Shown one piece after another: positions 1-64,000 of a stretch of 64,000 nucleotides of DNA (position 1 is its first letter; the number at the start of each line of letters is the position of its first letter). The stretch comes from Tepidimicrobium xylanilyticum (GTDB taxonomy: Bacteria; Bacillota; Clostridia; Tissierellales; Tepidimicrobiaceae). The notes under the pieces were generated by a model that saw only the letters and a list, made by a program, of their open reading frames with translations, did no database searches and was not told the origin of the DNA. Both the position numbers and the translations under genes were made by a program. The stretch lies in the NCBI RefSeq assembly GCF_900106765.1, contig NZ_FNNG01000001.1:251774-315773 (forward strand), read 5' to 3'.

Positions 1-1250
1 AACACATCTCTATTGGAGTTTTTAAGGAGGTTGTATCCAATAGTAGTATGGGTTTTAACTATTTCGAATTCTTCCGGGGTAAGTTTTCCTGGTTTTAACA
101 ATATGCTGTCCGGGATACCTACCTTCCCTACATCATGGATAGGGGCTGCTAAGGTAATAAGCATAACATCCCTTTTGGATAATCCATATTTTTCAGCTAA
201 TATTTGGCTATACTTTGAAACCCTCTTAGCATGGTTACCAGTTTCATCAGAACGGGCCTCCATTACTTCTCCCAGGATATATAGGATTTCCTTTTGGGTT
301 TCTTCTATCTCCTTATTAATACATAGGATTTCAAAGGCAGCAGTAATGTTCTTATGGAATATGTCTAATATTTCTACGTCCATATAATCGATACTACCCA
401 TTGGTTCAATGAAGATTATCCCTTTTATTCCACTAGAACTTTCATAACATGAAACATACTTGTCATTGGTTATTATAAGGTTCCCAGTCATACATACCTT
501 TTTTACCATATAGTAATCCATTTTGGAAATAGAGTCTGTTAAAAGCTTTCCAACGCAATTTTCATATCTACCATAGCCAACCACAACCCTAAAGGAATCA
601 CCATTAAAATCCTTAATTGCAGCCAAACCGTTGATAGGAAGATCCGAGGTTTCTTGACAGGAATTGATAATAGCATTTAAATTATAGAAACTTGTTGACA
701 AAAAGTTAGTAATGGAATTAGTTTCAAATAGTCTGCTAGAAGAAGCTGCAATTTGCTCCATAGCCTTTCGATTGTTATTTATATACATAATATCCCTATA
801 GGCTCTAAGGGATGAAATTACCACAGTATGTAATTTTTTAGATAATAACTCGTTTTTTTCTTCATAACCGTTTATATCATAGTTTAAAATTGCATCCTTT
901 TCTAATCTGCCATTTTCCAAACTAGTCATAAGCACTATTCTTACCGCTGAATTCTCTATAACTTCTCTTATATACCTTGTAAACTTTAAACCAGCAGCTT
1001 TTCCTCCTATATATAAATCCAATATGACCAAAGCAATATCCTTATTTTTAGATAGTATTTTTAATGCTTCGGGACCAGAATAGGCACTAAAAATAGATAA
1101 AGGCTTGTCCTCAAATTTAAAATCCTTCAGGACTTCCTTTATCATCACATGGACAAAATTATCCGTATCCACTACTAGTATTTTCCACGAATTTTTTGCT
1201 TGATCATTATTGTCTATAGAACTGTTGCCTTCACCTTTTGTCAAGTCCAT
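1..1250 (-). CDS. Response regulator with DUF3369 and HD-GYP domains (3' end outside window)
   Basis: Likely a cyclic-di-GMP phosphodiesterase or related signalling protein, cytoplasmic. About 416 residues are visible and the C-terminus lies beyond position 1. Residues ~22-140 form a receiver domain, with Asp78 in the LDLYIGG strand as the probable phospho-acceptor. Residues ~150-320 resemble DUF3369. From ~340 an HD-GYP domain begins, with metal-binding HD near residues 371-372 (PIHDVGKVGIPD); the GYP motif itself is cut off. It follows csrA by ~10 bases and probably ends the flagellar operon. ATG is possible at 1259 or 1250, but TTG at 1244 has the best-spaced ribosome binding site (GGGAGG). 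Family assignment is firm; enzymatic activity is inferred. Confidence 0.85.
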   Translation of the reverse strand, partial: MDLTKGEGNSSIDNNDQAKNSWKILVVDTDNFVHVMIKEVLKDFKFEDKPLSIFSAYSGPEALKILSKNKDIALVILDLYIGGKAAGLKFTRYIREVIENSAVRIVLMTSLENGRLEKDAILNYDINGYEEKNELLSKKLHTVVISSLRAYRDIMYINNNRKAMEQIAASSSRLFETNSITNFLSTSFYNLNAIINSCQETSDLPINGLAAIKDFNGDSFRVVVGYGRYENCVGKLLTDSISKMDYYMVKKVCMTGNLIITNDKYVSCYESSSGIKGIIFIEPMGSIDYMDVEILDIFHKNITAAFEILCINKEIEETQKEILYILGEVMEARSDETGNHAKRVSKYSQILAEKYGLSKRDVMLITLAAPIHDVGKVGIPDSILLKPGKLTPEEFEIVKTHTTIGYNLLKNSNRDV

Positions 1251-1260
1251 TCCTCCCATT

Positions 1261-1491
1261 CTACTTTTTTTTCTTCCAAATTTGGCTTACCTGATCCATA
1301 TCCAGTTTAATATTTGCTGCTTCAATATTTTCCTCTTGTATACTTTTATATAATTCTTTGCGAAAAATGTCAACGTTTTTAGGGGCGTCTATGCCTATTT
1401 GTACTTTTCCGTCTTGGATTTCTAGCACCTTTATCTCGATGTTTCCATCTATTATTATGGATTCTCCTTTTTTTCTCGAAAGTATAAGCAT
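1261..1491 (-). CDS. csrA: Carbon storage regulator CsrA
   Basis: RNA-binding translational repressor, 76 residues, starting [12 protein letters not shown], the classic CsrA N-terminus. In Gram-positive flagellates CsrA represses flagellin translation and is antagonised by FliW. An upstream in-frame ATG at 1554 would add a tail inside fliW; the ATG at 1491 has a good site (AGGGGTGA) and sits one base after the fliW stop, so it was chosen. The basic C-terminus (IWKKKK) is longer than the minimal core. Translational coupling with fliW is likely. No flagellin gene lies in this window. Confidence 0.96.
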
Positions 1492-1492
1492 A

Positions 1493-1945
1493 TTATTCAC
1501 CCCTATTTTCTTTATTCTGTCTGAATACAAAATGTTTTGTAGTATATCTATCATCGTCTAATACAACCTGCTTCCCTAGTTTTTCCTTAGTGTTGATTAT
1601 GATGGGACCTAAAAGATTGGCAGTCATCTTTTCAATATCTTCTGGTACCACCACAATGGAATATACAGCTACATCTTTTTCATCCTTTAATTTCAATTTT
1701 TCCTGAGCAGTTTCTGGAATAACAATCTCATAATTAGGATATACAAAGAAGGGGTTTATTATTACAAAAGCTAAATCCGGATTCGCAACCGATTGAAGCC
1801 ATTGGAATGGATTTTCTTCATCTTCATTGTTAATTATTACGAATTGTTTTTCATCTTCAAAGCCCAATATCCCTTCTGGAAAATCAATAATCCTTTCCTC
1901 ATTTATTTCTATTTCCCCAAAATGTTTTGTATGTAGTAGCATCAT
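1493..1945 (-). CDS. fliW: Flagellar assembly factor FliW
   Basis: Binds flagellin and CsrA in a partner-switching circuit that matches flagellin synthesis to secretion. The protein is ~150 residues and begins [17 protein letters not shown]; the segment [18 protein letters not shown] is typical of the family. A longer frame opens at 1984, but the ribosome binding site GGAGGGG directly precedes the ATG at 1945. It lies between flgL and csrA, as in Bacillus subtilis. A perfect 10 bp hairpin sits in the flgL-fliW gap and may uncouple the fliW-csrA pair from the hook genes. Confidence 0.95.
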
Positions 1946-1995
1946 TTCTTCCCCTCCAATTCTCATTTCTCGTTTAACATCCATAATACAGAATT

Positions 1996-2018
1996 GGCGT
2001 AAGCCTACGGCTTACGCC
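1996..2018 (-). other. Perfect 10-bp hairpin between flgL and fliW
   Basis: GGCGTAAGCC and GGCTTACGCC are separated by three bases. On the transcribed minus strand no U-run follows (CAATTCTG), so this is not a standard intrinsic terminator. It could slow polymerase, define an mRNA processing or stability boundary, or be Rho-assisted. Confidence 0.6.
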
Positions 2019-2039
2019 TCATTTATTTTAATAGTTCCA

Positions 2040-2978
2040 TTAACTTAAGAATTCCACTAAGGTAGGCTGGATTATCCTAGCTCCTGTCATTAAGCTAGAA
2101 ACATATACGTTTTGTGCAACATTTAAATTCATAAAAGCTTCAGCTACATCAACACCTTCATTATAAGTTAAAAGTTCTTTTACATTGAGTATTTGAACTC
2201 CCAACTTTTTCTCAGTTAATTTTAATCTATTCATCTTAGCCCCTACTTCTGATCGAACAGCAAGGACTTGTTCTAAGCTTTTGTCCAAATTGGTTAGCGC
2301 TTGTTGGATATCCTCAGGTATATTGTTTGATAAGGCATTAGATAGTTCTTCAAATACTTCAATTAAATAAGGTTTCTCCCCTTGAGTAACTTCTCCAGTA
2401 TAAACCTCATCTTGCCTACCAAACACCTTGCCACCAAGGGTATTTACTTTAACCCTTTCCGAAATTCCTACATTGTATTCAAAAACTTCAGTTGATTCAA
2501 GCGTTATATTATATACAATATTACCAGTATTTTCATCTACTGTTATCAAAGGTTTATCTGTCTTATATCCACTGAATATGTGTCTTCCTGCATAGTTAGT
2601 ATTAGCTATTTGGACTAAATGTTCCTTTAATTGGTCTATTTCTTCCTTTATCTTATGCAAATCTTCAGTAGTCTTTGTACCATTTGCTGCATCTACAGTC
2701 AATTCCTTTGCCCTTTTTAATACCTCTACTATTTCCCCTAAAGCCGCTTCTGTATCCGTCATCCAAGATAGAGCATCGTCAACATTTCTCTCATATTGTT
2801 CTAATTTCGATTTATCTGTATTAAATTTTAAAGATTTGCTTGCTCCAATTGGATCATCAGAAGGTACTCTAAACTTCTTTCCAGTGGCAAGTTGATACTG
2901 AAGTTTTTCCAAGGTTTTCAAGTTTTGATTAAGATTATAAACTAAGTTATTTACCAACATGTTATTTGTAACTCTCAT
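2040..2978 (-). CDS. flgL: Flagellar hook-filament junction protein FlgL (HAP3)
   Basis: Structural protein of the second junction ring between hook and filament, exported by the flagellar type III system. It has 312 residues. The N-terminal coiled segment (MRVTNNMLVNNLVYNLNQNL), the family motif around SGKxxxxPSDDP (here ATGKKFRVPSDDP) and the C-terminal helix (AFMNLNVAQNVYVSSLMTGARI) match the flagellin-like D0/D1 architecture. It lies downstream of two flgK genes and upstream of fliW. The ribosome binding site AAAGGG precedes the ATG. Confidence 0.95.
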   Translation of the reverse strand: MRVTNNMLVNNLVYNLNQNLKTLEKLQYQLATGKKFRVPSDDPIGASKSLKFNTDKSKLEQYERNVDDALSWMTDTEAALGEIVEVLKRAKELTVDAANGTKTTEDLHKIKEEIDQLKEHLVQIANTNYAGRHIFSGYKTDKPLITVDENTGNIVYNITLESTEVFEYNVGISERVKVNTLGGKVFGRQDEVYTGEVTQGEKPYLIEVFEELSNALSNNIPEDIQQALTNLDKSLEQVLAVRSEVGAKMNRLKLTEKKLGVQILNVKELLTYNEGVDVAEAFMNLNVAQNVYVSSLMTGARIIQPTLVEFLS

Positions 2979-3110
2979 TTTACCAACCCTTTCAATTATA
3001 GGTATGTTTGAGGTGCCCTATATTAAGTTAGACCCTGCAAGGATCAATTCTTATACTGCATGCCTCAGAGAAATAAGATATTGTCATTTTAAACGTTGTG
3101 TATTGAAAAA

Positions 3111-3146
3111 GTTGTCCATTGTCCGCTATCAATTGTCAATTGTCGA
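3111..3146. repeat. Heptanucleotide tandem repeat at the flgK2 stop codon
   Basis: On the minus strand the sequence immediately after the flgK2 stop reads GACAATT, GACAATT, GATAGCG, GACAATG, GACAACT: five degenerate seven-base units. Related arrays sit at the ends of flgK1, spoIID, murA, ywlE and the transaldolase gene. Confidence 0.75.
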
Positions 3147-3147
3147 G

Positions 3148-4587
3148 CTAACGGCCAACTAAACCCAATCTATTTATAGTCACATCCATAATTGCATCTA
3201 AGGTACTTATCATTCTGGCTGAAGCTACATAGGTATGTTGAAATCTTACCATATCTGCCATTTCCTCATCATAAGAAACTCCTGATATGGAATTCCTTTT
3301 GGACTCTATGTTTTTAAGGATTAAGTTCTGAGTATCATACATCCTTTTGCCTTGCATGCTATCTACAGCAAGATTTGAAATTATGGATTTTAGGAAATCG
3401 TCTGGAGTTCCTTTAGGTAGAGAATTCCCATCCATATCAACAATTCCATCGAAGAATTCTCCACTATCCCTTAAAGCTATTAATTGTAATAGATTCCTAT
3501 TATCCTCTGCGCTACCAGGTTCACTACCCGCCGCTGCAATATTTGCTAAATCCTCCATTATTAAATCGGATAGGGTGATGGTTGCTGCTGGATTAAGAGG
3601 ATCAAATTCAAAGAAATCCCCACCCTGACCTCCTCCAAGCTTATATCCCTTCTCATGTTGGCGATTAAAAGCCTCAGCAAAACCTTTTGCAAAATCATTT
3701 AATTTTTTCTGATAATAAGGTATTCCTCTGTAACTATTGTCTTTTCCATCTCCATTATATAAATCCAATAACCCTTTCAATTCTCCTGAACGCAGATTAA
3801 CAAGACTTCCATTACTCCATCTTATGGATATATTTTCCTCGTCATCCATATCCATACTGATATAGTTTATTTCAGTATGATCTACTATGGATACACCACT
3901 TATATTTACTCTAAGTTTTCCATCTTTAGATTCGTCTACCCTTACATTGACTATTTGGGATAGTTCGTCTATCAATAAATCCCTTTTATCCCTTAGGTCG
4001 TTGGCTTTTCTACCGTCTAATTCATTAAAATAGATCTGCCTATTTAAGGAAGCAATTTGGACAGCTATACTATTTATCTTTCTAACCTTAGTATCTATGG
4101 AAACTACAGTTTCTTCTCTTAATTCATGTAACCTTGATGCTGTTTCATTTATATGTTTAGTAAGGGCTAAAGCATTTTCCCTTACTGGTTCTCTATAGGA
4201 AGAATCGGCTGGTTTTTTGCTCATATTGTCTAAAGCTGTATAAAAATCGTCTAAATATTGTCTAAAACTGCTTTTAGAAGGTTCTCCAAATAACTTCTCC
4301 AATTCGGTTAGGATATCCTTCTTAATTACCCACTCTCCCTTTGGAGCATTTTCATTCCAATATTTAAAGTCCACATAGGAATCCCTTACCCGATAAATAT
4401 CGTATATTTCCGTTCCAGTGCCTAGAAAGCCAATCCCAGGTAAATTATAAGGAGAAGTAGCTCTTTGAGCCCCTTGTTGCCTCGAATAGCCTTCAGTGTT
4501 CATATTACTAATATTATGGTTTACTATATATAAAGACCTTTGACTGGCTAATAAGGAAAGTACTGCAGTATTAAACCCGAAATGCAT
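3148..4587 (-). CDS. flgK: Flagellar hook-associated protein FlgK, second copy
   Basis: Forms the hook-filament junction ring next to FlgL. It has 479 residues. The N-terminal motif SLYIVNHNISNMNTEGYSRQ and the C-terminal helix (DEEMADMVRFQHTYVASARMI) are diagnostic of FlgK. The frame extends upstream to 4671, but those 28 codons lie in a dispersed repeat copy. The ATG at 4587 has AAAGGA nine bases upstream and begins MHFGFNTAVLSLL. It is the downstream member of a tandem FlgK pair with divergent central domains, so the two may stack as distinct junction rings or be used alternately. Confidence 0.93.
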   Translation of the reverse strand: MHFGFNTAVLSLLASQRSLYIVNHNISNMNTEGYSRQQGAQRATSPYNLPGIGFLGTGTEIYDIYRVRDSYVDFKYWNENAPKGEWVIKKDILTELEKLFGEPSKSSFRQYLDDFYTALDNMSKKPADSSYREPVRENALALTKHINETASRLHELREETVVSIDTKVRKINSIAVQIASLNRQIYFNELDGRKANDLRDKRDLLIDELSQIVNVRVDESKDGKLRVNISGVSIVDHTEINYISMDMDDEENISIRWSNGSLVNLRSGELKGLLDLYNGDGKDNSYRGIPYYQKKLNDFAKGFAEAFNRQHEKGYKLGGGQGGDFFEFDPLNPAATITLSDLIMEDLANIAAAGSEPGSAEDNRNLLQLIALRDSGEFFDGIVDMDGNSLPKGTPDDFLKSIISNLAVDSMQGKRMYDTQNLILKNIESKRNSISGVSYDEEMADMVRFQHTYVASARMISTLDAIMDVTINRLGLVGR

Positions 4588-4644
4588 ATTACTCATTCCT
4601 TTCATGAAATTGTATATGTTGAACTGTAAACTGGGTCGTCTCTT

Positions 4645-4718
4645 ACATACTTGAGAAGAACGCCTCTTCATTCAAGATTCGTAAAGTACCGCAAGTTGTC
4701 CACTGTCAATTGTCAAAC
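4645..4718. repeat. Dispersed element (one arm) fused to a heptanucleotide repeat, between the flgK genes
   Basis: Positions 4645-4685 closely match 59245-59286, starting ACATACTTG(A/G)GAAGAAC and ending ATTCAAGATTCGT(A/G)AA, with a handful of differences and one length difference. Positions 4694-4718 carry heptad repeats (TTGTCCACTGTCAATTGTC) up to the flgK1 stop. The element supplies the spurious N-terminal extension of the flgK2 reading frame. Confidence 0.75.
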
Positions 4719-6217
4719 TATCTTCCAACAACGCCCAATCTATTAACTATAGTATCAATCATCTCATCAATAGCATTTATAACCCTACTATTAGCTATAT
4801 AAGAGTGCTGATATTTTAGCATATTTGCCATTTCCTCATCTAAGGATACGTTAGATATTTCTTGTTTTCTTTCCCTTATCTGATTTGTTAATATGGTTTG
4901 GTTTTCTACCATGTCCCTTGCCTGTTCCCTTGCCATGCTTAAACTTAGGATTAAATCTCGATAAAACCCATCAATATTCATGGTTCCATTTTTATCTTTA
5001 ATCTTATCAAATATCTCTTCTATTGTATTTCCATTAATATCCTCATATTTATATTTATTATTACCAGAAATATAATCCTCATAATCTCTAAATATGTTTA
5101 CGTTTCTTAAATCCAAAATAGCTTTTGCTATACTCCCATCGCTTTTTGCATCTGTTAAACCTATAGCAATTTTATTGAAATCAGCTAGTTCTGGATTAAC
5201 TTTTATTGTTGCGGCTGGGTCCTCAGGATTGCCAATTACAAAGAATCCTATTTGATTTTGCTGCCCTTCTAAATCGACTCCTAACTTATGGAGAGCATTT
5301 ATGCAGGAAGCAAATTCTCCAACTAAAATATTCAACCTATTTCTAAACTCCACTACAACCTTATCTCTAGCATCTATATAGCCTCCCAAAGAGCCTAGGC
5401 CTTTAAGGTCTATTTCTTCCCCTGTATCAGACCAATATATTCTACCAAGTCCCTTCTCCCCATCTAGTTCAACATTTATAGGATTGAAATAGTCTCCGTT
5501 TATTAAATCTCTACCATTTAAAGTAACAACCACTTCTCCATATTGATTTTCATAATGGCTTATTGGAATCAATTCTGAAAGCTCATCTAAAGCCCTATTT
5601 CGCTCATCCCTATAATCGTTAGCAGTTATGTGGGCTCCATAGCCTTCAGCAAGTTTGATTTTCTTGTTTAAATCTGCAATCTCCTTTAGTAAGGAGTTAA
5701 CTTCCTCAGTTTTATTCAACATCTCCTTATTTAAATTGAATTGCAAATTATCCAATTGGATGGCTATGTGGTTCACAGTGGTGGTAAGGGCTACTGCACT
5801 TTCATGAAGAAGGCCTCTTACAGTTAAACTATCCGCTTCCTTATATAACTCTGACCAACTATTCCAGAAATCGTCCATCACCTTCTGCAATCCACTACTG
5901 GTTATTTCATTGAATATTACTTCAATTTCCTCCAGTATTTCCGATTTGGTAAAGTAATAACCATAAATGGCCATTTCTCTACGCAGTTTATAATCTAAGA
6001 ATTCATCCCTTATTTGATTAATCTGCTGAATGTCTACTCCATAACCAAATTGAAACCCAGTGAGCACATTCGTTGAATAACGGCTCTCTGAATGGATTAC
6101 CCTTTGCCTAACGTAATTAGGATTATTAACATTTGCAATATTATGGGATACAGTATCTAATGCTTTTTTATTTGCATGAATACCCGATATTGATATATAT
6201 AATCCTCCAAAACCCAT
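4718..6217 (-). CDS. flgK: Flagellar hook-associated protein FlgK, first copy
   Basis: Hook-filament junction protein of 499 residues, starting MGFGGLYISISGIHANKKALDTV with the FlgK signature VSHNIANVNNPNYVRQR. The C-terminal helix is DEEMANMLKYQHSYIANSRVINAIDEMI. Both termini match the FlgK family. The centre differs strongly from the second copy. It follows flgN by two bases, so it belongs to the flgM-flgN-flgK operon. Of the two copies this one is closer to its chaperone gene flgN. Confidence 0.95.
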   Translation of the reverse strand: MGFGGLYISISGIHANKKALDTVSHNIANVNNPNYVRQRVIHSESRYSTNVLTGFQFGYGVDIQQINQIRDEFLDYKLRREMAIYGYYFTKSEILEEIEVIFNEITSSGLQKVMDDFWNSWSELYKEADSLTVRGLLHESAVALTTTVNHIAIQLDNLQFNLNKEMLNKTEEVNSLLKEIADLNKKIKLAEGYGAHITANDYRDERNRALDELSELIPISHYENQYGEVVVTLNGRDLINGDYFNPINVELDGEKGLGRIYWSDTGEEIDLKGLGSLGGYIDARDKVVVEFRNRLNILVGEFASCINALHKLGVDLEGQQNQIGFFVIGNPEDPAATIKVNPELADFNKIAIGLTDAKSDGSIAKAILDLRNVNIFRDYEDYISGNNKYKYEDINGNTIEEIFDKIKDKNGTMNIDGFYRDLILSLSMAREQARDMVENQTILTNQIRERKQEISNVSLDEEMANMLKYQHSYIANSRVINAIDEMIDTIVNRLGVVGR

Positions 6218-6219
6218 AG

Positions 6220-6690
6220 CTACACCTTCCTATCAAACAATTTATTCTTAACTTCCTGCCCCTTTTTGCCCTTATCATAGGTTGCAGAAGTGCTTGCACT
6301 GGTAAGCAGATTAATATTGAAATCCAACCACTGCAAATTTTCTTCAATAAGCTGACTATTTAAATCATTTCTAATCTTAATATCCTCTAACAGATTGAAC
6401 AATTTCTCTCCCAAATCCGTTAATTCCTCTTTCCCCTCTGGTACCTTTTCTACTAGCCTAGATAAAGGAATGTTCTTTTCCACGCCCCAGCTATATAGTA
6501 GATTTATTCTTTCCTCTTCAGCTAATGCCATCCTATTGATAAGTTCTTCTTCCTTTTTTATTATTTCCTGTAGTTCTTCTACCTGATTATTTACTATTAC
6601 ATCTGTCTTATCATAGGTAAGTTCCTTTAAAGAAATTAGTGCATCTAATTCTTCTTTCAGTATATTTATTAGTTCATCTTTAAAAGTCAT
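6220..6690 (-). CDS. flgN: Flagellar export chaperone FlgN
   Basis: Small cytoplasmic chaperone (156 residues) for FlgK and FlgL before export. It is almost entirely helical with Glu/Leu-rich heptads (ELDALISLKEL, VEELQEIIKKEEELINRM), as expected for FlgN. Position between flgM and flgK agrees with the standard Firmicute order. Two FlgK clients in the same operon raise the question of which one it serves. Confidence 0.9.
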   Translation of the reverse strand: MTFKDELINILKEELDALISLKELTYDKTDVIVNNQVEELQEIIKKEEELINRMALAEEERINLLYSWGVEKNIPLSRLVEKVPEGKEELTDLGEKLFNLLEDIKIRNDLNSQLIEENLQWLDFNINLLTSASTSATYDKGKKGQEVKNKLFDRKV

Positions 6691-6702
6691 CTTCCCACCT
6701 CA

Positions 6703-6984
6703 TTATACTTTCCTATCGATGTAAAGGCCTTCCAAAATTTTCTCAGCTATTTCCTTTCCTTCCACATTATAACTCCCCGATTGGACTTGAGCTTTTATTC
6801 TTTCCACCTTATCCTTCCTTATATCTGGAACTTCCCTTAATTTGTTGATGGCAAATTGATAATCGACAGCCCTTTCAGAGGCCTTGAATTGATCCTTCCT
6901 GTACTGTTTTCTATCTGCATTAACCCTTTTAGCTTTTATATCCTCATACACTTGAAACACCTTATTGGTCTTATTTATTTTCAT
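6703..6984 (-). CDS. flgM: Anti-sigma factor FlgM
   Basis: Binds and inhibits the flagellar sigma factor (SigD/sigma-28) until secreted. It has 93 residues. The N-terminal half is basic and disordered-looking; the C-terminal part VERIKAQVQSGSYNVEGKEIAEKIL is the sigma-binding region typical of FlgM. An upstream ATG at 7011 exists, but the ATG at 6984 follows GGGGTG and starts MKINKTNKVFQVYED. A strong sigma-28 type promoter lies just upstream inside an inverted repeat. Confidence 0.94.
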   Translation of the reverse strand: MKINKTNKVFQVYEDIKAKRVNADRKQYRKDQFKASERAVDYQFAINKLREVPDIRKDKVERIKAQVQSGSYNVEGKEIAEKILEGLYIDRKV

Positions 6985-6990
6985 AAAAAA

Positions 6991-7043
6991 CACCCCATTT
7001 CCCTTATTCAATATTATTATCGGTTAAATGGGGTGATACTTTA
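6991..7043 (-). promoter_or_regulatory. Sigma-28 (SigD) promoter inside an inverted repeat before flgM
   Basis: On the minus strand TAAA (7043-7040), 15 bases, then ACCGATAA (7024-7017) matches the sigma-28 consensus TAAA-N15-GCCGATAA. The arms CACCCCATTT (7035-7026) and AAATGGGGTG (7000-6991) form a perfect 10 bp inverted repeat around the -10 element. The 3' arm contains the flgM ribosome binding site and is followed by six T residues before the ATG. Read-through RNA from yvyF would form the hairpin; RNA started at the local promoter would not. Confidence 0.85.
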
Positions 7044-7059
7044 ATTCAATTTTATCAAG

Positions 7060-7473
7060 CTATTTTTCCTTACGTCTCTCCGTAATTCTAATCCTTTCCT
7101 TTATTTTTCCGCTTCTTATGCTGTCTGGTTCCTTCCCTCCACCAATGGATTTTTTAAATTCCCTTTGCATTTCTAAAGTACACTTATCACAAAAACGTCC
7201 CGTCTTAATGGAGGTACCGCACCTTTCACAGGTTAAAATTATATTATGTTCATCTGCTACTTCCAGCCTTCCTTGTCTTAAAAACTCTATGATCTTTTTG
7301 GTGCTCACTCCTGTTTCCTCAGACACCTCTGAAATATTAGCACCAGGATTCTCATCCAGATATCCCTTTACCTTCTTAAAATCCTCTTCATCTGATTTTC
7401 TGCATCTAAGGCAGATTTTAAATCCATCATAAACATAAACCATGCCACATCGGCTACAGTTCCTAACATCCAT
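7060..7473 (-). CDS. yvyF: Flagellar operon protein of the YvyF family (TIGR03826)
   Basis: Small protein of 137 residues with two zinc-ribbon-like cysteine pairs at the N-terminus (CSRCG, CLRC) and another set near residue 80 (CERCG, CDKC). A helix-turn-helix-like stretch (NISEVSEETGVSTKKIIEFLRQGRL) lies between them. The family is conserved between comFC and flgM in Firmicutes and its role is not well defined; DNA or RNA binding is inferred from the fold elements. Here it lies between comFC and flgM as in Bacillus subtilis. Confidence 0.9.
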   Translation of the reverse strand: MDVRNCSRCGMVYVYDGFKICLRCRKSDEEDFKKVKGYLDENPGANISEVSEETGVSTKKIIEFLRQGRLEVADEHNIILTCERCGTSIKTGRFCDKCTLEMQREFKKSIGGGKEPDSIRSGKIKERIRITERRKEK

Positions 7474-7482
7474 ATTAACACC

Positions 7483-8142
7483 TCACCGTTTCATACTAGA
7501 AGTTAGAACTAACCCATATATCCTTTTAGCTCCAGCTTCCATTAAAGTTTTGCTGCATTCAATTAAAGTTGCTCCTGTAGTAATTATATCGTCAATTAGA
7601 AGTATTTCTTTACCCTTGATATCCTTTATGTTCTTTACCTTGAAGGCTGATTTTAAATTGGTTTGCCTGGTTAATCTATCAAGCTTGTTTTGATCTTTAG
7701 TCCATCTAATTTTCATTAGATTATTTTTTAAAAGGGATATGTTTAGCATATCCGCTACATATTCTGCCAATAGCCCCGATTGATTATATCCCCTTATGGC
7801 CTCCTTCTTCCTATGGAGGGGGACATAGACAATTCCGTCTATCTTTTTATCCAACCCATTAAGCCTTATGGTGGTCAAAATCATCTCTCCAAAGGGCTTA
7901 TATAGATAGTTTTTACCCTCAAATTTATATGAATGGAGCTTTTCTCGAATGAATCTATTATATAGGACGGAATAATATATCCCTTCCATATAGGATATAT
8001 CTAGTTTTATATTCCCATGGACATACTCTATTAACTCATTACAATAGACACATATATAATCTTTAGCTTTATTCTCCTTACAAAAATAGCAGTAATCATC
8101 TCTAATGAATAAGAGTCTTTCCAATTCCTTAATTATTCCCAT
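7483..8142 (-). CDS. comFC: ComF family phosphoribosyltransferase-like protein ComFC
   Basis: Competence-associated protein of 219 residues, needed for natural transformation in species tested; here the function is inferred. The N-terminal zinc motif (CYFC ... CVYC) and the type I phosphoribosyltransferase PRPP loop ILLIDDIITTGAT (residues ~180-192) are both present, as is the RGYNQS motif. Its start overlaps the recD2 stop by 10 bases, so the two are probably co-transcribed. The helicase gene comFA that is often adjacent is absent here and its place is taken by recD2. Confidence 0.93.
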   Translation of the reverse strand: MGIIKELERLLFIRDDYCYFCKENKAKDYICVYCNELIEYVHGNIKLDISYMEGIYYSVLYNRFIREKLHSYKFEGKNYLYKPFGEMILTTIRLNGLDKKIDGIVYVPLHRKKEAIRGYNQSGLLAEYVADMLNISLLKNNLMKIRWTKDQNKLDRLTRQTNLKSAFKVKNIKDIKGKEILLIDDIITTGATLIECSKTLMEAGAKRIYGLVLTSSMKR

Positions 8143-10364
8143 AAGCTACCTCCTAAAAAGGAGGTTAGCATACCCCTCATCTTGTAATCTAGGCTTGAAT
8201 ACCTCTTTGCAACTTTATTGTTAGCAATCATATTATATAGATACCTTTCTTCTCCCACCAATACCACCAATTTCTTTGCCCTCGTTACTGCTGTATATAA
8301 CAAATTCCTAGTCAATAACATAGGAGGCCCCCAATATATGGGCATTATTACCACGGGAAATTCACTCCCCTGACTCTTATGAACTGTTGTGGCATAAGAT
8401 AGCTTAAGTTCATCCAACTGGTTAAAACTGTAATCCGCCTCCTTATCATCATCAAATAATACCTTTACAATTCTTTCCTCTTCATCTATGTCTAAAATTA
8501 TTCCTAGGTCTCCATTAAAAACTCCTTCCCCCTTTTCAGCTATTCCATCCTTTACCATTTGCCATTCCAAAGAGTAATTGTTTTTAATTTGCATTACCTT
8601 ATCCCCAACTCTAAATATATTATCCCCTACTACCTTTTCTTTCTTTAGGGGAGATTTAGGGTTTAATGTATCTTGCAGATATTTATTTAAAGCATTTATT
8701 CCTACATCTCCCTTTTTCATAGGTGTTAACACTTGGATATCCTTTAAGGGATCTACTCCATAATGGTTAGGAAGCCTTTCCTTACATAGGGAAAGGATTA
8801 TTTTTACAATATTTAAAGGATTGCTTTCCTTAATAAAGTAAAAATCGCTATCCTTTTCATTTAATATGGGTCTTTCCCCCTTATTAATCCTATGGGCATT
8901 AACTACTATAAAACTTTCTTCAGCTTGGCGAAATATCTCATCTAGCTTTACCACCTTTACAATTTGGCTATCAATTATATCCCTTAATACATTGCCAGCT
9001 CCTACAGATGGCAGTTGATCCGCATCTCCTACCAATATGAGCCTAGTCCCAGGAACTATCGCTTTCAACAAGCTGTTCATAAGGAGCAGGTCAATCATGG
9101 AAGCTTCATCAACTATTATTAAGTCCGTATCAAGAGGACTGTCCTCATCCTTGCCGAAGACCATTTCCTCTTCCATATAGGAATATTCTAGTAGCCTATG
9201 GATGGTCTTAGCCTCTATTCCTGTGGTTTCCGTCATCCTTTTAGCAGCCCTTCCAGTTGGAGCAGCTAGCGTTACAGTCAAGCCCTGTTCTTCAAATATT
9301 CTTATTATGGCCTTGATTATTGTAGTCTTACCCGTTCCCGGCCCTCCTGTGATTACTATGATCCCACTTCTAATGGACTCCTTAATAGCCTGAACCTGTT
9401 TATCTGCAAAAGTTATTCCTTCTTCCCCTTCAATAATTTTTATCATCTTATCAATATCCACTTCTAAATCTTTTAGATCTACCTGAGAAAGTTCTACTAT
9501 TTTCTTACTCACATTGTTCTCCGCCACATGGTAGGGAGTATAGTAGACCTTCACCTCATGATCGGCATTTAATATATGGACTATTCCTTTTATAGCCAAA
9601 TCCCTTATGGACTCTTCAATTAAATTTTCCTCTACCTGAAGCAGTTCCTTTGCACTTGAAACTAACTCCTCTTTGGGTACATAGGTGTGACCATTGGAAG
9701 CATATTGATTTATTACATATCTAATTCCCCCTTGAACCCTGTATGGAGAATTCTTATCAATTCCCATATTTTGAGCAATTCTGTCTGCTGTTTTAAATCC
9801 TATTCCAAATATGTCCTCTGAAAGCTTGTAGGGATTTTTAGAAATTATGTTGATGGTATCCTTACCATATTTCTTATAAATTCGGATGCCATAATTAGCA
9901 GTTATGCCATATTGCTGAAGGAAAACCATTATATCCCTTAACTCTCCCTGCTCCTGAAAAGCTTCAACTATGCCCTTCAATTTTTTATCCCCAATTCCCT
10001 CTATTTCCTTCAGCCTTTCCGGATTGTATTGTATGATGTCTAAAGTATCCAACCCAAATCTATCTACGATCTTTTTAGCAGTTTTAGGCCCTATATGAGG
10101 AATTAGGCCGGAAGATAGGTATTTTTCAATGCCATTTATGGTAGAGGGAACTACTATGGATATATTGGATATTTCAAGCTGTTCTCCATAATTTGGGTGA
10201 TATACCCATTCCCCCTCTACCTTTACAGTCTCACCTATATTGATAAAGGGTATATAGCCTACAATGGTAGCCTTTCCATCGGAAGTGTTAATGCTGGCCA
10301 CCGTATAGGTATTCAATTCATTTCTAAATATGATATCTTCTACCGTTCCTTCTAAAGTCAACAA
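8133..10364 (-). CDS. recD2: RecD2-type 5'-3' DNA helicase
   Basis: Superfamily 1B helicase of 743 residues, involved in DNA repair and replication-fork processing where studied. The N-terminal OB-like region is followed by helix-hairpin-helix segments (IPHIGPKTAKKIV, IEGIGDKKLKGI, FGIGFKTADRIA). Walker A GGPGTGKTT lies near residue 340, then Walker B DEAS, motif III GDADQLPSVG, and C-terminal motifs TTVHKSQGSEF and YTAVTRAKK. There is no RecC-type partner, consistent with RecD2. The start is TTG with AGAGGAG seven bases upstream. It follows the ComK-like gene and overlaps comFC. Confidence 0.95.
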   Translation of the reverse strand: MLTLEGTVEDIIFRNELNTYTVASINTSDGKATIVGYIPFINIGETVKVEGEWVYHPNYGEQLEISNISIVVPSTINGIEKYLSSGLIPHIGPKTAKKIVDRFGLDTLDIIQYNPERLKEIEGIGDKKLKGIVEAFQEQGELRDIMVFLQQYGITANYGIRIYKKYGKDTINIISKNPYKLSEDIFGIGFKTADRIAQNMGIDKNSPYRVQGGIRYVINQYASNGHTYVPKEELVSSAKELLQVEENLIEESIRDLAIKGIVHILNADHEVKVYYTPYHVAENNVSKKIVELSQVDLKDLEVDIDKMIKIIEGEEGITFADKQVQAIKESIRSGIIVITGGPGTGKTTIIKAIIRIFEEQGLTVTLAAPTGRAAKRMTETTGIEAKTIHRLLEYSYMEEEMVFGKDEDSPLDTDLIIVDEASMIDLLLMNSLLKAIVPGTRLILVGDADQLPSVGAGNVLRDIIDSQIVKVVKLDEIFRQAEESFIVVNAHRINKGERPILNEKDSDFYFIKESNPLNIVKIILSLCKERLPNHYGVDPLKDIQVLTPMKKGDVGINALNKYLQDTLNPKSPLKKEKVVGDNIFRVGDKVMQIKNNYSLEWQMVKDGIAEKGEGVFNGDLGIILDIDEEERIVKVLFDDDKEADYSFNQLDELKLSYATTVHKSQGSEFPVVIMPIYWGPPMLLTRNLLYTAVTRAKKLVVLVGEERYLYNMIANNKVAKRYSSLDYKMRGMLTSFLGGSLWE

Positions 10365-10373
10365 CGTTATTCT

Positions 10374-10436
10374 CCTCTACCCTTATAGTTAAATAATATT
10401 ATATCATAACCAAAACTTCATTAAAAAGGGGATAGG
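10374..10436 (-). promoter_or_regulatory. Extended -10 promoter before recD2 with weak flanking inverted repeat
   Basis: TGATATAAT on the minus strand (10406-10398) matches an extended -10. The arms CCTATCCCCTT (10436-10426) and AAGGGTAGAGG (10384-10374) can pair at 9 of 11 positions. The 3' arm lies in the recD2 ribosome binding region. This is a weaker form of the layout seen at flgM and the comK-like gene. Confidence 0.45.
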
Positions 10437-10441
10437 GCAGA

Positions 10442-11023
10442 TCATTTTAAATTTGCTTGGATTTTTAATATCTCATTGATGAGTAGAGCTATATCCTGCT
10501 TGGTAGCAGGTTTTTCATATTCATTCAATAGAGAACTTTCCCTTATAACTGTAATGTTTTCCCTTTCCTTAACCAATCTCTTAACAATATGGCCATTCTT
10601 AACATGTTTATTCACCGTATCTATAGAAGATAGAGATTCTATGATATACCCGTCCGTTAATTGGATTAGCGTCTTATTCTCCTTTCTATAAACCCTATCG
10701 ATATAGTTTATATTCACATATCCAAAGGAACCATCATTTTTGCACACAGGCTTTCTTACCTTTACAGGAATAAAAACATCATCTACATTGAAGGGTATAG
10801 GGATTAGATTTTTTACATTTAATAGATTCCCATAGTATTTCTTTGTTGCCTTTAAATCCACTAAATAGAATTGACTAATTAGATTTAATATGGTCTTAAC
10901 CGTTCTTTCCATTTCATATTCCTTTCCCAATCCCGTTAGCAATAATGTACAATTTCCCTTCATATCTAGGTAAACTGGTATAAAAGCCCTTATTCCCTCA
11001 GAAAAAATTTTCTCCATATCCAT
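10442..11023 (-). CDS. ComK-like transcription regulator (tentative)
   Basis: Protein of ~193 residues. The core KKYYGNLLNVK, then IPIPFNVDDVFIPVKVRKP, then GYVNINYIDRVYRKENKTLIQLTDG resembles ComK as I recall it (RFYGxxY-xxKK, PPILxxPxxxxFFPTxS, WIxxHYVExI, VTFxNxxxL). In Bacillus ComK is the master activator of competence. The similarity was recognised by eye, so the family call is tentative. Context supports it: recD2 and comFC lie directly downstream and a sigma-factor cassette upstream. ATG at 11023 has AAGGAGG eight bases away. The gene has its own consensus promoter embedded in a 12 bp inverted repeat. Confidence 0.5.
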   Translation of the reverse strand: MDMEKIFSEGIRAFIPVYLDMKGNCTLLLTGLGKEYEMERTVKTILNLISQFYLVDLKATKKYYGNLLNVKNLIPIPFNVDDVFIPVKVRKPVCKNDGSFGYVNINYIDRVYRKENKTLIQLTDGYIIESLSSIDTVNKHVKNGHIVKRLVKERENITVIRESSLLNEYEKPATKQDIALLINEILKIQANLK

Positions 11024-11079
11024 CAATATCCCCTCCTTGACTCATTTTATCAGAACATATGTTTTATGTCAAGGAGGGG
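11024..11079 (-). promoter_or_regulatory. Consensus sigma-A promoter inside a 12-bp inverted repeat before the comK-like gene
   Basis: Minus strand: TTGACA (11072-11067), 17 bases, TAAAAT (11049-11044). Arms CCCCTCCTTGAC (11079-11068) and GTCAAGGAGGGG (11041-11030) are perfectly complementary, with a 26 base loop. The left arm covers most of the -35 element. The right arm contains the ribosome binding site, so the leader from the predicted start (~11037) is only about 14 bases. The loop also holds a palindrome, AACATATGTT, between -35 and -10. On the plus strand the repeat is followed by seven T residues and could act as an antisense terminator. Confidence 0.8.
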
Positions 11080-11084
11080 TTTTT

Positions 11085-11228
11085 TTATTTAAGCCCTGCT
11101 ATTACTTTGGAAAGTTCATTTATACTTTCCGTAAGCATATTCAGTTTCCCCTCTATTCTAACCAATAGGTAAATGGAAATGACTATGGGGAATCCTAAAT
11201 TTGCTATGTGGGTATAAATCTCTTCCAT
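11085..11228 (-). CDS. yvrJ: YvrJ family small protein
   Basis: 47 residues, starting MEEIYTHIANLGFPIVISIY. One hydrophobic segment (residues ~8-24) is followed by a charged amphipathic helix with Leu/Ile spacing (KLNMLTESINELSKVIAGL). This is the YvrJ family layout: a single-pass, probably membrane-anchored micropeptide of unknown function. The ribosome binding site GGAAAGGAG precedes the ATG. In Bacillus subtilis yvrJ neighbours the two-part sigma factor YvrI/YvrHa; here it also sits in a sigma-factor cassette. Confidence 0.85.
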   Translation of the reverse strand: MEEIYTHIANLGFPIVISIYLLVRIEGKLNMLTESINELSKVIAGLK

Positions 11229-11248
11229 AATATTACTCCTTTCCATAT

Positions 11249-11277
11249 GTTTTAAGCGGCCAAAGGCCGCTTAAAAC
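11249..11277. other. Perfect 13-bp hairpin between DUF2922 gene and yvrJ
   Basis: GTTTTAAGCGGCC and GGCCGCTTAAAAC are separated by AAA. There is no U-run on the minus strand. It probably reduces or processes transcription between the DUF2922 gene and yvrJ rather than acting as a canonical terminator. Confidence 0.7.
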
Positions 11278-11284
11278 TATAAGA

Positions 11285-11503
11285 TTAAATTTCCAGTTCA
11301 TCAATAATTGTGGTAATAATTCTAGCACTATCTGGCTCTACTATATCTCCATTAGCTGTGAAAAACACATTGCTATTCACTATTCCCTCCATTACAGCCT
11401 TAACCTCCATATCGGTTAAATCTAGTCTAGGATCGTCTATGGACAGGGTAAATTTTTTTCCCATCTCGTCTAGAAAATCCATTTCTAATTTAGCTCTTTC
11501 CAT
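11285..11503 (-). CDS. DUF2922 family protein
   Basis: 72 residues with the family pattern: an N-terminal strand (MERAKLEMDFLDEMGKKFTLSIDDPR), then DLTDMEVKAVMEGIVNSNVFF, and the C-terminal DSARIITTIIDELEI. Function is unknown. The ribosome binding site AGGAGGTGATT is near-perfect. It is sandwiched between DUF1659 and YvrJ genes, an arrangement I recognise as recurrent in Firmicutes. Confidence 0.85.
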   Translation of the reverse strand: MERAKLEMDFLDEMGKKFTLSIDDPRLDLTDMEVKAVMEGIVNSNVFFTANGDIVEPDSARIITTIIDELEI

Positions 11504-11536
11504 CTAATCACCTCCTGTAAATTTTTTATTAATGGA

Positions 11537-11761
11537 TTATTCGTTCTTTAATTGGATTTCTTCTAGCTTCTTAACTCTAAACAGTGGCAAATTTTGAAGC
11601 CCTGCCAAAGATGTGGCAACTTCATATAGATTCTCATTGTCTACTTCAGGCTTTACTTTGGAAAAGGTCTTAGATTTGATTATCTGTTTGTTTCCCTCCA
11701 TACCTCCATCTAACTCTAATTTCAGCCTTACATTTTCCTTAATATCCACAACAGCCATCAT
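11537..11761 (-). CDS. DUF1659 family protein
   Basis: 74 residues of beta-rich appearance (DIKENVRLKLELDGGMEGNKQIIKSKTFSKVKPE), then NLYEVATSLAGLQNLPLFRVKKLEEIQL. The pattern of a ligand-like strand pair followed by a helix with YxVAxxLAxLQ is typical of DUF1659. Function is unknown. GGAGGTGAG precedes two adjacent ATG codons. It lies directly after the sigma-factor gene and probably shares its transcript. Confidence 0.85.
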   Translation of the reverse strand: MMAVVDIKENVRLKLELDGGMEGNKQIIKSKTFSKVKPEVDNENLYEVATSLAGLQNLPLFRVKKLEEIQLKNE

Positions 11762-11797
11762 CTCACCTCCTTCACTTCTTATATGGAAAAAAGGAGA

Positions 11798-12352
11798 TTA
11801 TTTTACTATTATTTTTTTCAATTTGCTTAATCCCTGAGTCTTTATATTGACTACCGTCCTATAGGATATATTCAATTTATGAGCTATTTCCTGTATGGAT
11901 AATCCATTTATATAATAATCTACTACTACCTGCCTTTGCTTTTTAGTTAATTCTTTCAATCCCTTTAATAGAATTTCAGATTCTTCCTTCTTTAAAGCCA
12001 CATCCATTGGATCTTTCTCAAATCCCTCTAGAAAGTCAATGAATTCTCCATCTCCCATTTGGGAGTTTAATGAAAGATGCTGCCTTTCCTTATATTTCTC
12101 CAAATAATTGTATTTAAGCATTGTTTTTACATAGCCTAAGAACTTAACCCCTTTTGTTGGGTCGTATTCTTCAAAGGCTAATAGGATTGTTTTATATCCT
12201 TCTTGAATTAGGTCGTCATACTGGTCTAATCTATTGTAGTATTTCCTAATTGAGCTGATTATTAAGGGATTAAGTTTTAATAACAACTTTTCTTTGGCCC
12301 TAACATCTCCCCTTTTACTAAGGAATAAAAGTTCTTCTATTTCCTGATACAT
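11798..12352 (-). CDS. Small alternative sigma-70 family sigma factor
   Basis: 184 residues. Region 2 (DQYDDLIQEGYKTILLAFEEYDPTKGVKFLGYVKTMLKYNYLEKYKER) is followed by a short linker and region 4 with a C-terminal helix-turn-helix (LTKKQRQVVVDYYINGLSIQEIAHKLNISYRTVVNIKTQGLSKLKK). The size lies between ECF and SigH-type factors. It heads the DUF1659-DUF2922-YvrJ cassette and lies upstream of the ComK-like gene and recD2-comFC. Target promoters are unknown; a link to competence is inferred from position only. Confidence 0.88.
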   Translation of the reverse strand: MYQEIEELLFLSKRGDVRAKEKLLLKLNPLIISSIRKYYNRLDQYDDLIQEGYKTILLAFEEYDPTKGVKFLGYVKTMLKYNYLEKYKERQHLSLNSQMGDGEFIDFLEGFEKDPMDVALKKEESEILLKGLKELTKKQRQVVVDYYINGLSIQEIAHKLNISYRTVVNIKTQGLSKLKKIIVK

Positions 12353-12521
12353 TTCACTTCCTCCAAAAAAGAAGGCACCTTCCCAATATTCCTAGGTAAG
12401 ACAATATTAACTGGAAAGTAGAAAAAGATTAAAAGCTGAAATGACAAAGCTCAGTTGAAGAATTACATAAAATCCAAGGAAAAAGAAGGCTTATATTAAA
12501 TTAACTATTGACAATAAAATA

Positions 12522-12553
12522 AAAAAAGAGCTAAGGAAATAATCCTTAACTCC
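12522..12553 (-). terminator. Intrinsic terminator of metK
   Basis: On the minus strand GAGTTAAGGA pairs with TCCTTAGCTC (one mismatch), followed by seven T residues. It lies ~50 bases after the metK stop. Confidence 0.85.
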
Positions 12554-12604
12554 TTTTAATGCTTTGAAGATTTTATTAAATTCCTATTGGAAAAACATAA
12601 AATC

Positions 12605-13792
12605 CTAATATTCAAAAGCTTCTTGCCTAAGAATTTCAGCCTTATCCGTTCTTTCCCAAGGTAGGTCTAAATCCTTCCTGCCAAAATGACCATAGGCTGC
12701 TAAAGGCCTATAGATAGGGCGTTTTAAGTCTAAGTTCTTAATAATAGCTGCTGGCCTTAGGTCAAAATGCTTTTGTATCAATTCTTCTATCCTTTCATCG
12801 GATATTTTACCGGTTCCAAATGTCTCCACAAATACGGAAAGAGGTCTGGCAACTCCTATGGCATAAGCAATACCTATTTCACATTTATCTGCCAATCCTG
12901 CTGCCACGATGTTCTTAGCCACGTATCTGGCAGCATAGCTAGCTGATCGGTCTACTTTTGTTGGATCCTTTCCTGAAAAGGCTCCTCCCCCATGTCGGCT
13001 ATAGCCTCCATAAGTATCAACTATTATCTTCCTTCCAGTAAGACCTGCATCTCCCATAGGGCCTCCTATTACAAACCTTCCTGTTGGATTTACATAGTAT
13101 TTGGTATTATTATCCAACATATTATGAGGAACTACCTTCATTATTATGTGTTCCATTACATCTCTCTCTATGGTTTTTAAATCAATATCTGGACTGTGTT
13201 GGGTTGAAACCACTATATTCTCCAATCTTACTGGTTTACCTTCATGGTATTCAACCGTAACCTGAGTTTTCCCATCAGGTCTTAAGTATTCCAAGGTACC
13301 GTTCTTTCTTACATCCGCTAACCTTCTTGCCAATTCATGGGCCAATGAAATGGGAAGGGGCATCAATTCCTCCGTTTCATTGCAAGCAAATCCAAACATA
13401 ATCCCCTGATCACCTGCTCCTATTTGGTCAAACTCATCTTCTCCATTAAACCTGTGTTCTAAGGCCTTATTAACTCCAAGGGCGATATCGGGAGACTGTT
13501 CGTTTATAGATGTAAGGACAGCACAGGTATCAGCATCAAATCCATATTTAGCCCTAGTATAGCCTATTTCCTCAACAGTTCTCCTCACTATTTGTGGAAT
13601 ATCCACATAGCAGGAGGTGGTAATTTCCCCCGTTACCAGCACTAGCCCCGTTGTAACTGTAGTTTCACATGCTACTCTAGCATCTGGGTCCTTTGAAAGT
13701 ATTTCATCTAATATGGCATCTGAGATGGCATCGCATACCTTGTCTGGATGACCTTCTGTTACTGACTCAGATGTGAATAACCATTTTTTCAT
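12605..13792 (-). CDS. metK: S-adenosylmethionine synthetase
   Basis: Makes S-adenosylmethionine from methionine and ATP in the cytosol. 395 residues, the usual family length. Signatures include [20 protein letters not shown] at the N-terminus, [12 protein letters not shown] and [18 protein letters not shown] (P-loop-like). AGGAGG precedes the ATG. It is a monocistronic unit with its own promoter, SAM-I riboswitch and terminator, so expression should fall when S-adenosylmethionine is plentiful. Confidence 0.98.
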
Positions 13793-13837
13793 TTGAGAAA
13801 CCTCCTCGATTTATTTAAATAATAATCGTTCCAAATC

Positions 13838-13864
13838 AAAAAAACCTCTTCCAAAAGGAAAAGG
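13838..13864 (-). terminator. Riboswitch-controlled intrinsic terminator upstream of metK
   Basis: Minus strand CCTTTTCC, TTTT, GGAAGAGG, then seven T residues. It lies just after the SAM-I aptamer and before metK, and would form when the aptamer binds S-adenosylmethionine. Confidence 0.9.
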
Positions 13865-13986
13865 CAATAAAAATTCACCTCATCTTTCAGAATCTAAGTT
13901 CTGTGGGATTTAGCACCTTTGGTATAATACCCAGGTTGCCGGATTTCATCGGGCCCATTCCCTCCATCACTCTTGATAAGGCATCA
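13865..13986 (-). promoter_or_regulatory. SAM-I (S-box) riboswitch
   Basis: The minus strand begins CTTATCAAGAG, then GGAGGGAATGGGCCCGATGA and CCGGCAACC, the hallmark conserved core of S-box aptamers, followed by GGTGCTAAATCCCACAG and a closing GATGAG that pairs with CTTATC to make P1. It binds S-adenosylmethionine and should switch off metK through the adjacent terminator. Confidence 0.96.
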
Positions 13987-14011
13987 AGATTTTTATCCAC
14001 TTTTAAGACAT

Positions 14012-14040
14012 ATTTTAGCATATTAACTAAACTAAGTCAA
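14012..14040 (-). promoter_or_regulatory. Sigma-A promoter of metK riboswitch transcript
   Basis: Minus strand TTGACT (14040-14035), 17 bases, TAAAAT (14017-14012), about 30 bases before the aptamer. Confidence 0.85.
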
Positions 14041-14083
14041 AGCCTTTTTATGTTATAGTTGGATACTTAGGTACTATTAAAAT

Positions 14084-14476
14084 TTGGTTTTAATTACATC
14101 GGTATTATCAATTCAAACTACCACTGGTAAAAAAATAAATACTGCATTAGAAGAAAAGAATATGGAAATGGCTAAGGATCAGGATAGGATAGATATATTA
14201 CTAAGCCAAACAGGTGAAACATTGATAACTATAAAACAGTTTAGCCATAATCTAATAGTAAATTTAAGAACCATTGGCGGTATTTCTAAAGAAATTGCAA
14301 ATGCTTCCAATGAGGTAGCTAATAGTATAGAAACCCAAGCCCATAGTATTACCAAAATAAATCAATCTATGATAAAAAGCAATAATGAGATTATGTCAGT
14401 TTCCAAAGCAGCAATAAAAATGCCCCAATTATCTAAAAAACCTTCAATATTGCTGAAGATGGAGAATAATAAGTGA
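14084..14476 (+). pseudogene. Remnant of a methyl-accepting chemotaxis protein
   Basis: The frame opens at a TTG without a convincing ribosome binding site. It encodes ~130 residues that look like the HAMP-adjacent and early signalling helices of a chemoreceptor (ALEEKNMEMAKDQDRIDILL, then GISKEIANASNEVANSIETQAHSITKINQSM). The sensor domain and second transmembrane helix are absent upstream, and the conserved hairpin tip is missing downstream because the frame diverges and stops. It is best read as a decayed fragment. Confidence 0.65.
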
Positions 14477-14602
14477 TAAGTACAGACGATATACGCTTGA
14501 TTCTACAAATGAAAAACCTCATATTATTGTGTATTTAGTAGATATATTTAATTATTTTTGCCTAATGCGCCATATTCCTCATTTTTGCTTCTTTTTCATG
14601 TC

Positions 14603-14631
14603 TTGCAATTTAATATTATATACCTTATACT
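14603..14631 (+). promoter_or_regulatory. Promoter of tRNA-Pro
   Basis: TTGCAA (14603-14608), 17 bases, TATACT (14626-14631), 14 bases before the mature tRNA 5' end. Confidence 0.75.
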
Positions 14632-14645
14632 ATAATAGTGGTTAA

Positions 14646-14722
14646 CGGGGTGTGGCGCAGTTTGGTAGCGCACGTGGTTTGGGACCATGGGGCCGGGGGT
14701 TCGAATCCTCTCACCCCGACCA
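14646..14722 (+). tRNA. tRNA-Pro (anticodon TGG)
   Basis: Acceptor CGGGGTG pairs with CACCCCG. The D-arm is GGCGCAGTTTGGTAGCGC, the anticodon loop is TTTGGGA with anticodon TGG, and the T-arm contains GGTTCGAATCC. The CCA end is encoded after discriminator A. It is a single-gene unit with its own promoter and terminator. Confidence 0.97.
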
Positions 14723-14727
14723 TTACT

Positions 14728-14764
14728 AAAAAGAAGGATTGAAATTTCAATCCTTCTTTTTTTA
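14728..14764 (+). terminator. Terminator of tRNA-Pro
   Basis: AAGAAGGATTGAAA pairs perfectly with TTTCAATCCTTCTT, followed by further T residues. It begins within 10 bases of the tRNA 3' end. Confidence 0.92.
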
Positions 14765-14945
14765 TGTAAAAATCAACTTGTTAGTTCTTTGTAATACATT
14801 TGTAACCTAATTGATATATTTCCATTATATAATGTTAGTATAATTTGGGCATGGGGATTTTTGAGAAAGGGGGTATTTTAGGGAAAATACATAATCTTTG
14901 GACATTCGAGCTTTATGACTTATGGTATTGAAGGAGAGTGATATT

Positions 14946-17858
14946 TTGAACAGGAATATTAGAAAGGTATTTTTATTTTTACTTATTATAGGCATTATAA
15001 TTGCTTCATCCAATTCATATTTAGCTGTTGAAGCAGTTAATATGCCTTATGAAATATATAGGACTAGCTCTTCAGAGTACCTGGGCTCTGGTATTCTATA
15101 TGAGAATATCAGACGATTTACATCTGATGGCTGGTGGAATATAAATGTAATAAGGGTGGATTTAACAGATGAATATGCAGAAATAGGAGGATTGTTTAGC
15201 AACAAAGGATTATCTAATAGGGATACTGTAAGTAATCTGGTTAAGGAAAAACAAGCTGTGGCAGGAATAAACGGAGACTTTTTCAACTACAATCCAATTC
15301 CCCATCCCATAGGAACAATGATTGAAAATGGAGAAATCATATCTTCTCCCCCAGAAAAAGCCTATGCGCCACCCACTTTTTATTTAGATATCGATAATGT
15401 ACCAGATATTACCTTCTTTGATAGAAGCATGCAAATTACCTCATTAAACTCTGGTCAATCCCTTAGGATAAACTTTATCAATAAAGCTTCTTACATGGAA
15501 TACGTCACATTATTGAATAAGCATTGGGGTACAAGCTCCTTTGGCAAGAAATACAATGGCGAACCCATAAAACTCGATAATGAAGCAAATGGCAATTCTA
15601 ACGGAGATGTAAATGAGGAAACTAACGGAAATGGTAATAATGGGAATTTATTAAATAGCTATAATAATGAAATGGTAGAAATGGTAGTAATAGATAATAT
15701 AGTTTCAGAAATTAGAATTGGACAAGATGCAGTAACCATCCCTGAAAATGGCTTTATAATTGCTACAAGAGGAGAAAAGGCAAAGGAATTATTGACTAAA
15801 TTCAACGTTGGAGATGAAGTTAAACTTACACTTGGGACTAGCCCTAATCTTGAAAATATTAAGTTTGCAATCAGTGGGGGAAGTATAATACTTAAAGATG
15901 GCAATATAACCAACACCAACATAAATATTGCCGGTAAACATCCAAGAACAGGAATAGGAATTACTAAGGATAGAAAAGAATTGATTATTGCTACCATAGA
16001 CGGTAGAGATTCTTCCTTTGTAGGTGTTAGTCAAGAAATTTTTGGAGCTATATTAAAGGATTTAGGAGCTTACGATGCAATTAACTTAGATGGTGGCGGA
16101 TCCACTACCATGGTTATAAAACCAGTTGATGAACAAGTAGCAAAGGTAATAAACAAGCCTTCTGATGGAGGAGAACGGAGGGTAGTAAATGGTGTAGGAG
16201 TATTTTCCAATGCTCCTAAAGGAGAATTATCTTATATTAAAATAACTACTGACGATACTAATATGTTTGCCAATACATCCAGAAAATTCACCATCAAAGG
16301 ATATGACCAATACCACAATCCTATAGAAATAGACCAAAACAAAGTAGAATATGCTTTTGAAGGAGTAGAAGGTGAAATAGTAGGAAATGTATTTAAAGCC
16401 AAATCCCCTGGCAAGGCTATTATTAAGGCAAATTACGAAGGGATAACCTCTACTATAGAGTTAAAAGTACTAGATGAGATTAAATCCATCATATTCCCAA
16501 CAGATAAATTAAGCCTTCATGCTAACGAAAATAAAACCATTGGTGCCGCCTATGGAATGGATAAGAATGGATTTAAAGCCAAGATATATGCCGAAGACAT
16601 TGATTGGACCACAACGGGAAATATTGGATATGTCGAAAATGGAGTGTTTTATAGCAATGGCAATATAGGTACTGGTGCCATAACAGGTCGTATTGGAAAA
16701 GCATTAAATAATATCTTAGTATCCGTTGGTAGCGGGGAAGCAAAATTAATTGATGGATTTGAAGACATTAATAAATTTAGCTCAACTGTCTATCCAGAGT
16801 ATGTTAAAGGAAGTATAGAGTTGGTAAATGAATCAAAGGAAGGCAATAAAGGCCTAAAACTAAGGTATGATTTTACTGAAGGAGAGGACAACAGAGCTGC
16901 CTATATAATATTTAGAACTGGAGAGCAAAAAGGATTAACTTTAGATGGAATGCCTAACAAACTATCTCTTTGGGTAAAAGGAGATAATAATAAAAGTTGG
17001 CTTCGAGGCACCATAATAGATAAAAATGGCAAGGACTATACTATAGATTTTGCAAAGTCCATAGATTTTAGTGATTGGAAGCAAGTATCAGCTCAAATCC
17101 CTTCCGATGTAGCTTATCCTATCGCATTGGAAAAAATCTATGTAGTAGAAACAAATAGTGCTAAAAAATACACAGGAGAGATTTTAATAGATGGATTAAG
17201 AGCTCATTATCCTCCTTCTTATAACAATGTAGAAGTTCCAACTCCTACAAACTTTACTGATGTTAAGAACGTTAAGAAGGAAGTAGTGAGCAATGGATTC
17301 TCCTTCCTAATAAGTAAATTGCCAAGCTTCGAAAAGGGACAAGAAGGCCTTAAGGACAAAATAACAAATAAGGCTAATGCTCATGAATTAAATGTATTCA
17401 TAGGAAAGGCAAACCAGGAATTTAATAAAACCTTAAAATCTAAGAACATTATAAATATAGCCACTCCTTATAAGACTAATAGATATAAGAATTTAATGAT
17501 AATCGATGCCAGCAGTGCTAAAGGTGGAATTAGAGCCACTAATTACAAACAGTGGATCTGGTTACAAAATGGACTATCCAATGCAAAAGAAGACCATATA
17601 TTCCTATTTTTAGACACTCCTATATTTGGCTCTGGCGGGTTTACTGACAAGCTAGAAGCAGAATTGCTTCATAACACTTTAGTAGAAACCTTCGAAAAAG
17701 GCAAAACCGTTTGGGTAATCTATAATGGAAACAGTACTAAAGTGGAATTAAAAGACGGTATAAGATATATAGAATTCAATAATAAGGACATTGAAAACCT
17801 AAGCTTTATTGAATTTGTGGTAAATGGAAAAGACATTACCTATCAGGTTATGAAATAA
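14946..17858 (+). CDS. Exported phosphodiester glycosidase (NAGPA domain) protein
   Basis: 970 residues. The N-terminal signal segment (NIRKVFLFLLIIGIIIASS) suggests export. Residues ~40-420 form a phosphodiester glycosidase domain: GINGDFFNYNPIPHPIG, TRGEKA, HPRTGIGITKD, DGRDSSFVGVSQ and NLDGGGSTTMV. An Asn/Gly-rich insertion (~225-240) interrupts it. Ig-like segments (~430-590) and a carbohydrate-binding-like domain (~600-770) follow, then a C-terminal region resembling a degenerate metallophosphoesterase. TTG at 14946 follows AAGGAG; an ATG eight codons upstream lacks a site. Substrate is unknown; a cell-wall or exopolysaccharide phosphodiester is plausible. Confidence 0.85.
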   Translation: MNRNIRKVFLFLLIIGIIIASSNSYLAVEAVNMPYEIYRTSSSEYLGSGILYENIRRFTSDGWWNINVIRVDLTDEYAEIGGLFSNKGLSNRDTVSNLVKEKQAVAGINGDFFNYNPIPHPIGTMIENGEIISSPPEKAYAPPTFYLDIDNVPDITFFDRSMQITSLNSGQSLRINFINKASYMEYVTLLNKHWGTSSFGKKYNGEPIKLDNEANGNSNGDVNEETNGNGNNGNLLNSYNNEMVEMVVIDNIVSEIRIGQDAVTIPENGFIIATRGEKAKELLTKFNVGDEVKLTLGTSPNLENIKFAISGGSIILKDGNITNTNINIAGKHPRTGIGITKDRKELIIATIDGRDSSFVGVSQEIFGAILKDLGAYDAINLDGGGSTTMVIKPVDEQVAKVINKPSDGGERRVVNGVGVFSNAPKGELSYIKITTDDTNMFANTSRKFTIKGYDQYHNPIEIDQNKVEYAFEGVEGEIVGNVFKAKSPGKAIIKANYEGITSTIELKVLDEIKSIIFPTDKLSLHANENKTIGAAYGMDKNGFKAKIYAEDIDWTTTGNIGYVENGVFYSNGNIGTGAITGRIGKALNNILVSVGSGEAKLIDGFEDINKFSSTVYPEYVKGSIELVNESKEGNKGLKLRYDFTEGEDNRAAYIIFRTGEQKGLTLDGMPNKLSLWVKGDNNKSWLRGTIIDKNGKDYTIDFAKSIDFSDWKQVSAQIPSDVAYPIALEKIYVVETNSAKKYTGEILIDGLRAHYPPSYNNVEVPTPTNFTDVKNVKKEVVSNGFSFLISKLPSFEKGQEGLKDKITNKANAHELNVFIGKANQEFNKTLKSKNIINIATPYKTNRYKNLMIIDASSAKGGIRATNYKQWIWLQNGLSNAKEDHIFLFLDTPIFGSGGFTDKLEAELLHNTLVETFEKGKTVWVIYNGNSTKVELKDGIRYIEFNNKDIENLSFIEFVVNGKDITYQVMK

Positions 17859-17861
17859 ATT

Positions 17862-17900
17862 AAAAAAGCTGGACAGTTATTGCAACTGTCCAGCTTTTTT
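17862..17900. terminator. Bidirectional terminator
   Basis: A 17-base arm beginning AAAAAAGCTGG pairs perfectly with its complement across a 5 base loop, with T-runs in both orientations. It serves the plus-strand glycosidase gene and the convergent minus-strand transglycosylase gene. Confidence 0.95.
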
Positions 17901-17947
17901 GTCAAAACATCAAAGTATAAGCTCAGCAAAAACCTCCAAAAAACTAC

Positions 17948-18820
17948 CTAAAAATTGTCCATTAGTTTAACTATCCAGTTACCATAAACCCAGCCTATTC
18001 TTTTATCCTCATTTACCTTTACTTTATAGAAGTAAAAACCCCTTTTTAATGCTGGTCCTTCTAATATGGTCATGGTTTGGTCTTCCTTTACCGTGCCAAT
18101 GGCATTACCTTTTGGCCCATCGTATAATACTAATGGGTCTTTTCCATCGGCTTTTTCCATAGTATCTGGTATTACTATATCATTAGGGGTGTATTTTATT
18201 ATATCTCCTTCATGGTATACTTCAGGGGTTGGAATATTTATATTCCTATGTAGCCTTCCTCCTCGGCTAGGCATACTTTTCTTGCTTATTGGAGTTATTT
18301 CCTGATTATACTCCTTCAAAGCTGTTTCATAAATACGTGCTTGATAAGTACTTGAATTAACATTTGGGTTGTTTCTCTCTAATAACCCGTTATAAGCCCA
18401 CAGAGTAAAATACCAATGCTCTAATATATTTGGATCCATATTACCTACTTGAGTCATTTCATTATTGACCCACGCCCATTTTTTCAAAAGGTGATTTGCC
18501 CCTGCTTCTATGTTGTAGACGGGATCGTACTTTAACTTTTCTAAATTATACTCAGTCTCCTTTTCGCTTATCTGCATTATTCCAATATATCCACCCTTAC
18601 TTACAAAAGGGTTTCCGTTACTATCGAATTGTCGGAAGCCACTTTCTAATTTAGCGATACATTTAAGTATTACACTGGGAATACCCCTTTTAGTAGCTAC
18701 TTCCTCTATGAGCTTTTCCACTTCCTCCCTGCTGGGATTCTTCTGTTGAGAAAAGCTATTTTCGGCTATTCCAAATACAAGCATTAAAGCCACAAGAATA
18801 GCCAATACTCTCTTCCCCAT
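17948..18820 (-). CDS. Exported lytic transglycosylase (SLT domain) with C-terminal SH3-like region
   Basis: Cleaves peptidoglycan glycan strands; predicted extracellular. 290 residues. A signal peptide (MGKRVLAILVALMLVFGIAENSFS) is followed by a lysozyme-like domain with the catalytic Glu in KCIAKLESGFRQF, then GGYIGIMQI and AGANHLLKKW. The C-terminal ~80 residues (PLVLYDGPKGNAIGTVKEDQTMTILEGP...GWVYGNWI) resemble a bacterial SH3 fold. It follows flgJ by ten bases, so it may supply the wall-opening activity that the short FlgJ lacks. Confidence 0.9.
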   Translation of the reverse strand: MGKRVLAILVALMLVFGIAENSFSQQKNPSREEVEKLIEEVATKRGIPSVILKCIAKLESGFRQFDSNGNPFVSKGGYIGIMQISEKETEYNLEKLKYDPVYNIEAGANHLLKKWAWVNNEMTQVGNMDPNILEHWYFTLWAYNGLLERNNPNVNSSTYQARIYETALKEYNQEITPISKKSMPSRGGRLHRNINIPTPEVYHEGDIIKYTPNDIVIPDTMEKADGKDPLVLYDGPKGNAIGTVKEDQTMTILEGPALKRGFYFYKVKVNEDKRIGWVYGNWIVKLMDNF

Positions 18821-18830
18821 TTTTTACCTC

Positions 18831-19142
18831 CTACCAAGTTACATATCCATTTTTAAACTGTTGATATAGCATTTCAGCAATACCCACCCCATTTTCTTTG
18901 GATATTTCCTTGGATAGTTCATCAATATACATTTCTTCAAATATCTTTTGAGCTGTGCTTTTTTCTATCAAGCCATTTTCTGGTACAGTCTTTTTCATCT
19001 CCTTAAACATCATTGCTAGAAATATGGACTCAAATTCCTTGCAAACCTCTTTTAAAGCTTCGTCCTCCTTATTACCGTTTAAAGATTCCATTCTTTTCTG
19101 CAAAATGGTTGGGTCGCTATATAAATCAACATTTATTTCCAA
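18831..19142 (-). CDS. flgJ: Rod-binding protein FlgJ (N-terminal domain only)
   Basis: 103 residues matching the rod-capping part of FlgJ (EALKEVCKEFESIFLAMMFKEMKKTVPENGLIEKSTAQKIFEEMYIDELS). It lacks the muramidase domain found in enterobacterial FlgJ. The neighbouring secreted transglycosylase gene offers a separate enzyme. It lies 13 bases downstream of flgG in the same direction, as part of the mbl-flgF-flgG-flgJ run. Confidence 0.93.
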   Translation of the reverse strand: MEINVDLYSDPTILQKRMESLNGNKEDEALKEVCKEFESIFLAMMFKEMKKTVPENGLIEKSTAQKIFEEMYIDELSKEISKENGVGIAEMLYQQFKNGYVTW

Positions 19143-19155
19143 CTAAACCACCCCG

Positions 19156-19950
19156 TTATCTCTTCAGATTATTGACTAATTGAAGCATTTCATCTGCTGC
19201 TTGAATGGTCTTAGAATTAATCTCATATGCTCTTTGAGCAGTAATCATCTTTACCATTTCATCTACGATCTGAACATTTGAAGCCTCTAAATATCCTTGA
19301 ATGATTCTACCCCTCATTTCTTCAGCTTCAATTAACACAGGCTCCCCAGATGCTACAGTTTGGTTGTAAAGGTTTTGCCCTTCCGCTAGTAGACCTTCTG
19401 GATTGGTAAATTGGAATATCCCAATCCTACCCAGCTCCACAATCTCACCATCTTCGTCTAAACCAGTTACATATCCTAGATTGTCTATGGTAATGTCAGT
19501 AAGCCCAGATTCTATGTATATATAATCTTCATCTTCACTTAATACATAATAGCCTTCAGAAGTAACTAATATGCCCTCATCTTCATCTACGCTCAATTTA
19601 AAGCTGCCATCCCTAGTATACCTTGTTTCACCATTTGGCAATAATACTGCAAAGAATCCTTCTCCATCAATGGCCAAATCAAAGGTGCCATCGGTTTCTA
19701 TGAAGCTTCCAGTTCTAAAATCCTTCTTAGTAGCTGTAGGCATAACCCCATGGCCTACCTGTAAATTTACAGGTCTTCCTTCTTCATCTACTATATTAGT
19801 TCGCTTTAAAGTAGTGTAGAATAAATCTTTAAACTCTGCCCTTTGGGTTTTATAAGATGTAGTATTTACATTGGAAAGATTGTTAGCTATAGTGTCTATA
19901 TTAAATTGTTGGGATTTCATACCCGTAGCAGCTGTCCACAATGCTCTCAT
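19156..19950 (-). CDS. flgG: Flagellar distal rod protein FlgG (FlhP-like)
   Basis: 264 residues. The N-terminus MRALWTAATGMKSQQFNIDTIANNLSNVNTTSYKTQR and C-terminus VQIVDEMVKMITAQRAYEINSKTIQAADEML are textbook rod protein signatures. It assembles as part of the flagellar rod outside the membrane. Order mbl-flgF-flgG matches Bacillus subtilis mbl-flhO-flhP. Confidence 0.93.
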   Translation of the reverse strand: MRALWTAATGMKSQQFNIDTIANNLSNVNTTSYKTQRAEFKDLFYTTLKRTNIVDEEGRPVNLQVGHGVMPTATKKDFRTGSFIETDGTFDLAIDGEGFFAVLLPNGETRYTRDGSFKLSVDEDEGILVTSEGYYVLSEDEDYIYIESGLTDITIDNLGYVTGLDEDGEIVELGRIGIFQFTNPEGLLAEGQNLYNQTVASGEPVLIEAEEMRGRIIQGYLEASNVQIVDEMVKMITAQRAYEINSKTIQAADEMLQLVNNLKR

Positions 19951-19961
19951 ATTCTAACCTC

Positions 19962-21005
19962 CTATACTCTTCCTATTTCATTTGAAGCCTTCTCAAGCAT
20001 CTCATCTTGCACCCTTATAGCCTTTTGACCTGCTTCGTATTCCCTAAGAAGGCTAATCATTTCAACCATCTCTTCAATAGCATTTACATTAGAACTTTCC
20101 AAATACCCTTGAAACACTTCCCCCTCAAAAGGAATTTCTTCTGGCTCTACCCCTTCTGCCATCGCATATAGGTTGTCCCCAATCTTCCTTAAAAACTCCC
20201 TATTTTCTAAATCTACTATATCTAACATGCCTACTACATTACCATCTACTATAACCTCTCCCCTTTTACCTACGGTTATGTCATTTCCTTGTATAACTAT
20301 ATCTCCATTCAATCCTTGAACTACTTCTCCGCTTAATGTAGAAAGAATTCCTTCTTCATTTAGTACAAAAGACCCATCTCTTGTATAATAAGTATTCCCT
20401 TCTGCATCCGTTATTTTAAAGAAACCAGAACCATTCAATGCCAAATCTAAAGTAGAACCCGTTTCAATCATATTTCCTTGGGTAAAATCAGTAACGATCT
20501 TTTGAAACTTTAACCCTGCATTCATAGTTCCTATTACACGAGAAGGGGGATAATAGACAATTCCTTGTAGCATTCCTTCTATGTCACCTACACCTTGTAA
20601 CCTATTTCCACGACCATCAGTTATAAAGTTTTCATAATCCGTATTAAAACCTTCTCTACCATCCTGATAAAAGGTCCTTAAATAGCCTTCATCATCTATG
20701 ACGAAGCGTATTTCCTTTACATAACTTTCACCCATTGGTGTTTCAACTACAAAATAACCCTGGGTTGTGCTAGCCCTATGAACCTGTCCATCCGTTTCAT
20801 AGGTTATCTCGTTTTCTCCTCTTAAACTAGGCCTAACCTGCCTTGAATTAATCTTTACCAGTAGCTTTTCTGCAAAAGTTTCGGTCAATGACCTATCCTT
20901 CTTAAATCCCGTAGTATTTACATTAGCCAAATTATTGGATAGTACTTCTAATTTCTTCTGATTGGTTGCCAAAGAAGTCGCACTTATATATAAGCCTCGG
21001 TTCAT
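19962..21005 (-). CDS. Flagellar rod/hook-basal body protein, FlgF or FlhO-like
   Basis: 347 residues. The N-terminus MNRGLYISATSLATNQKKLEVLSNNLANVNTTGFKKDRS and C-terminus SNVNAIEEMVEMISLLREYEAGQKAIRVQDEML define the FlgE/F/G superfamily. It is longer than FlgG because of an insertion at ~40-170. By position next to mbl it corresponds to FlhO. FlgF and FlgG paralogues cannot be separated firmly by eye. Confidence 0.88.
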   Translation of the reverse strand: MNRGLYISATSLATNQKKLEVLSNNLANVNTTGFKKDRSLTETFAEKLLVKINSRQVRPSLRGENEITYETDGQVHRASTTQGYFVVETPMGESYVKEIRFVIDDEGYLRTFYQDGREGFNTDYENFITDGRGNRLQGVGDIEGMLQGIVYYPPSRVIGTMNAGLKFQKIVTDFTQGNMIETGSTLDLALNGSGFFKITDAEGNTYYTRDGSFVLNEEGILSTLSGEVVQGLNGDIVIQGNDITVGKRGEVIVDGNVVGMLDIVDLENREFLRKIGDNLYAMAEGVEPEEIPFEGEVFQGYLESSNVNAIEEMVEMISLLREYEAGQKAIRVQDEMLEKASNEIGRV

Positions 21006-21070
21006 TTATATCCCCTTTCTTTAAACCAAGTAAGTATCATAGAATAATATCGGCATTATTTTCATATACT

Positions 21071-22099
21071 TTAATAATTAATTCTTATTGAATCTGAACC
21101 TGTTTTATCTGAATCCAAAAATTTTACCCAATCCAAGGCTCTTCCTGTACCTATTGCTACTGAGCTAATGGGATCATCTACTAACCTTGCTTTAATCCCA
21201 GTTTTCTCAGTAATCAACTTGTCTAAACCATAGAGCAACGCTCCACCTCCAGTCATTATTATTCCCTTATCCGCTATATCTGCTGCTAACTCAGGGGGTG
21301 TTCTTTCTAATACATAATGGATGGTTTCTATTATATGAGAAACTGGCTCAGCTAAAGCTTCTAACGCTTCACTTGAGTATATCTTAATATTTTTTGGTAA
21401 ACCAGTTAGCAAATTTCTTCCTCTTACCTCAATGGAAACATCCTTCTCTCTTGGATATGCAGATCCTACCTGGATTTTTATTTCTTCCGCACTTCTTTCT
21501 CCTATCATCAAATTATGTTTTTTCCTTATATATCTTGCTATGGCTTCGTTACATTCATCTCCTGCAATCTTTACAGATCTGCTTATTACTATGCCTCCTA
21601 AGGATATGACTGCTACATCTGTCGTACCTCCGCCTATGTCAACTATCATATTTCCATTAGGTTCCGTTATGTCAATGCCTGCGCCTATAGCAGCAGCAAT
21701 AGGTTCTTCTATCAAAAATGTCCTCCTAGCACCAGCATGGTTGCTTGCCTCAAGTACTGCTCTCTTTTCAACTTCAGTTATGCCACTAGGTACACAGACT
21801 ATGACCCTAGGCTTAAAGATAGTCTTTCCTATGGCCTTAGTAAAGAAATATTTTAACATGCGCTCAGTAATCTGATAATTTGAAATTACTCCATCTCTCA
21901 TAGGGCGTAACGCTATGATGTTTCCCGGAGTTCTACCTAACATCTTCTTTGCTTCTTCGCCAACGGCAAGAAACTTATTGGTATATTGGTCAATAGCCAC
22001 TACAGAAGGTTCATTTAATACTACTCCCTTCCCCTTTACGTAAACGAGTATGCTAGCTGTACCCAAATCGATTCCTAAATCGGTCCTAAATGCAGCCAT
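21071..22099 (-). CDS. mbl: Rod-shape-determining protein, MreB/Mbl family
   Basis: Bacterial actin that organises lateral wall synthesis; membrane-associated filaments. 342 residues with phosphate-binding loops (DLGIDLGTASILVYVKGKGVVLNEPS, MIVDIGGGTTDVAVISLGG) and the adenosine motif GIIMTGGGALLYGLDKL. The context spoIIID-mbl-flgF-flgG supports Mbl rather than MreB. The ribosome binding site is AAAAAGGGGG. Confidence 0.95.
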   Translation of the reverse strand: MAAFRTDLGIDLGTASILVYVKGKGVVLNEPSVVAIDQYTNKFLAVGEEAKKMLGRTPGNIIALRPMRDGVISNYQITERMLKYFFTKAIGKTIFKPRVIVCVPSGITEVEKRAVLEASNHAGARRTFLIEEPIAAAIGAGIDITEPNGNMIVDIGGGTTDVAVISLGGIVISRSVKIAGDECNEAIARYIRKKHNLMIGERSAEEIKIQVGSAYPREKDVSIEVRGRNLLTGLPKNIKIYSSEALEALAEPVSHIIETIHYVLERTPPELAADIADKGIIMTGGGALLYGLDKLITEKTGIKARLVDDPISSVAIGTGRALDWVKFLDSDKTGSDSIRINY

Positions 22100-22199
22100 G
22101 TAAATTTGCCCCCTTTTTCATCTCTATACACAACTATTTTATCATATTATTCTACATATTTAAAAAAAATCCTCTTTAATTTCCGATATTATCCAAAAA

Positions 22200-22243
22200 A
22201 ATCTAAAGGCCATAAGGATAGACTTTTGTCTGTCCTTATGGCC
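22200..22243 (-). terminator. Intrinsic terminator of spoIIID
   Basis: On the minus strand GGCCATAAGGA pairs with TCCTTATGGCC in an extended stem, followed by a T-rich tract. It starts directly after the spoIIID stop. Confidence 0.9.
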
Positions 22244-22246
22244 AAT

Positions 22247-22501
22247 TTAATCGTTAATAGCTTTGTATTTTAATTTAGTTGCTTTACCCCCTCTAATATG
22301 CCTTTCCGCTTTATTCTGTTCCAGAACCTGTTTTACCATAGTCGCTATAAGAGGGTTTATCTTAGGAAGGCGTTCTGTAACGTCTTTATGGACAGTACTT
22401 TTACTCACTCCAAAAACGCCTGCTGCCTGTCTTACAGTGGCTTTTTCGCTTATTATGTACTTTGCGATTTCTAATGCTCTTTCTTCTATATAATCTTTCA
22501 A
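22247..22501 (-). CDS. spoIIID: Sporulation transcription regulator SpoIIID
   Basis: 84 residues. A helix-turn-helix (ATVRQAAGVFGVSKSTVHKDVTERL) is followed by a basic C-terminus (KAERHIRGGKATKLKYKAI). It acts in the mother cell to modulate sigma-E dependent genes. The start is TTG at 22501 (MKDYIEERALEIAKYI) after AAAGGGGG. Its position between spoIIQ and mbl is conserved. Confidence 0.96.
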   Translation of the reverse strand: MKDYIEERALEIAKYIISEKATVRQAAGVFGVSKSTVHKDVTERLPKINPLIATMVKQVLEQNKAERHIRGGKATKLKYKAIND

Positions 22502-22595
22502 ATAGGTCTACCCCCTTTGAACTTTGATTTGGGTTTTTAATCTTTGTAAATACATATGCATTTTAAATACCTATTAGAACAATAATGTAGCAGTT

Positions 22596-23393
22596 TCAAT
22601 AATCTAAAGCTGACATATAATCTTTTGGATCTACACTTAATCCATCTTTAATAACTTCAAAATGGATATGGGGCTCCATCATCACTTCAATTAAAGCAGT
22701 TCTGCCAACTTTACCTATTACCTCCCCCTTATTCACTTTAGAACCTTCTTCTATAAAGCTTTCCTCTGCCATGTTGGCATATTTAGTCAATAGTCCACTA
22801 CCATGGTCTATTATCATTACCATTCCCCATAATTCATCTTTATATACCTCTTGTACTACTCCCGATAGAGCTGCTACCACCGGAGTTCCTTCTAAAGCCA
22901 AAATGTCTATACCCTTATGAGCTGTCCATTCTTCTAAGGTTTCTGAATATACTAAACTGTCTTTGGTATAACCTATTGCTATTTTCCCCTCTACAGGAAG
23001 AATCATGTCCTGAGCTATATTTGTAGAAACTCCCATTTCTACCGATTCTAAATCCTCTTCAATTTCCTCCTCAATTCCTTCTATTTCTTCTTCAGCCATA
23101 GCTTCCTTAATATCTTCTGAAGGCTCCTCGGATATTTCATCGTATTCCAGATATTCTTCTTCAAATTCATCTAAGTTTTCATTTAGTTGTTCTTCTATGT
23201 TTAAAGAAGATTCTAAGTCCAGTTCATCCTCAATAATGATGTAATCCTCTTCATGAGACAAATTTTCTCCTTTCCGCTTTTGTAAATCCCTTTTAGAAGT
23301 TAATACCGTTGTAATTGCTACTATACAAACAAAGATGAATAAAATAATATAAAAACCGTCCTTTTTCGTTAATCTTTCCAGCCATCTTCTCAT
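22596..23393 (-). CDS. spoIIQ: Forespore protein SpoIIQ, LytM/M23 family
   Basis: Forespore half of the engulfment channel with SpoIIIAH. 265 residues. A transmembrane helix lies at ~10-32, then a very acidic linker (~45-120, repeated E/D) and an M23 domain. Unlike Bacillus SpoIIQ, both metal motifs look intact: HKGIDI and PHIHFEV. This resembles clostridial SpoIIQ, which keeps the zinc site. ATG at 23393 follows GGAGGTGAGG; a GTG ten codons upstream was rejected. Confidence 0.92.
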   Translation of the reverse strand: MRRWLERLTKKDGFYIILFIFVCIVAITTVLTSKRDLQKRKGENLSHEEDYIIIEDELDLESSLNIEEQLNENLDEFEEEYLEYDEISEEPSEDIKEAMAEEEIEGIEEEIEEDLESVEMGVSTNIAQDMILPVEGKIAIGYTKDSLVYSETLEEWTAHKGIDILALEGTPVVAALSGVVQEVYKDELWGMVMIIDHGSGLLTKYANMAEESFIEEGSKVNKGEVIGKVGRTALIEVMMEPHIHFEVIKDGLSVDPKDYMSALDY

Positions 23394-23535
23394 CCCCTCA
23401 CCTCCAATAGGTATTATTACCACTTTTGTTTATTTAATACATGCTATAAAAAAATTCCCTAGGAAATTTTAAGGAACGGATTTGCCGTCCTAGAACTTTT
23501 TAATTATAAATTATAAATCTAGGCAGCAGGAAATC

Positions 23536-23560
23536 TGGCAAGGGGTCTGACCCATTGCCA
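23536..23560. repeat. REP-like palindrome
   Basis: TGGCAA-GGGGTCTGACCC-ATTGCCA is an imperfect palindrome with the GGGTCTGACCC core found in short dispersed palindromes of several bacteria. TGGCAAAGGA (rc of 23558-23567) adds another half-site. It lies between the spoIIQ start and the spoIID terminator. Confidence 0.5.
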
Positions 23561-23569
23561 TCCTTTGCC

Positions 23570-23618
23570 ATAAAGAAAAGGCTGGAACAAAAGGTCAGTG
23601 TGCCCTTGTATCCCAGCC
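23570..23618 (-). terminator. Intrinsic terminator of spoIID
   Basis: Minus strand GGCTGG...ACAA pairs with TTGTTCCAGCC across an 8-9 base loop, followed by TTTTCTTT. It is located ~45 bases after the spoIID stop. Confidence 0.8.
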
Positions 23619-23662
23619 TCAATTGGCATTATAAGCTGTGCTTTTATAAGAATTGTACCTTG

Positions 23663-24703
23663 TTAATTATCCATTGTTAATTGCTTGACTTGTACTCCTG
23701 TATAATAATGTTTCAATATCTCCTCATAATCCTTACCATTTTTAGCCATCCCATTTGCCCCCCACTGGCTCATACCTACACCATGTCCATAGCCGATAGT
23801 TTCTATATCTACTATATTGCTTTTTGGATTATAGGTTATTTTAAAATTGGTAGAATTTAAATCAAATAATTCCCTTATCTCCCTTCCATTTACCACAGTA
23901 CCATCAATGGCTATTTTTTTTATCCTGCCACTTTTAGTCTTTTCCACCAACTTTATTTTTTCCCCTAAATTATCCTTAGTTATATTAGCACTTGGATATT
24001 TTCTGAGTATCTTATTTATAAACTCATCTCCCGTCATAGTTACTACGCTCCTAAACTTAGGAGCATCCTCTTCATAAGGACTTTCTACTGATTTTAAATA
24101 GGGTCTATCTATTGCAAATACATCTAAGGCATCCTCCGTCATTCCTCCACTGGTGGAATGGTACAAAGGCTCTATTATCTCTCCATCATAATATAGAGCC
24201 TGGCCTTTCGTGCTATTTACCGCTTCTTCAATTTTAGGCCAATATTTTTCTTCCCAATCCTTGGCATGGATAGTTTTTAGTTCATCTAATGTCAGATAAG
24301 CTTGGCAATGGATACCTGTACAAAGAGGAGCTTCTATGTGATCAGGATGCCCCTCCTTATAATTTAAAGTCCTACTTATGGCATAGGTTCTGCTCGCCAC
24401 CGCCTGTGCCTTTAATGCTTCAATATGAAATTCCCCTGGCATTTCAGCAGCTACTACTCCCTTAACATATTCTTCTAATTCCATATGAATGACCTGCTGA
24501 TTCCTAGTATCATATACCTTTATATAGCCATCAAATAATTCCTTCCCCTCTTCAACTTCATTGTCATCTTCCTCTCGAGAAGTAAAAAATTTATTCCTTT
24601 CTCTATTTTCCTTAGGTGTAAAATTAAAGGTCATTACTATTATAGATGGAATGATGATGACTATTAATAATATTCCAATTGTATAGATGCCTATTTTTTT
24701 CAT
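23663..24703 (-). CDS. spoIID: Stage II sporulation protein D (lytic transglycosylase)
   Basis: Septal peptidoglycan transglycosylase of the engulfment machine, in the mother-cell membrane. 346 residues. A transmembrane anchor lies at ~5-27. The SpoIID motifs EEYVKGVVAAEMPGEFHIEALKAQAVASRT, YHSTSGGMTEDA and GYGHGVGMSQWGANGMA are present. A Cys pair (CTGIHC) matches the metal site of clostridial SpoIID. The last residues QLTMDN are encoded by a heptanucleotide repeat that overlaps the stop. Confidence 0.95.
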   Translation of the reverse strand: MKKIGIYTIGILLIVIIIPSIIVMTFNFTPKENRERNKFFTSREEDDNEVEEGKELFDGYIKVYDTRNQQVIHMELEEYVKGVVAAEMPGEFHIEALKAQAVASRTYAISRTLNYKEGHPDHIEAPLCTGIHCQAYLTLDELKTIHAKDWEEKYWPKIEEAVNSTKGQALYYDGEIIEPLYHSTSGGMTEDALDVFAIDRPYLKSVESPYEEDAPKFRSVVTMTGDEFINKILRKYPSANITKDNLGEKIKLVEKTKSGRIKKIAIDGTVVNGREIRELFDLNSTNFKITYNPKSNIVDIETIGYGHGVGMSQWGANGMAKNGKDYEEILKHYYTGVQVKQLTMDN

Positions 24704-24806
24704 CTCTTCCCCCTCTTACCTTTGGTATATGAACGGCCTTCATCTTCTTTTAAATTATTTAACGGTCTAATACCATATAATATGCAAAGAAAAATAAATT
24801 TATAAC

Positions 24807-24831
24807 TAAAAAAGGGACGACCCATCGTCCC
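24807..24831 (-). terminator. Intrinsic terminator after murA
   Basis: GGGACGA, TGGG, TCGTCCC, then six T residues on the minus strand. It separates murA from spoIID. Confidence 0.88.
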
Positions 24832-24854
24832 AAAAATTTATGAATATTTACATT

Positions 24855-24996
24855 TGAAAGGTATGTATTTGGGAAGCTATGACCCCAAAAACTGGTCCAA
24901 GAAAAGTTCTTCAGAAAATGAACTTAATAAAACGACATGAAAACTAACCCGGACAATTAAACATTGTGAACTGTGCATTTAGTCCTTGTCAATTGG
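24855..24996. repeat. Repeat-bearing intergenic segment upstream of spoIID / downstream of murA
   Basis: Positions 24858-24873 (ATGTATTTGGGAAGC) resemble the arm of the element at 59245-59331. Positions 24951-24996 carry degenerate heptads (CATTGTG, AACTGTG, then TTGTCAATTGG) ending at the murA stop codon. No coding potential is apparent. Confidence 0.5.
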
Positions 24997-24997
24997 T

Positions 24998-26248
24998 TTA
25001 GGCCCTTTTTACATTAGCTCCTAATCTAATAAGTTTTCCTTCTATGTCTTCATAGCCTCTATCTACATGATATATATCCCTAATTTCTGTAACCCCATCG
25101 GCTACTAAACCAGCCAAAATCAAAGCAGCTCCTGCCCTTAAATCTGTAGCTTTAACTGGAGCCGACATTAAGTTGTCAATCCCTTGAATTATAGCTGATC
25201 TACCATCTATTTTAATATCTGCTCCCATTCGCTTCAGTTCATCCACATGCATAAATCTATTTTCAAAAACTGTTTCTATTATAACACTTGTCCCTTTTGC
25301 AACGCTCATCAAGGACATAAATTGTGCTTGCATATCTGTCGGAAAACCAGGATAAGGCAAAGTTTTAATATCTACTGCTTTTAATTCATCAGTTCCTATT
25401 ACCCTTACCTTGTCATTATTTTCAATAATAGTGCATCCTGATTCTCTTAGCTTTGCAATAATAGGCTTAATATGACTAGTTATAACATTTTCTACTACCA
25501 CATCTCCTTTAGTAATGGCAGCAGCAACCATATATGTGCCTGCTTCAATTCTATCAGGAATGATAGAATGGGTGCATCCTCCTAACTCCTTTACCCCTTT
25601 TATTCTAATGCTACTGGTTCCTGCACCTTTTATATCCGCTCCCAATTTATTAAGGAAATTAGCCAAATCTACTATTTCTGGTTCCATGGCAGCGTTATCG
25701 ATGATGGTTTCACCTTCTGCCATTACTGCAGCCATCATTATATTCTCTGTGGCTCCAACGCTTGGAAAGTCTAAGTAAATCCTATCCCCCACCAATTTGC
25801 CTGCATAGGCACCAATATTACCATGGTCAACATCGATTTGAGCTCCTAAAGCTCTAAAACCTTTTAAATGTAAATCGATTGGTCTGGTTCCTATAGCACA
25901 GCCACCAGGTAAAGAAGTTTTAGTCTTTCCTATTCTAGTTAACAGAGGCCCCATAACTAAAAAAGAAGCTCTCATCTTGCTCATCAATTCATAGGGCGTC
26001 TCGTAGTTGTTAATATCTTTTGAATTAATCTTTATAATTCCTTTATCCAAAAATTCTATTTTTGCTCCTAATGAAGATAATACCTCACATATCACTTCTA
26101 CATCCTTAAGTTTAGGCACATCTTCAAGTATAATATCCTCAGTTCCCAATAAAGATGCGGCCAAAATGGGTAAAGCTGAATTCTTAGCTCCTCCTATTCT
26201 TACATTTCCTTTTAATGGTTTGCTCTTTTCTACAATCAATTTTTCCAA
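24998..26248 (-). CDS. murA: UDP-N-acetylglucosamine 1-carboxyvinyltransferase
   Basis: First committed step of peptidoglycan precursor synthesis, cytosolic. 416 residues. Signatures: GGAKNSALPILAASLL, GGCAIGTRPIDLHLKGF (catalytic Cys loop), PYPGFPTDMQAQFM and RAGAALILAGL. The frame is open from 26302, but TTG at 26248 follows AGGAGGG with ideal spacing and starts (M)EKLIVEKSKPLKG as the family expects. It probably forms an operon with the upstream ywmB gene. Confidence 0.95.
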   Translation of the reverse strand: MEKLIVEKSKPLKGNVRIGGAKNSALPILAASLLGTEDIILEDVPKLKDVEVICEVLSSLGAKIEFLDKGIIKINSKDINNYETPYELMSKMRASFLVMGPLLTRIGKTKTSLPGGCAIGTRPIDLHLKGFRALGAQIDVDHGNIGAYAGKLVGDRIYLDFPSVGATENIMMAAVMAEGETIIDNAAMEPEIVDLANFLNKLGADIKGAGTSSIRIKGVKELGGCTHSIIPDRIEAGTYMVAAAITKGDVVVENVITSHIKPIIAKLRESGCTIIENNDKVRVIGTDELKAVDIKTLPYPGFPTDMQAQFMSLMSVAKGTSVIIETVFENRFMHVDELKRMGADIKIDGRSAIIQGIDNLMSAPVKATDLRAGAALILAGLVADGVTEIRDIYHVDRGYEDIEGKLIRLGANVKRA

Positions 26249-26265
26249 CGAAATCCCTCCTATTT

Positions 26266-27036
26266 CTAGTAGCCTATGGTTATTATGGGTGTGCCTATCC
26301 AAATATAGGTCTTATTATCATATTCACTAAAGCGAACTGCAATATTCAAATTCATTTTCTTATTCCCTGTAAATACATACTCCTCAATATAAGGAGTAAA
26401 TATAGAAAAGCTTAATATATCATCTTCCTTATATTCTTCTACTACATATCCTTCTATTAATTCTGTAACTTCTAATATCTTTTCCTCATTCCTCTTTGCA
26501 TCTACTTTATCATCAAAAGATCCGATTATGCAAGTAGTAATATTTACAGGCTTATTGTATTCATCAAAAAACTTTTCTACCTCTAATATTATATCATTTA
26601 TTTTATCAAATTTCTCCCTATTTATAAAATTTATAAACAGGGTGGTTTCGCCTGAACCATATTCTACGTCTTTATAGGAGGATAATGTAATAGTAACAAA
26701 ATTATTATAACCGTCCAAACCCTGAACCGTAAATTGAATAAATCCATCATCCTCTATCAGGTCTTCCCAATAATAATTCTTATGGGAACCATCTGTTCCT
26801 ATATTCAACATATCTCTAATAGAATAGCCAATATCTTTAATTTCTAAAGTGCCAATGAACCTATCCAATATAGTACCACCTAAGCATATATCCCCTTCTT
26901 CAAAATTAGCTCCAGTAGTTTCTAAAATTCCCATCAACAGCTCTCTTTCCTCATATTCATCCTCACCAAATCCAAATATGGGGATTAATAAAATAAGGAT
27001 AATTCCTATAATTATAAACTTACCATAATTTTTCAT
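26266..27036 (-). CDS. ywmB: YwmB family protein
   Basis: 256 residues with an N-terminal membrane or signal helix (KFIIIGIILILLIPIFGFG). The rest (LLMGILETTGANFEEGDICLGG; GQxY-like strands; NKKMNLNIAVRFSEYDNKTYIWIGTPIITIGY) matches the extracytoplasmic YwmB/TATA-box-binding-like fold seen between atpC and murA in Bacillus. Function is unknown. Assignment rests on conserved position plus the C-terminal Y-x-IGTPIIT-x-Y pattern. Confidence 0.75.
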   Translation of the reverse strand: MKNYGKFIIIGIILILLIPIFGFGEDEYEERELLMGILETTGANFEEGDICLGGTILDRFIGTLEIKDIGYSIRDMLNIGTDGSHKNYYWEDLIEDDGFIQFTVQGLDGYNNFVTITLSSYKDVEYGSGETTLFINFINREKFDKINDIILEVEKFFDEYNKPVNITTCIIGSFDDKVDAKRNEEKILEVTELIEGYVVEEYKEDDILSFSIFTPYIEEYVFTGNKKMNLNIAVRFSEYDNKTYIWIGTPIITIGY

Positions 27037-27060
27037 ACCCTTACCTCCAATTGTTTTTAA

Positions 27061-27126
27061 GGAAAGGGTATTTTAGTAAAAATGTAAAGGGGGACAAACA
27101 TTTTTATCATAAAAAATACCCTTTCC
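27061..27126 (-). promoter_or_regulatory. Large inverted repeat with embedded promoter between atpC and ywmB
   Basis: The 14-base arms GGAAAGGGTATTTT (27061-27074) and AAAATACCCTTTCC (27113-27126) are perfectly complementary. Inner arms AAAAATGT/ACATTTTT extend the structure. On the minus strand TTGTCC (27097-27092), 16 bases, TAAAAT (27075-27070) could serve ywmB-murA. Read-through RNA from atpC would fold the whole hairpin. Confidence 0.6.
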
Positions 27127-27168
27127 TTTGATTAAAGTATTGCCAAGAAAGGGTACTTTTTATACTTA

Positions 27169-27591
27169 TCATTCTATATTTTCATCGCTAAATTTTTTTA
27201 GTTCTGCTACTTCTAACCTATTCAATGCTCGTCTAAGGGCATTTTCAGCCCTAATTATATCCAATCCTTCAGGCTTGTTCTTTAAACGCTCTTCTGCTCT
27301 TAATTTTGCTTCTTCAGCCCTTCCTACATCTATCTCTTCAGGCCATTCTGCCGAATCGGTTACTATAATGGTCTTATCCTTTTGAACTGATATATAACCG
27401 CTTGTAATTGCAGCTACTCGCTCTTTTCCATCCTTTTTGATTCTTACCTTACCAATAGAAAGGGGAGTAATTATTGGAGCCCTATTTTTTAAAACGGCTA
27501 AATCCCCTTCAACTGCCCTAACGATGACCATATCCACTTCATCGGAAAAGAAAGCTCTTTCTGGAGTGACTATCTCAAGCATAAAACCCAT
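27169..27591 (-). CDS. atpC: ATP synthase F1 epsilon subunit
   Basis: 140 residues. The N-terminal beta-barrel (MLEIVTPERAFFSDEVDMVIVRAVEGDLAVLKNRAPIITPL) and C-terminal helical hairpin (ARAEEAKLRAEERL...ALRRALNRLEVAEL) are typical. Last gene of the atp operon, two bases after atpD. Confidence 0.95.
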   Translation of the reverse strand: MGFMLEIVTPERAFFSDEVDMVIVRAVEGDLAVLKNRAPIITPLSIGKVRIKKDGKERVAAITSGYISVQKDKTIIVTDSAEWPEEIDVGRAEEAKLRAEERLKNKPEGLDIIRAENALRRALNRLEVAELKKFSDENIE

Positions 27592-27593
27592 AA

Positions 27594-29868
<2,275 letters not shown>

Positions 29869-29897
29869 TTATTACACCCCCAATTATTAAGGGAATA

Positions 29898-31418
<1,521 letters not shown>

Positions 31419-31961
31419 CTATATTGTTGCGCCTTTTATAGCTTTTTCCAAATTTTCTAATTGTGCTTTTATAGTTCCATCAATGATTTTGTTTTCTATC
31501 TTTAAAAGAACTCCTCCTATTATGTCCTTATCTATCACGTTATTAAGTATTATAGTTTTACTGGTCCTATTGCTAAGGATTGTAATCAATTTATCTTTAA
31601 TTTTATTGTCCATTTCAACAGCAGTTACCGCAGTTACCTCTAAAATATTGTTATGTTCATTGTATAGTTTAATAAATTCTTTAGATATTTCTAATAAGAA
31701 TCCTTCCCTTCTTTTATCTACCACTATATATAAAAAATTTAGGAACTCATTGGATACCTTCTCTTTGAATATGGAAGTCAATAGTTCCTTCTTTTCATCC
31801 TTTGAAATCTTTGGGTGTTTAAGTACTTTTTGAAGCATTTCTTCTTTTTTAATTATTTCCATAATGTAAGCAATATCTTCTTTAAATTTTTCCAAGACAT
31901 TTAACTCTAAACCTGCTTCAAATAGAGCTTCAGCATATCTTTTACTTACTAATTTTGCCAT
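31419..31961 (-). CDS. atpH: ATP synthase F1 delta subunit
   Basis: Peripheral stalk cap, 180 residues. N-terminal KRYAEALFEAGLELN and C-terminal VIDKDIIGGVLLKIENKIIDGTIKAQLENLEK are typical. It overlaps atpF by 13 bases. Confidence 0.96.
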   Translation of the reverse strand: MAKLVSKRYAEALFEAGLELNVLEKFKEDIAYIMEIIKKEEMLQKVLKHPKISKDEKKELLTSIFKEKVSNEFLNFLYIVVDKRREGFLLEISKEFIKLYNEHNNILEVTAVTAVEMDNKIKDKLITILSNRTSKTIILNNVIDKDIIGGVLLKIENKIIDGTIKAQLENLEKAIKGATI

Positions 31962-32458
31962 TCTCTCGTACCTACCTCATCTAAAAATTTTTCTATTAAT
32001 TCCTGTTGGGAAACCATATCCACATTCTTTTCAATTATCTTAGATGCAATTAAAACTGCCATCTCGCCAGCTTGGATCCTTACTTCTAAAAGGGCCTTTT
32101 CCCTTTCAGCTTGAATTTCCCTCTTAGCTCTCTCTATAATACTTTCTGCTTCCTTCTTAGCTTCAGCTATTAAATTCTCTTTTATTTCTTCTCCTCTTCT
32201 TCTTCCAGCTTCAATTATTCCTTGGCTTTCTTTTCTTGCTTCTAATAGCTTGGCTTCATATTCTGCTCTTAACTTATCTGCCTCTTCTTTTAATATTTTT
32301 GCACTATCTATATCATTTTGAATCTTTTCTTTTCTTTCATTAAGTATCTTAGAAACTGGTTTATATAATAATTTTGAAAGCCCCCAAAATAGTATCAAAA
32401 CTGCTATTAGTGTTAAGATCATCGATGGGAGTTCTGGTATTACCCTTATATCAAACAT
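31949..32458 (-). CDS. atpF: ATP synthase Fo b subunit
   Basis: Peripheral stalk, 169 residues. One N-terminal membrane helix (MILTLIAVLILFWGLSKLLYKPVSKIL) and a long charged coiled coil rich in Glu/Lys/Ala. A single b gene, consistent with a homodimer. Confidence 0.96.
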   Translation of the reverse strand: MFDIRVIPELPSMILTLIAVLILFWGLSKLLYKPVSKILNERKEKIQNDIDSAKILKEEADKLRAEYEAKLLEARKESQGIIEAGRRRGEEIKENLIAEAKKEAESIIERAKREIQAEREKALLEVRIQAGEMAVLIASKIIEKNVDMVSQQELIEKFLDEVGTREWQN

Positions 32459-32523
32459 AACTAAGCCTCCTTTTTATAAGGGGTATTAGAGATCGGGCTC
32501 CTACATAATTGGAACCCCTCTCC

Positions 32524-32841
<318 letters not shown>

Positions 32842-33513
32842 TTAATCTAAATTGCCACCTATAAATATCATGGTTAGCATAGAAAAGATAAAAGTCTGTA
32901 ATATCCCTGAAAACAGGTCAAAATAAGCATGCAATGGCGGAGTTATTATTGGTGCTATATAACCCAAAGCCTGGTACAACAATCCCATTATAATAACCCC
33001 ACTCAAAATATTCCCAAATAAACGGAAAGATAAAGATATAGGGTTAGCCAGCTCTCCAATTATATTTAAAGGAGTTAAAAAAGCCATTGGCTCAGTAAAC
33101 CCTTTTAAGTAACCTAATAAACCATTGGTTTTAAGTCCATAATATTGGGTTAAAATAAAAGTTATCAATGCTAATGTTAAGGTTACACTGTAATTTGATG
33201 TAGGTGGGGTAAACCCCAATAATCCAAATAGATTAGCAAACAATAAGAATGCCATAAGAGTAAATATGTAAGAGGCAAATCTTACATGTTTAGCTCCCAT
33301 AGTCTGTTTAACTAAATTTTCTACTGCCTCAACAGCAAGTTCAATCACATTAAGGAAATTTGAAGGTTTCTCATCTGGACTTGCTTGTTTTACCTTTTTA
33401 TTTACTATTGCAGCTAAAATAAGTAATATTATCACTACCAAATAAACATTAACTACAGTATCAGGTATAAAGATTGATTTACCAAATACGTTTAATGTAA
33501 ATTCTATTTTCAA
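32842..33513 (-). CDS. atpB: ATP synthase Fo a subunit
   Basis: Membrane stator channel, 223 residues with five to six helices. The essential Arg lies in NPISLSFRLFGNILSG. It pairs with the c ring in ion translocation. Confidence 0.96.
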   Translation of the reverse strand: MKIEFTLNVFGKSIFIPDTVVNVYLVVIILLILAAIVNKKVKQASPDEKPSNFLNVIELAVEAVENLVKQTMGAKHVRFASYIFTLMAFLLFANLFGLLGFTPPTSNYSVTLTLALITFILTQYYGLKTNGLLGYLKGFTEPMAFLTPLNIIGELANPISLSFRLFGNILSGVIIMGLLYQALGYIAPIITPPLHAYFDLFSGILQTFIFSMLTMIFIGGNLD

Positions 33514-33574
33514 ATATCTCTAACCTCCTCTCTACCTTTCATATATAATAGTATAACAAATTCCTTTAATGTGA

Positions 33575-33985
33575 TTAATCTTTATTTTTTTTATAATCTT
33601 TATAATCTGTATTGATAACTGTAGAGCTAAAAATTACTATTTTTATCATAAGTAGACCAAGTACTGTTGTTAAAAAATTTAAATAATCAGCAATAGCTGC
33701 TATAATCAATACTGTTGCATATATTGAATACCTAATGAAGTAATGGAATATTGAATAAAAATAAGCCTTTGACGATTCCATAGTCACTGCTCTCGTAACA
33801 GTTTTTTCAATTAGTTTAAAACCTAAAATACCTATAATTGTTCCAAAAATAAATCCTAGAACATAAGGTTTCGCATCTCTTATCCCTATAAACATTATTC
33901 CTATAATAATCAAGCTATATACAAGTGTTTTGCTAATTATATGTAATACCAATTTTTCGTCATTAAACATCCTTTCACTTCCCAT
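33575..33985 (-). CDS. atpI: ATP synthase subunit I (AtpI-like)
   Basis: 136 residues with four membrane helices (LVYSLIIIGIMFIGI, YVLGFIFGTIIGILGFKLIE, IFHYFIRYSIYATVLIIAAIADYL, LLMIKIVIF). This matches the ATP synthase I chain family, implicated in c-ring assembly. It overlaps the upstream atpZ-like gene by 11 bases. Confidence 0.85.
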   Translation of the reverse strand: MGSERMFNDEKLVLHIISKTLVYSLIIIGIMFIGIRDAKPYVLGFIFGTIIGILGFKLIEKTVTRAVTMESSKAYFYSIFHYFIRYSIYATVLIIAAIADYLNFLTTVLGLLMIKIVIFSSTVINTDYKDYKKNKD

Positions 33986-34211
33986 TATTTTTATGCTTAC
34001 CTGTTAATTTGAATAAATTTAAAAAGCCTGTTCCTGCTCCCAATATGATAAATACTAAAGTAAATACCATCTCTGTATGAAATATCCTGTCTACAAATCC
34101 ACCTAAATATACTCCTAAAATTATAGGAGTTATGACAGATAAACCTATTTGGGTTATTAAGCTCAAGTATTGAATCACGTTCTTGTCACTCTTTCTATTC
34201 AAGCAAAACAC
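33975..34211 (-). CDS. atpZ: AtpZ/AtpI family protein, first gene of the atp operon
   Basis: Up to 78 residues with two helices (LSLITQIGLSVITPIILGVYLGGFVDR and MVFTLVFIILGAGTGFLNLFKL). The GVYLGGFVDRIF and GxGTGFLNLF motifs fit the AtpZ family, proposed to handle divalent cations or assist Fo assembly. GTG at 34211 has its site too close; TTG at 34202 is eight bases from GGAG and may be the true start. Confidence 0.85.
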   Translation of the reverse strand: MFCLNRKSDKNVIQYLSLITQIGLSVITPIILGVYLGGFVDRIFHTEMVFTLVFIILGAGTGFLNLFKLTGKHKNNGK

Positions 34212-34418
34212 TCCAAACTTAATTATTGAATATATATACCTTAACTTGGAAAATTCATATAATATAAATATACTTTAAATTTAAAAAAATTGCAAACATT
34301 ATTAGGCAAAAAATACATTAAATTATAATCTGTGTTATACAATATCTCACAAAATATCTCAATTTTCTTCCTTATTAAAACTAATATCATTCATCACTTT
34401 AGCACCTATAATATTCAA

Positions 34419-34690
34419 CTAATAAATTAATATTGGACTACAATTTTTGTAAGAAAAACCTAAAATTTCAGCACCCACCTTTCTAATAACTCTTTTACCG
34501 GTTTGTAAGCATTCCACTACAACAGTGCTTTCAGAAATGTTTTGTCCAGCTTCAACCATCTGTACTATCTTTTCACCCCTAACAAATTCAATATATTTTT
34601 TATATCTGTAATAGTAACAGCTCCATCATCTACCTTTAAATCTTTTATATAATGGGCTATTACTTTGAAGGACTCAAGAACTTTAGGCAT
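34419..34690 (-). pseudogene. Frameshifted N-terminal remnant of a regulator (PAS/sigma-54 activator type suspected)
   Basis: ATG at 34690 has a good site (AAGGAG). The first ~30 residues (MPKVLESFKVIAHYIKDLKV...) run in one frame. A one-base shift near 34570 joins them to KKYIEFVRGEKIVQMVEAGQ, then NISESTVVVECLQTGKRVIR and KVGAEILGFSYKN, ending at a stop at 34419. The second part resembles the input region of sigma-54 dependent activators; that call is tentative. The AAA+ and DNA-binding domains are absent. It lies beyond atoE, so it may be a lost regulator of the ketone module. Confidence 0.55.
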
Positions 34691-34742
34691 CTATACAACT
34701 CCTTATCCAATGTATAATTTAATGCTTACTATATCAATATAC

Positions 34743-34780
34743 ACTAAAAAGAACCTCTTAATTAAGAGGTTCTTTTTAGT
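34743..34780. terminator. Terminator downstream of atoE
   Basis: A 19-base perfect palindromic half (ACTAAAAAGAACCTCTTAA) meets its complement with essentially no loop beyond the AATT centre; T-runs lie on both sides. Confidence 0.9.
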
Positions 34781-34789
34781 ATACGACTT

Positions 34790-36139
34790 TTAAAGCAATA
34801 AAAGTGCCAACGATATCAATACGCCAGAATACAATAATATCATTAAGCAGAATCCCATAATATCTCTTGCTCCCAAACCTGCAATTCCTAAAGCAGGTAA
34901 AGCCCAAAAAGGTTGAATCATATTAGTCCATGCATCACCCCAAGCAATTGCCAGAGCAGTTTTCGCTACAGGCACTCCAAGTTCTATACTAGCAGGCATC
35001 ATTATAGGAGCTTGCACAGCCCATTGGCCTCCACCAGAAGGTACAAAGAAGTTTACTACACCAGCGGCCCAGAAAGTAAACAATGGGTACGTTTTAGCTG
35101 TGGAAATATTTACGAACCAATTAGAAATATACTCAGCCAAACTAGCGCCATCTCCTGTATGTCCAGTCATCATACCCATAATCCCGGCATAAAATGGGAA
35201 CTGTAGTATAACTCCCGAAGTACCTTTTGTAGCTTCAGAAATAGCACTAATAAATCTCCTTGGCGTTTGATGAAATAACATGCCAAAAGTTAGAAAAATT
35301 AAGTTAACAATATCCAAGTTTAATGCAAAACCTTTAGTTCTAAAATAATTCACTATATATATTAAAGATATTACTACAATAATGTAAGTAATAATCCTGC
35401 TGTTTTCAATCTTATCTGCAGGTGTAGAATTGTAATCTGCATCAGTTACCGCTTCCTCTTCTTCTAAAAGCTTCCTATCTATAGTAACGGTATGTTCCTT
35501 AGAAGGATGCATAGCCCTGTTGATTAAAGGTAATGTTAATATTAATACTCCTGAAATGATTAGGTTTAACGATGAAAAAATAGTTTGGGATGTTGGTATA
35601 ATTTCTGTAACTGCCCCTGCTGTCATAACTGATAAATCATTAGTAGGTGTTGCTAATGTCAATGGAATAGATGCAGATAGACCACCATGCCATACTAGGA
35701 AACCGCTATATGCACTGGCTATCAATAACCTATAATCTACATCTTCCACTTGTTTAGCCAATTCCCTTGCATATAAAGCACCAATTACTAGTCCAAAGCC
35801 CCAATTGAGCCAGGACCCTATAGCAGAAATAAAAGAAACAGCCATAATTGCCTGTGTTGGAGTCTTAGCTAGTTTAGCAAGAGCTTTTAAAGCCTTTTTA
35901 ATTGGAGGAGAACTTGCCAAAGTATGTCCTGTTACCAGTACTAAAGCCATTTGCATGGAAAAAGACAGTAATCCCCAAACACCATTTCCCCAATGGTTAA
36001 TCATCGTTATCGGTCCTTGCCCAGTTACAACTACACTCAGAATTAGAGTTATAAATGTAATGAAAATTGCAAATAGAAAAGCATCGGGCAAATATTTTTG
36101 GACCAAAACTACAAGCGCATTCGTGAATTTTTTAAACAT
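34790..36139 (-). CDS. atoE: Short-chain fatty acid / acetoacetate permease (AtoE family)
   Basis: Imports short-chain fatty acids. 449 residues and about 11-12 membrane helices. Family motifs: ASSPPIKKALKALAKLAKTP, SWLNWGFGLVIGALYARELAK, FFVPSGGGQWAVQAPIMMPA and AWGDAWTNMIQPFWALPALGIAGL. ATG at 36139 (MFKKFTNALVVLVQKYLPDAF) follows AGAGGGGG; an upstream in-frame ATG at 36193 lacks one. Last gene of the thlA-ctfA-ctfB-atoE run. Confidence 0.95.
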   Translation of the reverse strand: MFKKFTNALVVLVQKYLPDAFLFAIFITFITLILSVVVTGQGPITMINHWGNGVWGLLSFSMQMALVLVTGHTLASSPPIKKALKALAKLAKTPTQAIMAVSFISAIGSWLNWGFGLVIGALYARELAKQVEDVDYRLLIASAYSGFLVWHGGLSASIPLTLATPTNDLSVMTAGAVTEIIPTSQTIFSSLNLIISGVLILTLPLINRAMHPSKEHTVTIDRKLLEEEEAVTDADYNSTPADKIENSRIITYIIVVISLIYIVNYFRTKGFALNLDIVNLIFLTFGMLFHQTPRRFISAISEATKGTSGVILQFPFYAGIMGMMTGHTGDGASLAEYISNWFVNISTAKTYPLFTFWAAGVVNFFVPSGGGQWAVQAPIMMPASIELGVPVAKTALAIAWGDAWTNMIQPFWALPALGIAGLGARDIMGFCLMILLYSGVLISLALLLL

Positions 36140-36237
36140 ATTAATGCCCCCTCTAAACGCATTTATACTGAAAGAATGTTTGCTAAATAACATATAGTGT
36201 CCAGATTATTATGAATATTCTGAATATTATTTTGGAT

Positions 36238-36270
36238 AAATAGCACCCGGATAACGACCAGATGCTATTT
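36238..36270 (-). terminator. Hairpin between ctfB and atoE
   Basis: On the minus strand AAATAGCA plus five further positions (two G-U) pairs with UGCUAUUU and neighbours across a 7 base loop. The following tract TATTTATCC is only weakly U-rich, so partial termination or mRNA processing is more likely than a full stop. Confidence 0.6.
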
Positions 36271-36282
36271 TAAATTAAACCT

Positions 36283-36942
36283 TTATACTTCCATCTCTTT
36301 TAAGTCGTCAGCTATAATAAGCTTTGCTTCTGTAGCCTCTTGAACCTGTTCTACTGTAAATTCTGGATTTATCTCCTTTAATACTATGCCATTATCGGCA
36401 ATTTCCATTACCCCCATTTCTGTAACTATCATATCCACCTGTTTTGCAGCAGTTAGAGGCAGGGTACATTTTTTAAGAATTTTATGGTTCCCTTTTACAG
36501 TATGTTCCATAGCAATTATTACTTTCTTTGCTCCTACCACTAGGTCCATGGCACCCCCCATGCCTGGAACCATCTTCCCTGGTATCATCCAGTTAGCTAA
36601 ATTCCCTTCTTCGTCTACCTGTAAAGCACCTAGTACTGTAACGTCCACATGGCCTCCTCGAATAATTCCAAAGGATGTAGCTGAATCAAAGAAAGCTCCC
36701 CCAGGCAATATGGTCACTGGTTGGCCTCCAGCATTAACTATGTAGGGATCCTCTTCTCCTGCTTTTGGAGCAGGCCCTAATCCAACAAATCCATTTTCAG
36801 ATTGAAATAATATATTTACTCCCTCTGGAATATAATTGGCTACTAAAGTAGGCAATCCAATACCTAAATTTACTATATCTCCGTCCTTTAATTCCTTAGC
36901 TACCCTTTTTGCTATTATCTCTTTAATTTTGTCCTTATCCAT
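36283..36942 (-). CDS. ctfB: 3-oxoacid CoA-transferase subunit B (CtfB/AtoA type)
   Basis: 219 residues. The catalytic Glu lies in the motif [39 protein letters not shown] is also conserved. It transfers CoA between acyl-CoA and acetoacetate or short-chain acids together with subunit A. It overlaps ctfA by one base (ATG over the stop), indicating translational coupling. Confidence 0.95.
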
Positions 36943-37598
36943 TACCTATCACCTCCAACAGCTATATAATCGATGAACAAACCGGGAGTAACTACATTGT
37001 TTGGATCAATTTCTCCTACTTCTACTAAATTTCCAGCTTCTACGATTACCACATCTGCTGCTGTAGCCATGATAGTGTTGAAGTTTCTTGTAGCACCATA
37101 ATATACAATATTTCCCGCCTTATCTACAGTTTGTCCAAATAGTAATGCCACATCTGCCCTTAGAGGTAATTCTAATAAATACTCCTTCCCATCTATTTCT
37201 ATTTTACGTTTGCCTTCTTCTACAACTGTTCCTACACCTGTTGGAGTCAAAATTCCTCCGAGACCAGCTCCAGCAGCTCTAATCCGTTCAGCTAAAGTTC
37301 CCTGAGGTACTAGTACAACTTCCATTTCACCAGCATTCATCTGTCTACCAGTTTCCTTATTGGTTCCTACGTGGGAAGCAATTAATTTTTTGATCTGCTT
37401 ATTAACTACTAATTTCCCTACTCCTGAATCTACAAAACCTGAATCATTGCAAATTAATGTTAAATCTTTAACTCCCCTTTCCACTAATGCATCCACTAGC
37501 TTGTGAGGAGTTCCACAACTTAAGAAACCACCAACCATTATTGTCATCCCATCTTTAACATGGCTAATGGCTTCTTCTATGGTTACTACCTTTGCCAT
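36942..37598 (-). CDS. ctfA: 3-oxoacid CoA-transferase subunit A (CtfA/AtoD type)
   Basis: 218 residues. The CoA-binding glycine-rich loop [33 protein letters not shown] and the C-terminal [22 protein letters not shown] are typical. It is the partner of the following ctfB. The ~190 base gap from thlA contains a hairpin at the thlA stop but no clear separate promoter. Confidence 0.95.
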
Positions 37599-37776
37599 TA
37601 AAACACCCCCATTTTAAAATTGGACAATTGATTAATTGCAACTGCCACTACTTCTTGTTATAATATTATCAAGTTTTTGAAAAAATATCAATATTTACTA
37701 TTATTAAGTAAACTACTACTATCATTCCAAGATCTCCTTAGACACTTCTATATTTTAACCATTACTTTCACAACTT

Positions 37777-37807
37777 GATAGTTAAGCGTTAAGAACGCCT
37801 AACTATC
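37777..37807 (-). other. Stem-loop across the thlA stop codon
   Basis: GATAGTTAAGCGTT and AACGCCTAACTATC pair at 13 of 14 positions with a 3-base loop. No U-run follows on the minus strand. The stop codon lies in the stem/loop, suggesting an mRNA stability or processing element between thlA and ctfA. Confidence 0.6.
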
Positions 37808-38970
37808 ATAGATATTCCCTGTCCACCACCTATACATAAAGTGGCCAGACCATTCTTAGCATCTCTTTTTTCCATTTCATGTAATAAAGTTACCAAAATT
37901 CTAGCTCCCGAAGCACCAATTGGATGTCCTAGGGCTATTGCTCCTCCATTAACATTGGTTTTCTCTGAATCCAATCCTAAACCCTTAACTACTGCCAAAG
38001 ACTGAACTGCAAAGGCTTCATTTGCTTCTACCAAGTCTAAATCTTCAATCTTTAGATTTGCTTTCTCTAATGCCTTTTTAGTAGCAGGTATTGGCCCTGT
38101 TCCCATAACCTTTGGATCCACTCCTACTGAAGCATAAGATACTATAGCTGCTAAAGGTTTTATACCTAATTCTTCTGCTTTTTCCTTAGACATAATAATT
38201 AAAGCAGCTGCCCCATCATTTATTCCCGATGCATTCCCTGCAGTTACTGTACCATCCTTTTTGAAAGCAGGTTTTAACTTTGCCAATCCTTCCAAGGTAG
38301 AACCAAATCTTGGGTGTTCATCGGTGTCTACTATTAATGGATCTCCTTTTCTTTGAGGTACTTCAACTGGAACGATTTCATCTTTAAACCTACCTTCTTT
38401 TATAGCCTTTTCAGCTCTTAATTGGCTATTAAGAGCAAATTGGTCCTGCTCTTCTCTGGTAATATTCCATTGCTCTGCTATATTCTCTGCTGTAATACCC
38501 ATGTGGTAGTCGCTAAATACATCAGTTAATCCATCCTTTACCATGTAATCTTCCAAAACTCCATCTCCCATCCTTTGACCCCATCTTACATTTTTTAATA
38601 AGTAAGGAGCCCGGGACATATTCTCTGTTCCTCCAGCTAATATGATATCTGCTTCTCCTGCTTTAATAGCTTGGGCAGCTAATGCTACCGCCTTTAATCC
38701 GGAACCACATACCTTATTTACAGTGTGGGATGGCACCTCCACTGGAATTCCTGCATGGATTGAAACCTGCCTTGCTACATTTTGACCTTGTCCTGCTTGT
38801 AAAACATTCCCAAATATAACCTCTTCCACCATATCTGGTGTAATATTAGCCCTCTTTATTGCTTCTTTTGCCACTGCTGTACCTAAATATACCGCTGATA
38901 CATCTTTAAAGCTTCCCCCATAAGTACCTATTGCAGTTCTAACTGCAGATACAATAACTACTTCTTTCAT
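37789..38970 (-). CDS. thlA: Acetyl-CoA acetyltransferase (thiolase)
   Basis: Condenses or cleaves acetoacetyl-CoA. 393 residues, the standard length. The nucleophilic Cys lies in [12 protein letters not shown], the [11 protein letters not shown] His loop in [15 protein letters not shown], and the second Cys in [11 protein letters not shown]. With ctfAB and atoE it forms a route for uptake, activation and thiolysis (or the reverse) of acetoacetate and butyrate-type acids. Preceded by a sigma-54 promoter. Confidence 0.96.
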
Positions 38971-39018
38971 TTATACTCCTCCTTAATTTTTATGTTAGTA
39001 ATAGATTTTATAATAACA

Positions 39019-39052
39019 TCGTTATTATTTTAACAAGCTCGTTATTATTTTA
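39019..39052. repeat. Two 14-bp direct repeats in the thlA leader
   Basis: TCGTTATTATTTTA occurs at 39019-39032 and 39039-39052, exactly 20 bases apart (two helical turns). The first copy also forms the palindrome TAATAAC-ATC-GTTATTA. Operator-like. The minus-strand reading contains AT-rich -10-like hexamers, so it may be a second promoter instead. Confidence 0.5.
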
Positions 39053-39181
39053 TCAAAGTTCTTACATATTATCAAGGCATATTCTCCATTTTTTGTCACA
39101 GCTATATTAAAATTATTCACAATTGCCCTCACTTAAATTGCACTCCTATTTTTTACACATATGAATTATTGATATAATTGA

Positions 39182-39199
39182 TTGCAAATATCATTCCAA
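39182..39199 (-). promoter_or_regulatory. Sigma-54 promoter for thlA-ctfA-ctfB-atoE
   Basis: Minus strand TTGGAATGATATTTGCAA: GG and GC are separated by exactly 10 bases, as in TTGGCACNNNNTTTGCTT. It lies ~210 bases before the thlA ATG and ~100 bases or more downstream of palindromic candidate enhancer sites. The regulator encoded next door is a sigma-54 activator. Confidence 0.75.
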
Positions 39200-39305
39200 T
39201 ATTATAGATTTAAAAAAAATTTTTCGATTCAAAATAATCTCTAATTTTCAAGTCTCATAGCTTTTGCTCATTTAAATCCAATTCACCTTCATTTATAAAA
39301 AAATA

Positions 39306-39335
39306 AAGGAGTGTAGATTTATAGCTACACTCCTT
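39306..39335 (-). terminator. Terminator of the sigma-54 regulator gene
   Basis: AAGGAGTGTAG pairs perfectly with CTACACTCCTT across 8 bases, and on the minus strand it is followed by TATTTTTTT. It contains one of the three TGTAG-N8-CTACA palindromes. Confidence 0.85.
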
Positions 39336-39446
39336 ATTAACCCCTTTCAATAACCTCTATTTTTAGCTTTATTCATTTTTATTATAAAAAATCAACTGTA
39401 GCTTAATGTCTACATCTCCTTTCAATTTTGTAGATTATTTGCTACA
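39312..39446. promoter_or_regulatory. Three TGTAG-N8-CTACA palindromes, candidate enhancer sites
   Basis: Copies at 39312-39329, 39397-39414 and 39429-39446, all with an 8 base centre. Centres are 85 and 32 bases apart and lie ~120-250 bases upstream of the sigma-54 promoter, the usual distance for upstream activating sequences. The outer two form a larger imperfect inverted repeat starting AACTGTAGC. They are probable binding sites of the adjacent activator. Confidence 0.65.
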
Positions 39447-39447
39447 G

Positions 39448-41166
39448 TTATAAGCCTAGGTCATACTTCTCCATCTTCCTGTATAGAGCTGTTCTATGGA
39501 TTCCTAAAATTTCTGCAGCCAATGTTTTATTGCCCTTAGCCTTTCTTATGGCGCAAATAATGGCATCCTTTTCAGCTTTTGCTACTACATCTTTTAAGGG
39601 ATACATCCTATCCTTTCCTACAACTTCTATTTTATTTTTCAGCAATCTATCGGGTAAATGATGAGGCAATATAATCTCTTGAGTAGATATAGTAATAGCT
39701 CTTTCCAATACATTTCTAAGTTCTCTTACATTCCCAGGCCAATGGTATTCCATTAATATATCCATAGTCTCCTTTTCTATTACCTTTTTTCCCATATTTA
39801 ATTCCTTTGATAGATACTCTATTAGATGTTCGCATAATAGCGGAATGTCCTCTTTCCTGTCTCGGAGAGGTGGTATATCTATATTAATTACATTTAATCT
39901 ATAATAAAGGTCCTCCCTAAATTTTCCCTTTTCTACAGCTTCTTCTATTTTTTCATTAGTAGCAGCAATAATCCTAGCATCCAAGGTGATCTTCTTATTT
40001 CCACCTACTCTTTCATACTCCTTTTCCTCCAGTACCCTTAACAATTTCACCTGCATATCAAGGGGCATATCTCCAATTTCATCTAAGAATATGGTACCTC
40101 CATTAGCCAATTCAAATTTGCCTGGTTTACCTTCACGCCTTGCTCCTGTGAAAGCTCCAGCTTCATAACCAAATAGCTCCGATTCCAATAACTCCCGAGG
40201 TATAGCAGCACAATTAATAGGAATAAAGGGGCCAAACTTTCTATAGCTGGCTTTGTGAATTGCTTGGGCAAACAGCTCCTTTCCTGTACCTGATTCCCCT
40301 AATATTAATACAGTGGAATTGGATTGGGCAGCAGTCCTTCCCAATTTTTTTAAATACTCCATCTTTGGATTCCGGGTAATAATGCTATTAAAAGTATATC
40401 TGCTATCCTGTAACCTTTCAATCTCACCCTTATATTCATTTATCTTGTTTTCCAGTTCTATTAACTCTTTGGCCATTTGCCTTATATCACTAGCATCCTT
40501 GAATAACACTGCTCCAACGGCTCCAATTATTTTCCCTCCCCTGATAATTGGAACCCTATTAGCTACCATATCGTAGCCCTGTATCCTTTGGATATCCCTT
40601 ATTTCTTTTTCTCCCGTTTTAACCACTATATGCAATCGGGTATTTTCAATTACCTCAGTTACATGTTTTCCTATGGCATCTTCCTCTTTTATTCCTAATA
40701 AATCTTCATAATTCCACTTTACAATTTTCCCTTCATTATCCACCAATGCAAAGCCTTCGTAAACATGTTCTAATAAATCCTCTATCATATCTAGACTCAT
40801 TTTTTCCTCTAATAATTGACTTTGAGAATCCTTAATTTCCGTAATGTCCCTAACGATGAATATATGATTTACCTTAGCTCCCTTATTAATATAGGGAATA
40901 TATTTTAACAATAGGTGTAGTCCATTGGAAGTATATTCTTCTTCCTTTTCCTCTCCATCAAGTACAAAAAAGGCCTTTAATTTTTCATCCTTGATAAAAT
41001 CCGGAAAGTGAGTTATAATCAAATCCTTCTCATCAAGGTCTAACATCCGTAAAATAGCCCTATTCCCGTAAGATAGCTTCCCATCCTCACCTACTATGAG
41101 TATTCCATCCTGAAGGGAGTCCAACAAAAAAGTTGTAAATTCCCTATTTGGGATTGGAAAATTCAT
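39448..41166 (-). CDS. Sigma-54 dependent transcriptional activator with PAS sensors
   Basis: 572 residues. Two PAS domains (~10-110, [16 protein letters not shown]; ~130-225, [16 protein letters not shown]) are followed by a coiled linker and an AAA+ domain. That has Walker [12 protein letters not shown], the sigma-54 contact loop [32 protein letters not shown] and [16 protein letters not shown]-terminal Fis-type helix-turn-helix ([23 protein letters not shown]) ends it. It lies 13 bases after wecB. Likely target: the neighbouring ketone operon. Confidence 0.95.
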
Positions 41167-41179
41167 TTTATCCCCCCAA

Positions 41180-42301
41180 TCATTTAAGGCCGTATCTTAA
41201 AATAATATCTACAATTCTTTCAGATGCCTTTCCATCACCATATGGATTTACCGCATTTGCCATCTTTTCATACTCCCTTTTATCCCTTATCAAAATATCC
41301 ATTTCATTAAATATATTCTCAAAATCTGTTCCTACTAATTTAGCCGTACCTGCTTCAATTCCTTCTGGCCTTTCCGTTTCCCTCCTCACCACTAACACAG
41401 GCTTCCCAAGGCTCGGAGCTTCTTCTTGAAGTCCTCCTGAATCGGTAACCACTAAATAGGATTTAGCCATTAAATTGGTAAAAGGCTCATAGTCTAATGG
41501 CTCTATCAGATGAACTCGTGGGTTGCCATCGAATATCCTATTGGCTATTTCTCTAACTTTAGGATTTAAATGAATCGGAAACACTATTTCTACATCTTCG
41601 TATTTTAAAGCAATTTCATTTATTGCAGAAAAAATATTCTCCATAGGTTTACCTATATTTTCCCTCCTATGGGAAGTTAGTAGAATTATTTTTTTATTAT
41701 TGTAATCTAACTGATTTAGTAGTGGTAAGTTGAATACATAATCTTTCTTAATGGCATATTGGAGGGCATCTATTACCGTATTCCCAGTAATAAAAATCCT
41801 ATCCCCTGGATAGCCTTCTTTTAAAAGATTATCCCTATTGGTCTTAGTCGGTGCAAAATGGTAATCTGCAAGAATTCCTGTCAATTTCCTATTCGCTTCT
41901 TCTGGATAAGGAGAATATAAATTCCCAGATCTGAGTCCTGCCTCCACATGGCCTATTTTTACTTTTTGATAAAAAGCTGCTAAAGCTCCTGCAAAAACGG
42001 TACTGGTATCCCCCTGTACTAATAATACATGGGGTTTTACCTTGATAATTACCTCCTCCAAGCCTTCTAAGGCTCTAACAGTAATCTCCGTCAAACTTTG
42101 CCCCGGTTTAAATATGTTCAAGTCGTAATCAGGCTCTATTTGGAAAAGGTTAAGTACCTGATCCAGCATCCGCCTATGCTGAGCAGTTATACATATTATA
42201 TTTTCTATTTCAGAAGTATTTTCCATAACTTTAATAATAGGGGCCATCTTAATTCCTTCAGGCCTTGTTCCAAATACGGTCATAACTCTAATCTTATTCA
42301 T
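41180..42301 (-). CDS. wecB: UDP-N-acetylglucosamine 2-epimerase (non-hydrolysing)
   Basis: Converts UDP-GlcNAc to UDP-ManNAc for wall or surface polysaccharide. 373 residues. [15 protein letters not shown], the [17 protein letters not shown] and [23 protein letters not shown] motifs, TSHRREN, and [26 protein letters not shown] are all present. It overlaps the tagO-like gene by 8 bases. Confidence 0.96.
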
Positions 42302-43334
42302 TTTTGTCTCCCTTTCTACCCGTTATAAGCCCCATCTTGCTGGCTAGTATTACAGTAATTAAAAATACAATTACTGCTACATAAAAGGCCCTATTGCTAT
42401 TGGCATCCGAGATAAATATGGCAATAATTCCAAATATGGCGGAAATTGAATATAGTATTAATACGGTTTTCCTCTGAGAAAAGCCCAGTTTCAAAAGTCT
42501 ATGATGTAGATGTCCTTTATCGGCTTCTGCAATGGATTTCCCATTTAATAACCTTCTAAATATAGCAAAGGTGGTATCGAAAATGGGTACTCCAAGGATT
42601 ATAATTGGGACTACAACAGCAATAGTTGCAACAGATTTCATAACTCCTTCTATAGATAGGGCTGCCATTATAAAACCTAAAAATAAAGCTCCTGTATCCC
42701 CCATGAATATCTTAGCTGGGTTAAAGTTATAAGGTAAAAAACCAGTACAGGCTCCAGCTACTATGGCTGACATTATGATAACGGGAATATAATTAAATTT
42801 ATTGGCCACCAATGAAAAAGATAGACTAGCAATCATGGCCACTCCTGCTGCTAACCCATCTAATCCATCGATTAAATTCAATGTATTAGTAATCCCCACT
42901 ACCCAAAAAATAGTTATGGGAACGGCAAAAATTCCTAAAGATAATACAGCCCCAGGTCTGTCCAAAGGATTCGTTATAGCATCTATCTTTACATCTCCAA
43001 GTATCAAAACGATTGCAGCTACTAATTGAAATATCAATTTCCCTTTAGGACTTAATTCTTTTATATCATCAAAAAAACCAGATACAAATATTATGCTACC
43101 TCCAACTATAATGGATATTAATGTTCTATCCTTTGGCAAAAATAATAAGGAAGTTATAATTACAGCAATATAAATTGCCAACCCTCCCAATAATGGCATG
43201 GGTTTATTATGTACCCTTCTTTCATCCTTGGGAATATCTACTGCTCCAATCTTTACTGCTAACTTTTTTGCTATGGGAGTCATAAAAAAGGATATGACTG
43301 CCGATATAACAAATGGTACTAAAGCATTTTCCAT
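42294..43334 (-). CDS. tagO: Undecaprenyl-phosphate GlcNAc-1-phosphate transferase (TagO/WecA family)
   Basis: Membrane enzyme starting teichoic-acid-like polymer assembly. 346 residues and ~10 helices. Catalytic and metal motifs: FFDDIKELSPKGKL, NTLNLIDGLDGLAAG, FNPAKIFMGDTGALFLGF and the HLHHRLLKLGFSQR loop. It shares an operon with wecB and, oddly, with the sigma-54 regulator. Confidence 0.94.
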   Translation of the reverse strand: MENALVPFVISAVISFFMTPIAKKLAVKIGAVDIPKDERRVHNKPMPLLGGLAIYIAVIITSLLFLPKDRTLISIIVGGSIIFVSGFFDDIKELSPKGKLIFQLVAAIVLILGDVKIDAITNPLDRPGAVLSLGIFAVPITIFWVVGITNTLNLIDGLDGLAAGVAMIASLSFSLVANKFNYIPVIIMSAIVAGACTGFLPYNFNPAKIFMGDTGALFLGFIMAALSIEGVMKSVATIAVVVPIIILGVPIFDTTFAIFRRLLNGKSIAEADKGHLHHRLLKLGFSQRKTVLILYSISAIFGIIAIFISDANSNRAFYVAVIVFLITVILASKMGLITGRKGDKNE

Positions 43335-43367
43335 AAATCCTCGCCCCTTATTTAAGTTCTCCCTAAA

Positions 43368-43396
43368 ATTTTATATTATTACTGTAAATTAGTCAA
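43368..43396 (-). promoter_or_regulatory. Sigma-A promoter of tagO-wecB-regulator operon
   Basis: Minus strand TTGACT (43396-43391), 17 bases, TAAAAT (43373-43368). Confidence 0.8.
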
Positions 43397-43430
43397 TGTA
43401 AGAGAAGTAACAATAAAGTTACAATAATTA

Positions 43431-43491
43431 ACATAAACCCTTTGCTAAGCATAATTTATTACATTTAGATACATTAGCAAAGGATTTATGT
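43431..43491. terminator. Long stem-loop downstream of the M20 hydrolase gene
   Basis: ACATAAACCCTTTGCTAA and TTAGCAAAGGATTTATGT pair at 17 of 18 positions around a 25 base loop. The T-run is on the plus-strand side; on the minus strand it is weak. Likely terminator or insulator between the M20 hydrolase gene and tagO. Confidence 0.6.
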
Positions 43492-43503
43492 TTTTATAAA
43501 AAT

Positions 43504-44673
43504 CTATATATCCTTGTTGCTATTAAACTCCTCTTTAATCTCCTTCAATAGTTCTTTATCAACTATTACATCTACACTAGTAAGCACTAATGCTGCTATA
43601 GTTTTAACCATGCTTTCATGAGCTTCAGGAGTTAAAGTTGCTTCAGCCATTTCCCGTGTATGGGGAACTATTCGAGAGTTTCTCTTTATGCCAAAATAGG
43701 GATGTATAGCAGGACATACATGGCTTACATTTCCCATGTCTAAAGAGCCAGTAGTATGCTTAATCTTTTCACAATCCTCAATCCCTAGGCTCTTTAAATT
43801 TTCATTATATCTTTGTGATAAGGTTTTATTTGTAACCATATTATCATAGGATATTTCATAATTGGTAATTTCCAAATCAGCCCCAGTGGCTAAGCTAGCT
43901 GCCCTAGCACAATTTTTAACCTTCTCACTTAACTCCTTTAAGTATTTCTTAGTAGTTGCCCTAACATAAAACTGTGCTATAGCTAAGTCAGGAACTATAT
44001 TTGCAGCCTTTCCCCCTTCTATTATGACTCCATGAATTCTAGCTGTAGGAAGAATATGCTCCCTTAATGCATTAATGGCGTTGAAAGTTTGAATCACTCC
44101 GTCTAATGCATTAATTCCTTCTTCCGGTGCTGAAGCTGCATGGGAAGATTTGCCCTTAAAGGTAAATTGGATGGCTTCTAAAGCTAAAGATGTACCACTT
44201 TGATAGTATTCCGCATCTGGATGGACCATCATGGCCACATCTACACCATCAAAAGCTCCCTTCTCCACCATTACTACCTTTGCACCGCTGGTTTCCTCAG
44301 CAGGGGTTCCAATGACCAATACCTTCCCGCCTATTTCACCTATAAGCTTACTTAGTACAATTCCTGCTCCCGTGCTGACAGTTCCCAATAAGTTGTGCCC
44401 ACAACCATGGCCTATATCTGGCAGGGCATCGTACTCTGCTAAATAAGCAATGGTAGGCCCTTCTTTTTCTCCTTTGTATTCAGCCCTAAAGGCAGTTTTC
44501 ATTCCTAAGTAACTTTCCTCTACATTGAAGTTGTATTTCTTTAAAATGTCCACATGGGCTTTAGACGATTTAAACTCTTCATAACCTAATTCAGGATTAT
44601 CATAAATATATTTACTTAGATCTATTAACTCATCCTTAATTTCCTCTATTAAAGATAGAACTTTTACTCTCAT
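43504..44673 (-). CDS. M20 family amidohydrolase/peptidase
   Basis: Metal-dependent hydrolase of N-acyl amino acids or small peptides. 389 residues. The motifs PELGYEEFKSSKAHV, GHGCGHNLLGT, GTPAEETSGAKVVMVEKGAFD and SSHAASAPEEGINALDG match the aminobenzoyl-glutamate hydrolase/IAA hydrolase-like group. ATG at 44673 follows GGAGGTGG; the frame upstream to 44745 was rejected. Substrate not determinable. Confidence 0.92.
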   Translation of the reverse strand: MRVKVLSLIEEIKDELIDLSKYIYDNPELGYEEFKSSKAHVDILKKYNFNVEESYLGMKTAFRAEYKGEKEGPTIAYLAEYDALPDIGHGCGHNLLGTVSTGAGIVLSKLIGEIGGKVLVIGTPAEETSGAKVVMVEKGAFDGVDVAMMVHPDAEYYQSGTSLALEAIQFTFKGKSSHAASAPEEGINALDGVIQTFNAINALREHILPTARIHGVIIEGGKAANIVPDLAIAQFYVRATTKKYLKELSEKVKNCARAASLATGADLEITNYEISYDNMVTNKTLSQRYNENLKSLGIEDCEKIKHTTGSLDMGNVSHVCPAIHPYFGIKRNSRIVPHTREMAEATLTPEAHESMVKTIAALVLTSVDVIVDKELLKEIKEEFNSNKDI

Positions 44674-44772
44674 AGAGCCACCTCCACTTGATTTCTTTTT
44701 GTTTTGTAGAACTGCCTGACCAGTTATTGCTGTAACATTCCACATTTATCCCTATTACGAATATATAGTAAA

Positions 44773-44795
44773 AAACGAGCTAAAATTAGCTCGCT
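44773..44795 (-). terminator. Terminator of upp
   Basis: CGAGCTA and TAGCTCG pair, followed on the minus strand by TTTTTT. It begins a few bases after the upp stop. Confidence 0.88.
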
Positions 44796-44799
44796 TTTA

Positions 44800-45444
<645 letters not shown>

Positions 45445-45472
45445 CTATAGTATGAAAGCCCATATAATTATA

Positions 45473-45916
45473 TCATAAATTGGACTCTAATCTAGATATT
45501 TTATTGACCCTCCTTCCATGCCTGCCACCTTGAAATTCTGCCTTTAGCCAAACAGACACTATTTCTAACGCTAAATCTTTTCCTAATACCCTGCCTCCTA
45601 ATGCTAGTATATTGGCATTATTATGCTCCACACTCATTCTAGCTGAATAGGTATCACTACAAAGAGCACATCTAATTCCCTTTACCTTATTGCAAGCTAT
45701 AGATATGCCTATTCCAGTTCCACATATAGCAATCCCCTTGTCCACTTCTCCAGAGACAACGGCTTTTGATAATTTTTCTCCATAATCTGGGTAATCAACT
45801 GAATCCTGTGAATAAGTACCATAATCTACATATTCTATATTTTCCTTTTCAAGGTATTCTTTAATATATTCCTTTAATTCAAACCCGCCATGATCACTGC
45901 CTATACCAACTTTCAA
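45473..45916 (-). CDS. rpiB: Ribose-5-phosphate isomerase B
   Basis: Interconverts ribose-5-phosphate and ribulose-5-phosphate. 147 residues. GIGSDHGGFELKEYIKEYL, the catalytic Cys region ICGTGIGISIACNKVKGIRCALC and HNNANILALGGRVLG are present. TTG at 45916 is eight bases after AAAGGAG; a GTG at 45925 overlaps that site. It lies between ywlE and upp as in Bacillus. Confidence 0.95.
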   Translation of the reverse strand: MKVGIGSDHGGFELKEYIKEYLEKENIEYVDYGTYSQDSVDYPDYGEKLSKAVVSGEVDKGIAICGTGIGISIACNKVKGIRCALCSDTYSARMSVEHNNANILALGGRVLGKDLALEIVSVWLKAEFQGGRHGRRVNKISRLESNL

Positions 45917-45935
45917 TTTTATCACTCCTTTTTTC

Positions 45936-46128
45936 GATTCACAATTCCCAATTCACAATCCACGATTATTTTAGTTTAGTGCTTGGGTCTTCTTGTTAGG
46001 ATGGTTTCTTTTAAGTCCTAAGCCTAGCCATAAAATGACCCTAGCAATTGTGAATTGTACATTGTGCATTGTTTAAAATTATCAATTATCACCTGTCAAT
46101 TGTCCATTAATTAAAGTTGTCAATTGCT
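45936..46128. repeat. Heptanucleotide repeat cluster between rpiB and ywlE, running into ywlE
   Basis: Positions 45936-45966 hold units such as GGATTGT, GAATTGG, GAATTGT, GAATCGA (minus strand). Positions 46045-46076 hold AATTGTG, AATTGTA, CATTGTG, CATTGTT (plus strand). Positions 46081-46128 hold TCAATTATCACC, TGTCAATTGTCC and GTTGTCAATTG, overlapping the 3' end of ywlE. Confidence 0.75.
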
Positions 46129-46546
46129 TAAGTGCTTCTTTTATCTCTTCTTTAGCTCTTCTATAATCCCTTATGTCTCCTCCAAAGGGGTCTTCTATGT
46201 CTTCTTCCTTTCCATATGCATATTCCTTTAAAGTATAGACCTTTCCTTTTACAAAATCAAACTTTGACAATAAAGCCTCCTTATGGGATTTAGACATGGT
46301 AAGGATTAGATCTGCCTCCTCAAGCAAATCCCTGTGAATGATTCTTGCTCTGTGGTTTTCTAAATCTATTCCTTCCTGTTTCATAACTTCAATGGCATTT
46401 GCTGAAGCCTTCTGGCCATCTAGAGCAAATATTCCTGCAGATTTTACCTCTATGTTTAAACCCTTATCCTTAGCAATTTTCTCAAGAAGAACTTGAGCCA
46501 TAGGACTTCTACAAGTATTGCCCGTACAAACGAAAAGTATTTTCAC
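46082..46546 (-). CDS. ywlE: Low-molecular-weight phosphatase, probable protein-arginine phosphatase (YwlE)
   Basis: 154 residues. The P-loop is CTGNTCRS at residues 7-14 with Cys7 nucleophile and Arg13. Thr11 is the residue that gives Bacillus YwlE its phospho-arginine preference (Ile in tyrosine phosphatases). The general acid lies in DPFGGD. The last ~10 residues (INGQLTGDN) come from a heptanucleotide repeat covering the stop. It lies between sua5 and rpiB as in Bacillus. Confidence 0.92.
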   Translation of the reverse strand: MKILFVCTGNTCRSPMAQVLLEKIAKDKGLNIEVKSAGIFALDGQKASANAIEVMKQEGIDLENHRARIIHRDLLEEADLILTMSKSHKEALLSKFDFVKGKVYTLKEYAYGKEEDIEDPFGGDIRDYRRAKEEIKEALKQLTTLINGQLTGDN

Positions 46547-46558
46547 ATTCCTCTCTCC

Positions 46559-47617
46559 TTATACCTTTATTATTTTACCTCCCGAAGCCTTTTTTAATCT
46601 ATTCATAATGGCTGTTCCAATGTGAAATGATTCAACACCTTCTGCTAAAATTATATCTACCTTTCTCTCATCAAAACGTCTAATAACATTAAATAAATTT
46701 TGGCCAATAGTCCCCAAATTCTTTCTGCTACCTACAGACATGATGACTCCTCTTTCATATTCATGTTCAGTTTCATCAGTTGCCATAATTCCTACAGTTT
46801 TACCTTCTTCAATAAGTTGACCTGCCCTCTCCTTAATAGCTTTCACTATATCCTCCACTTGGCCTACAAAGACGAACATATCGGCTTTAGGTGCATAATG
46901 TCTATATTTTTGTCCTGGGGATTTAGGTACTAATTTATTATCATCTTTAATCATAGCTGCATCCAGTTCTACATCTGGCAGTATTTCCTTCAAATCCTCC
47001 AAAGTTATTCCACCAGGCCTAAGTATTATAGGCGTTTCAACCGTTAAATCCAATACAGTAGACTCAAGACCTACCCCAGTAGTACCTCCATCCATTATCA
47101 TGTGGATTTTCCCATACAAGTCCTCAATAACATGTTCTGCACTAGTAGGGCTGGGTTTACCTGAAGTGTTGGCAGAAGGTGCAGCAATTGGCACGCCACT
47201 TGATTTTATTAGCTCAATAGCTATGGGATGATTGGGCATCCTAATTGCCACCGTATCAAGACCAGCAGTTATTATCATTGGAACCAAAGTACTCTTTTTA
47301 AACAGTAAAGTTAAAGGCCCTGGCCAAAACTCCTTCATCAAGATTTCTGCTTCTTTAGATATTTCCTTTACCAAAGGTTTTACTTCTTCTAAAGAAGAAA
47401 CGTGGAGAATTAATGGATTATCCTGTGGCCTTCCCTTGGCAATAAATATTTCCTCCACCGCTGCTTCATCAAGACCATTTGCCCCTAGTCCATAAACGGT
47501 TTCAGTTGGAAAAGCCACCAATTTCCCTGCTCTTATGAATTTAGCCCCTTCCTCTATTAACTCCTTTTCTGGATTTATTCCATTTATCTTTACTATTCTT
47601 GTGTTAATTTTCCCCAT
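46559..47617 (-). CDS. L-threonylcarbamoyladenylate synthase (Sua5, long form)
   Basis: Makes threonylcarbamoyl-AMP for t6A tRNA modification. 352 residues. The YrdC-like core (GKLVAFPTETVYGLGANGLD, KGRPQDNPLILHV, GVPIAAPSANTSGKPSPTSAEHV, DLTVETPIILRPGGIT) is followed by PGQKYRHYAPKA and a C-terminal Sua5 domain. Homologue of Bacillus ywlC. Twelve bases upstream of ywlE. Confidence 0.95.
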   Translation of the reverse strand: MGKINTRIVKINGINPEKELIEEGAKFIRAGKLVAFPTETVYGLGANGLDEAAVEEIFIAKGRPQDNPLILHVSSLEEVKPLVKEISKEAEILMKEFWPGPLTLLFKKSTLVPMIITAGLDTVAIRMPNHPIAIELIKSSGVPIAAPSANTSGKPSPTSAEHVIEDLYGKIHMIMDGGTTGVGLESTVLDLTVETPIILRPGGITLEDLKEILPDVELDAAMIKDDNKLVPKSPGQKYRHYAPKADMFVFVGQVEDIVKAIKERAGQLIEEGKTVGIMATDETEHEYERGVIMSVGSRKNLGTIGQNLFNVIRRFDERKVDIILAEGVESFHIGTAIMNRLKKASGGKIIKV

Positions 47618-47859
47618 AATGTCCCTTCTTTTCTTCTTTTCTCAAATTCTATTATACATTATTATGTCCATATTTGAATAATTTTCTTTAATTTCATATT
47701 GGCAATATTCCTATAATCCTCATCTAATTTCTTCTTGTAAGCTTCAAATATAAGCTGAATTTATTGAAACCTGTTATCAATAAAGATTCCTAATTGGAAG
47801 CCTTTTATTTTTAATGTTACACTTATATGGGAATTTAATATAGCGAAGGAGAGATAAAT

Positions 47860-49020
47860 ATGAGACCTAAAATAATGGAAGAAGTAGAAGCCCTAAGAGG
47901 TGTAAATTCGGTTAAGATCAAGGAAGCCCATGAAGCTGGAAAAAAAGTAGTGGGAATGTACTGTGTGTTCTCACCTCAGGAAATAGCTTTAGCGGCTGAT
48001 GCCATTTCAGTTACTTTATGCGGAACTACTCAGGATCCAATTGAAGAAGCAGAAAAACACCTTCCACGAAACCTATGTCCCCTCATTAAATCCAGTTATG
48101 GATTCGCAATCACCGATAAATGTCCTTATTTCTATTTTTCCGATGTGTTGTTAGCAGAAACCACTTGCGATGGCAAGAAAAAAATGTATGAATTGATGAG
48201 TAAAATAAAGCCTATGCATGTGATGAACCTCCCTCAAACTGCTGAAGGGGAAGAAACATTAGAGCTTTGGAAAAATGAAATTATCAAATTCAAAAACTTT
48301 TTAGAAAAACAATTTGATGTAGAGATTACAGAAGAAAAGCTTAAAAGTGCTATTAAGCTAATGAACAGAGAAAGGGACGCTATGAAAAGGCTTCATAAGC
48401 TAAATGCACATAAACCTGCACCATTATCTGGAATGGACATGATGTTAGCTCAATGGTTGAAAGGGTTTAATGTGGACAAGGAGGCAGGTATAGAGTTAAT
48501 TGAAAGGTTAATCGAAGAAGTAGAAGAAAGAATTAAGGAAGGAAAATTTGCCTTCGATGAAAATGCTCCTAGAATCCTATTAACTGGTTGCCCAGTAGGC
48601 AGCGGTTCAGAAAAAATAATAAGGATTTTAGAGGAATCAGGAGCTTCTGTAGTAGCATTAGAAAATTGTACTGGTTATAAAGGCCTTGATGTAATGGTAG
48701 ACGAAGAAAAGGATCCAATTACTGCATTAGCAGAAAAATATCTTTCAACTCCATGTTCCTGTATGACTCCTAATAATAGAAGATTAGACCTAATTAAACG
48801 ATTAGTAGAAGAATACTCCGTTGATGGAGTAGTAGATTTAACATGGCAAGCTTGCCATACTTACAATATTGAATCCTATTTCGTAAAGAATTTCGTTAAA
48901 GACGAATTAAATCTACCATTCTTACAAGTAGAAACCGATTATTCCGATTCCGATATCGGCCAAATTAAGGTTAGAGTAGAAGCATTTTTAGAAACTATAA
49001 ACACTAAAGCCAACGCTTAA
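47860..49020 (+). CDS. Double-cubane-cluster anaerobic reductase (2-hydroxyacyl-CoA dehydratase D-like)
   Basis: 386 residues of the HgdB/BcrC-like superfamily. Conserved Cys residues lie in MYCVFSP, VTLCGTTQ, NLCPLIKSSYG, DKCPYFYFSD, ETTCDGKKKMYE, TPCSCMTPNNRR and WQACHTYN, enough for a large iron-sulphur cluster. The stand-alone single-subunit form paired with an activase matches the double-cubane-cluster protein class (YjiM-like), which performs ATP-driven low-potential electron transfer. Physiological substrate unknown. GAAGGAGAG precedes the ATG. Confidence 0.88.
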   Translation: MRPKIMEEVEALRGVNSVKIKEAHEAGKKVVGMYCVFSPQEIALAADAISVTLCGTTQDPIEEAEKHLPRNLCPLIKSSYGFAITDKCPYFYFSDVLLAETTCDGKKKMYELMSKIKPMHVMNLPQTAEGEETLELWKNEIIKFKNFLEKQFDVEITEEKLKSAIKLMNRERDAMKRLHKLNAHKPAPLSGMDMMLAQWLKGFNVDKEAGIELIERLIEEVEERIKEGKFAFDENAPRILLTGCPVGSGSEKIIRILEESGASVVALENCTGYKGLDVMVDEEKDPITALAEKYLSTPCSCMTPNNRRLDLIKRLVEEYSVDGVVDLTWQACHTYNIESYFVKNFVKDELNLPFLQVETDYSDSDIGQIKVRVEAFLETINTKANA

Positions 49021-49042
49021 AGATTTGCAAGGATGTGATATC

Positions 49043-49801
49043 TTGATTAGTATTGGTATAGATGTAGGTTCTGTTGCAGCAAAGATAGCTGCCTTCGATG
49101 GAGAAAAGATAATAGCTACAGGAATCTTACCTACTGGCTGGAGTCCAAAAGGAGTAGGAGAACAGCTTCTAAAGGATATTTTAAAAAAGATTAACATCCC
49201 CAGGAGCCAAGTTAAATCCATAGTAGGTACAGGCTATGGAAGGGTTTCTTTACCCTTTGTAGATAAGAAGGTAACGGAGATTACCTGTCATGGAAAAGGA
49301 GCTTATTTTATAAACCCAAGAATTAGAACTGTAATAGATATTGGAGGACAGGATAGCAAGGTAATTAAACTGGACGATACGGGTATGGTTGTAGATTTTT
49401 TGATGAATGACAAATGTGCTGCAGGTACGGGACGATTTCTTCAGGTAATGGCTAACGCCTTACAAATTGACATTAGTGAATTATCCACACTAGCATCAAA
49501 GGCAGAACCAGTCAATATTAGCTCCATGTGTACCGTTTTTGCAGAATCAGAAGTAGTAAGCCTTATTGCAGAGGGAACCCCTAAGGAAAAGATTGCAGCA
49601 GGCCTTCTTCAATCGGTTTGCAATAAAACCTACTCCTTAGTTAGCAAAATGGATATTGAGGAAAAGGTATTTTTCTCTGGTGGAGTTTCTAAGAGCAATA
49701 AATTAAAGGAGCTATTGGAAGAAAAATTAGGAGTAGAGATAATATCTACGGAAGAATCCCAATTTTTAGGGGCCATAGGAGCTGCGATTATAGGGTTTTA
49801 A
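49043..49801 (+). CDS. ATP-dependent activase for the double-cubane reductase
   Basis: 252 residues of the BcrA/BadF/HgdC family, ASKHA fold. SIGIDVGSVAAKIAAFDGEKI, DIGGQDSKVIKL, NDKCAAGTGRFL and the second Cys MCTVFAESEVVSL (two Cys per monomer for an intersubunit [4Fe-4S]). GGVSKSNKLKELL completes the nucleotide site. TTG at 49043 follows AAGGATGTG; the upstream TTG at 49025 is less likely. Injects electrons into its partner using ATP. Confidence 0.9.
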   Translation: MISIGIDVGSVAAKIAAFDGEKIIATGILPTGWSPKGVGEQLLKDILKKINIPRSQVKSIVGTGYGRVSLPFVDKKVTEITCHGKGAYFINPRIRTVIDIGGQDSKVIKLDDTGMVVDFLMNDKCAAGTGRFLQVMANALQIDISELSTLASKAEPVNISSMCTVFAESEVVSLIAEGTPKEKIAAGLLQSVCNKTYSLVSKMDIEEKVFFSGGVSKSNKLKELLEEKLGVEIISTEESQFLGAIGAAIIGF

Positions 49802-49830
49802 TAGGAACAAACAAAGTATAGTAAATATTA

Positions 49831-49867
49831 AAAATTAAGCGGGAAACAAATTCCTGCTTAATTTTTA
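49831..49867. terminator. Bidirectional terminator between activase and restriction gene
   Basis: AAAATTAAGC... pairs with ...GCTTAATTTT around a short loop, with T/A runs on both sides. It serves converging transcripts. Confidence 0.85.
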
Positions 49868-50907
49868 TTTTACTACTTCCTTTAAAGCGTAATATCTTTC
49901 CCAGTTATATTTTTCCTTTTTAAATACCTGCTGATTATAAATTCTGATTAGACTACTGTTGCCTTTTATCTCTTCCTTAATCATTTGGTCCTTATTCAAT
50001 AATTCTAACTCTCGGAATAAATTCCATCTTTCTAGATACTGCCTATACTTAGCTAAATGTCTCTTTGATTTATCGTTAATAAAATTATAAATATCTAAAA
50101 AATCAGGAGTTGCAATCCTATTTATTATATCTATTACTTTCTCCATTGTATTACTGATTCCAGATAACAGATTCCACAATTCATCTCCAAGTAAAATTTC
50201 TTTTTCATCAAAATATTTCCTACAGTTGATAATCGAATCCATGAATCTATCCTTATCTTTTTCAAAAGGCTCTTCAGCTGTTGGATCAAAGGGAAAACCC
50301 ATGTAGAAGCTAATCCTTTTACCGGGGAAACTTTCGAATAAGGCAGTCTTTCCTTCTAGTATTTTTCTCTTTTCTTCTGACATTTGTCCAGAGTTAGGCT
50401 TTACAGATTTCAATTCTATGGCAACTATGCTATCCTCATCTTCAATAAAAACATCACAAGAAAAGTCTATGGCATTTTCCCTTTCTGATGAATCCCTAAC
50501 CATTAGAATTTTATTCTCCTCTTTTACATTGGGCGTTCTAGTGGAATTGCTTAACTCAGTCATAATGTTATTAATATTAGCCTTTTGGACTTTTGAAATT
50601 TGCAAATTGCCTAACTTCTTAGATGTATATTCCCTTTTTCCCCGTCTGCTAGTATATGGGCAGCCCCTTCAAAAAAGGTTTGTCCTAATGTGGTATTTAG
50701 TCCGTGTAGCCAACTGCTAAGACTTATGAAAAATGGTATATCTACTACCTTGCCTTGAAACTTATCAGAAAAAGCTTGCAAAAAAGCCTCATGAAAGGGT
50801 GCGTTTCTATTATTCATTGAATCACCGGGGAAATTTTCAAATCGTTTAAATAGTACATTTATCACTAAATGAGATAGTTTTTCTAATTTATCCTTTGAAA
50901 TCTCCAT
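49865..50907 (-). pseudogene. Frameshifted type II restriction endonuclease (TdeIII-like)
   Basis: Two frames, 50907-50611 and 50605-49865, are parts of one protein of ~347 residues. A missing base in the run GGGGAAAAAGGG (~50640) breaks it: one extra A would restore GEKREYTSKKLGNLQISK. The N-part has NAPFHEAFLQAF and LGQTFFEGAAHIL. The C-part has a PD-(D/E)xK-like core (DFSCDVFI ... VAIELKSVKP). Family name TdeIII is by recall and tentative. It overlaps the methyltransferase by 20 bases. Confidence 0.7.
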
Positions 50908-52501
50908 ATGTGCTACCCCTTTTCATATGGAATATGATCTCTGAATAGGCCCTTTTATCTCTTTCCGTACGATTCAGTACCGGCCTTTTAAATTGATTTA
51001 CTATTTTCAATCCTGATCTCTTGGCTATTTCAGGATATAGATTATACCTATCATTAGCTACTAAAAATATGTCAAAATCATCTACTAAATACTTCTTACA
51101 GTTAATTAGAACTTTTGAAATTTCCCTTACATATTCTTTCCTAGCTTCCAATCCCTACCCCTTATAAAGAGGACCTATTTCCAAATCATCTCTTCTATTA
51201 AAACCAAATAGTTCATAGGCATAAGCGTGTTGTTCATGATAATCAATTAATCCTACATAAGGGGGACTGGTAAAAATGCCATTTATTTTGTTTTTTACCA
51301 GTAGCTCATAAAACTCTTTATTCTCTTTCTCTATTTCAGCAAAAATATCTATACTCCTAGAATCACCAGTTAAACATATTTGATAGGAATTGGTTCTTAT
51401 GTTGTGGAATTCCTCTAATCTGTTAACTGCATCCTCACTATACCTACAAAACCAGTTAGTTAGAGTAAATAAGGGTTTACAGATTTTCCCGTGCTTGTGG
51501 CAATAGTAGGGGGTTAATACGGGTTCCTTCAATGTTGCCAAATCAGAATGAGTAGTTGCTCTACAGGAGCGCATAGTCCTACTAAGAATAAGCCCTAATA
51601 TCCTTCTAGTTCCTAAATCTTCAATTTCATTAATCAAACTAAAGGCTAAATCTATTTCTTCCCTTATATTTTTGATATACCATTTATCCAAAAAAGTTTG
51701 AGCTTTGTCCTGTTTTAGTTCAATATCATATTTATGAATTAAATCCTCATAAACAGATAAAAACACTTCTTCTTTTTCCCTTCCATATTTTTTTGCATCT
51801 ATTTCCTTATTTCTGACTTTACGCTTGAATTCAGGAGATGGGAAATATTCACTATTAAACTCCGATAACCTTGTGGATAGTTCTTCTTCGAACTCCAGTA
51901 TTTTTAACGCAGTAGCCCTTTGAGACAACATTTTTAATATCCTGTCTGACTCTCTTTTTATCCTTTGCAAATCATACTTTCCTATTTTAGCATTGCTTAT
52001 AAAGGCATTAAATTCTGATACATCTACTCCTATGGCATGAATCCCCAACTCATTGGCCTGAACTAATGTAGTTCCACTGCCGCAAAACGGGTCAAGTACA
52101 ATATCCCCTTTTCTAAAGTAAACCTCCTTCTTATAATCATCTATATGGTCATCTAAGAAATACTCCACTAATTGGGGTATAAATTTCCCCTTATAGGGAT
52201 GTAATCTGTGGACATGTTTGGTTGTATCTGATTCCTTCAAATTATCAAAGGATAGCTCCCAATTCAAGTCATATCCCAATTGTTTTTTCCAGTTTATTTC
52301 CCTTTTTCCTAAGTAGGAATCATAGTATTTAATTAAATCGCCCTTTAAAACGCGAGTATTGCCATTATCATCTATCTTTCTTATCCTTCCATATTGTATC
52401 AAATAGGATATATTGGAGGCTGTAACTTCCCTATTTAAATAAGAGCTGGCCCATTGGCTAGCTTCTTGTATTGTCATCAATTCATCTTGACTAACACTCA
52501 T
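50888..52501 (-). pseudogene. DNA methyltransferase interrupted by an in-frame TAG
   Basis: ATG at 52501 after GGGAGGAT. An N-terminal helix-turn-helix (MTIQEASQWASSYLNREVTASNI) precedes SAM motif I DPFCGSGTT (~residue 140) and, after a long insert, motif IV TSPPYVG (~410). The frame ends PLYKG-stop at 51157-51155 but continues without shift as GLEARKEYVREI through IIFHMKRG to 50888. Those C-terminal ~87 residues look native, so TAG probably replaces a sense codon such as CAG. Partner of the adjacent restriction gene. Confidence 0.8.
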
Positions 52502-52609
52502 TAACATATCCTCCCTTGTACTTGAATATGTAATTATCACAATACAGCTTAACATATTTCATGAAAATAATCAATACATCTGTTCTTATACAAAATCCTG
52601 TTCTATTAT

Positions 52610-52644
52610 CTCACCCTTTGAATATGATATATAGAAAGGGTGAG
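52610..52644 (+). promoter_or_regulatory. 10-bp inverted repeat whose 3' arm is the ZIP gene ribosome binding site
   Basis: CTCACCCTTT (52610-52619) and AAAGGGTGAG (52635-52644) are perfect complements with a 15 base loop. The right arm is the ribosome binding site, three bases before the ATG. TATGAT at 52623-52628 in the loop is a possible -10, but no good -35 is visible. Confidence 0.6.
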
Positions 52645-52647
52645 AAT

Positions 52648-53358
52648 ATGTTGGATTTATGGATCATAACCGCATATGGTTTTTTTGTTGGAGTAATTGG
52701 AACTGGACTTGGTGGCTTAGCTTCCTTGTTTATTTGGAATACTGATAGGGTATTATCTTTCCTTTTAGGCCTAACTGGCGGATTTATGCTTTTTATAGTT
52801 ACTTTCCATCTACTACCTGAATCCTTTATTCTTGGAGGTTATTATCCTTCCATTATAGGCATTGTATGTGGAATACTGCTAGTCATATATGTAGAAAGCA
52901 ATATTAGTCTTAAATCAGATAACCCCTTTTTTAAAAGTAGCTTATTACTAGGAATTAGCATAGCGGTACATAATTTTCCAGAAGGTTTAGCCTTAGGCTC
53001 AAGCTTTTTAGTCCAATCAGATTTGGGACCTCTTCTTTCCTTAGCCATGTTACTACATAATATCCCAGAAGGTTTGGCTATGGCATTACCCCTAAAAGTT
53101 GGTAAAAAATCTCCATTAAGGATAGTACTCTACACCCTCTTAATAGGAATTCCTACAGGTATTGGAGCCTTTTTAGGAGCTTATATAGGCATGATTTCGA
53201 ATATGTTTATCTCCTTATGTTTAGCTTTTGCAGGAGGAACCATGTTATATATAATCACCGATGAAATAATCCCCAATGCTAAAACCCTCCACACAGGGAG
53301 GGCTTCATCAATCGGTATGGTACTAGGATTTATAATTGGGATACTGTTATACTATTAG
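52648..53358 (+). CDS. ZIP family metal transporter
   Basis: Divalent metal permease, probably zinc. 236 residues and eight predicted helices. Metal-binding motifs HNFPEGLALG and HNIPEGLAMA (helices IV and V) are intact. ATG at 52648 (MLDLWIITAYGFFVGVIG) sits after AAAGGGTGAG; the frame is open from 52561 without support. Divergent from the methyltransferase and convergent with ggt, two bases apart. Confidence 0.93.
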   Translation: MLDLWIITAYGFFVGVIGTGLGGLASLFIWNTDRVLSFLLGLTGGFMLFIVTFHLLPESFILGGYYPSIIGIVCGILLVIYVESNISLKSDNPFFKSSLLLGISIAVHNFPEGLALGSSFLVQSDLGPLLSLAMLLHNIPEGLAMALPLKVGKKSPLRIVLYTLLIGIPTGIGAFLGAYIGMISNMFISLCLAFAGGTMLYIITDEIIPNAKTLHTGRASSIGMVLGFIIGILLYY

Positions 53359-53359
53359 T

Positions 53360-54979
53360 TTACCAGACTGCCACATATCCATCAGTCCGAGGCTCACAGG
53401 CACCACATAGAATCCCATTATCATCTCTCCAGATGATCTCTCCTCTACCAAAATCGGTGCTATCTGCTTTAACCACAATATCATGTCCAGCCCTTTTCAG
53501 TTGTAATGCCAGATTGTTGTCAAAGGACTGCTCTATTTCTATGGTCTTATCTCCAATCCACTGCCATCTAGGTCTGTCTAAGGCATCTTGTGGGTTCAGT
53601 CTATACTCTATGGTATTTATCAAGACCTGTAAGTGCCCTTGTGGCTGCATGAATCCTCCCATTACTCCAAAGGGGCCTACAGGCTTACCATCCTTCATTA
53701 AAAATCCTGGAATTATAGTGTGGTAGGATTTTTTGCCTCCTTCTAAGCAATTGGCTGATTCTGGGTCTAAACTAAAATTACATCCCCTATTATGCATTGC
53801 AATACCTGTTCCCGGGATGACTATTCCTGAGCCAAACCCCATATAATTGCTCTGTATATATGAAACCATATTGCCATATTGGTCAGCTGTAGCTAAATAA
53901 ACTGTACCACTTTGGGATGGTTTTCCTGCTTCAGGCACTATGGCCATATCCTTAATCAGTTTAGCCCTGTTCTTAGCATAATCCATAGATAAAAGTTCTT
54001 CTATAGTAATCTCCATTGTTCTAGGGTCAGCTACATATTTTTTCACATCTGTAAAGGCCAATTTAAGTGCTTCTATCTGATAGTGGGTGCTATGGAAAGA
54101 GTTCATATCTCCTAATTCTAATTCTTTCAAAATATTTAATGCCATAAGTACAGTAATTCCATGACCGTTTGGAGGTATTTCATAGATATCATAACCTTTA
54201 TAGCTGGTGGATATTGGCTCTACCCATTCTGGATGGTATTCCTCTAAATCTGATAACTCTAAAAACCCATCGTGAACCTTAAAGAAGTTAGCAATCTTTT
54301 CTGCTAAATCTCCTCTATAAAAACTTTCTGATAGAGTATCCCCTATTTCTTCCAATGTATTCCCATGATCCTCTAAACGAAGTAAATCGCCTGCTTTTAA
54401 ACATCTTCCCTCTGGTGCAAAGGTGTCAAACCAGCCTTGGATGGACTTATCCTTCTTTAAAGCTTCAGAATATTTGCGGTAAGCACTTCCCCAAACGCTG
54501 CCTACACCGGGTTGGATTATAAAGCCTTCTTTTGCATAGGAGATGGCTGGCTCTAATAATTCCTTAAATTTCAAAGAAGAACCGAATTTCTTCCACAATT
54601 CAGCCCAAGCAGCAGGAGCTCCTGGAACATTTACTGGTACTACTCCCGTTGTTGGTACTTCATTTAATCCTCTTTCCTTTAAAACATTAATACTTATCTT
54701 CTTAGGGGAAGGTCCACTGGCATTTAGTCCATGTAGTTTCCCATTAGCCCAAACTATTGCAAAAGCATCTCCACCAATCCCATTGGCAGTTGGCTCTACT
54801 ACCGTTAAGGCTGCTGCTGTTGCTATGGCCGCATCAATGGCATTACCACCCTTTTTTAAAATCTCCAATCCAGCATTGGCTGCCAATGGATTTCCTGTGA
54901 CCACCATACCCTTTTTACCATATATTACATTTCGTCTAGAAGGATAGTGGTAGATTAGCGGGTCAAATTCAAATTTCAT
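53360..54979 (-). CDS. ggt: Gamma-glutamyltransferase family protein (YwrD-like)
   Basis: 539 residues of the Ntn-hydrolase Ggt family, which self-cleaves at a Thr. GGNAIDAAIATAAALTVVEPTANGIGGDAFAI, then SGTVYLATADQYGNMVSYIQSNY (catalytic Thr is probably the one in SGTVYL or LATAD), and GMAMHNRGCNFSLDP are conserved. No signal peptide is visible, so it looks cytoplasmic. Monocistronic, with AAAGGAGG before the ATG. Confidence 0.92.
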   Translation of the reverse strand: MKFEFDPLIYHYPSRRNVIYGKKGMVVTGNPLAANAGLEILKKGGNAIDAAIATAAALTVVEPTANGIGGDAFAIVWANGKLHGLNASGPSPKKISINVLKERGLNEVPTTGVVPVNVPGAPAAWAELWKKFGSSLKFKELLEPAISYAKEGFIIQPGVGSVWGSAYRKYSEALKKDKSIQGWFDTFAPEGRCLKAGDLLRLEDHGNTLEEIGDTLSESFYRGDLAEKIANFFKVHDGFLELSDLEEYHPEWVEPISTSYKGYDIYEIPPNGHGITVLMALNILKELELGDMNSFHSTHYQIEALKLAFTDVKKYVADPRTMEITIEELLSMDYAKNRAKLIKDMAIVPEAGKPSQSGTVYLATADQYGNMVSYIQSNYMGFGSGIVIPGTGIAMHNRGCNFSLDPESANCLEGGKKSYHTIIPGFLMKDGKPVGPFGVMGGFMQPQGHLQVLINTIEYRLNPQDALDRPRWQWIGDKTIEIEQSFDNNLALQLKRAGHDIVVKADSTDFGRGEIIWRDDNGILCGACEPRTDGYVAVW

Positions 54980-55031
54980 ATATTGCTTCCTCCTTTAGTC
55001 CTATTTCCTTCTAATATATTATAACATAGAA

Positions 55032-55059
55032 AACTCGGATAGAAGATTCTATCCGAGTT
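55032..55059 (-). terminator. Terminator of prfA
   Basis: AACTCGGATAGAA, two bases, TTCTATCCGAGTT; TTTTC follows on the minus strand. It begins three bases from the prfA stop. Confidence 0.9.
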
Positions 55060-55061
55060 TA

Positions 55062-56129
55062 TTAACCGACTTGTTTTAACTTTTCTGCTTGGTCTGATGT
55101 TATTAAGCTATCTATCATTTCATCAATATCTCCATCTAAGAAGTCTTGTAACTTATAGATAGTCATATTGATTCTGTGGTCCGTAATCCTTCCTTGAGGA
55201 AAGTTATAGGTCCTAATTCTTTCTGACCTATCTCCAGTACCTACCTGGGAACGCCTTTCCTCGGCTATTTCAGCATGCTGCTCCCTCATCATTTTATCGT
55301 ATAATCTGGATTTCAAAATTTTCATAGCTTTTTCTCTGTTTTTATGCTGGGACTTTTCATCCTGACAGGATACTACCATGCCCGTTGGAATATGGGTAAT
55401 TCTGACAGCTGAATCGGTAGTATTAACACTTTGACCACCATTTCCAGAGGAACGGAATACGTCTATTCTAATATCATTAGGATTGATTTCTATATCAATA
55501 TCCTCCGCTTCTGGCAATACGGCAACGGTAGCTGTAGATGTATGAATTCTGCCACTAGATTCAGTGGTAGGCACCCTTTGAACCCTATGAACTCCCGATT
55601 CATATTTTAACCTGCTATAAGCTCCTTGACCCTTAATCATGAATATTACTTCCTTAAATCCTCCAACTCCTTGTTCATTGGTACTCATAAGTTCAGTCTT
55701 CCATCCTTTTCTTTCTGCATACATGCTATACATTCTAAACAAGTCTCCAGCAAATAATCCAGCTTCATCTCCACCAGCGCCAGCTCTTATTTCAACAATT
55801 ACATTCTTATGGTCATTAGGATCCTTTGGTAGTAGGAGAATCTTTAATTCTTCTTCTAATTGCTCAATCTTTTCTTCATATTCAGATATTTCATCTTTCA
55901 AGAATTCCTTCATCTCATCATCTATTTTTTCTTTAAGCATCTCCTTATCTTCTTCCAAAGTCCTTTTGACCTTATTATATTCCCTATATTTATTTACAAT
56001 AGGCTCTATTTCAGCATGTTCCTTCACTAACTTCTGCCATTCTTCAATATTGCTCATAACCTCAGGATCTATTATCTTCTTGCTCAACTCTTCGTATTTA
56101 TTCTCTAAAAAGGATAATTTCTCTAACAT
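55062..56129 (-). CDS. prfA: Peptide chain release factor 1
   Basis: Reads UAA and UAG. 355 residues. The GGQ loop lies in [21 protein letters not shown] and the codon-recognition tripeptide region in [17 protein letters not shown] at 56129 follows GGGAGG. Last gene after rpmE-yqhQ-prmC-chr-chr, but with its own extended -10 upstream. Confidence 0.97.
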
Positions 56130-56239
56130 ATTATACCTCCCTTCCAAATATCCTGTCATATAAGTCATGAATAAGTTTTCTCAATGCTGTTAAATAATCT
56201 ATTATTTGAATGAATTCCAATCTAGTTATAATCATATAT

Positions 56240-56248
56240 ATTATACCA
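56240..56248 (-). promoter_or_regulatory. Extended -10 promoter upstream of prfA
   Basis: Minus strand TGGTATAAT. No clear -35 at ideal spacing. About 110 bases before the prfA ATG. Confidence 0.6.
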
Positions 56249-56305
56249 TGACCTATATTAAAAAATCCAATCTATTGATAATCTAATATAGTCGTTTTGC
56301 AATTT

Positions 56306-56845
56306 TTATACTTCCCTATCCCTTTTTCCTTTAAAGTATAATATGGAACCAATGCCCCCTATCAATATTAAATAGATAGGACTGATGCCAAAAAAAACTA
56401 TAGCTGCCATCGAAACTAGGGATATGAGTAATTTATTATAGCCAAGTTTTGATCTTTTGGTCAACTGATATACAGCAGATGCTATTAAAGCTACTACTGC
56501 TGGCCTTATACCTAAAAATACCTTTTCTATAATAGGATTATTCCTGAACTGAGAAAAAACCGTTGCAATTAGAAGAATTATTAAAAATGATGGCAAAATA
56601 GTTCCTAAGCAGCAGGTTAAAGCCCCCTTTAACCCTTTAAGCTTATACCCAACTAATATACTTAAATTAACAGCAACGGGTCCAGGAGAACCTTGGGATA
56701 TAGCAATGGCATCCAAAAATTCTTCCTCTTCTATCCATTTTTTCTTATCAACTATTTCCCTTTGAATTATGGGAATCATTGCATAGCCTCCCCCAATGGT
56801 AAAGGCTCCAACCTTAAAAAAGGTACTAAACATATTAAAAAGCAT
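56306..56845 (-). CDS. Chromate transporter family protein (half-size, second)
   Basis: 179 residues, one ChrA domain. FFKVGAFTIGGGYAMIPIIQREIVDKKKWI and ISQGSPGPVAVNLSILVGYKLKG are family motifs. About five to six helices. Works with the adjacent half as a heterodimer. Real substrate may not be chromate. Confidence 0.92.
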   Translation of the reverse strand: MLFNMFSTFFKVGAFTIGGGYAMIPIIQREIVDKKKWIEEEEFLDAIAISQGSPGPVAVNLSILVGYKLKGLKGALTCCLGTILPSFLIILLIATVFSQFRNNPIIEKVFLGIRPAVVALIASAVYQLTKRSKLGYNKLLISLVSMAAIVFFGISPIYLILIGGIGSILYFKGKRDREV

Positions 56846-56859
56846 TTATTCCACCTGCC

Positions 56860-57381
56860 TTAATAGAAAATTGCTCCAGCAATACCTGCCAATACAATGG
56901 TAATTATTGGATTGAGCTTTTTAAAGGCTACCAGATAAAAAATTCCCAAGGCTATGAATATGGATTTTATATCTATGAAAGCATCCAATGCTACTGAAAC
57001 GGCTGCAGAAGCAATAAGCCCTAACACTATTGGCCTAATTCCTGTAAAAAACCAGTCGGAATAGGGAGAGTCCTTAAATCTGCTTACAAAATGGAATATA
57101 AGGCTCATTATTATAAATGAAGGCAAAACTACTGCCAAAGTAGCTACAACAGAACCTAAGAAACCAGATACCCTATAACCTAAAAAGGTGGCTGAATTTA
57201 TGGCAATAGGACCAGGAGTCATCTCAGATATAGCAACTATATCAATAAATTCTGCATTAGTCAGCCAACCACGAGTTTCAATGACCTCTTCCTTTATCAG
57301 GGGTAACATGGCATAGCCTCCACCAAAGCTAAACAATCCTATCTTAAAAAAAGAAATGAATAATTTAATTAAAAGGTTCAT
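56860..57381 (-). CDS. Chromate transporter family protein (half-size, first)
   Basis: 173 residues. FFKIGLFSFGGGYAMLPLIKEEVIETRGWL and ISEMTPGPIAINSATFLGYRVSGF are the paired ChrA motifs. It overlaps prmC by four bases. The pair separates prmC from prfA, which are normally adjacent. Confidence 0.92.
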   Translation of the reverse strand: MNLLIKLFISFFKIGLFSFGGGYAMLPLIKEEVIETRGWLTNAEFIDIVAISEMTPGPIAINSATFLGYRVSGFLGSVVATLAVVLPSFIIMSLIFHFVSRFKDSPYSDWFFTGIRPIVLGLIASAAVSVALDAFIDIKSIFIALGIFYLVAFKKLNPIITIVLAGIAGAIFY

Positions 57382-58250
57382 ATGTTCAGCTCCTTCTTAA
57401 ATACTCCCAAAACTACCCTATCTAGTCCCTGCAGATCCTTTAATATATTGACATTAACAAAGCCCTCAACTAATAACATATTTTTTACTGACTGGCCTTG
57501 ATCATACCCTATTTCAAATATTAACAAGCCTTCATCAGTTAAATACTTCTTGCTTTCTGGGATTATCCTTCTATAAAAATTTAGTCCATCCGACCCTCCA
57601 TCTAAAGCTTCCCTAGGTTCATAATATTTTATCTCATCTTGAAGTTTATCTATATCATCACTGGGAATATAAGGAGGATTGGATGCTATTATATGGAATT
57701 TTTCCTTTACATCCTTTATCCCTTGGAATAAATCCCCTTTAAAAAGATGGACATTAGTTAGCTTAAACCTTTCCTTATTAATTTCTGCCACCCTTATGGG
57801 AGCATCATACATATCGACCCCATAGACGGTAACACTACTTCTATAATAAGCCACGCTTAAAGCTATAGCTCCGCTTCCAAAACCTAAGTCTAAGAGGTTT
57901 ATAGACTTATTCTTATACTTATTATCAATATAGCCTAATACATAGTCCACAAGTATTTCCGTATCAGATCTAGGGATTAAGACTCCTTCTTCTACATAGA
58001 AGTCTAGCCCCATAAATTCTTTTTCATTTATAATATATTGGATTGGATAGCCTTTTGCTCTCTTCTCTATTAGCTCTAAGAATTTCTCTACAACTGGCTC
58101 CGATACCTTTTCCTTACCATGGGTGTATATATAGATTTTATCCACTTTTAATAATCTGCTTAAGAGTAATGTTGCCTCTAGGGAGGGATTTGTGTAAGGT
58201 CTATCCTTTATAAGATCTATTCCTTTTTGCAGCAATCGATTTATCTCCAT
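57378..58250 (-). CDS. prmC: Peptide chain release factor N5-glutamine methyltransferase
   Basis: Methylates the GGQ glutamine of release factors. 290 residues. Catalytic NPPY motif in IIASNPPYIPSDDI, SAM loop LLDLGFGSGAIALSVAYY, and the substrate-binding N-terminus PIQYIINEKEFMGLDFYV. Overlaps yqhQ by ten bases. Confidence 0.96.
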   Translation of the reverse strand: MEINRLLQKGIDLIKDRPYTNPSLEATLLLSRLLKVDKIYIYTHGKEKVSEPVVEKFLELIEKRAKGYPIQYIINEKEFMGLDFYVEEGVLIPRSDTEILVDYVLGYIDNKYKNKSINLLDLGFGSGAIALSVAYYRSSVTVYGVDMYDAPIRVAEINKERFKLTNVHLFKGDLFQGIKDVKEKFHIIASNPPYIPSDDIDKLQDEIKYYEPREALDGGSDGLNFYRRIIPESKKYLTDEGLLIFEIGYDQGQSVKNMLLVEGFVNVNILKDLQGLDRVVLGVFKKELNI

Positions 58251-59197
58251 AAATCCTCTTCCTTTTTATCTGTTAGAACCGCTTTTAAGGCTTCTATGGC
58301 AACCTCTATTTGCCCTTCATCTGGCTCTTTAACCGTTGCTATCTTCTGAATAAATAGGCCAGGATAGGATATAATATAAGCTAATCTCGAATTACTCTTG
58401 CCAATAATCCTATTGATCTCATAGGATATGCCAGCTATTATAGGTAGCATAATTATTCTAATTAAAAGCCTCTGTAAGGGATTAGGCCATCCAAAGGCTG
58501 ATAATACCAAAATACTCACGATCATTACCATGAAGAGAAAGCTGGTTCCGCACCTTGAGTGCAGTATTGGATATTTTTTTATATTTTCCACATTTAATTC
58601 CTCGCCATTTTCATAACAATGGATAGCCTTATGTTCTGCACCGTGGTACTCAAACACTCTCCCTACATCTTCCATCTTGGATACCAATACTACATAAGTG
58701 AGAAAGGCTATAATGCGGATAAATCCCTCAATTAAGTTTAATATAAAGGGTTTAGTTATCATCCTATTAAAAGAATTAGTAATAAGGCTTGGAATCAGTA
58801 GGAAAAGTAAAATGGCAAAAGCAAAGGAAATCAACATAGTAAAAGCTATTTCAACATCCTCTTTCTTGTCCTTAAATATTCTATCGAAAAAGCTTTCCTT
58901 ATTCTTTTCCTCATCTACATCCTCTTCAAAAAATTCAGCAGAATACATCAAAGCCCTTATACCAAAGGTCATCGATTCAACTAATCCCACTACACCTCTG
59001 ATGATGGGGAGTCTAAAAAATTTATATCGCATTCCCAAGGTATTTAATTTTTCTTCCTTTAATATTATTTCTCCATCTGGCTTTCTTATAGCAATAGCCA
59101 GTTCCTTTGGCCCTCGCATTAGTATGCCCTCAATAAGAGCCTGCCCACCAATGGTGGTTATGTGCTTAGGGGATCTATTTATATCTTTTATTTTCAT
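58241..59197 (-). CDS. DUF1385 family membrane protein (YqhQ-like)
   Basis: 318 residues, ~5 helices. GGQALIEGILMRGPKELAIAIRKPDG at the N-terminus and EYHGAEHKAIHCYENGEELNVENIKKYPILHSRCGTSFLF near the centre are the diagnostic motifs, including conserved His and Cys. Function is not established. Confidence 0.92.
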   Translation of the reverse strand: MKIKDINRSPKHITTIGGQALIEGILMRGPKELAIAIRKPDGEIILKEEKLNTLGMRYKFFRLPIIRGVVGLVESMTFGIRALMYSAEFFEEDVDEEKNKESFFDRIFKDKKEDVEIAFTMLISFAFAILLFLLIPSLITNSFNRMITKPFILNLIEGFIRIIAFLTYVVLVSKMEDVGRVFEYHGAEHKAIHCYENGEELNVENIKKYPILHSRCGTSFLFMVMIVSILVLSAFGWPNPLQRLLIRIIMLPIIAGISYEINRIIGKSNSRLAYIISYPGLFIQKIATVKEPDEGQIEVAIEALKAVLTDKKEEDLWR

Positions 59198-59216
59198 AAT
59201 AAAAACACCCTTTTTT

Positions 59217-59334
59217 CAATTAACAATTAACAGTTAATAGTTTCACATACTTGGGAAGAACACCCCTCTCATTCAAGATTCGTGAAATAGTAAATTTTCT
59301 CATAAGTCAAGGCTTATCTTCCCAAATATGTCAA
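59217..59334. repeat. Small inverted-repeat element with adjoining heptad repeat
   Basis: Positions 59217-59240 contain CAATTAA, CAATTAA, CAGTTAA units. ACATACTTGGGAAGA (59245-59259) and TCTTCCCAAATATGT (59317-59331) are inverted with one mismatch, enclosing ~57 bases. The left part is repeated at 4645-4685. No coding capacity; MITE-like or structured-RNA element of unknown origin. Confidence 0.7.
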
Positions 59335-59395
59335 CGTAAAAAAGTGCTAATACCAAATTAACAATATTTTAAATTTTAATCTAAATAAAAATAAA

Positions 59396-59418
59396 GGTTA
59401 GATGCTAGGCAACTAACC
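59396..59418 (-). terminator. Terminator of rpmE
   Basis: GGTTAGTTGC and GCATCTAACC on the minus strand (9 of 10 pairs) are followed by TTTATTTTTATTT. Confidence 0.88.
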
Positions 59419-59439
59419 TATTTGGTTTTAATTTAATAA

Positions 59440-59640
59440 TTAATCAATACCATATTTTTTCTTGAATTTTTCTACACGACCACCACGTTCTGTGAATTTT
59501 TGACGTCCTGTAAAGAATGGATGACATTCTGAACAGATTTCTACTCTTAGTTCCTCTTTTGTTGATCCAGTTTTAAATGTATTTCCACATGCACATCTTA
59601 CTGTAGCTTCATAATATTCTGGGTGTATTCCCTTTTTCAT
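59440..59640 (-). CDS. rpmE: Ribosomal protein bL31 (zinc form)
   Basis: 66 residues starting [22 protein letters not shown]. The four zinc ligands Cys16, Cys18, Cys36 and Cys39 are intact, so this is the zinc-containing C+ form. GAGGTG is six bases before the ATG at 59640; a GTG three codons upstream was rejected. Confidence 0.97.
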
Positions 59641-59730
59641 TGCTTTCACCTCTCTTTATTGCCAGTATATAAAATACATTTTCTCATAATTTGACCTGTT
59701 AATTATAGCATAATCCTAAGAATATTTCAA

Positions 59731-61131
59731 CTAAAACCAGATTTTATTTCTCATCTCTTCTATAAACTCTTCATTAGTTTTGGTATTTATCAAGTTATCT
59801 ATCAGTGTTTCCGTTATCTCTTGCGTAGGTGCATTTCCTAAAGCTTTCCTAATAGTCCAAATAGTTTCCAATTCCTTTTGGGTTAACAGCAAATCTTCCC
59901 TTCTAGTTCCAGATTTATTAATATCCAAAGCAGGGAATATCCTCTTTTCAGAAAGTTTCCTATCTAGATGAATCTCCATATTACCTGTACCTTTAAACTC
60001 CTCAAATATGACATCATCCATTCTGCTTCCCGTTTCCACCAAAGCAGTTGCTAAAATAGTTAAACTACCACCCTCTTCTAAATTTCTTGCAGCACCAAAA
60101 AATCTTTTAGGTTTATGTAAAGCTCCAGGGTCTAGTCCACCAGACAAAGTCCTACCAGTAGGCGGTATAGTAAGATTATAGGCTCTTGCTAACCTAGTTA
60201 TACTATCCAATAAAATCACTACATCCTTCCCATGCTCAACTAACCTCTTAGCCCTTTCAAGGACTATTTCTGCCACCTTAGTATGATGGCTGGGAAGTTC
60301 GTCAAAAGTAAAATATACTACATCACCTTTCACAGATCTTTTCATATCAGTGACCTCTTCAGGTCTTTCATCTATTAAAAGAACGATAATTTCAATTTCT
60401 GGGTGATTTTGAGAAATAGCATTGGCTATAGCCTTTAAAAGGGTGGTTTTACCGGCTTTTGGTGGAGAAACTATCATCCCTCTTTGCCCTTTTCCAATGG
60501 GGGCAATTAGATCGATAATTCTTGTTGAAAGATTAGTTGGACTTGTTTCCAGAGTAATCCTTTCCCTTGGATAAATCGGAGTTAAACTATCAAATTCTGG
60601 TCTAGTAAGACAAGTTTCCGGTTCCATACCGTTTACACTCTTTACGTATAGGAGAGCTTTATACTTTTCTCCTGATTTTGCAGGTCTAGTTATACCAAAA
60701 ACCTTATCTCCCGTTTTAAGTTTGAATCTCCTGATTTGGGAAGGAGATACATATATATCATTATCTCCCGATAAATAGTTATCAGATCTTAAGAATCCAT
60801 ATCCATCTTGATGGATTTCTAATATGCCTTCAGCTCCATCAATAATATCCATATGTTCGAGTTCTTCCGTTACCTTTTCAGGCAACTCTTCCATGTCGAT
60901 GTCATTAATATCTATTTCCTCAAAGGTCTTTTCCTGAGGAATTTCTTCCTTTTCTTCTTTTTCTTTTTCCTCTTTTTCCATTTCATCCTGATTTGCATTA
61001 GCTGTGTTTTCTAAAATTAGGTCTATTAGCTCATTTTTTCTGTATTTAGTAACGCTTTTAATCCCTAGGGTTTTTGCAATAACCCGGAGATCCTCTAATC
61101 TTTTTTCCTGCAATATACTAGAATCCAACAC
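59731..61131 (-). CDS. rho: Transcription termination factor Rho
   Basis: Hexameric RNA helicase. 466 residues. An N-terminal Rho_N/SAP-like helix pair is followed by an acidic insertion (~50-90) and the cold-shock-like RNA-binding fold ([27 protein letters not shown]). Walker A lies in [23 protein letters not shown] is Walker B, and QLIKATRM-like Q/R loops ([22 protein letters not shown]) are present. GTG at 61131 or the next TTG follows GGAGG. Confidence 0.96.
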
Positions 61132-61146
61132 TACACCTCCAAAGTA

Positions 61147-61195
61147 TTAAAAAAACTACCGCTAGGAATCCAAAATCAAGATTCCTAGACGGCTT
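61147..61195 (-). terminator. Terminator between glpX and rho
   Basis: CTAGGAATC and GATTCCTAG form the core of the stem with CCG/CGG at the base; TTTTTTT follows on the minus strand. It ends only ~16 bases before the rho start codon. Confidence 0.85.
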
Positions 61196-61308
61196 TTTAT
61201 ATTCTTATAATTTGTTATCAATTGAATATGGAATGCTTTAAGAAATGACTATAAGATGAGTATTTCTAGCATAATAATATCATTATAATTTTTATAAGTC
61301 AATTTAAA

Positions 61309-62280
61309 TTATTTTGCATATTCAGGTTTTTTATCCAACCTATGTATAGCTTCGATGAATCTTATAGTACCTGTTTCCCCTCTCATAACTACAGAATAGG
61401 TTTTAGCCCTATTGTGCTCGTAATAAACAACCCCTTTTAACAATTTTCCATTGGACACGCCTGTAGCTGCAAAAATGATTTCATTTCCCCTTACCAAATG
61501 GTCCATAGTTAACAGGGTGTCTACATTACCTAATCCCATTTTTTTGCATCTTTCTTTTTCTTCATCCTTTATAGGATAAAGCCTGCCTTGAATCTCTCCT
61601 CCTAAACATTTTAGAGCACAGGCTGCAAGCACCCCTTCTGGAGCTCCTCCAATTCCCATTAATATATCTACTCCTAAATCCTCAAAGCAGGTAGCAATTG
61701 CTGCAGCCACATCTCCATCTTGGAATAGTTTAATTCTTGCTCCTGTCTTTCTAACCCTTTCAATTAGCTCCTTATGTCTAGGTCTATCAAGTATGGTAAC
61801 AGTTATATCGGAAATGTCCTTATTTAAAGCTTTGGAAAGATTCTTTAAATTGGTTTCCACAGGTTCATCTAAACTTACCTTTCCTGCCGCTTTTGGACCT
61901 ACAGCTATTTTTTCCATATACATATCGGGGGCATGTAATAAACAACCTCTTGGTGCAATTGCTACTGCGGATATGGCATTGGATAATCCCTTTGCAACAG
62001 CAGTAGTTCCATCTAAGGGATCTACAGCTATATCGACTTTTATTGAGTCTTTCGTTGCCTTTCCAATCTGCTCCCCTATATATAGCATAGGAGCTTCATC
62101 CATTTCTCCCTCACCAATAACTACTACTCCATCGATGGTCAATGTATCAAACATTCTCCTCATGCCCCGTACCGCTGCTTCATCAGCCTTTATCTTATCC
62201 CCTCTTCCCAGATAACGAGCGGATTGTAGGGCTGCAGCTTCCGTTACCCTAACTAAATTTAAGGTTAAATTTCTATCCAT
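61309..62280 (-). CDS. glpX: Class II fructose-1,6-bisphosphatase (GlpX), copy 1
   Basis: Gluconeogenic phosphatase. 323 residues. Metal-site motifs VVIGEGEMDEAPMLYIGEQ and DIAVDPLDGTTAVAKGLSN; LDRPRHKELIERVRKTGARI; GIGGAPEGVLAACALKCLGG. It follows a close paralogue 86 bases upstream. Its ATG and GGAGG site lie in an inverted repeat with its own promoter. Confidence 0.95.
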   Translation of the reverse strand: MDRNLTLNLVRVTEAAALQSARYLGRGDKIKADEAAVRGMRRMFDTLTIDGVVVIGEGEMDEAPMLYIGEQIGKATKDSIKVDIAVDPLDGTTAVAKGLSNAISAVAIAPRGCLLHAPDMYMEKIAVGPKAAGKVSLDEPVETNLKNLSKALNKDISDITVTILDRPRHKELIERVRKTGARIKLFQDGDVAAAIATCFEDLGVDILMGIGGAPEGVLAACALKCLGGEIQGRLYPIKDEEKERCKKMGLGNVDTLLTMDHLVRGNEIIFAATGVSNGKLLKGVVYYEHNRAKTYSVVMRGETGTIRFIEAIHRLDKKPEYAK

Positions 62281-62343
62281 AAAAAAGCCTCCATTAATTG
62301 TTATTTACTATATAGTATATTTTATTTAGGCTTTTTATGTCAA
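62278..62343 (-). promoter_or_regulatory. Promoter within an inverted repeat that covers the glpX start codon
   Basis: Minus strand TTGACA (62343-62338), 18 bases, TATACT (62319-62314). Arms AAAAAGCCT (62336-62328) and AGGCTTTTT (62290-62282) are perfect complements; with a one-base bulge they extend to CAT...ATG, covering the start codon. The 3' arm overlaps the GGAGG site. Confidence 0.75.
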
Positions 62344-62366
62344 TTAGTATGCCATATATATATTTT

Positions 62367-63365
62367 TTAATGATGCTTTTTTAATAGATTTTTCAATATC
62401 TCGTTCTTATCCAGTCTATGGCGAGCTTCTATAAACCTTATAGTCCCACTTCTAGACCTCATGACTATAGAATGGGTTTTAGCTAATTTATCTCCATAGT
62501 ATACTACACCTTTTAAAAGGTCTCCATCGGTAATGCCTGTAGCTGCAAAAAATATATCTTCTCCTTTAGCTAAGTCGTCTATTGTTAGAACCTGCTCCAA
62601 CTTATCCTCTGTCCAGCCAAATTCTTCACACCTATCCCTTTCAGCTTGGCTCATGGGATATAGTTTCCCTTGAAAATCTCCTCCCATGCATTTCAATGCA
62701 CAAGCAGTAATTACTCCCTCTGGTGCTCCACCGATGCTAATCATTATATCTACCCCAGTATCTTCAAAAGCTGTAGCAATTGCTGCGGCCACATCCCCTT
62801 CTCCAAATAGCTTTATTCTAGCTCCCACTCTTCTCACTTCTTCTATAATCCCATTATGCCTTTCCCTATCCTGAATAATTACGGTTAAATCTGAAATATC
62901 CTTATTTAAAGCCTTAGCCACATTGCTTAAGTTCTCTTCAATGGTCGCATCGATGTTTATTTTCCCTCGAGCCTTCGGTCCCACCGCTATCTTTTTCATA
63001 TATGTATCTGGTGCATTAAGTAAGCAACCTTTTGGAGCCATGGCTATTACTGAAATAGCATTGGGTAAACCCTTTGCCACAAGACTAGTACCATCTAATG
63101 GGTCTACTGCAATATCCGCTTCTACATCCATACCCTTACCTATTATTTCACCAATATATAGCATAGGCGCCTCGTCTAATTCACCTTCACCTATTACTAC
63201 CTGCCCCTTTGTATTTACAAGATTGAAGGCAGCTCTCATACCATCCACTGCGGCCTGATCAGCACTTGTTTTATCGCCCCTACCCATGTACCTAGCAGAA
63301 ACTAATGCTGCAATTTCAGTTACTCTCACTAAAGATAAAGCCAAATCCCTGTCCATCTCAATCAC
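62367..63365 (-). CDS. glpX: Class II fructose-1,6-bisphosphatase (GlpX), copy 2
   Basis: 332 residues, closely similar to copy 1 throughout: VVIGEGELDEAPMLYIGE, DIAVDPLDGTSLVAKGLPN, IQDRERHNGIIEEVRRVGARI, SIGGAPEGVITACALKCMGG. It is the upstream member of the tandem pair. A C-terminal tail (ILKNLLKKHH) distinguishes it. AAAGGAG precedes the ATG. Confidence 0.95.
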   Translation of the reverse strand: MIEMDRDLALSLVRVTEIAALVSARYMGRGDKTSADQAAVDGMRAAFNLVNTKGQVVIGEGELDEAPMLYIGEIIGKGMDVEADIAVDPLDGTSLVAKGLPNAISVIAMAPKGCLLNAPDTYMKKIAVGPKARGKINIDATIEENLSNVAKALNKDISDLTVIIQDRERHNGIIEEVRRVGARIKLFGEGDVAAAIATAFEDTGVDIMISIGGAPEGVITACALKCMGGDFQGKLYPMSQAERDRCEEFGWTEDKLEQVLTIDDLAKGEDIFFAATGITDGDLLKGVVYYGDKLAKTHSIVMRSRSGTIRFIEARHRLDKNEILKNLLKKHH

Positions 63366-63439
63366 TCCTTTAATCTATATGCATCATATTTATTATAAAC
63401 CAAGGTATTAAATAATAAAAATAAAATTTACTATAAACA

Positions 63440-63461
63440 AAAAAGGCGGTCAAAACCGCCT
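63440..63461 (-). terminator. Terminator of the transaldolase gene
   Basis: AGGCGGT, TTTG, ACCGCCT, then six T residues on the minus strand. Confidence 0.92.
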
Positions 63462-63501
63462 CAAAAATTGTAATTTTACCTTTGCACATTATCTAAAATT
63501 G

Positions 63502-64000
63502 TCAATTGCTTACCTGCTCCCAGTCCTTTAAAAACTTTTCAATTCCAATATCCGTTAATGGATGACTTACCATCTGCATAAATACCTTATAGGGTATGGT
63601 TGCTATATGGGCACCAGCTTTTGCTGCTTCTATTACATGTATAGGATTTCTAATGCTGGCCGCAATAACCTCAGTATCTATGCCATGGATATCGAATATT
63701 TGAACTATATCTTCTATTATATTCATCCCATTATTGCCTATATCGTCTAATCTGCCCAAAAAAGGACTTACAAAAGTAGCTCCTGCTTTTGCAGCTAACA
63801 AAGCTTGATTAGCAGAAAACACCAAGGTTACATTGGTCTTTATACCTTCTTGTGTTAAAATCTTTACTGCCTTTAGTCCTTCTTTAGTCATAGGGATTTT
63901 AATAACGATATTCGGATGAATTTTTGCCAGTTCCCTTGCTTCTTCTAACATCCCTTCCTTTTCCAAGGAAATGACTTCTGCGCTAATAGGACCATCTAAT
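63502..64000 (-). CDS. tal: Transaldolase / fructose-6-phosphate aldolase family (5' end outside window)
   Basis: About 165 visible residues, open to the window end. [19 protein letters not shown], then [18 protein letters not shown] with the Schiff-base Lys, and [15 protein letters not shown] are the small-transaldolase (MipB/TalC) motifs. The stop lies in a heptanucleotide repeat. Position beside glpX and rho matches Bacillus ywjH. Confidence 0.95.

What the first reader, a model, noticed from the sequence alone, without database searches (positions are those of the whole stretch)
11024..11079. Promoter in the loop, ribosome binding site in the arm: comK-like gene
A perfect 12 bp inverted repeat encloses a consensus sigma-A promoter. 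The left arm covers the -35; the right arm is the ribosome binding site. RNA made from this promoter starts inside the right arm, so the hairpin cannot form. RNA reading through from the sigma-factor/yvrJ cassette carries both arms and would hide the ribosome binding site. This would make translation depend on which promoter made the RNA, as known for phage T4 lysozyme. The repeat also spans promoter DNA and could bind a regulator.
Basis: partly seen in the sequence, partly recalled or inferred. Interest (0 to 1): 0.85.

Follow-up and report, generated by a model that had tools for sequence, protein, structure and literature searches.

The report
SOS promoter inside an RNA hairpin
A DNA-damage-controlled switch for a competence-like gene sits in the loop of a conserved RNA hairpin, which should keep the gene silent in any RNA that runs in from the neighbouring genes and leave it active only in RNA started at its own promoter.

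Summary
A perfect 12-bp inverted repeat (11030-11041/11068-11079, minus strand) encloses a near-consensus promoter. One arm contains most of the -35 hexamer and the other is the Shine-Dalgarno sequence. The identical 12-mer precedes a Y-family polymerase gene in the same genome, and it fits the clostridial LexA consensus.

In relatives, 21 distinct loci (window included) keep the pairing, and all 21 keep the LexA box. Compensatory changes occur at 7 pairs (19 cells; shuffles average 7), and non-Watson-Crick cells are mainly U-G, valid only in the sense RNA. The hairpin tracks direct abutment of the yvrJ cassette: all 18 loci with yvrJ 59-66 bp upstream have it. On a protein tree, four separate losses coincide with loss of the yvrJ junction. 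Predicted cost of opening the Shine-Dalgarno sequence is 16.6 kcal/mol (median) in read-through RNA and 1.1 in local RNA.

Most likely it is an insulator that keeps an SOS-induced comK-like/recD2/comF operon silent in read-through RNA, as in phage T4 gene e. Most relatives also carry a U-tract after the stem, so termination may contribute; the window lacks it. Function was not tested by experiment.

The parts
11068..11079 (-). Left arm CCCCTCCTTGAC; present only in RNA that reads through from yvrJ
   Evidence: Sequence; pairs with the right arm in 21 loci with compensatory changes
11067..11072 (-). -35 hexamer TTGACA
11053..11064 (-). LexA (SOS) box AAACATATGTTC in the promoter spacer
   Evidence: Same 12-mer before a Y-family polymerase gene; related boxes at lexA and uvrB of this genome; consensus GAACnnnnGTTT/C in PMC4234289; box in 21/21 hairpin loci and 33/39 others
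11044..11049 (-). -10 hexamer TAAAAT
11037..11038 (-). Expected transcription start (inferred)
   Evidence: 6-7 nt after the -10; not measured
11030..11041 (-). Right arm GTCAAGGAGGGG, holding the Shine-Dalgarno AGGAGG (11032-11037)
11080..11086 (-). A-tract before the left arm (T7 on the + strand); in most relatives it pairs with a U-tract after the right arm
10442..11023 (-). comK-like gene, 193 aa, ATG at 11023
   Evidence: distant ComK match in orthologues
8133..10364 (-). recD2, next gene downstream
   Evidence: order kept in relatives
7483..8142 (-). comF-family gene
11085..11246 (-). yvrJ ORF (PF12841), last gene of the upstream cassette; likely start ATG 11228
11285..11503 (-). DUF2922 gene of the cassette
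11537..11761 (-). DUF1659 gene of the cassette
11798..12352 (-). Sigma-70 family sigma factor, first gene of the cassette

Best explanation
The element is a transcript-origin switch acting as an insulator. The comK-like gene, and probably recD2 and comF behind it, has an SOS promoter repressed by LexA. RNA polymerase that runs on from the sigma/yvrJ cassette makes an RNA with both arms; these pair and bury the Shine-Dalgarno sequence, so the comK-like protein is not made without DNA damage. When LexA is cleaved, the promoter in the loop fires; that RNA starts inside the right arm, lacks the left arm and is translated. In most relatives the stem is followed by AUUUUU directly before the AUG, so it may also terminate read-through; in the window the U-tract is lost (AUAUUG) and the RBS lock is what remains on the sense strand. 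Shown by sequence analysis: arms, promoter, LexA box, covariation, co-loss with the yvrJ junction, predicted folding energies. Inferred: LexA binding, start site, existence of read-through RNA, translational block, benefit to the cell.
For: Pairing kept in 21 loci with 7 pairs showing double changes, 19 double-change cells against 7.0 in shuffles, covariation score 0.211 against 0.149 with 0/500 shuffles as high. Arm swaps between species pair worse than native arms in 5000/5000 shuffles, with the signal in the outer pairs. All 18 loci with yvrJ 59-66 bp upstream have the hairpin; four losses on the tree fall where that junction is gone. Median SD-opening cost 16.6 kcal/mol in read-through RNA, 1.1 in local RNA, 2.6 in read-through RNA of hairpin-less orthologues. 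LexA box in 21/21 hairpin loci.
Against: No RNA data: start site, read-through RNA and translation are unmeasured. The hairpin clade seems to share one origin, so many of the 21 loci are not independent. L010, L014 and L015 keep the pairing although yvrJ is 112-331 bp away. A ribosome ending at the yvrJ stop (11085), about 5 nt from the left arm, could transiently open the stem.
Confidence: 0.66

Rival explanations
1. The hairpin is above all an intrinsic terminator of the upstream cassette, compressed onto the promoter and RBS of the next gene. Hiding the SD is a by-product.
For: 19 of 21 hairpin loci have at least four T in a row between SD and ATG, against 2 of 39 other orthologues and 15 of 109 other genes. 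Several outgroup lineages have a separate stem-loop after yvrJ, with a T-tract in L025 and L026.
Against: The window itself has ATATTG there while its stem is perfect. The loop (26 nt or more) is long for a terminator. The U-tract is only 5-6 long and runs into the AUG.
Confidence: 0.2
2. The stem is opened on purpose: ribosomes finishing yvrJ unfold it and couple comK-like translation to yvrJ translation, so the cassette also drives the gene under some condition.
For: The yvrJ stop lies about 5 nt before the left arm in the window, and the gene order is kept in relatives.
Against: The close spacing follows from compaction alone. The SD is about 50 nt past the stop and a 12-bp stem would re-form behind the ribosome. 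Stems of up to 21 bp seem too stable for routine coupling.
Confidence: 0.06
3. The arms are a DNA operator for a further regulator.
For: It is a palindrome that overlaps a promoter.
Against: At one pair 15 of 21 loci have T opposite G, which keeps RNA pairing but breaks DNA symmetry; T-G cells outnumber C-A cells 23 to 2 (part of the bias comes from SD constraint). A LexA operator already lies between the arms.
Confidence: 0.03
4. Incidental: the -35 (TTGAC) and the SD flank (GTCAAGG) happen to be complementary.
For: Five of the twelve pairs lie in the -35, and the TTGAC pairs show no swap signal.
Against: The C-rich stretch before the -35 has no promoter role known to me, co-varies with the SD arm, and is missing in orthologues that have the same promoter but no yvrJ junction.
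Confidence: 0.03

Closest known systems
Phage T4 gene e (lysozyme) leader, with soc, gene 49 and I-TevI
   Same: Long transcripts form a helix that hides the SD; a promoter next to the RBS makes RNA lacking the 5' strand of that helix, which is translated (PMC3014915).
   Different: T4 uses late promoters timed by infection. Here it is a bacterial chromosomal gene, with a sigma-A-type promoter and a LexA operator inside the loop, and in most relatives a U-tract after the stem.
IS10 and IS50 protection from outside transcription (own knowledge, not tested here)
   Same: Read-through RNA folds over the transposase RBS; RNA from the internal promoter does not.
   Different: Mobile elements protecting themselves; no LexA operator between the arms as far as I recall.
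LexA/SOS promoters of Firmicutes
   Same: GAACnnnnGTTC/T operator between -35 and -10 (PMC4234289).
   Different: I know of no SOS promoter placed in the loop of an RBS-hiding hairpin; the searches made here found none.
ComK and the sigO-rsoA-yvrJ region of Bacillus subtilis (own knowledge)
   Same: Distant ComK similarity of the protein; a sigma-factor/yvrJ neighbourhood.
   Different: In B. subtilis comK is not, to my knowledge, LexA-controlled and is not next to that region.

Membership tests
T4 gene e-type transcript-origin RBS switch | A helix in long transcripts covers the SD | tested here: met
   Folding and covariation; prediction only
T4 gene e-type transcript-origin RBS switch | A promoter whose RNA lacks the 5' strand of the helix | tested here: met
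   Promoter inside the loop by sequence in 21 loci; start not mapped
T4 gene e-type transcript-origin RBS switch | Long transcripts exist and are poorly translated | not testable with these tools
   Needs RNA mapping and reporters
LexA (SOS) regulon | LexA box overlapping the promoter | tested here: met
LexA (SOS) regulon | LexA gene present in the genome | tested here: met
LexA (SOS) regulon | Induction by DNA damage | not testable with these tools
   No expression data
Intrinsic terminator | G-C-rich stem directly followed by a U-tract on the sense strand | tested here: inconclusive
   U-tract in 19/21 loci but not in the window; loop longer than usual
ComK (PF06338) | Window protein matches the family model above the gathering score | tested here: not met
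   No match of the window protein; 7 of 18 orthologues match at E<=1, best 6.5e-5
Rfam RNA families | Match above the gathering score | tested here: not met

The most novel reading that the evidence does not exclude
A roughly 60-bp four-in-one element conserved across a bacterial clade: terminator, RBS lock, SOS promoter and LexA operator superimposed, so that a competence-like DNA-uptake and recombination operon is expressed only from DNA-damage-induced transcripts and not from neighbour read-through.
Probability: 0.4. Interest if true: 0.75.

Novelty: new variant of a known kind. Interest (0 to 1): 0.62.

Why it matters
It would show that a bacterial chromosome uses a trick known from phage T4: where a transcript starts decides whether it can be translated. 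Here it would keep an SOS gene silent behind a neighbouring sigma-factor operon. It also gives comparative evidence that a ComK-like gene, usually followed by recD2 and comF, is under LexA control across this order (Tissierellales and relatives), which makes DNA-damage-induced competence in these bacteria directly testable.

Tried and rejected
A DNA operator in the arms: rejected from the U-G bias. Chance complementarity of -35 and SD: rejected from swap and slide controls and from orthologues without pairing. A known Rfam RNA: none. Re-use of the arrangement elsewhere: a scan of 20 family genomes for CTTGACN22-40GTCAAGG found the comK-like loci, a multi-copy 38-bp repeat and two other single matches (in G015 and in G003 contig 63) that were not examined. 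Papers: nothing found on LexA control of a ComK-like gene or on SD sequestration combined with a LexA promoter; the library is open-access only. Failed calls: one paper search with a term too short, one Pfam call with wrong coordinates, one report with wrong field types.

Full report
WHAT IS THERE. On the minus strand, between yvrJ (stop at 11085) and the comK-like gene (ATG 11023), 61 bp hold a perfect 12-bp inverted repeat around a near-consensus promoter. The -35 shares five bases with the left arm, and the right arm is the Shine-Dalgarno region. The expected start (11037-11038) lies in the right arm, so local RNA cannot contain the left arm. Dinucleotide-shuffled windows give 0.13 perfect repeats of this size, against 8 in the real window, and this is the only one rich in G-C. 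Read-through RNA folds the arms together (-26 kcal/mol); local RNA does not (-3.9).

The promoter spacer is a LexA operator. AAACATATGTTC fits the clostridial consensus GAACnnnnGTTT read on the other strand (PMC4234289). The same 12-mer stands before a Y-family DNA polymerase gene of this genome. uvrB has GAACGCTTGTTC and lexA has three boxes, two of them with the same kind of one-base deviation. A box precedes the gene in 21 of 21 hairpin loci and 33 of 39 other orthologues.

CONSERVATION OF THE HAIRPIN. Orthologues were collected from relatives and from the public genome collection, and their upstream regions compared. Twenty-one distinct loci, the window included, pair the C-rich stretch before the -35 with the SD arm; the stem is 12-21 bp in most. 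Examples of double changes: T-A to C-G and C-G to T-A in the Anaerosalibacter group; U-A to A-U in L020; C-G to U-A in L009 and L021, where the C-run and the G-run are both one shorter. Tool counts: 87.9% of cells paired, 7 pairs with double changes, 19 double-change cells against 7.0 in shuffles, covariation 0.211 against 0.149 (0/500), and better than any slid register. The alignment was made by hand-anchoring the two arms on TTGAC and on the SD flank, then realigned without gaps. When arms are swapped between species, no swap in 5000 pairs as well as the native set; the signal sits in the outer pairs, not in the -35. Non-Watson-Crick cells are mostly T-G (23) and rarely C-A (2), which points to pairing in the sense RNA; part of this bias comes from SD constraint on the G side.

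WHEN THE HAIRPIN IS PRESENT. All 18 loci with yvrJ ending 59-66 bp before the ATG have it. Three more keep it with yvrJ 112, 268 and 331 bp away. The two sister loci L010 and L014 have mismatches in the stem, as expected if constraint is relaxing. On a maximum-likelihood protein tree of 41 orthologues the hairpin needs five changes, readable as one gain and four losses: L018; L051+L181; L016+L031; L178. In each loss yvrJ was not found or lies about 800-900 bp away. Several forks of this tree are weakly supported. Several outgroup lineages in which yvrJ is upstream but more distant carry a separate stem-loop behind yvrJ, with a T-tract in L025 and L026.

ENERGY. The predicted cost of opening the SD in read-through RNA is 16.6 kcal/mol (median; range 4.4-19.4) in hairpin loci and 2.6 in other orthologues. 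In local RNA it is 1.1 and 0.8.

TERMINATION. In 19 of 21 hairpin loci the SD-ATG spacer has at least four T in a row, against 2 of 39 other orthologues and 15 of 109 other genes. These loci share ancestry, so the p-value overstates the case, but a sense-strand terminator is plausible in most relatives. The window has ATATTG there, so in this species termination is doubtful, while the RBS lock is intact. The loop is longer than in ordinary intrinsic terminators.

CONTEXT. The order sigma - DUF1659 - DUF2922 - yvrJ - [element] - comK-like - recD2 - comF is kept in most hairpin loci. The protein is a distant ComK relative: 7 of 18 aligned orthologues match PF06338 at E<=1 (best 6.5e-5), while the window protein does not. 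That the three downstream genes form one operon, and its role in competence, are inference.

MECHANISM. LexA represses the local promoter; read-through RNA, if any is made, is locked by the hairpin and in most relatives perhaps terminated; after LexA cleavage the local RNA starts inside the right arm and is translated. The nearest working model is T4 gene e, where the RNA structure lowers lysozyme synthesis 100-fold relative to transcripts without it (PMC3014915). Not shown here: LexA binding, start sites, read-through RNA, translation. LexA bound in the loop could in addition block passing polymerase; this was not tested.

VERDICT. Observation confirmed; interpretation supported and extended by a LexA operator and by comparative evidence. 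It is a new variant of a known kind, with good evidence for RNA pairing and none yet for expression.

Noticed in passing
window 27030-27165 (-): Between atpC and the next gene (26266-27036), a leader that is about 89% identical per column across ten family genomes: a 19-pair stem ending in T6, a second stem with compensatory changes around an invariant loop TTTGTCCCCCTTTAC, and a third stem covering SD and ATG; arm 2 can instead pair 16 bp with arm 3. No Rfam family above its gathering score. It may be an undescribed regulatory RNA.
   Followed up: partly
window 11249-11277: Perfect 13-bp hairpin with a 3-nt loop between the DUF2922 gene and yvrJ, directly before the yvrJ SD; no T-tract on the minus strand.
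   Followed up: no
L195:393-430 and other copies: Multi-copy 38-bp repeat CTTGACAATCTCAAGGCGNACTTTTATAATCGTCAAGG in several family genomes, often near contig ends: TTGACA-17-TATAAT also enclosed by a CTTGAC/GTCAAGG inverted repeat. Possibly the end of a mobile element; nature not determined.
   Followed up: partly
G000 contig 11 near 117161 and contig 13 near 758 (L125, L119): Two genes or fragments with a LexA-like DNA-binding domain, each next to a box GAACTTACGTTC.
   Followed up: no
L138, L140, L141: Some related genomes carry two or more comK-like genes side by side, mostly without a LexA box upstream.
   Followed up: no
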